Source: Thermoleophilia bacterium (lineage in GTDB: Bacteria; Actinomycetota; Thermoleophilia; Solirubrobacterales; 70-9). From it: a DNA stretch of 42,593 bases. This document shows positions 1 to 42,593 of the stretch, in pieces (position 1 is the first letter of the stretch; every line of letters starts with the position of its first letter). The position numbers and the translations under genes were made by a program. The notes below the pieces were generated by a model. The model saw only the letters and a list, made by a program, of their open reading frames with translations. It was not told the DNA's origin and searched no databases. The stretch covers positions 1-42,593 of the forward strand of contig JAENWU010000009.1 in NCBI GenBank assembly GCA_016649905.1. Reading direction: 5' to 3'.

Positions 1-69
1 CCGCCTCACGCGCCCTCGGCGGCTCCTGGCGACGCTGCCCGCGCGGACGGCCGCCACGGCGGCGGCCGC

Positions 70-1260
70 TCACCCGCCGACCTGGCCGGCGAGGACTTCG
101 AACGAGCGTCGCAGCGCCTCGTCGCCCCGCGTCTGCGGATCGTCGCTGGCTCTGACGTCCGGGTGGATCCCCTTGCTCTCGGCCAGGTTGACCCCGTCGG
201 GGGTGAGGTACTCGCCGACGGTCAGCTTCAGGGCGCCGCCGTTGGCGAGGTCGCGCTCCTCCTGGAAGACGCCCTTGCCGAAGGAGCGGGTGCCGACCAC
301 TTCGGCGTCGCCGTTATCGGCGAGCGCCGCGGTGAGGATCTCGGCCGCGGAGGCGGTGCCGCGATCGATCAGGACGACCATCGGCAGCGGCGGCAGGTTG
401 CCGGCGACCGTCTTGTGGACGCTGTGGCCTTGGCTGCGGGAGTTGGTCGAGACCACGACCTCGTCCTCCGGTAGGAAGACGCTGGCGCTGAGCACCGCCT
501 CCTGGAGCAGGCCGCCGGGATTGCCGCGTAGGTCGAGGACGATCCCTTCGGCCCCTTCGCGCTGGACCTTGCGGACCGCGTCGGCGAGCACCGCGTGGGC
601 GCCGACACTGAAACTGAGCAGGCGGACGTAGCCGAGCTTGTGGCCGCCCACCTCCCGCACCCGGCTGCTGACGTTCGGCAGCGTCACCTCGGCGCGGGTC
701 ATCGTCTCCTGGTGGACCTTGCCGCTTTTGGCGTCGAGGACGCCGACCGTGACCTCGGTTCCCTCCGGGCCTTTGATCTTGGCCGTCGCTTCGGTGCTGC
801 TCTCGCCGGCGATCGAGTCGCCGCCGACGGAGACGATCGTGTCGCCGGCGCGCAGACCGGCGCCGGCGGCCGGCGAGCCGGGGAAGACCCGGGTCACCCG
901 CAAGCCACGTTTGACCGGCACCACGGTCAGCCCGATCCCGGTGAAGCGGCCTTCGATCTGCTCGTTGAAGCTTTCGAGGCTTTCCGGCGAGAAGTATTCG
1001 CTGAACTGGTCGTCGTGGCGGCGGCGCAGCTCGCGGATCATGCCCTGCAGCGAGGAGTTGCTCAGCTCCTCCTCGCCGACCGGCCGGTAGTAGCTGCCCT
1101 CGATCAGTTCCGCCGCTTCCGTGGTCAGCCCCGCCGGCTCGGCAACGAAGGCGTCGCGGAGGAAGCCGGGCAGCTTCGACGGGTGTCCGCCCAGCCAGAG
1201 ACCGAGGCAGAGGACCGCGACCAGCGCCCCGGCAAACGCCACGGCCCCGCGTGCTTTCAC
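70..1260 (-). CDS. ctp: S41 family C-terminal processing peptidase (PDZ domain)
   Basis: PDZ segment (FTGIGLTVVPVKRGLRVTRVFPGSPAAGAGLRAGDTIVSVGG) and S41 catalytic motifs (GTASAAEILTAALAD, SFGKGVFQ). Start placed at GTG 1260 (VKARGAVAFAGALVAVL, membrane anchor), since the upstream part of the ORF overlaps ftsX. Confidence 0.92.
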   Translation of the reverse strand: MKARGAVAFAGALVAVLCLGLWLGGHPSKLPGFLRDAFVAEPAGLTTEAAELIEGSYYRPVGEEELSNSSLQGMIRELRRRHDDQFSEYFSPESLESFNEQIEGRFTGIGLTVVPVKRGLRVTRVFPGSPAAGAGLRAGDTIVSVGGDSIAGESSTEATAKIKGPEGTEVTVGVLDAKSGKVHQETMTRAEVTLPNVSSRVREVGGHKLGYVRLLSFSVGAHAVLADAVRKVQREGAEGIVLDLRGNPGGLLQEAVLSASVFLPEDEVVVSTNSRSQGHSVHKTVAGNLPPLPMVVLIDRGTASAAEILTAALADNGDAEVVGTRSFGKGVFQEERDLANGGALKLTVGEYLTPDGVNLAESKGIHPDVRASDDPQTRGDEALRRSFEVLAGQVGG

Positions 1261-1267
1261 GCCGGCC

Positions 1268-2176
1268 TCAGACCTTGAGGAAGCGCCGCAGGGTGAGGCC
1301 CGACCCGATCGTCGAGACCAGCACCGCGGCGGCGAAGAGGATCCCGACCAGAGCGGGGAAGGCCAGGGTGCTGCTGTTCTGGGCCGCCAGCGGCGCGAAC
1401 GTGTCGCCGAGAGGGTCGACGATCGTGAGCTTGCCGAGCCACAGGACAAGTATGGCCACCAGGCTGCCGGCAACGCCGACGACGACGCCCTCGATCATGA
1501 ACGGCCAGCGGATGAACCAGCGGGTAGCGCCAACCAGGCGCATCACCTCGACCTCGCGGCGGCGCGTGTAGATCGAGAGCCTGATCGTGTTGCCGACCAG
1601 CATCAGCGAGGCCAGCACCAAAAGAGCGGTGATCACGGTCAGCACGATTTTCAGAGCGCCCGTCACCTGCTCGATCTTTTCCGAAGCCTGCTGGCGATCG
1701 AAGATGTCGCTGATGATCGGCGAGATCGGCTGCGGTTTGCCGTTGGCGCCGGTGGGGATGATCGCCGCTTCGATTCCCGTCAGATTGGCGGCGTCGTCGG
1801 CTTTGATTTCGAAGCTGGCAGGCAGCGGGTTGCGGTTCAGCTCTTCGAGGATCGATTTGTCCTCGAGTTCGCTGCGGAAGGTTTTCAGCGCCTGAGCCTT
1901 GGAGATGTAGGTGATCGACTCGACGTGCGGGATCGCTGCCAGTTCGCCTTTGAGCGCTTCCCGTTCGGCCGGGGTGGCGTCGTCGAAGAGGCTGACCTGG
2001 ATGTTCAGCTCCGAGCGAACCTCTTCGCTCTTGGCCTGCGTCGTCTGGAAGATCGGGATCAGGACGCCGAGCAGGAGCACGGTGACGACCGTGGTCACGA
2101 TCGCCGCCAGCGTCGGGGCGCCGTTGCGGCGCAGGGCGCGGAACGCCTCCTGGATGAAGAAGATCAGCTTCGACAT
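1268..2176 (-). CDS. ftsX: Cell division ABC transporter permease FtsX
   Basis: N-terminal TM, periplasmic domain and three C-terminal TMs (RRREVEVMRLVGATRWFIRWPFMIEGVVVG); directly downstream of ftsE with overlapping ends. Confidence 0.95.
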   Translation of the reverse strand: MSKLIFFIQEAFRALRRNGAPTLAAIVTTVVTVLLLGVLIPIFQTTQAKSEEVRSELNIQVSLFDDATPAEREALKGELAAIPHVESITYISKAQALKTFRSELEDKSILEELNRNPLPASFEIKADDAANLTGIEAAIIPTGANGKPQPISPIISDIFDRQQASEKIEQVTGALKIVLTVITALLVLASLMLVGNTIRLSIYTRRREVEVMRLVGATRWFIRWPFMIEGVVVGVAGSLVAILVLWLGKLTIVDPLGDTFAPLAAQNSSTLAFPALVGILFAAAVLVSTIGSGLTLRRFLKV

Positions 2177-3048
2177 CAGAGCAGCGAGTCGTGTCCGTGG
2201 CCGTTGGTCTGACCCTCACCCTGCGAGCCGACGCCCATCTCGGCCCGCATCCGCAAGCCGAATTCGCTGGTCGATTCCTCGGTGTAGCCACCGCTGACTT
2301 CGTCGCGAACGACGCGGCCCTCGTAGAGCTCGACGACGCGGCGGCGCATGTTGTCGACCATCTCGCGGTCATGGGTGACGACGAGGACAGTGGTCCCGGT
2401 CTTGTTGATCCGGTAGAGCAGCTGCATGATCCCGATCGAGGTGACCGGGTCGAGGTTGCCGCTGGGCTCGTCGGCCAGCAGCAGCGGCGGGTGGTTGACG
2501 AAGGCGCGAGCGACGGAGACGCGCTGCTGCTCGCCGCCGGAGAGCTGGTCTGGGTAGCTGTGGAGCTTGGTCGAGAGCCCGACCAGGCGCAGCGTCGCCG
2601 GCACCTGATCGCGGATTTCGGCGCGGCTGGCGCCGATCACCTGCAGCGCGTAGGCGACGTTGTCGTAGACCGTGCGATTGGGCAGCAGCTTGAAGTCCTG
2701 GAAGACGGTGCCGATGTTGCGCCGCAGCTGCGGAATCTTCTTTTCCGAGAGGGCGCCGATGTCGCGGCCGGCGATCTTGACCGCGCCCTCGGTGGCGTCG
2801 AGCTCGCGGATCAGCATCTTGATCAGCGTCGACTTGCCGCAGCCGGTCGGGCCGACGAGGAAGACGAACTCGCCGCGGCCGATCGCCAGCGAGACCCGGT
2901 CGAGCGCCATGTGGCCTCCCGGGTAGACCTTGGTGACGTCGTTCAGCTCGACGATCGGCGCCCGGCGCCCGCGGGGGCGTTGCGGCTGCTCGTCGCGCGC
3001 TTGTCTCTTTCTCGATCTCGCCATCAGTGAGGGGGGTTCTGCAAACAC
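2176..3048 (-). CDS. ftsE: Cell division ATP-binding protein FtsE
   Basis: Walker [12 protein letters not shown], signature [15 protein letters not shown], Walker [13 protein letters not shown]. The true start may be internal to the N-terminal basic extension. Confidence 0.95.
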
Positions 3049-3119
3049 AGGGTGACTCCTGCGGCCCCTCGGGCGCGCAACTCTGCGCCCAGGAAGGTTG
3101 GCGAGATCTTAGCGAATTG

Positions 3120-3308
3120 TTAGTGAACGCTCGTAAAGATCTCGGGAAGACGGTCTCCCCGCTCTCGTCGTCGACCACGGAGATCGCCACCGCCGGACAG
3201 GCCTCGGACGATGCGGACCGGCGCCGTGTAGCCGCGCCAGCGCAGCGTCTCGACCGCACGCTGCGCCGCCAGGCCGCCACCGACGATGACCACACCCGGG
3301 TCCCTCAT
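3120..3308 (-). pseudogene. Truncated FAD/NAD-dependent oxidoreductase (N-terminal Rossmann fragment only)
   Basis: MRDPGVVIVGGGLAAQRAVETLRWRGYTAPVRIV matches the N-terminus of ferredoxin-reductase-like FAD oxidoreductases, then becomes unrelated sequence and stops at 62 aa. Its ATG overlaps the stop of the upstream ferric-reductase-like gene (ATGA). Confidence 0.65.
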
Positions 3309-3961
3309 CACGCCTCCTCGAGGACAGGGGCCCGGGGGATCGTCCTGGCGCCGCGCTCCGGCATGCCCTGGCGGAGCGGGGGCCGCTCGCGACCGGCCCT
3401 CGCCCGCTTCTTCGCCCGCCCGGAAAGCACCCGGTAGACGAACAGCCCGCCGATCAGGGGAGTGGTGAGGATCACCCACCCGCGGAACCAGACCGCGGAG
3501 GCGTCGGTGCCGGCGCCGAGCGCGTGGACCAGGCCGAGCGCGTAGACCAGGATCGTCGCCCGGTGGGCCTTGCGCCAGAGCTTCGGCCCGACCCGCTTGC
3601 GGATGTAGAAGCTGAGCCCGAGGAAGGCGGCCAGGTAGCCGGCGATGATGCCGAGCCCGGTGAAGGCGGTGTGGAAGCTCATCGCGAAGGGCACGGTCAC
3701 GCCGGCGACGCCGGGGTGCAGCCAGGGGTCGCCGAGCAGGGTGATGCCGTGCACGGCGATCGCGATCAGCCCGGCCAGGGCGGTCTGCTCGTGGATGGCC
3801 AGCAGCTTGCGCGAGAGGCCGGGCCGGCGCATCACCTTGCCGGCCATCGCCAGTCCGATGCCGACGGAGACCGTGACCAGGACCAGGGCGACCAGGCCCG
3901 AGGCGCGGCTCGCGAGCCACCAGCCGTGGGTCTGGAGCGTGGTCGAGACAGCGCCGATCAT
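3308..3961 (-). CDS. Ferric-reductase-like transmembrane domain protein
   Basis: Multiple TM helices with paired His (LLAIHEQTALAGLIAIAVHGITLL; KAHRATILVYALGLVHALGAGTDA); adjacent to apbE. Confidence 0.85.
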   Translation of the reverse strand: MIGAVSTTLQTHGWWLASRASGLVALVLVTVSVGIGLAMAGKVMRRPGLSRKLLAIHEQTALAGLIAIAVHGITLLGDPWLHPGVAGVTVPFAMSFHTAFTGLGIIAGYLAAFLGLSFYIRKRVGPKLWRKAHRATILVYALGLVHALGAGTDASAVWFRGWVILTTPLIGGLFVYRVLSGRAKKRARAGRERPPLRQGMPERGARTIPRAPVLEEA

Positions 3962-4947
3962 CGCGCCACCCCGGCCAGGCCGGCGTCGGCGGGGATGCGG
4001 ATGCGGGGCGCCGCCGCCAGCGGACCGACGAGCTCGACCCGGCCGCCGTCGTGGACGATCAGGCCGCCGCGCTCGGCGAACAGCTCACGCGCCCGCTCGG
4101 GTCCGGAGAGCAGCGCCGCCTTCGAGAGCGTCTCCGCCTCCAGCGCGGTGTCGGCCAGCGCCGTGGCGCCGACCAGGCCGGTCCAGGCGGGCTCGCCCGT
4201 CGCCGGGTCGAGCAGGTGGTGCGAGTACCTGCCGTCGGCTCGGCGCCAGATGCGCACGTTGAGCCCGGAGGTCGCGACGCCGCCCGACCCGAGCCGCACA
4301 ACGTAGGCGCGCTCTCCCGTCAGGGGGTGTTCGACGAAGACCTCGTAGGGGTGGACCAGGGCGTCGGCGCCGCCGATCCGGATGTCGCCGCCGCAGTCGA
4401 CGGTGAAGCGCGAGTAGCCGCGCAGGCTGGCGGCGACCAGGTCGGCGGCGAGCCCCTTGCCGGTGCCGCCGGTGTCGAAGCCGAGCCCGGCCGGGCGGAC
4501 GATCTCGCCAGCGGCGTCGTCGATCTCGAACCGTCGCCACGATTGATCGGGGCTCGGGTGGGCGGGGTGCCGGGGCGGCGCCTCGGCGAGGGCCTCGGTG
4601 AGGGGCATGCCGCTCATTCCGGCCCGCGAAATCGTGTATCCGGCGTCTTCGATCGCGCCCAGGAGGGTCGGGTCGACGAGGCCGTCGCTGCGCTCCGCCG
4701 CGGCCAGGCCGGCGCTCACCGCCTGGCGCAGCAGCGGCGAGGCTGGCACCCGCTCGCGGCGGTCTCGGTTGAGGGCGCAGAGCTCGCTCTCGGGCTTGAA
4801 GCGCGAAAGGGCGGCGTCGAACCCATGGATGAACCGCCGTGCCCGCTCGGCCGCCTCGGCGGCCGGGGCCAGCCCGGTCCCCGGCTCGCCGATCAGCAGG
4901 CGGACGTGGCTGCCCATCGCGTCGAAGGTGATGTCGTGTTCGCTCAT
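3958..4947 (-). CDS. apbE: FAD:protein FMN transferase (ApbE family)
   Basis: GLGFDTGGTGKGLAADLVAASL, FTVDCGGDIRIGG, GVATSGLNVRIWRRADGRYSHHLLDPATGEPAWTGLVGATALADTALEAETLSKAALL. Confidence 0.93.
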   Translation of the reverse strand: MSEHDITFDAMGSHVRLLIGEPGTGLAPAAEAAERARRFIHGFDAALSRFKPESELCALNRDRRERVPASPLLRQAVSAGLAAAERSDGLVDPTLLGAIEDAGYTISRAGMSGMPLTEALAEAPPRHPAHPSPDQSWRRFEIDDAAGEIVRPAGLGFDTGGTGKGLAADLVAASLRGYSRFTVDCGGDIRIGGADALVHPYEVFVEHPLTGERAYVVRLGSGGVATSGLNVRIWRRADGRYSHHLLDPATGEPAWTGLVGATALADTALEAETLSKAALLSGPERARELFAERGGLIVHDGGRVELVGPLAAAPRIRIPADAGLAGVAR

Positions 4948-4974
4948 CTGGTCGTTCCCGTTTGTCGTCGTTGA

Positions 4975-5268
4975 TCAGGAGGCGCTGGTGGTGACCGCTT
5001 CCGCGGGCGCTTCCGCGGTGGAGCTGGTGACCGGGCCGCTGGAGACGGAGGTGGTGCCGGGCCTGGGGACGATCGTGGTGACGATCCGCCGTTTGATCAC
5101 CTTGCGGACCTGCACCGGCGCGGCCGCGGTGGCACCGCTCAGCGTCGGGTCGGCACCGGAGCTCAGCTGGAGGGTGAGCAGGGCGAAGAGGACTGCGAAG
5201 AGGGCGACCGACCCCCAGAGGACCGTGCCCGGCCCCGGTCGGCGGGCGCTGCGACGGGAGTCAGTCAT
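4975..5268 (-). CDS. Small single-pass membrane/secreted protein, S/T-rich, unknown function
   Basis: 97 aa; one TM (GTVLWGSVALFAVLFALLTLQL), then DPTLSGATAAAPVQVRKVIKRRIVTTIVPRP and an S/T-rich tail; overlaps the upstream small ORF by 8 nt. Confidence 0.7.
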   Translation of the reverse strand: MTDSRRSARRPGPGTVLWGSVALFAVLFALLTLQLSSGADPTLSGATAAAPVQVRKVIKRRIVTTIVPRPGTTSVSSGPVTSSTAEAPAEAVTTSAS

Positions 5269-5695
5269 CGCGGCCGCCCTCGGACTCGCGCTCGCTCTCG
5301 CCCTCGTAGCCGCCGCCTTCGCCGCCGCCAGCGGAAACCGAGCCGCCGCCGCTGGTCGAGGTCGTGACCGGGCTCGATTCGGATGAAGATGAGTAGGACG
5401 AGCCGTAGCCGCCCGAGGACGAGCCGGTGGTGGCGCTCCCCTGGCCGCCCGAATTCAATCCCGATCCGGCGGCGGCCAGCGCCCCTCCCCCGCCCCCGGT
5501 CGCAGCCGGGTGCTTTGGCTTGGCGTGCTTGGTGACGTGGATCGTTCGCCGGATCACCTTGGTCCGGACGACTGGCTTCTCGGCGACCGCGGTGCCGGTG
5601 GACTGCTGCTCTCCTGAGCCGAGCGCCAGTCCCGCCAGTCCCCCCAGTCCGATGACGGTGATACCTGCGGCGATGCGGGTCTTCAGTTTGCTCAC
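5261..5695 (-). CDS. Small secreted G/S-rich protein, unknown function
   Basis: GTG start at 5695 preceded by AGGAG; N-terminal signal/TM (SKLKTRIAAGITVIGLGGLAGLALG), VVRTKVIRRTIHVTKHAKPKHP, then a Gly/Ser/Tyr-rich low-complexity tail. Confidence 0.7.
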   Translation of the reverse strand: MSKLKTRIAAGITVIGLGGLAGLALGSGEQQSTGTAVAEKPVVRTKVIRRTIHVTKHAKPKHPAATGGGGGALAAAGSGLNSGGQGSATTGSSSGGYGSSYSSSSESSPVTTSTSGGGSVSAGGGEGGGYEGESERESEGGRDD

Positions 5696-5833
5696 GGCGA
5701 TCTCCTCTGTGGCCGAAGTTGCCGGGCCATTGTCGGAATCGCCAATCCAAGGCCAGGACAGCCGCGGGTAAAGAGCTGGCAAAACCTCGCGGAGATCGTC
5801 CGGGGAGCCCTCCCCACGCCCTACAGTGGCCGC

Positions 5834-6550
5834 ATGGACATCCAGTCGCCGAGCGGGCGCATCCTCGTCGTCGAGGACGAGGAGTCGATCTCCGAGCCCT
5901 TCGCCGAGGCACTGCGCCGGGCCGGGTTCGAACCGCTGGTAACGGGGACGGCCGCCGGCGCCCTCGAGCTCGCCGCCTCCGAGCAGCCAGACCTGGTGAT
6001 GCTCGACCTGGCCCTCCCCGACGGCGACGGCCGCGACGTCTGCCGCGAGCTCCGCCGCAACTCGGACGTGCCGATCATGATGCTGACCGCGCGCGGCACC
6101 GAGATGGACAAGATCGTCGGCCTCGAGCTGGGCGCCGACGACTACGTGGTCAAGCCCTTCAGCGCCGCCGAGGTGATCTCGCGTATCCGCGCCGTCCTGC
6201 GCCGCTGCAACCGTGCCGAGCCGGGCCGCGAGAAGCCGCTTCGAGCGGGCGCGATCGAGCTCGATCCGGGCGCGAGGATCGCCCGCGCCGCGGGCCGGGA
6301 GCTGGAGCTCTCGCGCAAGGAGTTCGACCTGCTGGCCGAGCTGATGCGCCACGCGGGCCAGGTGGTCAAGCGCGAGGACCTGATGTCGGAGGTCTGGGAC
6401 ACGAACTGGTTCGGCTCGACGAAGACGCTCGACGTCCACATCGGCTGGCTGCGCCGCAAGCTCGGCGACGACCCGGCCGACCCGGCCTACATCGAGACGG
6501 TGCGGGGCGTCGGCTTCCGCTTCGCCGCCCCGGAGGTCGAGGAACCGTAA
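5834..6550 (+). CDS. OmpR-family two-component response regulator
   Basis: REC domain (ILVVEDEESI, LVMLDLALPDGDG, MMLTARG, VKPFS) plus winged-helix DNA-binding domain (KTLDVHIGWLRRKLGDDPADPAYIETVRGVGFRF). Confidence 0.95.
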   Translation: MDIQSPSGRILVVEDEESISEPFAEALRRAGFEPLVTGTAAGALELAASEQPDLVMLDLALPDGDGRDVCRELRRNSDVPIMMLTARGTEMDKIVGLELGADDYVVKPFSAAEVISRIRAVLRRCNRAEPGREKPLRAGAIELDPGARIARAAGRELELSRKEFDLLAELMRHAGQVVKREDLMSEVWDTNWFGSTKTLDVHIGWLRRKLGDDPADPAYIETVRGVGFRFAAPEVEEP

Positions 6551-7911
6551 GCCTCCGGGCCACCCTCCTGCTGGCGCTGGCCTACGTTCTCCTGCTGGCG
6601 CTGATCGCCTTCGGCGTGCCGCTGGCGCTGAGCCTGCGCGATCGCGTCGATTCCGAGGTGCGCGGCCAGGCGCTCAGCCAGTCCCAGCTGGTGGCGACCT
6701 CGGCCTCGGAGTTCGTCGACCCGCCGCGGATCTCCGTCCTCGAACGCCTGGCGCTGCGTTCGGCCGAGAGCGTCAGGGGGCGCGTCATCGTCGTCGACGC
6801 CTCTGGCCGCCTGCTCGCCGACTCGGCCGGGACCGCTGCCGGGCGCAACTACGCCGGCCGTCCGGAGGTGCGGGCGGCGCTGCGAGGCAACAGCGAGCAG
6901 ATCACCCGCAACAGCGAAACGCTGGGGACCGAGATCCTCGCCACGGCGGTCCCGGTGATCGAGCGCGAACACACCCGCGGCGCGGTGCGGATAACCCAGA
7001 GCGTCGATGCCGTGAACCGGGCGGTGCGGACCTCGATCCTCGACGTCGCAGCGCTGGCAGCGATCGTCCTCGCCCTGGGGATGATCGCCGGCGCCCTGAT
7101 CGCGCAGCAGATCGCGCGGCCGATCCGGCGCCTGGACCGGGCCGCCCGCCGGGTCGCCGACGGTGACCTCGATGCGACCGTGGTGGTCGAGGGCAGCACC
7201 GAGCAGCGCTCGCTGGCGCGGACCTTCAACGAGATGACCCAGCGGGTGAAGCGGCTGCTGCGAGTCCAGCAGGACTTCGTCGCCGACGCTTCACACCAGC
7301 TGCGCACGCCGCTGACCGGGCTGCGCCTGCGCTTGGAGGGTCTGGGCGAACGCTTCCGTGGCGATCGCGAGGCCGACGCCGAGGTCAGCGCGGCGATGCG
7401 GGAGATCGACCGCCTCTCCCAGATCGTCGACGAGCTGCTGATCCTCAGCCGCGCCGGTGAGCACGAACTTCCCGGCGAGGAGGTCGACCTCGCGGCCGCC
7501 GCCCGCCGCGCCGCCGAGCGTTGGGCGGGCAGCGCCGCCGAGCGCGGGATCGAGTTGGCCGTCGAAGGCGACGAACCCGCCCGCGGGTGGTGCGCGGGGC
7601 CGGACCTGGAGCGCTCGATCGACGTCCTGGTCGAGAACGCGCTGCTCTACTCGCCCGCGGCCTCGACCGTCACGATCGCCTACGGCCCGGGGCGGATCGA
7701 GATCCTCGACCGCGGCCCCGGCCTCGCGGCCGGCGAGGAGGAGGCGGTCTTCGAGCGCTTCAGCCGCGGCAGCGCCGGGCAGAAGGGGCCGAGCGGGACC
7801 GGGCTGGGGCTGCCGATCGCGCGCGAGCTGACCCGCCAGTGGGACGGCGACGTCAGGCTCTCCAACCGCGAGGACGGCGGCCTGCGCGCGATCATCGAGG
7901 TGCGGGAATGA
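6547..7911 (+). CDS. Two-component sensor histidine kinase (HAMP, HisKA, HATPase_c)
   Basis: Two TMs, HAMP (ARPIRRLDRAARRVADGDLD), H-box FVADASHQLRTPLTGLRLRLEGL, N/G boxes (VLVENALLYSP, ILDRGPGLA, GTGLGLPIARELTRQ). Start is non-canonical: the expected position is GTA (6547-6549). Confidence 0.9.
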   Translation, partial: VSLRATLLLALAYVLLLALIAFGVPLALSLRDRVDSEVRGQALSQSQLVATSASEFVDPPRISVLERLALRSAESVRGRVIVVDASGRLLADSAGTAAGRNYAGRPEVRAALRGNSEQITRNSETLGTEILATAVPVIEREHTRGAVRITQSVDAVNRAVRTSILDVAALAAIVLALGMIAGALIAQQIARPIRRLDRAARRVADGDLDATVVVEGSTEQRSLARTFNEMTQRVKRLLRVQQDFVADASHQLRTPLTGLRLRLEGLGERFRGDREADAEVSAAMREIDRLSQIVDELLILSRAGEHELPGEEVDLAAAARRAAERWAGSAAERGIELAVEGDEPARGWCAGPDLERSIDVLVENALLYSPAASTVTIAYGPGRIEILDRGPGLAAGEEEAVFERFSRGSAGQKGPSGTGLGLPIARELTRQWDGDVRLSNREDGGLRAIIEVRE

Positions 7912-8264
7912 GGCTTCCGGCGACCTACAAGTGGATCGGGCTGGCCCTGCTCGGCCTGGTCATCGCCGCCGCCGTGGCGATCGCCGCCAGCAACCTGGTC
8001 AGCCAGCAGATCGGGATCGCCTCCGAGTCGATCTCGGCCGGCGACGCGCTGGCGCCGGCGGTCAGCTCGGTGGGCGCCGGCGGTTCAGGCGGCGGCAAGC
8101 AGGGCCAGCCGACGACCGACACGACCACGGGCGGCGAAGACACGACGAGCACGACCCCGACGACGCCGACCACCCCGACCGAACCAACGACGACGCCGAC
8201 CGAGCCGGGCGGCGACCACGGCTCCGGCAGCGGTCCCGACGGCGGCGAGGGCTCCGACGACTAG
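7908..8264 (+). CDS. Small secreted/membrane-anchored Thr/Pro-rich protein, unknown function
   Basis: ATGA overlap with the histidine kinase stop; N-terminal TM (WIGLALLGLVIAAAVAIAASNLV), then TTDTTTGGEDTTSTTPTTPTTPTEPTTTPTEPGG. Confidence 0.7.
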   Translation: MRLPATYKWIGLALLGLVIAAAVAIAASNLVSQQIGIASESISAGDALAPAVSSVGAGGSGGGKQGQPTTDTTTGGEDTTSTTPTTPTTPTEPTTTPTEPGGDHGSGSGPDGGEGSDD

Positions 8265-8281
8265 GCCGGGGCGCGTCGGCG

Positions 8282-9313
8282 CTAGCCGATCGCGACCATG
8301 CGCTCGATCGGAATCCGCGCCCGCTCGGCGACCGCGGCGGGAACGCTGACCTCGAACTTCATCTCGAGCAGGGAGTCGCGCAGCTTCGGCAGCGTGATCA
8401 TCTTCATGTACTTGCAGAAGGCCATCCGGTTGGCCTCGATCAGGTTGGCCTGCGGCGCCGCCTGCTGGAGCGGGTAGAGCATCCCGTTCTCGGTGGCGAC
8501 GATGAAGCTGCCGTCCGGGTGGGCTTCGACGTGCTGGAGCATGCCCGAGGTCGAGAGCATGTGGACGCCCTCGGCCTCGATGTCGCCGGCGGCGACGTAC
8601 TCCATCGCCTGGGTCGAGCAGCCGCACTCGGGATGGATCAGGAACTCGGCCTCGGGATTGGCGGCGCGGGTCTCGGCGATGTCCTCGGGCCGGATGCCGG
8701 CGTGGACGTGGCACTCGCCGTCCCAGATGTGGAAGCGGCCGCGACGCTCATGGTCGTCGACCAGGCCGGTCTCGCGCTCGACGAAGGCACCGAGCCACAT
8801 GTCGGGGCCGAAGAGGATCTCGGCGTCGGGACCGTGCTCGGCCCAGATGTGCTCGACGACCTGGACCGCGTTGGACGAGGTGCAGCAGTAGTCGGTCTCC
8901 GCCTTCACCTCGGCCGAGGTGTTGACGTACATGACGACGAGGGCGCCGAGGTGCTCGGCCTTCCAGGCGCGCAACTGGTCGGCGTCGATCGAGTCGGCGA
9001 GCGAGCAGCCGGCGTCGAGGTCGGGGATCAGCACCTTCTTCTCGGGCGAGAGGATCGAGGCGGTCTCGGCCATGAAGTGGACGCCGCAGAAGGCGATCAT
9101 CTCGGCGTCGGTGGCGGCCGCCTGGCGTGAGAGCCCGAGCGAGTCACCCATGTGGTCGGCGACGTCCTGGATCTCTGGCAGCTGGTAGTTGTGGGCGAGG
9201 ATGACGGCGTTGCGCTGCTGCGCGAGCGCGCGGATCTCCTCGCTGAGCTCAGCGATTTCGTCCGGGGTTAGCTCCGGGGCGAAATTGGCTTGGATCGTCG
9301 GGAGCTCCTGCAT
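8282..9313 (-). CDS. nadA: Quinolinate synthase
   Basis: AVILAHNYQLPEIQDVADHMGDSLGLSRQAA, VVMYVNTSAEVKAETDYCCTSSNAVQVV, HPECGCSTQAMEY; conserved Cys of the Fe-S cluster. Start ATG 9313 with AGGAAGG upstream. Confidence 0.95.
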   Translation of the reverse strand: MQELPTIQANFAPELTPDEIAELSEEIRALAQQRNAVILAHNYQLPEIQDVADHMGDSLGLSRQAAATDAEMIAFCGVHFMAETASILSPEKKVLIPDLDAGCSLADSIDADQLRAWKAEHLGALVVMYVNTSAEVKAETDYCCTSSNAVQVVEHIWAEHGPDAEILFGPDMWLGAFVERETGLVDDHERRGRFHIWDGECHVHAGIRPEDIAETRAANPEAEFLIHPECGCSTQAMEYVAAGDIEAEGVHMLSTSGMLQHVEAHPDGSFIVATENGMLYPLQQAAPQANLIEANRMAFCKYMKMITLPKLRDSLLEMKFEVSVPAAVAERARIPIERMVAIG

Positions 9314-9432
9314 GAGCCCTTCCTTTCCTGATGTTCGCTGGCAGACCTGACGGTCGGAACCAGTCGAATGAACGTTGCCGAAGTTTACTCCGTGGCGATG
9401 GCGGGGTCGCCGAAGCGCCAGAATTTCAGTCG

Positions 9433-10326
9433 ATGCCCGAGCTACCCGAGGTCGAGATCGTCGCCCGCCGCCTCGACGCAGCGCTATCCGGTGCCGTGGT
9501 CGAATCGGTACTGGCCCCGGGGATGAACGTGATGAGGACCTTCGAGCCGGCGCTGGAAGCGTTGGCCGGGCGCGAACTGACGGGCGTGCGGCGAGTGGCG
9601 AAGATGCCGGTCGTTCACTTCTCTTCCACCAGCTCGTCGCGACGACGTACGTCGTCGCGCTCCACCGATGGCGACCTGGCGCTGCTGATCCACCTGATGT
9701 CGGCGGGCCGGTTGCGGGTCTTCGACAAACGCGCCTCGCCGAAAGACCGTGCCTCGCGGGTCCTGATCCGGCTGGAGGACGGCCGCGAGCTACGCCTGCG
9801 TGAGTTCGGAACCAAGCAGCGCGCCTGGGCGAAACTGCTACCCGTCGACGCGGTCGCCGAAGACGAGATGGTGAAGACGCTCGGCCCCGAAGCCTGGCCC
9901 CCTCCCCCACTTGACGAGTTCGCCACCGCGGTCGACCACCCCCGCCATCTGCATCCGCTGCTCCGCCACCAGAAAGACATCGCCGGGATCGGTCGGTCCT
10001 GGGTCGACGAGATCCTCTGGGAGGCCCGCCTCTCGCCCTTCAAGAAAGGGTCGGAGCTCGACGACGAGGAGGTCGGGCGCCTCCACAGCGCCCTGCACGT
10101 GCTCGGCGACGCGATCGACCACTACGAGCAGACGATCGGCGCCGAGGTCCCCGACAAGGTGCCGATGCCACTCCAGGTCCACAAGCGCGAGGGCGAGCCA
10201 TGCCCGCGCTGCGGGACGACGATCGAGGCCGTCTTCTTCTCCGAACACCAGATGAACTACTGCCCCGAGGAGCAGACCGGCGGCCGCGTGCTCAAGGACC
10301 GCCGCCTCTCCAAACTCCTCAAGTGA
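9433..10326 (+). CDS. mutM: Fpg/Nei family DNA glycosylase (MutM-like)
   Basis: N-terminal MPELPEVEIVARRLDAAL, LALLIHLMSAGRL, IAGIGRSWVDEILWEARLSPF, C-terminal Zn-finger-like PCPRCGTTIEAVFFSEHQMNYCPEEQTGGR. Confidence 0.88.
   Translation: MPELPEVEIVARRLDAALSGAVVESVLAPGMNVMRTFEPALEALAGRELTGVRRVAKMPVVHFSSTSSSRRRTSSRSTDGDLALLIHLMSAGRLRVFDKRASPKDRASRVLIRLEDGRELRLREFGTKQRAWAKLLPVDAVAEDEMVKTLGPEAWPPPPLDEFATAVDHPRHLHPLLRHQKDIAGIGRSWVDEILWEARLSPFKKGSELDDEEVGRLHSALHVLGDAIDHYEQTIGAEVPDKVPMPLQVHKREGEPCPRCGTTIEAVFFSEHQMNYCPEEQTGGRVLKDRRLSKLLK
9638..9659. repeat. 22-bp perfect palindrome inside the mutM-like coding sequence
   Basis: CGCGACGACGTACGTCGTCGCG equals its own reverse complement; lies in an S/R-rich segment (SSTSSSRRRTSSRSTD). 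Confidence 0.9.
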
Positions 10327-10379
10327 CCGCCGATGGGCCGATTTCGGGAGATATAGACCCGAAATCGGCCCATCGGCGG
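10327..10379. terminator. 53-bp hairpin between convergent mutM-like and nadC (family D copy 1), possible bidirectional terminator
   Basis: Perfect 22-bp arms CCGCCGATGGGCCGATTTCGGG / CCCGAAATCGGCCCATCGGCGG around AGATATAGA; starts immediately after the mutM-like TGA. Confidence 0.75.
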
Positions 10380-10383
10380 GCGG

Positions 10384-11241
10384 CTAGGCGGGTTCGAGCA
10401 GGAGGCTGAAGTCGAGGCTCGGCGCCGAGTGGGTGAGGGCGCCGATCGAGATGAAGTCGACGCCGGTCTCGGCGATCGCCCGCACGCTCTCGAGGTCGAC
10501 GCCGCCCGACGCCTCCAGGGTCGGCCCCTCGACGCCGCCGGCGTGCTCGTCGCGCAGCGCCACCGCCGCCCGCATCGTCTCGGTGTCCATGTTGTCGAGC
10601 AGCAGCCGCTCGGCGCCGGTCCCGAGCGCGTAGGCGGTCTCGTCGAGATTGCGGACCTCGACCTCGATCGGCAGCTCGGGGTGGGCGTTGTGGGCGGCGA
10701 GGACAGCCTTGGCGAGGCTGCCGGCGAGGGCGATGTGGTTCTCCTTGATCAGGAAGGCGTCATAGAGGCCGAGCCGGTGATTGCGGCCGCCGCCGGCCGC
10801 CACCGCGGCCTTCTCGAGACCGCGCAGCCCCGGCGTCGTCTTGCGGGTGTCGAGGATCTTCGCGCCGGTGCCTGCGACCGCCTCGACGAAGCGGGCGGTC
10901 AGCGTTGCGATGCCGGAAAGGTGGCCGAGGAAGTTGAGCGCGGTCCGCTCGGCCGCCAGCAATGAGCGGGCGCTGCCGCTGGCGATCGCGACCTCGGCCG
11001 GCACGTCCTGACGCCACTTGCCCTCGACGATCAGGTTGTCGACGTGGTCTACCCCGCACTGGCGCATCGTCTCGGCGACCGCCGCGAGGCCGTAGGCGAC
11101 GCCGGGTGCTTTCTGGACGATCCGCGCCCGCGCTCGGGCCTCGGCGGGCACCGTCGCCTCCGCGGTGACGTCGCCCGCGCCGAGGTCCTCGGCCAGCGCC
11201 CGCGCGACGACTTGCCGCAGTGAATCGGGGCGCTCGCTCAT
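10384..11241 (-). CDS. nadC: Carboxylating nicotinate-nucleotide diphosphorylase
   Basis: EDLGAGDVTAEA, RTALNFLGHLSGIATLTARFVEAVAGTGAKILDTRKTTPGLRGLEKAAVAAGGGRNHRLGLYDAFLIKENHI, LEASGGVDLESVRAIAETGVDFISIGALTHS. Confidence 0.96.
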   Translation of the reverse strand: MSERPDSLRQVVARALAEDLGAGDVTAEATVPAEARARARIVQKAPGVAYGLAAVAETMRQCGVDHVDNLIVEGKWRQDVPAEVAIASGSARSLLAAERTALNFLGHLSGIATLTARFVEAVAGTGAKILDTRKTTPGLRGLEKAAVAAGGGRNHRLGLYDAFLIKENHIALAGSLAKAVLAAHNAHPELPIEVEVRNLDETAYALGTGAERLLLDNMDTETMRAAVALRDEHAGGVEGPTLEASGGVDLESVRAIAETGVDFISIGALTHSAPSLDFSLLLEPA

Positions 11242-11259
11242 CGCGCCAGCCTAGATCAG

Positions 11260-11312
11260 CCGCCGACGGGCCGATTTGTCGACGTATAGGCGCCTTTTCG
11301 GCCCGTCGGCGG
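11260..11312. repeat. 53-bp hairpin (family D copy 2) upstream of nadC
   Basis: CCGCCGACGGGCCGATTT ... TATAG ... TTTCGGCCCGTCGGCGG; same length and termini as the 10327-10379 element, with a compensatory T-A to C-G change in the stem. Confidence 0.75.
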
Positions 11313-11352
11313 CGGAGTCTCACGTTCGCGGGCGGCGGGGCGTTTAATCCAC

Positions 11353-11820
11353 GTGGTGAGCGCACTGCCTCCGTTTCAGGTCCTGATCGATGAGCACGCG
11401 GCCAACGTGATGGCGGTGCTGCGCGGCGCGGTTGGGCGCGAGGGGGCAGAGGACTGCTTCCAAGAGACCTTTCTCGCCGCCCTGCGCGCGTATCCGCAGT
11501 TGCAGGACGACAGCAACCTGCGCGGCTGGCTGATCACGATCGCCCACCGCAAAGCGGTCGACCACCACCGCGCCAGGGGCCGGCGCCCGGTTCCGGTGGC
11601 GGAAGTCGCCGAGACCGCCGTCACTGATCCCGAGCCGAACGACGACGGGGTCTGGCTCGCGGTCGGCGCCCTGCCGCCCAAGCAAAGGGCGGCGGTGACC
11701 CTGCGTTTCGCCCTCGACCTGCCCCACGCCGAGATCGCCGACGCGCTCGGTTGCTCGCCGGAGGCGGCGCGGCGGAGCCTGCACGAGGGAATCAAGCGAC
11801 TGCGAAAGGAGCTGGCATGA
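11353..11820 (+). CDS. ECF-type RNA polymerase sigma factor
   Basis: Region 2 (AEDCFQETFLAALRAYPQLQDDSNLRGWLITIAHRKAVDHHRAR) and region 4 (LPPKQRAAVTLRFALDLPHAEIADALGCSPEAARRSLHEGIKRLRKEL). Confidence 0.9.
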   Translation: MVSALPPFQVLIDEHAANVMAVLRGAVGREGAEDCFQETFLAALRAYPQLQDDSNLRGWLITIAHRKAVDHHRARGRRPVPVAEVAETAVTDPEPNDDGVWLAVGALPPKQRAAVTLRFALDLPHAEIADALGCSPEAARRSLHEGIKRLRKELA

Positions 11821-12392
11821 ACATCAACGCAAGTCTCGAGCGAGTGCGCGAGCGAGCCGCGGCGGAGGGTCTGCTCGACGTCGCCTACGCCAGCACCGAC
11901 TCGCCCTTCGGTCCCCTGCTGCTGGCGAAGACGCCGATGGGGCTGGTCCGTCTCGGCCTGCCCAACCAGGACGCCGACGAGCTGCTCGTCGAGCTCGCCG
12001 CGAAGATCTCGCCACGGGTCCTGGAAGCTCCGGCGGCGCTCGACGAGGAGCGGCGCGAGCTCGACCTCTACTTCGATCGCAAGCTCGACTCCTTCGACCT
12101 GCCGCTCGACTGGAGCCTCAGCGACGGCTTCCGGCTGCGCGTCCTGCACCAAATCGCGACGATCCCCTACGGCGAGACCCGGACCTACACGGAGATGGCG
12201 AGGGGCGCGGGCAACGAGCGCGCGGTCCGCGCCGCCGGCACCGCCTGCGGCAGGAACCCGATCCCCCTCGTCGTCCCCTGCCACCGCGTCCTGCGCAGCG
12301 GCGGTGCCCTCGGTGGCTACGGCGGCGGCCTGCCGATGAAGCGCGGCCTACTGACGCTCGAGGGTGTACTAGACGAAAGCCCGCCCGGCTAA
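11817..12392 (+). CDS. ogt: Methylated-DNA--protein-cysteine S-methyltransferase
   Basis: IPYGETRTYTEMARGAGNERAVRAAGTACGRNPIPLVVPCHRVLRSGGALGGYGGGLPMKRGLL, with active-site PCHRV; ATGA overlap with the sigma-factor stop. Confidence 0.93.
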   Translation: MNINASLERVRERAAAEGLLDVAYASTDSPFGPLLLAKTPMGLVRLGLPNQDADELLVELAAKISPRVLEAPAALDEERRELDLYFDRKLDSFDLPLDWSLSDGFRLRVLHQIATIPYGETRTYTEMARGAGNERAVRAAGTACGRNPIPLVVPCHRVLRSGGALGGYGGGLPMKRGLLTLEGVLDESPPG

Positions 12393-12424
12393 AGGATTCC
12401 GCGCGCAAGCCCGATCTTGAGGCT

Positions 12425-13102
12425 ATGCGACGCAAAATCGCGACCTTCGACCAGCACGGCCCAAGCGCAACCAGAATCGCCTGGTGGGCATCGTTCTTGG
12501 CGACCCTGGTGCTGGTTTTCGCGCTCGGCCTGGCCAAGTCGGCTCAAGCCGTGACCCTGCCCGGTGGGGCCGGCTCGGTCGCTGCCGTCGTCCTCCCGGA
12601 ACCAGAGGAAGACCCGGCTGCAGCGGACGAAGCCGAAGAAGAATGGGAATTCGAAGAATGCGAATTGAGCGAGGACGAAGAAGAAGAATTCTGCGCAGAT
12701 GATGAAGGCGAAGAGGGCACCCCTCCCGAGTGCTTGCTTAGCAGCGCCGAGGCAACCGTCTCGACGAACCCCGCCCACGACAGCGTTCGTCTCGCCGTCC
12801 GCTACACGGCCCGCGCGTCCGCCGCCGTCAAGATCGACTTCGGGCTGCGCGGCAGGAAGGGATCGCTCAGTCTCGGCGGGGACCAGAAGCGCTTCAAACT
12901 CGCCGGCGTCTTCCGCCAGACCGAACGGCTGAGCGAGACCCAGATGGCGAAGGTAGCGGCGGCGAAGAGCTTCACGGTCGAGCTGCAAGCCGTCAACACG
13001 CCGCGCTACTGCCACCGCTACTTCGACCGGAATCTGACCGTCAAGCGCCCCAGCGGCGCCGGCCTCACCTGGTCGGAGCCGACGGCGCGCTCAGGCGCCT
13101 GA
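12425..13102 (+). CDS. Predicted exported acidic protein of unknown function
   Basis: N-terminal TM/signal (IAWWASFLATLVLVFALGLAKSAQA), highly acidic Cys-containing linker (EAEEEWEFEECELSEDEEEEFCADDEGEEGTPPEC), then a ~110-aa C-terminal region. Confidence 0.65.
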   Translation: MRRKIATFDQHGPSATRIAWWASFLATLVLVFALGLAKSAQAVTLPGGAGSVAAVVLPEPEEDPAAADEAEEEWEFEECELSEDEEEEFCADDEGEEGTPPECLLSSAEATVSTNPAHDSVRLAVRYTARASAAVKIDFGLRGRKGSLSLGGDQKRFKLAGVFRQTERLSETQMAKVAAAKSFTVELQAVNTPRYCHRYFDRNLTVKRPSGAGLTWSEPTARSGA

Positions 13103-13741
13103 GGGGAGCGTCTCCCCCAGCCACGAGGTCGCCTCGGCGAGGTGCGCGGGGTCGATCTGGTGGCCGATGTCCGACTCGCGGTAGGTGACGTCGAGGCCAC
13201 CGGCCTCGAGCAGATCGCGGCCGCGCTGGGCGAAGCTCACGTCCATGATCGGATCGCGGCGACCGTGGGCGATGAAGGCCCGGGTGCCGGTGCGGTCGGC
13301 AAGCGACGGCTCCCAGTCGTCGACGATCGGGACGAAGCCGCTGAAGGCGAGGATCCCGGCGACGGCGGGCCGATCGGCGCCCAGCGCCATCGCGTAGCTC
13401 ATCACCGAGCCCATCGAGAAGCCGGCAAAGACGGTGCGGTCCGGCCCCACCCCGGTCTCCTCCCAGAGCCGGTCGTGGAACTCGGCCAACGCCGCCCGCG
13501 CGGCGTGGAAGCTGTCGTGGTCGGGATAGCCCACCCGCGGCACCAGGTACCAGTGGTACCCCGGCGACCCCGGCAGGGTCAGCGGCGCCCGCGCCGAGAC
13601 CACCCGCAGCCGCTGCTGCGGATCAAGGTGATCGGCGAGGCGGAGCAGGTCGGTCTCGTCGGTGCCGCGCCCGTGGTGCAACGCCAAGACACCCTCGGGC
13701 GCCCCGGCCGCCGGCCGTTCGAGCTGGACCAGCGGCGCCAC
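13091..13741 (-). CDS. Alpha/beta hydrolase, phospholipase/carboxylesterase family
   Basis: Nucleophile elbow FAGFSMGSVMSYAMALG, IAHGRRDPIMDVSFA, GHQIDPAHL; LALHHGRGTDETDLLRLADHL. Confidence 0.88.
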   Translation of the reverse strand: MAPLVQLERPAAGAPEGVLALHHGRGTDETDLLRLADHLDPQQRLRVVSARAPLTLPGSPGYHWYLVPRVGYPDHDSFHAARAALAEFHDRLWEETGVGPDRTVFAGFSMGSVMSYAMALGADRPAVAGILAFSGFVPIVDDWEPSLADRTGTRAFIAHGRRDPIMDVSFAQRGRDLLEAGGLDVTYRESDIGHQIDPAHLAEATSWLGETLPSGA

Positions 13742-14860
13742 TAGCTGGCCGAGGCCGCGGCGGTCTTGTTCAGGTAGTCGCGCACGAACTCATCGATGTC
13801 GCCGTCGAGGACCCGCTGGGCGTCACCCACCTCGTGCTCGGTGCGGTGGTCCTTGACCATCGTGTAGGGGTGGAGGACGTAGCTGCGGATCTGCGAGCCC
13901 CAGGCGACGTCTTTGACCTCGCCGCGGGCCCGGGCCAGCAGTTCGGTGCGTTTGCGCTCCTCGAGCTCGATCAGCTTCGAGCGCAGCAGCTGCATCGCCA
14001 CCGCCTTGTTCTGCGTTTGCGAGCGCTCGTTCTGGCACTGCACGACGGTGTTGGTGGGGAGATGGGTGATCCGCACCGCCGAGTCGGTCTTGTTGACGTG
14101 CTGGCCGCCGGCGCCGGAAGCGCGGTAGGTGTCGATGCGGAGGTCGTCCTCGTCGATCTCGACCTCGACGCCGGCGTCGACCAACGGCCCGACGTCGACC
14201 TGGGCGAAGCTGGTGTGGCGCCGCGAGGAGGAGTCGAACGGCGAGATCCGGACCAGGCGGTGGACGCCGCGCTCGGCGGCGAAGAGGCCGTAGGCGTTCT
14301 CACCGCGGGCGACGAAGGTCGCCGACTTCAAGCCGGCCTCCTCCCCTGGCGATGCCTCCTTCATCTCGACCTCGAAGCCGCGGCGTTCAGACCAGCGCAG
14401 GTACATCCGCAGCAAGATCTCGGCCCAGTCCTGGGAATCGGTGCCACCGGCACCGGCGTGGACGGTGACGACGGCGTCGCCGGCGTCGTACTCACCGCTG
14501 AACAGCCGCGCCTCTTCGAGCTCGGCCAGGCGCTTCTCGACGGCGGTCAGCTGAGTATCGAGCTCAGCCGCGATCTCCTCGTCCTCGGCCGCCATCTCGG
14601 CCAGATCGGCGAGGTCCGTTACATCGGACTCAAGGCCGCGGAACATCTCCAGCCGGCGCTGCGCGCGGGCGTGCGCAGCAGCGGTGCGGGCAGCGACGTC
14701 CTGGTCGTCCCAGAACCCAGGCTGCCCCATCTCCGCCTCTAGCCGCTCGGCCTCGGCCTCCAGCGCAGCGGGGTCAAAGGTAGTCCGAGAGCAGGGACAG
14801 CTGCTCGCGGACAGCGGCGAGGCGCGGCGCTACTGATTCGGTCTGCGCGGCATCGGCCAT
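13741..14860 (-). CDS. prfB: Peptide chain release factor 2 (programmed +1 frameshift at 14779-14773)
   Basis: RF2 body (GGTDSQDWAEILLRMYLRW, YRASGAGGQHVNKTDSAVRITHLPTNTVVQCQNERSQTQNK). Upstream reading MADAAQTESVAPRLAAVREQLSLLSDYL then TGA in CTTTGAC; a +1 shift gives DPAALEAEAERLEAEMGQPGFWDDQ in frame. Confidence 0.92.
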
Positions 14861-14869
14861 GGGGGGAGG

Positions 14870-15757
14870 TTAGTGGGCAGGCGACGCCTGGGCCGGTGCC
14901 CTGGCGCTGATGATCCAGGTCGAGGCCGGCGCGACCACGCCGTCGGGTCCGTCAAACTCGGCCAGCGCCTCACGAAGCTGGCGGGCTATCTTCGGCCGGA
15001 TCTCGTCGACCCGGTCCCCCCAGAGGCGCAACACCTCGCCGGCCGGGCCAAGCGCCATGTTGAACTCGACGGCGTGGTCGAGGTCGGCGCCGATCTTGAT
15101 CGGGCGGTCGCAGCGCTGGAAACCGATCTCGTCGAATCCAGCGATCCTGAGCTGCTCGCTGACGGTATCGGCGTCGGCCATCGAGAACGGGCCCGGTCCG
15201 CAGGTCGGTTCGTCGGACTCCTCCGGATGGTCGAGGTAATCCTCGACGACCAGCTCGGCGCGACGCACCCATTCGTTGTCGAGCTTGCGTCTCCAGACGA
15301 CCGCGCAGAGCTGCCCGCCAGGGACGAGCGCGAGCCGGACATTGCGCAGCGCCTGCACCGGATTGGCGAAGAACATGATCCCCATCCGCGAGAACGCGTA
15401 GTCGAAGGTCTCCTCGAACTCGGTCGCCTGAACGTCGCCGACGAGGAAGCTGGCGTTGGCGACACCAGCCGCAGCGGCGTCGGCGCGCGCGGCCTCGACG
15501 AACGGCTCCGAGACATCGACGCCGACCGCCTCGCCAGCGGGGCCGACCAGCTGGGCGAGCCGCTGGGTCGTGTCCCCGAAGCCGCAGCCGAGGTCGAGCG
15601 CCCTGGCGCCCGGCTGCGGGGGGTGGGCTTCGATCGCCGCCTCGCCGTGGGCCCCGAGCCCAGCGGTGACGAGATCGCGGAACTGGACGAACCGCTCAAA
15701 CAGAGGACCGCTCCAGGCCTCACTCGCCTCCCTGTTCGATGCGGCAACCGACTCCAT
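14870..15757 (-). CDS. Class I SAM-dependent methyltransferase
   Basis: ARALDLGCGFGDTTQRLAQLVGPAGEAVGVDVSEPFVEAA motif I; start placed at MESVAASNREASEAW. Confidence 0.88.
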   Translation of the reverse strand: MESVAASNREASEAWSGPLFERFVQFRDLVTAGLGAHGEAAIEAHPPQPGARALDLGCGFGDTTQRLAQLVGPAGEAVGVDVSEPFVEAARADAAAAGVANASFLVGDVQATEFEETFDYAFSRMGIMFFANPVQALRNVRLALVPGGQLCAVVWRRKLDNEWVRRAELVVEDYLDHPEESDEPTCGPGPFSMADADTVSEQLRIAGFDEIGFQRCDRPIKIGADLDHAVEFNMALGPAGEVLRLWGDRVDEIRPKIARQLREALAEFDGPDGVVAPASTWIISARAPAQASPAH

Positions 15758-15788
15758 GCGCCAAATGATAGGCGCGCCGCCAGCGAAC

Positions 15789-16178
15789 TCAAGTGCGAAA
15801 TCCACCGTCCTCAAGCGCCTCGGCGCGATCCTCGTAGGAACGCCAGCTCAGTATCCGGCGCGCCCGCAACTCGAAGCCCCAGGCCATCTCGTCCTCGCTG
15901 GCGAGCTCGCCGCTGTCTTCCCAATGCCAGCGGCGCACGATCAAGGCCACCGCGCGGCCAGCGCCGCCCTCGGTCCCGTCCTCGTAGAGCTGCTCCAGCT
16001 CGATCGTCTGCTGGACCCCGCCTGGCTCCCGCGTCGCCCACTGCCGCGCCGCCTCGACACCCTTACGCAGCCCCTTCATCGAGTGCAGCTCGACCCCAGG
16101 GTCGAGCACGGCGACGAACCCGTCGAGGTCGCGATCGTTGAACGCCCGGATGAACTCCCTTACCGAGTGAACGGGCAT
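15789..16178 (-). CDS. SnoaL/NTF2-like domain protein
   Basis: VREFIRAFNDRDLDGFVAVLDPGVELHSMKGLRKGVEAARQWA ... RRWHWEDSGELASEDEMAWGFELRARRILSWRSYEDRAEAL, typical of SnoaL-like proteins. Confidence 0.8.
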   Translation of the reverse strand: MPVHSVREFIRAFNDRDLDGFVAVLDPGVELHSMKGLRKGVEAARQWATREPGGVQQTIELEQLYEDGTEGGAGRAVALIVRRWHWEDSGELASEDEMAWGFELRARRILSWRSYEDRAEALEDGGFRT

Positions 16179-16210
16179 TCTGCTTTTCTCGAATCACGCA
16201 CGGCCGTGAA

Positions 16211-16310
16211 AACCAAGCAGGTCGGTGGACGCAGGGCGCGAGGTGAGGGGAGCGCACTGTTCAGTGCGTGACCCGATCCGAGCGACCGAGGACTCCGAGA
16301 TGCGCAGGTT
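16211..16310 (+). ncRNA. Candidate structured element, family C copy 3 (divergent)
   Basis: GTGGACGCAGGGCGC ... hairpin CGCACTG-TT-CAGTGCG ... GAGCGACCGAGGACTC, with weaker outer pairing AACC/GGTT and TCGG/CCGA. Confidence 0.45.
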
Positions 16311-16324
16311 TGCAGCGGCCGCGC

Positions 16325-19156
<2,832 letters not shown>

Positions 19157-19180
19157 TGCTCAAGGGTAGCGGTGCAGCCC

Positions 19181-19209
19181 TTGCTCCGAGCCGCCGGCAG
19201 GCGTAGCAT
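19181..19209 (+). promoter_or_regulatory. Candidate sigma70-like promoter for hpf
   Basis: TTGCTC -17 bp- TAGCAT ~29 nt upstream of the hpf ATG, with AAGGAGG ribosome-binding site between. Confidence 0.35.
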
Positions 19210-19237
19210 CGAAGCAAGAACCCACAAGGAGGCACTC

Positions 19238-19591
19238 ATGCGGATAGAGATTCGGGGCCGGAACGTCGAAATGACGGAAGACCTGCGTGAGATGGTTAGA
19301 AAGAGATTCCAGCGCCTTGGCCGGCAAGTTTCCGAGCTGGCCACGCTCGAGGTTGTGCTGTCGGAAGAGCGGAACCCCGCGATTGCCGACAGCCAAATCG
19401 CCGAGGCGACGTTCTACCTCAAGGGCGTCACGCTGCACGCCCGTGAGTGCTCGCCGGAGATGACCCACACGGTGCACGAGTTGGCAGAGGACGTGCGCCG
19501 CCAGGTCAAGAAACACCGCGAGCTCCGCCGCAAGCGCCGCCAGACGAGGAAACTGGTCGGGCGCATGCGGGGGAGGCCGGCTACTACCTAG
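19238..19591 (+). CDS. hpf: Ribosome hibernation-promoting factor / RaiA (short form)
   Basis: MRIEIRGRNVEMTEDLREMVRKRFQRLGRQVSELATLEVVLSEERNPAIADSQIAEATFYLKGVTLHARECSPEMTHTVHELAEDVRRQVKKHR; AAGGAGG ribosome-binding site; divergent from secA. Confidence 0.9.
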   Translation: MRIEIRGRNVEMTEDLREMVRKRFQRLGRQVSELATLEVVLSEERNPAIADSQIAEATFYLKGVTLHARECSPEMTHTVHELAEDVRRQVKKHRELRRKRRQTRKLVGRMRGRPATT

Positions 19592-19643
19592 CTCTCGGTC
19601 GACCTCGGGCCGGATCGCCTCTAGCGGACGAAAAAAGCAGCCC

Positions 19644-19891
19644 AGCTCGGTGGCGGTCGTAATTGCCTCCGTTATGCGGAGAGAAATACGACCTCCGAGC
19701 TGAAGGCTGTTCCAGCTACGGAACTTCGGGGCGGCCTGATGGGAGGGGGCGGGGTGCCCGTCGTACGAGCGGCGTTAGAAATTCGCCCCGCCGCTCCCCA
19801 CTCGGACGGCTGGCAAAGTCCGGGGCGAATTTCCCAGCGAAGGTAGACGGGCACCCCGCCCCCTCACGCCAACCCCCCGAAGCAAGCCGTC
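19644..19891. repeat. Composite hairpin element, copy A (39-nt-core hairpin plus long nested inverted repeat)
   Basis: Hairpin AGCTCGG..GGTCGTAATT..CTCCG..CGGAG..TACGACC..CCGAGCT (19644-19701), then an inverted repeat with 18-bp perfect arms GGGGGCGGGGTGCCCGTC (19745-19762) / GACGGGCACCCCGCCCCC (19846-19863) and inner AAATTCGCCCC/GGGGCGAATTT. Confidence 0.85.
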
Positions 19892-19893
19892 CC

Positions 19894-20568
19894 TCAAAGC
19901 CGTCTGGCGAAGGTCACGGCGACGATCCGGATAGCGCCCGCTGCCCTGAGCGCCTGTGCGCAGGCGCTCAGGGTCGCGCCGGTGGTGAGCACGTCGTCGA
20001 CGAGGAGGACGCTGCGAGGGACTGCGCAACGGGTCTGGATGCGGGGCGGATGGGCGATCCGCTCGGCGCGACGGCGACCGACCTGCCTGCCGCCGCCGCG
20101 CCGCGCCAGGCAGGGCTCGAGCGGCGCCTGCAGGCGTTCGGCGAGGGCCGCGGCGATCTCACCGGTGGGGTCGAAGCCACGGCGGCGCAGCCGCAGCGCC
20201 GCCGGCGGCACCGGCACGATCGTCCCGCTCAGCATGTGAGCGGGCGCGAGCCAGTGGATCCGGTCCGCGATCAGGCCCGCGACCGGCAGCAGGCGACGGA
20301 ACTTCAGCGATGCGACGAGATCGCGGGCGACGCCCTCGTGGGCGGCCGAGGACCAGGCGCGGTCGAGCCCCGGCGGGCCCTTGCCCAGGAGCGGCTCGGC
20401 CGCAGCAAGCCGCCGGGCGCAGCGGCTGCAGATCACCGCCTCGGGGCGGCAGGAACGCCCGCAAGCCGCACAGAGTGGCGGCGCGAATCCGGCGGCGACG
20501 GCGTCGAGAAACTCCATGCCCCGATCCTGCGTGGCGCCGACGCACGCGTTGCGCGCGGATCGGGACAT
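19894..20568 (-). CDS. comFC: ComF family phosphoribosyltransferase-like protein
   Basis: N-terminal zinc-finger Cys (CAACGRSCRPEAVICSRCARRL), PRPP motif VLLVDDVLTTGATLSACAQAL. Confidence 0.9.
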   Translation of the reverse strand: MSRSARNACVGATQDRGMEFLDAVAAGFAPPLCAACGRSCRPEAVICSRCARRLAAAEPLLGKGPPGLDRAWSSAAHEGVARDLVASLKFRRLLPVAGLIADRIHWLAPAHMLSGTIVPVPPAALRLRRRGFDPTGEIAAALAERLQAPLEPCLARRGGGRQVGRRRAERIAHPPRIQTRCAVPRSVLLVDDVLTTGATLSACAQALRAAGAIRIVAVTFARRL

Positions 20569-20599
20569 ATCGGCGCGGACTTCGTCGCGGAAGGCGCGC

Positions 20600-21604
20600 T
20601 CAGGCGCGGTGGGCGACGATCGCGTCGACCAGCACCGTTCCGGCGGCGATCTCAGCCCCCGGCAGGACGATGACCTCGCGCAGGCGGCTCCCGTCCCCCA
20701 CCCGGACTCCGTCGCCGATCACCGCGGGGCCGTCGATGCGAACGTCGTCGCCGATCTCGCACCCGGGGCCGAGCAGGACGGGGCCGACCAGCTCGCCCTC
20801 ATCGCCGGCCGGGGTGCCGCTGCGGTAGCCGTCGCGGAGCTCGCCGGCGAGCTCGACCTCGACCGCCCCGCTGAGCGCGTCGCGGGTGCTGTCGCGCAGC
20901 TCCTCGAGGTTGCCGATGTCGTTCCAGTAGGCGGCGACCTCGTGCGAGTAGAAGGGCACGTCGCCCTCCAGCAGGCCGGGGAAGACGTCCATCGCCCAGT
21001 CGGCGAAGCCGTCGGGATCGCCCGGCCCCGCCGCCTTGCTGGTACCGGGCGCGGGGAAGAAGTCGAAGATCTCCTTGCGAAACATGTAGATGCCGCAGTT
21101 GGCGAGGTCGGAGAGCGCTTCGGCCGGGTCCGGCTTCTCCTGGAAACCCTGGATGCGGCCGTCGCTGCCGGTGATCGCGACGCCGAACTGGCTGGTGTCG
21201 GCGACCCGCTTGGTCGCCAGGGTCGCGATCCCGTGGTGGGATTCGTGGAACTCCCGCATCGCCGCCAGGTCGATGTCGGTGAGCGCGTCACCGGAGATGA
21301 CGAGGAACGAATCGCCGAGGAACTCAGCCGCGTTGCGGACCCCGCCCGAGGTCCCAAGCAGTTGCTCCTCGTAGCTGTAGGTCAGCTCGACGCCACAGCC
21401 GGAACCGTCGCCGAAGTAATCCCTGATCAGGTCCGGGAACCAGTGCAGGTTGGCGATCGTCTCGGTGAACCCGTGCCGGGCCAGCAGCCGCAGGATGTGC
21501 TCCATCACCGGCCGGTTGGCGACCGGGACCATCGGCTTCGGCATCGCGTAGGTGAGAGGGCGCAGGCGCGTTCCCAGGCCGGCGGCGAGAACCATCGCCC
21601 TCAC
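20600..21604 (-). CDS. Sugar-1-phosphate nucleotidyltransferase (mannose-1-P guanylyltransferase-like) with beta-helix C-terminus
   Basis: MVLAAGLGTRLRPLTYAMPKPMVPVANRPVMEHIL, VISGDALTDIDL, hexapeptide repeats at the C-terminus; GTG start 21604 overlaps the upstream gene stop. Confidence 0.9.
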   Translation of the reverse strand: MRAMVLAAGLGTRLRPLTYAMPKPMVPVANRPVMEHILRLLARHGFTETIANLHWFPDLIRDYFGDGSGCGVELTYSYEEQLLGTSGGVRNAAEFLGDSFLVISGDALTDIDLAAMREFHESHHGIATLATKRVADTSQFGVAITGSDGRIQGFQEKPDPAEALSDLANCGIYMFRKEIFDFFPAPGTSKAAGPGDPDGFADWAMDVFPGLLEGDVPFYSHEVAAYWNDIGNLEELRDSTRDALSGAVEVELAGELRDGYRSGTPAGDEGELVGPVLLGPGCEIGDDVRIDGPAVIGDGVRVGDGSRLREVIVLPGAEIAAGTVLVDAIVAHRA

Positions 21605-22581
21605 CGGTTCATCGCCTCCTTGAAGTCTTCGATCGCCGCCACCGGCAGCGGGTCGACGCCGCGCCGCTGGGCGAGCTCGAGCGAGACGAGGTCGCCGAGC
21701 ATCGTCGCCCAGAGCAGTCGGGCCGTGCGCGTCTCGCCCGCGGTCTCGATCCGCACCGCGGTGGCGCCGGCGGCGCTGACCGCCTCGGCGGTGAGCTCGA
21801 AGCGGCGGGCGACGCGGGGGTGTTGATCGCGGTCCTCGAGGAAGACGGCCGCCAGACCCAAGCTGGCGCCGGCGGCGGCGCTCCAGCCGCAGAGCTCGTT
21901 GTGGTCGGCCTCGGGCAACTCGGCGAAGAAGGCCGGGAGCTTGGCGTTCTCGTTCGCCTGCGTCTTCCAGCGCCGCGCAACCGGAGCGGTCAGGTCGGCT
22001 CCGTAGATCACCGGCGCCGCGCCCTCCAGCAGGGCGGCGACCTCGGCCGCCTGGAACTTCAGGGTCTCGACCTGCTCGGAGAGGAAGGCGGCGGCGGCGT
22101 CGATCTCGGTGTGGATGCGGGGGCTCGCGCCGGCCAGGGCGGCGACCTCGGCCGCGGCGGTGAACGTGTAGGCGACCGCGGCGCGGGGCTGGAAGATCCC
22201 CGGCAGGCCGACCACCGGCACGGCGTCCGCGCGCGCCTGCTCGACCAGCGGGCCGCCGGTGCTGACGACGACCCGGCGGGCGCCCAGCGCCGCGGCGGCC
22301 TCGAAGCAGGCAAGGGTCTCCTCGGTGGCGCCCGAGTAGCTGGAGCAGAGCACGGTCCACTCCGGCGTCGCCCAGCTCGGCAGCGCGTAACCGCGGATCG
22401 TCAGCAGCGGCTTGGTGAGGCGATCGCCGAGCGCGGCGGCGGCGAGGTCGGCACCGATCGCCGAGCCGCCCATCCCGCAGGCCATCACTCCGACCGAGTC
22501 GGCTGCCTCCAGGCGGGCCGATTCGACCCGCCAAAGGGCGTCGCGAAGCTGATCCGGGATGCCGAGGACGTCGTCGATCAT
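21601..22581 (-). CDS. SIS-domain phosphoglucose/phosphomannose isomerase-like protein
   Basis: VMACGMGGSAIGADLAAAALG, VLCSSYSGATEETLACFEAA, KTQANENAKLPAFFAELPEADHNELCGW. Confidence 0.87.
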   Translation of the reverse strand: MIDDVLGIPDQLRDALWRVESARLEAADSVGVMACGMGGSAIGADLAAAALGDRLTKPLLTIRGYALPSWATPEWTVLCSSYSGATEETLACFEAAAALGARRVVVSTGGPLVEQARADAVPVVGLPGIFQPRAAVAYTFTAAAEVAALAGASPRIHTEIDAAAAFLSEQVETLKFQAAEVAALLEGAAPVIYGADLTAPVARRWKTQANENAKLPAFFAELPEADHNELCGWSAAAGASLGLAAVFLEDRDQHPRVARRFELTAEAVSAAGATAVRIETAGETRTARLLWATMLGDLVSLELAQRRGVDPLPVAAIEDFKEAMNR

Positions 22582-22595
22582 CGCTCGATCATCTA

Positions 22596-23579
22596 CTACC
22601 CGGCTGAGACCCGCTCGTCGCGGCCGGCGACGGCGCCGGTGACGACGGCCCCGGGCGCAACACTGGCCCCGGGAGCGAGGATCGAGCCGCTGACGCTGGC
22701 ACCCGCACCGATCGTGCAGCCGTCGAGCAGGACCGATTCGCGGACCGTGGCCCCCGCCTCGACGCTGCTCCCGGGCGCGATCACCGCGCGCGGACCGACC
22801 GAGGCGGCGCTATCGATCTCGGCTCCGGCGCCGACGAAAAGGCCGGGCGCGGTCGGGCGGACGCGGGTCGCAACCCGGCCCTCGAGGATGTCCCAGCTCG
22901 CCTCGAGATAGCGCTCGGGCGTACCGATGTCCATCCAGTAGCCATCGAGGCGCAGGCCGTGGAGGCCGGCGCCGATGAGGCGTGGGAAGACCTCGCGCTC
23001 GATCGAGACCTCGCGACCGGGCGGGATCAGGTCCATCACCGAACGCTCAAGCACGTAGGCGCCGGCGTTGACCTCACCCGGCACCGCCTCACCGCTCTTT
23101 TCGAGGAGCTCGACCACGGCGCCGGCGCCGTCGCAGCTGACCAAGCCGTAGGCGGAGGAGTCCTCGACCGGGTAGAGGGCCAGGGTCGCGCGGCTCTCGC
23201 TGTCGGCGTGCGCGGTCAGCAGCGCGCTGAGGTCGAGGTCGGTGAGGACGTCGCCGTTGAGGGCCAGGAAGCGGTCCTCCAGGCGCTCGCCGAGCGAGTC
23301 GGCGGCGAAGCGAATCGCGCCACCGGTGCCGCGGCGGTCGGGCTCGGCTACATAGCTGAGGCGGACGCCGGCGTGCTCGCCGTCGCCGAGCGCCTCGCGC
23401 AGCACGTCGGGCAGGAAGCCGCAGGCAAACACAACCTCGGTCACACCATGAGCCGCCAACCACTCAACCATGTAGGCAAGGAAGGGCCGGTCGACCAGGG
23501 TCAGCGCCGGCTTCGGGACGTCGTTGGTCAGCGGTCGCAGCCGCGTCCCTTCACCGCCGACTAGAACAATGGCTTGCAT
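22596..23579 (-). CDS. Sugar nucleotidyltransferase with left-handed beta-helix C-terminus
   Basis: MQAIVLVGGEGTRLRPLTNDVPKPALTLVDRPFLAYMVEWL, LNGDVLTDLDL, GYWMDIGTPERYLEASWDIL; hexapeptide repeats. Confidence 0.92.
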   Translation of the reverse strand: MQAIVLVGGEGTRLRPLTNDVPKPALTLVDRPFLAYMVEWLAAHGVTEVVFACGFLPDVLREALGDGEHAGVRLSYVAEPDRRGTGGAIRFAADSLGERLEDRFLALNGDVLTDLDLSALLTAHADSESRATLALYPVEDSSAYGLVSCDGAGAVVELLEKSGEAVPGEVNAGAYVLERSVMDLIPPGREVSIEREVFPRLIGAGLHGLRLDGYWMDIGTPERYLEASWDILEGRVATRVRPTAPGLFVGAGAEIDSAASVGPRAVIAPGSSVEAGATVRESVLLDGCTIGAGASVSGSILAPGASVAPGAVVTGAVAGRDERVSAG

Positions 23580-23586
23580 GGGGTCT

Positions 23587-23689
23587 CCAGAGTGTGGATG
23601 GCCAAGTAGATCAAGGACGCAGGGAGCGTGGCGTGCTCTGCACGCGAGCGACTGAGGACGCGGATATACGCCGGTCATCCGCGCTCTGG
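23587..23689 (+). ncRNA. Candidate structured element, family C copy 1
   Basis: Outer 14-bp helix CCAGAGTGTGGATG / CATCCGCGCTCTGG (two G.U wobbles), conserved AGGACGCAGGGAGC ... GAGCGACTGAGGACGC, inner hairpin GCGTGC-TCT-GCACGC. Confidence 0.6.
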
Positions 23690-24963
23690 GTGCCGATGCC
23701 CTCGTACTCGAAGCCTGCTGCAACGAGTGCCTCGGAATCAAGGAAGTTGCGGCCGTCGACGACCAGCGGCCGCGCCATCCGCGCCGCCGCCTCGGCCCAG
23801 TCGAGCTCGGCGAACTCGCGCCACTCGGTGACGAGGACGGCGGCGTCGGCCCCATCCAGCGCCTCCAGCGCCGAGGCCGCCATCTCGACCGAGCCGAGCA
23901 GCTCGCTGGCCCGCTCGGCGGCGACCGGGTCGTAGGCGACGACCTCTGCTCCCTCGCCCTGCAGCCGTGCCGCCAGAACCAGGCTCGAGGCCTCGCGCAT
24001 GTCGTCGGTGTCGGGCTTGAAGGCGAGCCCGAGCAGCGCCACGCGCTTGCCGATCAGCGAGCCAAGGTGCTTCTCGAGCTTGCCGACGACCCGCCGCTTC
24101 TGCAGCTCGTTGACCTCGATCACCGCCGTCAGCAGCTGGAAGTGGTAGCCGGTGTTGCCGGCGAGCATCTTCAGCGCGCTGACGTCCTTGGGGAAGCAGG
24201 AGCCGCCGTAGCCGATCCCGGCGCGCAGGAAGGAGGAACCGATTCGCTGGTCGAGGCCCATCCCGGCGGCGACCTCGCTGACGTCGGCGCCGACCTCCTC
24301 GCAGACGTTGGCGATCTCGTTGATAAACGAGATCTTGGTCGCCAGGAAGGCGTTGGAGGCGAGCTTGATCATCTCGGCGCTGGCAACGTCGGTTCGCAGG
24401 ATCTCACCGCCGAGCGGCGCGTAGAGCTCGGCGACCGCGGCGGCGGCCGTCTCGTCGCCAGAGTCGGCGCCGATAACCACCCGGTCGGGATGCATGAAGT
24501 CGGCGACCGCCGTCCCCTCCTTGAGGAACTCGGGGCAGGAGACATAGGAGAGGCTGGGCTGGTCGCGGCGGATCGATCGCCCGGTCCCGGCGGGAACGGT
24601 GCTCTTCATGACCAGCACGTGGTCGCCGGCGGCGGGAAGGTCCTCGACGACAGCGCGGACCCGCGAGAGGTCGGCGTCGCCGGAGTAGGTCGGCGGCGTG
24701 TCGACGCAGACGAACAGCACTCGCGCCCGCTCCAGCAGCACCGGCATCTCGGTCGTGAAGGTGATCCGCTCGGCGTTGCGGCGCAACATCTCTTCGAGGC
24801 CGGGCTCGTGGATCGTCGTCTCGCCCCGCGAGAGCGCCTCGACCTTCTCGGCGACGATGTCACGGGCGACGACCTCGTGGCCGAGCTCGGCAAAGCAGAC
24901 CGCGGTCACAAGACCGACCCAGCCCACCCCGATCACGCCCACTGGCTCACGCTGCGCGCTCAT
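23611..24963 (-). CDS. ugd: UDP-glucose 6-dehydrogenase
   Basis: VGVIGVGWVGLVTAVCFAELGHEVVARDI, CPEFLKEGTAVADFMHPDRVVIG, LRAGIGYGGSCFPKDVSALKMLA, LGLAFKPDTDDMREASSL; last ~26 residues come from a repeat element. Confidence 0.95.
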   Translation of the reverse strand: MSAQREPVGVIGVGWVGLVTAVCFAELGHEVVARDIVAEKVEALSRGETTIHEPGLEEMLRRNAERITFTTEMPVLLERARVLFVCVDTPPTYSGDADLSRVRAVVEDLPAAGDHVLVMKSTVPAGTGRSIRRDQPSLSYVSCPEFLKEGTAVADFMHPDRVVIGADSGDETAAAAVAELYAPLGGEILRTDVASAEMIKLASNAFLATKISFINEIANVCEEVGADVSEVAAGMGLDQRIGSSFLRAGIGYGGSCFPKDVSALKMLAGNTGYHFQLLTAVIEVNELQKRRVVGKLEKHLGSLIGKRVALLGLAFKPDTDDMREASSLVLAARLQGEGAEVVAYDPVAAERASELLGSVEMAASALEALDGADAAVLVTEWREFAELDWAEAAARMARPLVVDGRNFLDSEALVAAGFEYEGIGTQSADDRRISASSVARVQSTPRSLRP

Positions 24964-26639
24964 CCTTTGTTTCTACCTTTCTTCGACTTCTGTTTCGCCA
25001 CGATCAGATCGGCGGACCGCGCCATCCCGACCATCTGGTCGTTGCTCAAGCTCTGTAAGAGGTCATTCGACACCCAGTAGCTGTTTTCGCCGCGATGCCA
25101 GGCGATCAATTTGATCCGGCCGCTGTCAGCGAAGATCTCGTACTCGCGCCCATTGATCGTCTTCGTTTCGCTCGGGTTGTCGAGGATCGGCGGGTCGGGC
25201 CAGCCGCGGATCCCCTGCATGCCGAAGTAGTGGGTGCCGTCCGACATTTCGGCGACGAGGACCATGCGGTAAGCCTCATGGCGGCTGCCGTCGTCCTCTT
25301 TGATCCCGTAGATGCGCGGATCGACGATCTTTTCGTAGGGGTTGCTTTCGACGTAATAGGCGCCGGAGGGGAGCCGGGTCGGGAAGAAGATCGGGAAGGT
25401 CCCGTGGACCCGGCGGGCGGCGATCTCCGCCTCCATTTCGCCGGCTTCGCGGGCGGCCACGAGTTCGTCTGAGCCCGGCGCCTTTGCCTTGGCGATCGGC
25501 TCTTTCTTCGGCTTCTTCTTGCCGCTCTTGCCCTTCTTCTTCTTGGCCTTCTTCTCCCCCGCTTCGTCCTGTTCGTTTTCTTCGGCGCCTTCCTGGTTGG
25601 CGGTGGCGCCGCCGCTGGCTTCGACCCCGAGGAACTGGTTGACGGCTTCGTTGATCGCTTCCGGCGTCGCGGTCACGTAGCTGGGACCGAGTTCGGCCGG
25701 GAAGTGGACCTCCTCGATCTCCGCGCCCCGAACCGCGACGAAGAGTTTGAGGATTTCCAGCATCGTCTCCTTGTCGCTGATGTCGGAGGTCGTGTATTCC
25801 GTGAAGATCTGGATCAGGTCCTGTTTGCCGCCGCCGAGGAAGACGTCTTCGACCAGGTCGTCGACGGAGATCCGCTGCCGGGCGTCGCTGATGAAGGCCT
25901 GCTGGCGTGAGGAGCGGACGATGTCGGTATCGGTGTGGCGGTAGCGCACGTACTCCAGCGCCGGCCCGCCGCAGAGCAGTTGGTAGCCGGGCTGGATGTT
26001 GATTTCGGCGTACTGTTCGGAGGCGGCGACGCCTTCGTTGGAGTGGTAGTAGCGGCGGTCGACGTCGGTGTAGACGCAGCCGATCGCGTAGACGGCGCGG
26101 ACGAAGCCGAGGAAGTCGACGTTGACGACGTGGTTGATCGGCAGCCCGGTCAGGTCCTTGACCACCCGCAGGGTCAGTTTCGGGCCACCGTAGGCGTAGG
26201 CCGCGTTGAACTTATCGGTGCCGACGTCGGGGATTTCGACCTTGAGATCGCGCGGGATCGACATCACCGCGATCTTCCCCTTGTCCGGATCGAGGCGGAG
26301 CAGGATCGTCGTGTCCGAGCGCCCCGGGTCTTCTTCGAATTCCGCCCCAGCGCGCTTGTCGGAGCCGAGGATGAGGATGTTCTGCGCCTCGCCGCCCTTG
26401 ACCTTGGAGAGGAAGCGATCGACTTTGCTGCCGAAGGCGTCGTTGTGCGAGAGGGCCTGGGCGACGCTGTCGATGTAGACGAGCACCCCGGTCGCGGTCG
26501 CCGCGGCGGAGACGAGAACGATGATCACCGAGGCCAGCGTGAACCGCCACCAGTAGCGCTTTGGCTTCGGCGGCTGCTCGGGATCTCCCGTCGGCGGTGG
26601 CTTCTTCGGGGCCCAGCCCGGCCCCAGCGGCTCACTCAT
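24960..26639 (-). CDS. LytR-CpsA-Psr (LCP) family protein with an unusual C-terminal region
   Basis: LCP motifs NILILGSDKRAG, RSDTTILLRLDPDKGKIAVMSIPRDLKVEIP, KFNAAYAYGGPKLTLRVVKDLTGLPINHVVNVDFLGFV, YVRYRHTDTDIVRSSRQQAFI; followed by a K/E-rich linker and a C-terminal domain. Confidence 0.92.
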   Translation of the reverse strand: MSEPLGPGWAPKKPPPTGDPEQPPKPKRYWWRFTLASVIIVLVSAAATATGVLVYIDSVAQALSHNDAFGSKVDRFLSKVKGGEAQNILILGSDKRAGAEFEEDPGRSDTTILLRLDPDKGKIAVMSIPRDLKVEIPDVGTDKFNAAYAYGGPKLTLRVVKDLTGLPINHVVNVDFLGFVRAVYAIGCVYTDVDRRYYHSNEGVAASEQYAEINIQPGYQLLCGGPALEYVRYRHTDTDIVRSSRQQAFISDARQRISVDDLVEDVFLGGGKQDLIQIFTEYTTSDISDKETMLEILKLFVAVRGAEIEEVHFPAELGPSYVTATPEAINEAVNQFLGVEASGGATANQEGAEENEQDEAGEKKAKKKKGKSGKKKPKKEPIAKAKAPGSDELVAAREAGEMEAEIAARRVHGTFPIFFPTRLPSGAYYVESNPYEKIVDPRIYGIKEDDGSRHEAYRMVLVAEMSDGTHYFGMQGIRGWPDPPILDNPSETKTINGREYEIFADSGRIKLIAWHRGENSYWVSNDLLQSLSNDQMVGMARSADLIVAKQKSKKGRNKG

Positions 26640-27726
26640 CGGCGAGCCGGTCCGGGATCGCCAGCAGGAACGATTCGAGCGCCTGCTGGTAGCTGGCCAG
26701 CGAGGAGACCGAGACCCACTCCTCGGGGCCGTGGTGACCGGCCCCGATCGGCCCGAACTCGACCGCCGGCACGCCCACCCGCAGGAAGGAGACCGCGTCG
26801 GAGGCGCCGTCGCGACCGACGCTCATCGGCTCGCCGTGATGGTGCTCGGCCGCTGAGGCGCGGAGGGCCCTGACGAACGGCGAATCGCGGTCGACGGTCG
26901 CCGGCGGCCGGGTCAGCAGCGAGGTCGGCTCGCAGCCGGGCAGCGCGCGCACTTCCTCGAGGATCGCGGCGGGGTCCTGTTCGGGCAGGTAGCGGATGTC
27001 GACGTCGATCACGCATCGGTCGGGCACCTTGTTCAGAGCATCGCCACCCCAGATCCGGCCCAGGTTTATCGAGGGGCGGTCGAACAACTCAGAACTGTGC
27101 CGGGCAAACGGTAGCGACTCGATACTGCGGAAAACGTCGATCGCGTTGAGAACGGCGTTGTCGCCGAGCCAGGGCGTCGCTCCGTGGGCCGCCGTCCCCC
27201 CCACCTCCAGGCGTAGCGCCAGCACCCCCTTGGCCTCGATTCCGATGTGAAGATCGGTCGGCTCGCCGGTGATCGCGAAGTCGCCGACGAAGCCGCTGTC
27301 GACGAGGTGATCGGTGCCGCGCTCGGACTCCTCCTCGGACTCCTCGTCGCCGACGAGGCCGAGTCGGACCCGGACCCGATCCTGGTCGCGCATCGAGGCG
27401 GCGACGATCATCATCGCCGCGACCGCTCCCTTCATGTCGTAGGCACCACGGCCATAGAGCCGGTCGCCCTCGATCCGCGGGTCGAACTGCCCGGCGCGGC
27501 CGGGAACGACGTCGATGTGCCCGTGCAGAACCACCGTCGGCGCCCCATCGGACGGGCCGACCTCGGCCATCACCACCGGCAACCCCCGCACCTCGTCAGC
27601 GGCGACCTCAATCCCCTGCGCCTCCAGCCAGCCCTGCACGAATCGGGCAGCCTCCGAGATCGCATCGGGCTCCGCGGTCTCATAGGAGATCAGGCGCTGC
27701 GCAAGCGCTACGAGCTCCCCGCTCAT
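26632..27726 (-). CDS. M20 family metallopeptidase (DapE/ArgE-like)
   Basis: VVLHGHIDVVPG, LYGRGAYDMKGAVAAMMIVA, GDEESEEESERGTDHLV, GAGHHGPEEWVSVSSL. Confidence 0.92.
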   Translation of the reverse strand: MSGELVALAQRLISYETAEPDAISEAARFVQGWLEAQGIEVAADEVRGLPVVMAEVGPSDGAPTVVLHGHIDVVPGRAGQFDPRIEGDRLYGRGAYDMKGAVAAMMIVAASMRDQDRVRVRLGLVGDEESEEESERGTDHLVDSGFVGDFAITGEPTDLHIGIEAKGVLALRLEVGGTAAHGATPWLGDNAVLNAIDVFRSIESLPFARHSSELFDRPSINLGRIWGGDALNKVPDRCVIDVDIRYLPEQDPAAILEEVRALPGCEPTSLLTRPPATVDRDSPFVRALRASAAEHHHGEPMSVGRDGASDAVSFLRVGVPAVEFGPIGAGHHGPEEWVSVSSLASYQQALESFLLAIPDRLADE

Positions 27727-27730
27727 CTAC

Positions 27731-28141
27731 TCAACCTGCGATCGCGAGAAACGCCTCCGCGCGGTCGCGATCTTTCTTCGCCCGCGCGAACTCGGCGCTG
27801 TCCTTCTCACTCTCGCCAAGCCGCCGCTCGGCGTCGGAGAGCTGTTCTTTCAGCACCCCGGCGTCGAGGTCCTCGGGCGCGATCGCCTCCTCGACCAGGA
27901 GCCGGGCGCGGTTGCCGAAGACCTGCAGCCAGCCGTGAGCCTGCGCGTAGCGCTTGGTCTCCGAGTCGGAGACCTTCAGCCGCAGTTCGGTCGGCCGCAG
28001 CGCCGCCAGCAGCGGCGTGTGGTTGGCGAGGATGCCGATCTCCCCGACCTCGGTCCGGGTCGAGACCTGGCGGGCTTCGCCATCGAAGACCTCACCCTCG
28101 GGGGTAAGGACCTCGACGTCAATCATGTGCTCCGCGGCCAT
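27731..28141 (-). CDS. atpC: F1Fo ATP synthase subunit epsilon
   Basis: IDVEVLTPEGEVFDGEARQVSTRTEVGEIGILANHTPLLAALRPTELRL; final gene of the atp operon. Confidence 0.95.
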   Translation of the reverse strand: MAAEHMIDVEVLTPEGEVFDGEARQVSTRTEVGEIGILANHTPLLAALRPTELRLKVSDSETKRYAQAHGWLQVFGNRARLLVEEAIAPEDLDAGVLKEQLSDAERRLGESEKDSAEFARAKKDRDRAEAFLAIAG

Positions 28142-28147
28142 CGGTCC

Positions 28148-29596
<1,449 letters not shown>

Positions 29597-29618
29597 TCAT
29601 TGCCAAAGGTTTCTATCG

Positions 29619-30539
29619 CTACCCGAGCGCCTCGGCGCCGGCAACGACCTCCAAGATCTGCTGGGTGATCTCCGACTGGCGGACCCGGTTCATTTCCAGG
29701 GTCAGGTCTTCCATGATCGTTTCCGCGTTCTCAGCGGCGTTGCGCATCGCGGTCATCCGCGCCCCCAACTCGGAGGCGGCGGACTCGAGCAGCGCCCGGT
29801 AGACGGAGATCGTCACGTACTCGGGAATCAGACGGGCGAGCAGCTCCTCGGGCTCGGGCTCGTAGCTCCACTCCGATTTGCTCTGGCGCTCTTCCGCCTC
29901 GTTGACCTCGCCGCTGTCCTGCTCCTCCTCGGCGCCCTCGCCGATCACCTCGGCCTGCTGCAGTGGCAGCAGGGTCTGGCGCCAGACGTGCTGGGTCAGC
30001 GGCGAGACGAAGCGGTTGTAGACGAGTTCGACCCGGTCGAGTTCCTCGTCGACGTAGCGAGCGGTCAGGGCCTCGCCGATTTCGCGGGCGTTGGCGAAGG
30101 CGGGCCGGTCGGTGAAGCCGACGTAGGAACCGCTGATCTCCTGTTTGCGGAAGTTCAGCGCCGAGACACCCCGTTTGCCGACGGCGGCGAAAGAGGGCTC
30201 GGCTCCCTCGGAGCGAACCGTGGCCGCCATCCGCATCCCTTCGCGGATGATGTTGGTGTTGAAGGCGCCGGCGAGACCGCGGTCACCGGTGACCAGGAGG
30301 ATCCCCACCCGCTCGACGTTCTCGCGCTCGGCCATCACCGGCACCCGCGGAATCGCGCCGGCGTGAGCGGACGCCTGGCGGGTCAGTTTGCGGATGCCCT
30401 CGGCGTACGGCCGCAGGTCGTCGATCCGCTGTTCGGCGCGGCGCAAGCGAGCGGCCGCGACCATCTCCATCGCCCGCGTGATCTTGTTGATGTTCTTGAT
30501 CGACGCAATGCGACTCTTGACTTCCTTCTGGGTGGCCAT
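29619..30539 (-). CDS. atpG: F1Fo ATP synthase subunit gamma
   Basis: KSRIASIKNINKITRAMEMVAAARLRRAEQRI N-terminus and MTAMRNAAENAETIMEDLTLEMNRVRQSEITQQILEVVAGAEAL C-terminus. Confidence 0.97.
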   Translation of the reverse strand: MATQKEVKSRIASIKNINKITRAMEMVAAARLRRAEQRIDDLRPYAEGIRKLTRQASAHAGAIPRVPVMAERENVERVGILLVTGDRGLAGAFNTNIIREGMRMAATVRSEGAEPSFAAVGKRGVSALNFRKQEISGSYVGFTDRPAFANAREIGEALTARYVDEELDRVELVYNRFVSPLTQHVWRQTLLPLQQAEVIGEGAEEEQDSGEVNEAEERQSKSEWSYEPEPEELLARLIPEYVTISVYRALLESAASELGARMTAMRNAAENAETIMEDLTLEMNRVRQSEITQQILEVVAGAEALG

Positions 30540-30559
30540 GGCTCAGTGCTGACGGCGAA

Positions 30560-32212
<1,653 letters not shown>

Positions 32213-32230
32213 CGGGTGCTCTATGCCTCC

Positions 32231-32764
32231 TTACGCCGCGGTGGCGACGGTCTTTCGAAGTTTCTCCAGGCGACTGCGGATGCTCGCGTCCAAAACCATG
32301 TTGCCGACCTGCAGGACGATGCCGCCGAGGATCTCGTCGTCGACGCGGCTCGACAACTCGACCGCCTCGCCGGTCTGGCGTTCGACCTCCTGGCCGATTT
32401 TGTTGATGACCGCTTCGTCGAGCTCGACGGCGCTGACGATGGTGACGTCGAGGCGGCGGTTCTCCTTTTTCCAGAGCTCGTCGAACTCGCGGCGGATGCG
32501 GAAGACTTCCGGCATCCGGTGCTTCTCGATCAGCAACTCGAGGAAGTTGATCAACTCGGGCTCGGCGCCGGAGATCGCGCGCCCCAGCCCCTCGCTCTTG
32601 TCGGCGGATGAGAGATAGGGGCTGAAGAGGAACACCTGCAGCTCGCGGTTGCCGTCGACGGCGTCGGCAAACTGACCCAGCTGCTCCTGCAGCGCGTCGA
32701 GCTTGCCTTTGTCCTTGCCGGCCTCGAAGAGGGCCTCGGCGTATACGCGAGATGCCTCGGGCAT
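32231..32764 (-). CDS. atpH: F1Fo ATP synthase subunit delta
   Basis: VYAEALFEAGKDKGKLDALQEQLGQF N-terminus, VDDEILGGIVLQVGNMVLDASIRSRLEKLRKTV C-terminus; operon position. Confidence 0.95.
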   Translation of the reverse strand: MPEASRVYAEALFEAGKDKGKLDALQEQLGQFADAVDGNRELQVFLFSPYLSSADKSEGLGRAISGAEPELINFLELLIEKHRMPEVFRIRREFDELWKKENRRLDVTIVSAVELDEAVINKIGQEVERQTGEAVELSSRVDDEILGGIVLQVGNMVLDASIRSRLEKLRKTVATAA

Positions 32765-32767
32765 CGG

Positions 32768-33349
32768 TTAGTTCTCCGACCCCGAGAGCGTTGAGAAGTC
32801 GACCTCGGCGAGGGCCTCCTCGACGAGCCGTTTCTGGTCCTCGGCGGTGAGGCTTTTGCGGGTGACCTTCTCGGTCGCCAGCACGGTCAGGTCGGCCACC
32901 TCGCCGCGGATCTGCTCCAGCGAGCGCCTGGTCTCGGCCTCGATGTCGCGCTTGGCCTGGGAGACCAGCTCCTCGCGTTTCTCGCGACCGGCGGCGGTCG
33001 CCTCGGCCTCGGCCGTTTCGGCCGCTTTGCGGGCGCGGGCCATGATGTCGTCAGCCTGCTCGCGAGCCTCGGCGAGGCGGGCGCGGTACTCGGCCAACAG
33101 CTCGTCGGATTCGCGGCGCTGGCGCTCGGCGGCGTCGATCGACTCGGCGATCGTTTTCGCCCGCCTGTCCAGCGCCTCCTGAATTTTCGGGAAGGCGAAC
33201 TTGCTCAGGACCCACATCGTGAAGAGGAACAGGACGAGGGTCCAGATCATCAGACCCAGACCCGGGGAAACGAGGAAGCTGCCACCTTCTTCCTCTCCCG
33301 CCGCCGCAGCCGCGAGTGGGATCGCCGCTATGTAGCCGAGCAGCTCCAT
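32768..33349 (-). CDS. atpF: F1Fo ATP synthase subunit b
   Basis: Single TM (LMIWTLVLFLFTMWVLSKFAFPKIQEALDRRAKTIAESIDAAE) and long coiled coil; operon position. Confidence 0.95.
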   Translation of the reverse strand: MELLGYIAAIPLAAAAAGEEEGGSFLVSPGLGLMIWTLVLFLFTMWVLSKFAFPKIQEALDRRAKTIAESIDAAERQRRESDELLAEYRARLAEAREQADDIMARARKAAETAEAEATAAGREKREELVSQAKRDIEAETRRSLEQIRGEVADLTVLATEKVTRKSLTAEDQKRLVEEALAEVDFSTLSGSEN

Positions 33350-33353
33350 CTGC

Positions 33354-33620
33354 CTAGAGGAAGTAGGCGATCAGGCCGAAGATGAACGTGTAGAAGGCCA
33401 CGGCCTCGGTCAGCGCGAAGCCGAGCCAGCGAATGCTCTGCAGCTCGTCTTTCATCTCCGGCTGACGGGCGACCGACTCGATCTCCTTACCGAAGATGAA
33501 GCCGATGCCGATACCGGCGCCGATCGAGCCGAGGCCCGCTCCGACGCCGAGAGCGATCGCTTTGCCGGCGCTTTCCACGCCTTCGTCAGTGACTGCGGCG
33601 ACGACAGGGGACAGGTCCAT
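33354..33620 (-). CDS. atpE: F1Fo ATP synthase subunit c
   Basis: GVGAGLGSIGAGIGIGFIFGKEIESVARQPE and GFALTEAVAFYTFIFGLIAYFL hairpin with ion-binding Glu. Confidence 0.97.
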   Translation of the reverse strand: MDLSPVVAAVTDEGVESAGKAIALGVGAGLGSIGAGIGIGFIFGKEIESVARQPEMKDELQSIRWLGFALTEAVAFYTFIFGLIAYFL

Positions 33621-33638
33621 GAAAAAAGTGCTCCTTTT

Positions 33639-34604
33639 CTAGTGACTGGCGGAGGTGGCTCCGCCGAGGTAGATGGCGGTGAGGGTCGAGAAGATGAACG
33701 CCTGCAGGGTGGCGATAAGGCCGACCTCCAGGATGAAGAAGAAGAAGGCCAGGGGGAAGGTGAGCGCGCCCAGCGCGGCGATCCCCAGCAGCACCGCCAG
33801 CCCGCCGCCCATGAAGAGCAGCAGCAGGTGGCCGGCGAGGATGTTGGCGAAAAGTCGCACCGAGAGCGAGATCAGCCGGGCGAAGTGCGAGATCGCCTCG
33901 ATCACGAAGATGAACGCCTTGGCGGCCGGGTTCATGTCCTCGAGACCGGGCGGCAACCAGCTGGCCAGGTACTTGAACAGGCCCTTGGCCCGCACGCCTT
34001 CGACGTGGTAGCTGATCCAGACGACCAGGGTCAGGACCAGCGGGATCGAGAGGTTGGCGGTGGCGGCGTAGAGCGCGAAGGAGGGAATTTCGGCGCCGAA
34101 GACGTTGACGGTGTGCTCGGTGTTGGTCGGCAGCGGCAGGAACCCGATCATGTTCGAGAACCAGATCCAGAAGAAGAGCGCGGCCAGGAACGGGAACCAG
34201 CGGGCGGCCATTTTGGTATCGAGGGCCCCGCCGGCGATCGTGTTCTTGGTCAGGTCGTAGGCGACCTCGATCGCGGTCTGCACCCGGTTGGGCTTCTGCT
34301 GCATCCGTTTCGAGATCCACAACATCGTCGCGATCGTCAGCGCGCTGGCGAGGATCAGGTAGAGGACCGCCTTGTTGATGCTGAAGTCGATGCCGCCGAG
34401 TTCGAGCGTGATCCACGGTTCGAGCTTGAACTCGTTCTGGGGCTGGAACTCTTCGTTTTTGCCGTCGCTGCCGAAGATCAGCAGCAGCAGGATCGCGATC
34501 CCCAGGTAGGCCCCGAGGCCGATCAGGACTTTGGCCTTGGTGCTCAGCCCGCTGGACTTCGCGGCGCCGTCGGGCGCCTCGGTAACTGCCTGCTCGGCGC
34601 TCAC
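33639..34604 (-). CDS. atpB: F1Fo ATP synthase subunit a
   Basis: IWFSNMIGFLPLPTNTEHTVN, SLSVRLFANILAGHLLLLFMGG, LEVGLIATLQAFIFSTLTAIYLGGA; GTG start 34604 overlaps the atpI stop. Confidence 0.96.
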   Translation of the reverse strand: MSAEQAVTEAPDGAAKSSGLSTKAKVLIGLGAYLGIAILLLLIFGSDGKNEEFQPQNEFKLEPWITLELGGIDFSINKAVLYLILASALTIATMLWISKRMQQKPNRVQTAIEVAYDLTKNTIAGGALDTKMAARWFPFLAALFFWIWFSNMIGFLPLPTNTEHTVNVFGAEIPSFALYAATANLSIPLVLTLVVWISYHVEGVRAKGLFKYLASWLPPGLEDMNPAAKAFIFVIEAISHFARLISLSVRLFANILAGHLLLLFMGGGLAVLLGIAALGALTFPLAFFFFILEVGLIATLQAFIFSTLTAIYLGGATSASH

Positions 34605-34978
34605 GCGACTCCCTGCCCCTCGGGCTCGCCGAACAGGTGCGCCAGGCCCTGGGCGGCGAAGGAAACGGTGAAGAGGACGAGGACGAGAATCGCGGCGGAG
34701 AGGCCCGCTTCGCGCTCGGCGATGCCGACGAGCAGGACCGCGGTCGCCATCAGCCAGACTCGGCCGAGCGTGGTCGCGGCGACGATCCCCATCGCCTTCT
34801 GGCGGTTGCCGGCGGCGAGCTCGGTGGCGGCCCGCTTCGTGGCATAGACCTGAACGAAGCGCTGGATAAGCCAAACGGCAGCCCCCACCGCGTAGCCGAG
34901 CATGGGGAATCCTCCGACCACGAAAACAGCGAGAGCGGCGGCCAGCAGCAGAAGATCGACGTACTTAAGAGGAGACAT
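34601..34978 (-). CDS. atpI: ATP synthase protein I-like membrane protein
   Basis: Four predicted TMs; located at the head of the atp operon, 4-nt overlap with atpB. Confidence 0.7.
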   Translation of the reverse strand: MSPLKYVDLLLLAAALAVFVVGGFPMLGYAVGAAVWLIQRFVQVYATKRAATELAAGNRQKAMGIVAATTLGRVWLMATAVLLVGIAEREAGLSAAILVLVLFTVSFAAQGLAHLFGEPEGQGVA

Positions 34979-35057
34979 AGATACGTCCGGCTCGGGGTTG
35001 AGCGGACGCAGCGGCGACTATATCCGAAGGGTCCCGAGAATGGCTTTCTGCTGCGGG

Positions 35058-36344
35058 TTAGTGCCCCTTGCCACTACCTCCATCGGGCTGGTCGAGGGCG
35101 CCGAACTCGCCGGTTTCCGGATCCACGGTGGGGAAGCTGCCGGTCTCCAGCTCGCGCTCGACCGCGCGATCGACCTCCTGGGGCTGCGGCTCAGGGGCGC
35201 CGACCTCGCGCCGCAGGCTGACCAGTTGCCGCAGCCGCACCTGGCGGAGCTTGAAGATCTCCAGCACCGTGACCAGATAGAAGCTGGCGGCGATTGCCAG
35301 CAGCCCGCAGATGCCGATCACGACCGTCCAGCCAACGTTGAAGTGGCCGTGGTCGTCGCTGTAGGGGACGAAGCGCAGCGCCAGCGCGAGGGCCGCCATC
35401 ACCATCGTCCAGCCGTAGAGGTAGACCAGCGTGCGGCGCTGGGAGAAGCCGATGTCGGCCATCCGGTGGTGGAAGTGCCAGCGGTCGGCGCGGTAGATCG
35501 GGCGGCGGTATTTGAGTCGCTTGGCGACGACGAAGCCGGTATCGAGGATCGGCACAGCGAGCACGATCAAGGGCAGGAAGAGGGCGACGACGGCGTTCGT
35601 CTTCAGCGCCCCTTGGACGGCGATCGTCCCCAACAGGTAGCCGAGCAGGTTGGAGCCGGTGTCGCCGAGGAAGGTGCTGGCGGGAGGAAAGCCGTAGCGC
35701 AGGTAGCCGAGCGAGGCGCCGGCCACGAGTGCCGCCAGCACGCCGGCGGCGGTGCGGTCGAGCGAGAGCGCGATCACGGCCAGGGTCAGGGCGGAGATCA
35801 CGCAGACGCCCGCGGCCAGCCCGTCGACCCCGTCGATCAGGTTGATCACGTTGATCATCGCGACGATCCCGACCACGGTCAGGACCTGGCCGAGGTCGAC
35901 CACTCCCCCCCACGGCAGCGTCACCAGATCGACCGTGCCCGGTGCGAGCCGGCCGAAGAAGGGAAAGGTGAAGTCGTCGACGGTGACCCCGGCCGAGACC
36001 GGGATGATCACCGCCGCCGCCTGGCCCAGGAGCTTGGTCGCCGGGCCCAGTTCGTAGAGGTCGTCGGCGACCCCGACCAGGGAGATGGTGACGGCGCCGA
36101 TCAGGATCGCGTGGCTCTCGGAATCGTCGGGGAGCCAGATCAGGCCGGCGGCGAGGACGCCGACCAGGACCGCGAGGCCGCCCAGCTTCGGCGTCGGCAC
36201 GTCGTGCAGGGAGCGCTCGTTGGGGTAATCGATCGCGCCGACCCACACCGCCAGCCGCTTGGTCAGGGGCACCAGGAGCATCGTCAGGGCGCCCGCGAGA
36301 AGGAAGGCGAAAAGCGCGTCCAGCGAGTCGGGGGTCTGCGTCAT
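35058..36344 (-). CDS. Undecaprenyl-phosphate sugar-1-phosphate transferase (MraY/WecA/TagO family)
   Basis: DVPTPKLGGLAVLVGVLAAGL, GVADDLYELGPATKLLGQ, MINVINLIDGVDGLAAGV, FLGDTGSNLLGYLLGTIAV, DRWHFHHRMADIGFSQRRTL. Confidence 0.95.
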   Translation of the reverse strand: MTQTPDSLDALFAFLLAGALTMLLVPLTKRLAVWVGAIDYPNERSLHDVPTPKLGGLAVLVGVLAAGLIWLPDDSESHAILIGAVTISLVGVADDLYELGPATKLLGQAAAVIIPVSAGVTVDDFTFPFFGRLAPGTVDLVTLPWGGVVDLGQVLTVVGIVAMINVINLIDGVDGLAAGVCVISALTLAVIALSLDRTAAGVLAALVAGASLGYLRYGFPPASTFLGDTGSNLLGYLLGTIAVQGALKTNAVVALFLPLIVLAVPILDTGFVVAKRLKYRRPIYRADRWHFHHRMADIGFSQRRTLVYLYGWTMVMAALALALRFVPYSDDHGHFNVGWTVVIGICGLLAIAASFYLVTVLEIFKLRQVRLRQLVSLRREVGAPEPQPQEVDRAVERELETGSFPTVDPETGEFGALDQPDGGSGKGH

Positions 36345-36371
36345 ATGCGCTCCTGCCAGGCGCGGATGAGT

Positions 36372-38237
36372 CTAGTTCGCGTAGCGGTCAAACCAGAGGC
36401 TGAAGGCGATCAGGCCCCAGAGCTGCCGGCTCAGGTCCTCGCGCCCCGAGCAGTGGTCGTCGAGCAGGCCCTGGACCGTCGCCGGGTCGAGGCAGCCCTG
36501 GCGCTCCAGGTTGGCGGCGGAGAGGACTTCGCGGGCGAACGGCTCGAGCGGTCCGCGCAGCCAGGCGGCAACCGGGATCGAGAACCCCTGCTTGCGCCCC
36601 GCCACCACCTCTTTCGGGAGCAGCGGTGCCAGCGCCTTGCGCAACAGCCGCTTCTTGGCGAAGCCGCGCACCCGCATCGCCCGCGGCAACGAGAAGGCGA
36701 ACTCGGCGACGTGCTGGTCGAGGAAGGGGACGCGCAGCTCCAGTGAGTTGGCCATGCTGAGCCGGTCGGTCTTGACCAGCAGGTCGTCGGCCATGTAGAT
36801 GCCGAGGTCGACGTCCTGCATCCGGGCGAGCTGCTCGGCGCCGGCGGTTTCGGCGTAGCGCTCGCGGTAGAGGTCGACCGGGTCCCAGCCGGGGTTGCGC
36901 TCCCCCAGCAGGGCGGCGCGGACCGGCGGCGCGAAAATCTCCTTCCAGGCGTGGTGGCGCTCCAGCGGTGGCAGCTTGGCGCCGCGAGCGAAGCGCTTGG
37001 CTTTGTAGTCAAAGCCGACCCGGCGGTCGGAGCTCGGCAGCGCCTCGGCCAGCGGCGCCGCCAGCGCCGCCAGGCGGCCGACCCGCGGTGCCAGCAGGTC
37101 GGCGACGTAGGTGTAGTAGCCGCCGAAGAGCTCGTCGCCGCCCTCGCCGGAGAGCGCGACCTTTACCTCGCCCGCCGCAAGCTCGGAGACGAGGTAGGTG
37201 GGCAGCGCCGAGGAGTCGCCGAACGGCTCGTCGAAGGATTCGACCAGCCGCGGCAGCAATTCGACCGCGTCGGGGCGCACGACCAACTCGTGGTGGTCGG
37301 TGCCGTAGCGCTCGGCGACCAGGCGGGCGCGGTCGAGCTCGTCGAAGCCGCTCTCCTCGAAGCCGATCGAGAAGGTCTTCAGCGGCTCGCGCGACTGCGA
37401 GGCGGCGAGCGCGGTGATGCCACCAGAGTCGACGCCGCCGGAGAGCAGCACCCCGACCGGGACGTCGGCGACGAGGTGGGCGCGGATCGAGTCCTCGAGC
37501 ACCTCGCGCAGCTCAGCTGCCAGCGAGTCGGCGGAGCCGCTGCGCACCCGGTCGGCGGCGACCGGGCTCGGGCGCGCGTAGCGAACCTGTTTGATCACGC
37601 CGTCCTGCCAGCTCAGCAGGTGGCCCTGGGGCAGCTTGCGGGCCTCGGCGAAGATCGTCAGCGGCGCCGGAATCGAGTTGAAGGCGAGGTAGGCGGCGAG
37701 CGCCTCCGGGTCGATCGTGCGCGAGAAGCCGGGCTGCTCGAGCATCGCCTTCAGCTCCGAGGCGAAAGAAAGCTCACCGTCGACGGCGCGGTAGTAGAGC
37801 GGCTTGATCCCGAAGCGGTCGCGCGCCAGCAGCAGCCGGCGCTGGGGCTCGTCCCAGAGGGCGATCGCGAACATCCCGCGCAGGCGCTCGACGAAGGCGT
37901 CGCCGTGCTCCTCGTATAGGTGGACGAGGACCTCGGTGTCGCAGTCGCTGGCGAAGCGGTGGCCGGCGCCCTCGAGCTCGCGCTTGAGCTCGCGGTAGTT
38001 GTAGATCTCGCCGTTCTGGACGACGACGACACTGCCGTCCTCGTTGGCGATCGGCTGGTGGCCGTGGTCGAGGTCGATGATCGAGAGTCGGCGGGCCGCC
38101 AGCGCCACCTGGCCGCGGTGGAAGACGCCCGAGTCGTCGGGGCCGCGATGGGCAAGCGTGGCGCTCATCCGCTCAACCACCTCTGGGTCGGGCGGTCCGC
38201 TGCGCTCGCCCCGCACAATTCCGCATATCCCGCACAT
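36372..38237 (-). CDS. asnB: Asparagine synthase (glutamine-hydrolyzing)
   Basis: MCGICGIVRGE N-terminal Cys, QNGEIYNYRELKRELE, VPVGVLLSGGVDSGGITALAA, ALSGEGGDELFGGYYTY. Confidence 0.97.
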   Translation of the reverse strand: MCGICGIVRGERSGPPDPEVVERMSATLAHRGPDDSGVFHRGQVALAARRLSIIDLDHGHQPIANEDGSVVVVQNGEIYNYRELKRELEGAGHRFASDCDTEVLVHLYEEHGDAFVERLRGMFAIALWDEPQRRLLLARDRFGIKPLYYRAVDGELSFASELKAMLEQPGFSRTIDPEALAAYLAFNSIPAPLTIFAEARKLPQGHLLSWQDGVIKQVRYARPSPVAADRVRSGSADSLAAELREVLEDSIRAHLVADVPVGVLLSGGVDSGGITALAASQSREPLKTFSIGFEESGFDELDRARLVAERYGTDHHELVVRPDAVELLPRLVESFDEPFGDSSALPTYLVSELAAGEVKVALSGEGGDELFGGYYTYVADLLAPRVGRLAALAAPLAEALPSSDRRVGFDYKAKRFARGAKLPPLERHHAWKEIFAPPVRAALLGERNPGWDPVDLYRERYAETAGAEQLARMQDVDLGIYMADDLLVKTDRLSMANSLELRVPFLDQHVAEFAFSLPRAMRVRGFAKKRLLRKALAPLLPKEVVAGRKQGFSIPVAAWLRGPLEPFAREVLSAANLERQGCLDPATVQGLLDDHCSGREDLSRQLWGLIAFSLWFDRYAN

Positions 38238-38258
38238 GCGCGGGAGTCTCGCAGTATC

Positions 38259-38503
38259 GACGGCCTGCTTCGGGGGGTTGGGGTGAGGGGTTGGGGTGCC
38301 CGTCTACCTTCGCTGGATTTTTCGCCCCGAAGCACGCCCGTCTCGAGAACGTACAAGCGAAAAATTAACGCCGCTCGTACGACGGGCACCCCAACCCCTC
38401 CCCTCAAGCCGCCCGAAGATCCGTTCGCTCACAAGGTCCGCCCATCCCCTCCCAAGGTGAGGTCGTAATTAGCTCCGCATAGCGGAGTCAACTACGACCT
38501 CAC
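38259..38503. repeat. Composite hairpin element, copy B (inverted relative to copy A)
   Basis: 20-bp perfect arms GAGGGGTTGGGGTGCCCGTC (38285-38304) / GACGGGCACCCCAACCCCTC (38381-38400), inner ATTTTTCGC/GCGAAAAAT, plus hairpin GTGAGGTCGTAATTAGCTCCGCATAGCGGAGTCAACTACGACCTCAC (38457-38503). Confidence 0.85.
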
Positions 38504-38575
38504 GAGAAGATGCCGTCCCTCGGTCGTCAGCTTCGAGACGATCCCGGGTCGAGGTTGGGCGAGAGATGGGCGTGC

Positions 38576-39181
38576 TCAGGTGTCGGCGTTACCCGGCGCC
38601 GCGGGCCCGCGGCCGAGAACCTTGGCGACAGTCGCCGCCAGCACGTTGAAGTAGAGGCCGACCGAACGGTCGGCGATGTACTCCATGTCGTGGGCGAGCT
38701 TGTTGGCCCACGACTCCTCCCTGGTCACCCGCGTCTGCGCGAAGCCGGTGACGCCGGGGCGAACGACCAGCCGCTGCCAGTACTGCGGGATCTCGCGGCA
38801 GAGCTCGGCGAAGAAGGCCGGCCGGATCGGCCGCGGGCCGACGATCGCCATGTCGCCACGGAGGACGTTCCACAGCTGCGGCACCTCGTCGAGGTGGGTC
38901 GAGCGCAGGACGCCGCCGATCCGCGTCCGCTCTTCCTCGGTGCGGCGCGAGAGCTCCTCGCCGTAGAAGGGCCCAAGGCGGTCCTCGGCGTCGGGCTTGA
39001 GGGTGCGGAACTTGTACATCCAGAAAAGGTGCCCGGCGCGGCCGACGCGGGCGCCGCGGTAGAGAACCGGCCGCCCCGACGTGATCAGGATCGCCAGCGC
39101 GGTTAGGGCCAGCAGCGGCGAGAGGACCAGCAGCGCCGAGGCCGAGATCAGGACGTCAAGCCCGCGCAGGACGACGTCCAC
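38576..39181 (-). CDS. Bacterial sugar transferase (undecaprenyl-phosphate hexose-1-phosphate transferase, catalytic domain only)
   Basis: PVLYRGARVGRAGHLFWMYKFRTL, STHLDEVPQLWNVLRGDMAIVGPRPIRP, VRPGVTGFAQTRV. Confidence 0.93.
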   Translation of the reverse strand: MDVVLRGLDVLISASALLVLSPLLALTALAILITSGRPVLYRGARVGRAGHLFWMYKFRTLKPDAEDRLGPFYGEELSRRTEEERTRIGGVLRSTHLDEVPQLWNVLRGDMAIVGPRPIRPAFFAELCREIPQYWQRLVVRPGVTGFAQTRVTREESWANKLAHDMEYIADRSVGLYFNVLAATVAKVLGRGPAAPGNADT

Positions 39182-39252
39182 CGGCCGCGATTCACCCTCC
39201 GCGGCGTGCGCGATCAGCTCCTCCAGGCCCTGTTCGCTGAGGCCGGAGTCGT

Positions 39253-40302
39253 CTAGGAAGGAGTTACTTGGGGTGCCTCGCCGCGCAATGGTAGGGCTCC
39301 GACGGTACCGAGAATCGTCTCGACCAGGACGGCGGGGTCGCGTTTTATCGCGGTCGCCGCAGCGGTTCGCTTCTCCAGCACGAGCGCCCGCGGATCGGTC
39401 AGCGGGCGCAGCCGGCCGGAGCGGATCAGCGCTTCGTCGACCCCGCCCAAGCGGCCGCCGTAGGTCGTGTAGACCGGCGTGCCCAGCGCCGCCGCCTCGC
39501 GGTTCATCGTCCCGCCCGCAGAGATCACGAGGTCGGCGAGGGCGACCAAGCTCTGCGCCTCGACCGCGTCGTCGGGGACGATCAGCGAGGGCAGCCCGAG
39601 GCCGTTGATGAAGGTCCGCTGGGCTTCGGTGCGAGGCAGGACGACCGCGTGCACTCCCTCGTCGCGGCCGATCCGCTCGAGCACCTTCGGGAACAGCGGG
39701 TTCGATTTACGGTGGTAGAGCGAGACGTCGGGCGGCGGCCGCACGATCACCACTACCCGCTCGGTGTCGACCGCCAGCCGGGTCAGCGCCTGCGGGTCGG
39801 GCTCGAAGTCGAAGAGGTAGTACTCCTCCTTCAGGCCCGGGTAGGGGAAGAGCTTCTCGGGGCCGACCCCGAAGCGGCGCAGCCGCGAGGCGGGGACCGT
39901 GTCGGGGAACATCACTCGGCGGGCGAGACGGCAGCCGATGTGGTGCTGGGTCACCGCGTACTCGTAGTCGTGCATGTTGGCCTCGGGGATGCCGAGCGCC
40001 CGGGCGGCAATCGCGAGGTCATTGGAGCCATGGGCGAGGGCGAGGTCGAAGGAGCGCTTGCGACCGAAGCTGAGCATGCCGGCGGTCCGCTCGCCGAGCC
40101 GGTAGGCCTTGCCGACCCGCGAGGCGCCTCCGTGGCGGCCGATCGGAGTGTGCGGCATGCCGTGCAGCTCGAGCAGGGACTGGGTCTGGGCGTAGTCGCG
40201 CGAGGTCACCTCGACCGAGTGCCCTTCGGCCTGCAGGCGCTCGATGATCGGACGTAGCACGAGGACGTGCGCCGGAGCGCTCATGTCGACCCAGATATCC
40301 AA
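39253..40302 (-). CDS. DUF354 domain-containing glycosyltransferase-like protein
   Basis: MDIWVDMSAPAHVLVLRPIIERLQAEGHSVEVTSRDYAQTQSLLELHG, DLVISAGGTMNREAAALGTPVYTTYGGRLGGVDEALI. Confidence 0.87.
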   Translation of the reverse strand: MDIWVDMSAPAHVLVLRPIIERLQAEGHSVEVTSRDYAQTQSLLELHGMPHTPIGRHGGASRVGKAYRLGERTAGMLSFGRKRSFDLALAHGSNDLAIAARALGIPEANMHDYEYAVTQHHIGCRLARRVMFPDTVPASRLRRFGVGPEKLFPYPGLKEEYYLFDFEPDPQALTRLAVDTERVVVIVRPPPDVSLYHRKSNPLFPKVLERIGRDEGVHAVVLPRTEAQRTFINGLGLPSLIVPDDAVEAQSLVALADLVISAGGTMNREAAALGTPVYTTYGGRLGGVDEALIRSGRLRPLTDPRALVLEKRTAAATAIKRDPAVLVETILGTVGALPLRGEAPQVTPS

Positions 40303-40305
40303 GGG

Positions 40306-41580
40306 TCAGGCGGTCGCCAGCTCGGGATAGAGCGGGTGGCGATCGATCAGCGCCGCCGTGCGGGCGCCGAGCCCGTCCTTCTCGAAGACGAAGTCGCCGG
40401 TCAGGGCGGTGGAGATGACCGAGGCGATTTCGGCCATCTCGGCCTCCCCCATGCCACGGGTGGTCAGCGCCGGCGTGCCGATCCGCAGGCCGGAGGGATT
40501 CATCGGCGGCCGCTCGTCGAAGGGGATCGAGTTGCGGTTGACCGTGATCCCGACTTCGTCGAGGCGATCCTCGGCGGTCTGGCCGTCGAGCCCCGTAGGG
40601 GTGAGGTCGACGAGCACGAGGTGGACGTCGGTGCCGCCGGTGAGGACCGGGACGCCGCCGGCTTCGAGCCCGGCCGCGAGCTCGCGAGCGTTGGAGATCG
40701 TCTGCCGCTGGCGGCGGCGGAACTGGGCGCTGGAGGCGATGTGCAGGGCCACGGCCTTGGCGGCGATCGCGTGCATCAGCGGCCCCCCCTGCTGTCCCGG
40801 GAAGATCGCTTTGTCGATCGCTTTGGCGTGCTCCTCGCGGCAGAGGATCATGCCGCTGCGCGGTCCGCAGAGGGTCTTGTGGATCGTCGTCGTGACGACG
40901 TCGGCGTGCTCGACCGGGTTCGGGTGCTCGTCGGCGGCGACGAGGCCGGCGAAGTGGGCCATGTCGACCATCAGCTTGGCGCCTACCGAGTCGGCGATCT
41001 CGCGGAAGGCGGCGAAGTCGAGCTGGCGCGGGTAGGCCGACCAGCCGGCGATGATCAACGCCGGGCGGTGCTCCTCGGCGAGGCTCCTGACCTCGTCCAT
41101 GTCGACCCGGAAGTCGTCGCGGCTGACGTGGTAGGCGACCGGGTTGTAGAGCTTGCCGGAGACGTTCAGCTTCATCCCGTGGCTGAGGTGGCCGCCGTGA
41201 TCGAGGGCGAGGCCGAGGATGGTGTCGCCGGGTTCGATCAGAGCCATGTAGGCGGCGTTGTTGGCCTGGGCGCCGGCGTGGGCCTGGACGTTGGCGTGCT
41301 CGGCGCCGAACAGCTCCTTGGCGCGGTCGATCGCCAGCTGCTCGGCGACGTCGACCTCCTCACAGCCACCGTAGTAGCGGCGGCCTGGGTAGCCCTCGGC
41401 GTACTTGTTGGTGAGAACCGAGCCGACCGCCTCCAGCACCGCTTGCGGCACGAAGTTCTCCGAGGCGATCATCTCCAGCGTGTTGCGCTGGCGCCGCAGC
41501 TCGCCCTCGAGGACGGCAGCGATCTCGGGATCGACGTCGCCCAGCGGGGCGGTCTGGAAGTTCTCGGGCATCTCACTCAT
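40306..41580 (-). CDS. glyA: Serine hydroxymethyltransferase
   Basis: [85 protein letters not shown]. Confidence 0.98.
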
Positions 41581-41691
41581 AAGTAAATGTCCTCGCGCAA
41601 AACGCCACGGATTCGAATAACCGGAAGCCACCGCGTCGTTTTGCGCTTCGGGCGGCCGACGATAGCAACGCTTCAGGATATTCTGGGGCCG

Positions 41692-42459
41692 GTGAGAGCC
41701 CGAATCTCCGTCTTGGCCACGGCCCTCCTCGTTGCCGCCGCGCTACCTGCAGCGAGCCAGGCGGCGCCGGTCGAGAACCCCTGCGAAGGCAAGGAAGCCA
41801 AGCAGCTCCTCTGCCCCAACCTGCGGATCGGCCCCGCCAGCGAACTCTACGTCGAGGACAACGGCCCAGGCCGAGTCCTGCTGCGAGCCACCAGCGACGT
41901 GCGCAGCCGCGGCCGCGGCCCGATGGAGCTGGTCGGCAAGCGCAACGGCTGGCGGACGATGCGGACCAACCAGCGCATCTACAGGGTCGGCGGCGGCCAG
42001 ATCACGGTCAGCAGCGACGCCACGCTGCGCTTCACCGACGTCGGCGCGTACTGGGGCGGCGCCTACTGGAAGGTCCACCAACTCGCCCAGTTCAACCTGC
42101 GCGCGGTCGAACCCGACGGCAGCCTGGGAGCGGTCGTCCGCACCAGTCCCAAGCTCAACTACTGCCTGCGCGACCTCGAGCGCACCCAGCCGAGTGCGGT
42201 CTCACCAGCGAGCCGCCACTACCCCGGCTGCAACCAGAACCCCTACCGCAGCCGGGTCACGCTGGGGACCTCGGTCGGCTGGTCGGACATCTACCCCGCC
42301 CCCTACCAGCAGCAATGGATCAACGTCGCCGGCCTCAGCGGCTGCTTCTCCTTCGAGATGACCGTCGACCCGAAGGAAAACCTCTTCGAGTCGAACGAGC
42401 GGGACAACACCTCGCAGCGGCTGGTCAGCCTGCCGTTCACCGGCATCACCACCTGCTAG
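41692..42459 (+). CDS. Secreted lysyl-oxidase-like protein lacking the canonical copper-binding histidines
   Basis: GTG start with signal peptide ([20 protein letters not shown]); [14 protein letters not shown]-type N-terminus and C-terminal [14 protein letters not shown] ... YPGCNQN ... [60 protein letters not shown] typical of bacterial lysyl oxidase family proteins. Confidence 0.75.
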
Positions 42460-42467
42460 TGGTGTGA

Positions 42468-42483
42468 CCGGCAACGTTGCCGG
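42468..42483. repeat. 16-bp perfect palindrome downstream of the lysyl-oxidase-like gene
   Basis: CCGGCAACGTTGCCGG. Confidence 0.8.
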
Positions 42484-42486
42484 GAA

Positions 42487-42591
42487 TCTGGCGAGACTCG
42501 GTGGTCGTCGGGCCAGGACGCAGGGAGCCCGAATAGCAGCGCTATTTGGGCGACTGAGGACGCCGCACGGCGATCATCCGAGGCCGCCAGA
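42487..42591 (+). ncRNA. Candidate structured element, family C copy 2
   Basis: Outer helix TCTGGCG..CTCGGTGGTCG / CGATCATCCGAG..CGCCAGA, conserved AGGACGCAGGGAGC ... GGGCGACTGAGGACGC, inner hairpin CCCGAATAGC-AGC-GCTATTTGGG. Confidence 0.6.
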
Positions 42592-42593
42592 AA

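Follow-up and report, generated by a model that had tools for sequence, protein, structure and literature searches.

Palindromic Repeats in Bacterial Genomes

Among known palindromic repeats of bacteria are the REPs and BIMEs of the GTAG and CGTC superfamilies, which measure 20–40 bp and consist of one stem-loop with a terminal tag, and some described REPs lie inside other palindromes (Di Nocera et al., 2013; PMC3733652). The same paper, which makes no mention of Actinobacteria, also covers rickettsial RPE elements, palindromic repeats that are readable into proteins. NEMIS, RUP and ERIC (named in part from PMC3733652) represent the class of IS630-type MITEs.

The element described here was found in a stretch of 42,593 nucleotides of a Thermoleophilia bacterium (contig JAENWU010000009.1, hereafter the window). 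It resembles REPs and BIMEs in being palindromic, present in high copy number and placed 3′ of genes, often over stop codons and between codirectional or convergent ORFs, whereas it differs from them in its length of about 100–190 bp, its invariant core with several internal loops, its locus-specific stems and the lack of a RAYT gene. REPs carry a GTAG or CGTC tag at the hairpin foot, and here GACG/CGTC is present within the core, not at the end. With IS630-type MITEs it shares a short, palindromic and intergenic nature, and a CTAG-ended subset has a terminal repeat in common with an IS630-family element of the same genus; however, most copies lack CTAG ends, the core is conserved across distant lineages, and a folding constraint lies on one named strand. 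As with rickettsial RPE, one copy is read into a protein, supplying the stop of UDP-glucose dehydrogenase (UGD) and the 25 codons before it, but the copies here are almost all intergenic, with 6 of 216 inside genes. Integron attC sites likewise fold into hairpins on one strand and leave the stem sequence free, but here the conserved part is a central two-strand core, and the sites examined showed neither a cassette array nor an integrase context. Taken together, we consider with a probability of roughly two in three that Thermoleophilia and some other Actinomycetota carry here a family of REP/MITE-like hairpin repeats that are mobile but non-autonomous, and its best label is a new, unusually complex REP/MITE-like repeat with a putative function.

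Copies in the Window

One copy is one long imperfect palindrome, in which outer stems enclose a conserved purine-rich two-strand core capped by an apical hairpin. The sequence-only reading of the window had recognized three loci with a common two-strand motif, and all three were recovered: AGGACGCAGGGAGC matches exactly at 23614–23627 and 42515–42528, GRGCGACTGAGGACGC matches exactly at 23646–23661 and 42548–42563, and the third copy, near 16.2 kb, carries two mismatches per conserved strand. Both a 112-position covariance model built from ten class 1 copies (R1) and a core model of 78 positions derived from 44 diverse copies (R2) match at 23600–23676 and 42501–42578, with R2 scores of 74.6 and 74.7 bits, respectively, and the third copy is picked up more weakly by R2, at 16211–16310 (36.8 bits).

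Copy 1 (class 2) occupies 23587–23689 on the plus strand as an entire hairpin (RNAfold −67.9 kcal/mol including flanks; R1 45.2 bits) and has an orthologue at the same position in genome G003. Its outer helix, whose extent is the one originally proposed, joins the locus-specific 5′ arm CCAGAGTGTGGATG (23587–23600) to the 3′ arm CATCCGCGCTCTGG (23676–23689) and contains two non-Watson-Crick pairs, both T.G on the plus strand. The apical hairpin GCGTGC-TCT-GCACGC (23631–23645), likewise as first drawn, is helix 3 of the core model, in which 10 of 11 pairs show double changes, and the core strands AAGGACGCAGGGAGC (23613–23627) and GCGACTGAGGACGC (23648–23661) are nearly invariant in the 44 diverse copies. 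Copy 1 lies between genes assigned by Pfam to UGD and NTP transferase; read on the minus strand, 23611–23689 gives the final ~25 codons and stop of the former frame, and the start of the neighbour gene follows about 8 bases past the hairpin, so that the element fills the inter-gene gap.

Copy 2 (class 1; 42456–42593, plus strand; R1 118.4 bits for 42484–42593) is a CTAG-ended element whose 3′ end is cut by the contig end, with CTAGTGGTGTGACC at 42456–42469 and the core strands AGGACGCAGGGAGC (42515–42528) and GGGCGACTGAGGACGC (42548–42563). A copy had been placed at 42487–42591, and one is indeed present there, but the intact version on contig C210 (167 bp, CTAG...CTAG) puts the start of the full hairpin earlier, at 42456. 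Copy 2 is a member of a recent burst of class 1 copies in the host, which share identical 48-bp cores. Copy 3 (16198–16324, plus strand; arms GCACGGCCG/CGGCCGCGC), a class 2 copy whose apical hairpin is longer, lies 3′ of secA and antisense to it (SecA by Pfam).

Fold and Strand Asymmetry

The fold is strongly supported by covariation, which bears out the earlier view of a conserved internal loop within sequence-variable helices. In a 44-row core alignment that was not fitted to the structure, the named structure is paired in 89.8% of cells vs. 70.3% when shuffled, 15 of 21 core pairs show double changes, and the covariation score is 0.508 vs. 0.152, a value reached by 0 of 500 shuffles, the structure itself having been chosen from folds of the same sequences, which partly favours the slid controls. 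Read by eye, the core loops are G-GA-C/G-GA-C (tandem G.A pairs), CAG/CYG, GGA/GA and AA/GCC, and an A-Y pair (columns 22–59) is standard in just 18 of 44 rows. Triloops make up 69 of 124 apical loops, C-G closes 97 of the 124, and the 33 tetraloops include one GNRA and no UNCG. Triloops are a preference of DNA hairpins, and the C-G-closed triloops together with the single GNRA loop lean slightly to DNA rather than RNA.

The sequence of the outer stem is free provided that plus-strand pairing holds. Across 238 non-redundant copies, G.T exceeds A.C on the plus strand of the outer stems by 255 to 42, with an excess of G.T in 125 copies and of A.C in 12; the counts cover single mismatches lying over 20 nt away from the core, in arms aligned by a strand-symmetric, Watson-Crick-only score, and as the copies are related, p-values overstate their independence. 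The preference for G.U over A.C that had been noted in the window is thus a property of the family. Since G.T is in excess in all gene contexts (G.T:A.C of 123:17 in antisense, 50:6 in sense, 39:15 in convergent and 16:0 in divergent copies), the constrained strand is set by the element and not by its neighbours. In FR_37, a complete Thermoleophilia genome, no replication-strand bias was found (orientation 69/139, with the origin inferred from sampled GC skew), and replication-strand targeting was rejected for this lack of orientation bias. The folding constraint acts on one named strand, in the form of RNA or single-stranded DNA, rather than on the mRNA that flanks it, and such a strand-specific constraint suggests a job for the element. 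Of the original plus-strand RNA interpretation, strand-specific folding is retained but RNA specifically is not, as single-stranded DNA also fits.

The copies could be true small RNAs, a reading that we hold possible but doubtful, in which the plus strand would be transcribed at each locus into a stable rod binding a common protein, and an RNA gene would spread on MITE-like palindromes. The G.U preference on one strand in antisense and sense copies alike agrees with it, as do the invariant GA-rich core and compensatory drift at orthologous loci. It sits less well with the tetraloops, which are almost never GNRA or UNCG, with a number of at least 150 copies per genome, which would be unusual for one sRNA, and with the vicinity of copy 1, where no sigma-70-like promoter was found (a weak criterion for this clade).

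Copy Number and Distribution

A single strand of 14–16 bases at three or fewer mismatches is no rarer than the chance expectation, but the paired motif is not due to chance, since the pattern of both strands plus spacer matches the host assembly (2.9 Mb) 16 times and the reversed control not once. In 14 of the 16 an identical 48-bp core lies near contig ends; most of these represent the same copies split in halves, since the assembly breaks at the repeat, as it also does at the end of the window. Model searches enlarged the family from the three copies of the sequence-only reading to 54 R1 matches in the host MAG (E ≤ 0.01, some being contig-end halves of one copy), with 31 of 50 genomes positive across the taxonomic family and counts of up to 61 matches per genome. 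R2 is found in 30 of 397 genomes of the phylum, of which 17 belong to the class and 13 to other families of Actinomycetota, and reaches at least 150 matches in FR_37. Scanning 84,980 genomes for the pattern returned at least 116 stretches, and the named ones among the matches listed all belong to Actinomycetota/Thermoleophilia. With tens to at least 150 copies per genome, this is a dispersed repeat and no singular RNA gene.

Phage and plasmid records gave no match to the element. The sole viral-contig match of the core pattern, IMGVR_UViG_3300026300_000009 (L269), could represent a prophage or host DNA that was binned wrongly. Rfam returned no match at the gathering threshold and nothing relevant at E < 5, in agreement with the earlier remark that no named motif fits, and no description of the element was found in the papers searched.

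Placement Relative to Genes

According to gene calls from a simple codon-usage gene finder, with no curated annotation, 57 copies lie at convergent, 10 at divergent and 143 at codirectional junctions (95 antisense, 48 sense), against 11.6, 16.7 and 53.2 kb of intergenic bases, respectively. Convergent junctions are therefore enriched and divergent ones depleted, antisense copies are about twice as frequent as sense copies between genes of the same direction, and gene 3′ ends are favoured in either orientation, with stop codons often inside the stem. The proposal of simply a new structured RNA gives way here to a multicopy, mobile-element-like repeat, mostly antisense between codirectional genes and with recent copies that are IS630-ended in the genus. 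In FR_37, a heliorhodopsin gene sits between two inverted copies (L404:570–1689).

The preference for gene 3′ ends and convergent junctions, the stop codons within stems and the depletion at divergent promoters would be expected of bidirectional 3′-end transcription terminators or mRNA stabilisers with an incidental conserved core. We regard this as unlikely, given the fact that a U-tract is lacking (TTTT follows the hairpin in 0 of 100 copies on the plus and 2 on the minus strand), that no terminator-like site was found at copy 1, that the antisense strand is the constrained one in most same-direction pairs, and that the core is nearly invariant. An intrinsic terminator in particular was rejected for want of a T-run.

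Mobilisation

The Y1 (RAYT/TnpA-REP) transposase PF01797 is absent in 14 high-copy genomes, complete FR_37 included, while control genomes were positive, and mobilisation by RAYT/IS200 was rejected on this basis. Genes of the IS630 family are present in G000, G001, G009 and FR_37. A broken IS630 element of G001 starts with CTAGTGGTGTGACCACCAACGTTTGCCGGTTTC and the class 1 end is CTAGTGGTGTGACCACCAACGTTTACCGGTTTC, 32 of 33 positions being identical by eye; contig C8 of the host carries a solo end of the IS630-type terminal repeat, and CTAG...CTAG, the pattern that a TA target duplication would leave, occurs at class 1 copies and at minus-orientation copies next to UGD. Given this common terminal repeat, the CTAG-ended copies of the genus, the one at 42456–42593 included, look like MITEs. 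IS630 is nevertheless not the general mobiliser, since its genes were not detected in four high-copy genomes (G027, G019, G010 and G004) and CTAG ends are few (2 left and 8 right among 100 copies with a determined end). The idea that an autonomous copy lies between elements in FR_37 was considered and rejected: ten proteins, from six FR_37 neighbours and four window genes, were scanned and no transposase was found, all being ordinary (among them SRP54, signal peptidase, RNase HII, heliorhodopsin, SecA, UGD).

The mobile behaviour, the dominance of C-G-closed triloops and a strand asymmetry independent of genes and replication direction allow a second reading, to which we assign only tentative credence, namely that an enzyme of transposition or processing acts on the plus-strand hairpin as single-stranded DNA, in the manner of IS200/IS605, REPs or attC, and that only foldable lineages propagate. 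The missing Y1 transposase and the lack of a lagging-strand bias weigh against it, and orthologous copies that do not move still follow plus-strand pairing, which needs selection at the level of the host.

History at Orthologous Sites

At the UGD junction, the same plus-oriented copy is found in G000 and G003, a different, opposite and CTAG-ended copy in G001, G006, G008 and G009, and none in five other members of the genus; opposite orientations thus occupy one junction in different species. Six further host sites likewise mix filled, empty and differently filled junctions, and at seven sites, in the host or at the matching positions of its relatives, copies were seen to be present, absent or apparently inserted independently. 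By hand count, the copy 1 stems of G000 and G003 differ in ten pairs, nine of which are still paired, three by double changes and six via G.T; one pair is broken and none is A.C. Maintenance of this kind at individual loci points somewhat towards a host function.

At a tRNA-Ser site, five relatives carry near-perfect stems of widely differing sequence. Stems 3′ of tRNA-Ser at L366, L368 and L378 include the tRNA 3′ end, and the opposite arm resembles inverted native sequence. An arm that holds the tRNA 3′ end and recurs as a copy in the opposite arm, as seen in several species, together with the IS630 ends, is what neutral debris of IS630-type MITEs would leave if template switching or gene conversion between arms kept the palindromes perfect. 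Template switching could keep the paired arms alike in part, although it does not predict the asymmetry of G.T over A.C. As the invariant core in distant families and the CTAG-less copies are also left unexplained, we think it quite improbable that the family is mere debris.

Four FR_37 copies of 82–86 bp (L287, L301, L318, L319) have both outer arms without the core and differ in their junctions; they are apparent internal deletion derivatives. Insertion into pre-existing terminator hairpins was attractive at site A, where G004 has a bare stem, and at site B, but was not seen at the UGD site and was rejected; with deletion derivatives of differing junctions in FR_37, insertion and internal deletion are indistinguishable, and site A of G004, empty but with a matching stem, may be a deletion derivative. 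Other hairpins also occur at these gene ends. The G010 counterpart of site A (L334) has a long, perfectly paired hairpin formed by GGCGACGGGGAGGGGTTCGGCGGGC with its complement, and lacks the conserved core. At site F, the orthologues L367 (G006), L369 (G011) and L370 (G003) share a second, unrelated hairpin core, CTGAGCGAACCTCCCGC...CGTGAGNGAAGGG, capping locus-specific stems of 20+ bp at a gene 3′ end.

A Plausible Role and Its Meaning

Returning to a mobile REP/MITE-like repeat, the core may be the docking structure for a putative trans-acting factor that acts on the single-stranded plus strand, either a transcript or single-stranded DNA. After insertion, many copies would keep a host-level role at gene ends, perhaps as a strand-specific barrier or stabiliser, a role suggested by orthologous copies that keep plus-strand pairing via compensatory changes. 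A stronger form, which we offer tentatively and do not favour, is that at tens to more than 150 loci per genome the same folded plus-strand core (RNA or single-stranded DNA) is displayed at gene ends on stems specific to each locus, and that a single dedicated trans-acting factor reads it, while selection by the host preserves the fold at every locus regardless of the direction of genes and replication.

Uncultured soil Thermoleophilia contain the family in abundance, and in them it interrupts assemblies, the end of this window being one such case. The plus-strand bias makes the question of RNA or DNA palindrome directly testable. Bacterial interspersed repeats have mostly been read as passengers, and here strand-specific pairing was kept after insertion by compensatory changes between species about 20% apart in gene divergence, which makes the family an unusually clean natural experiment on host recruitment.
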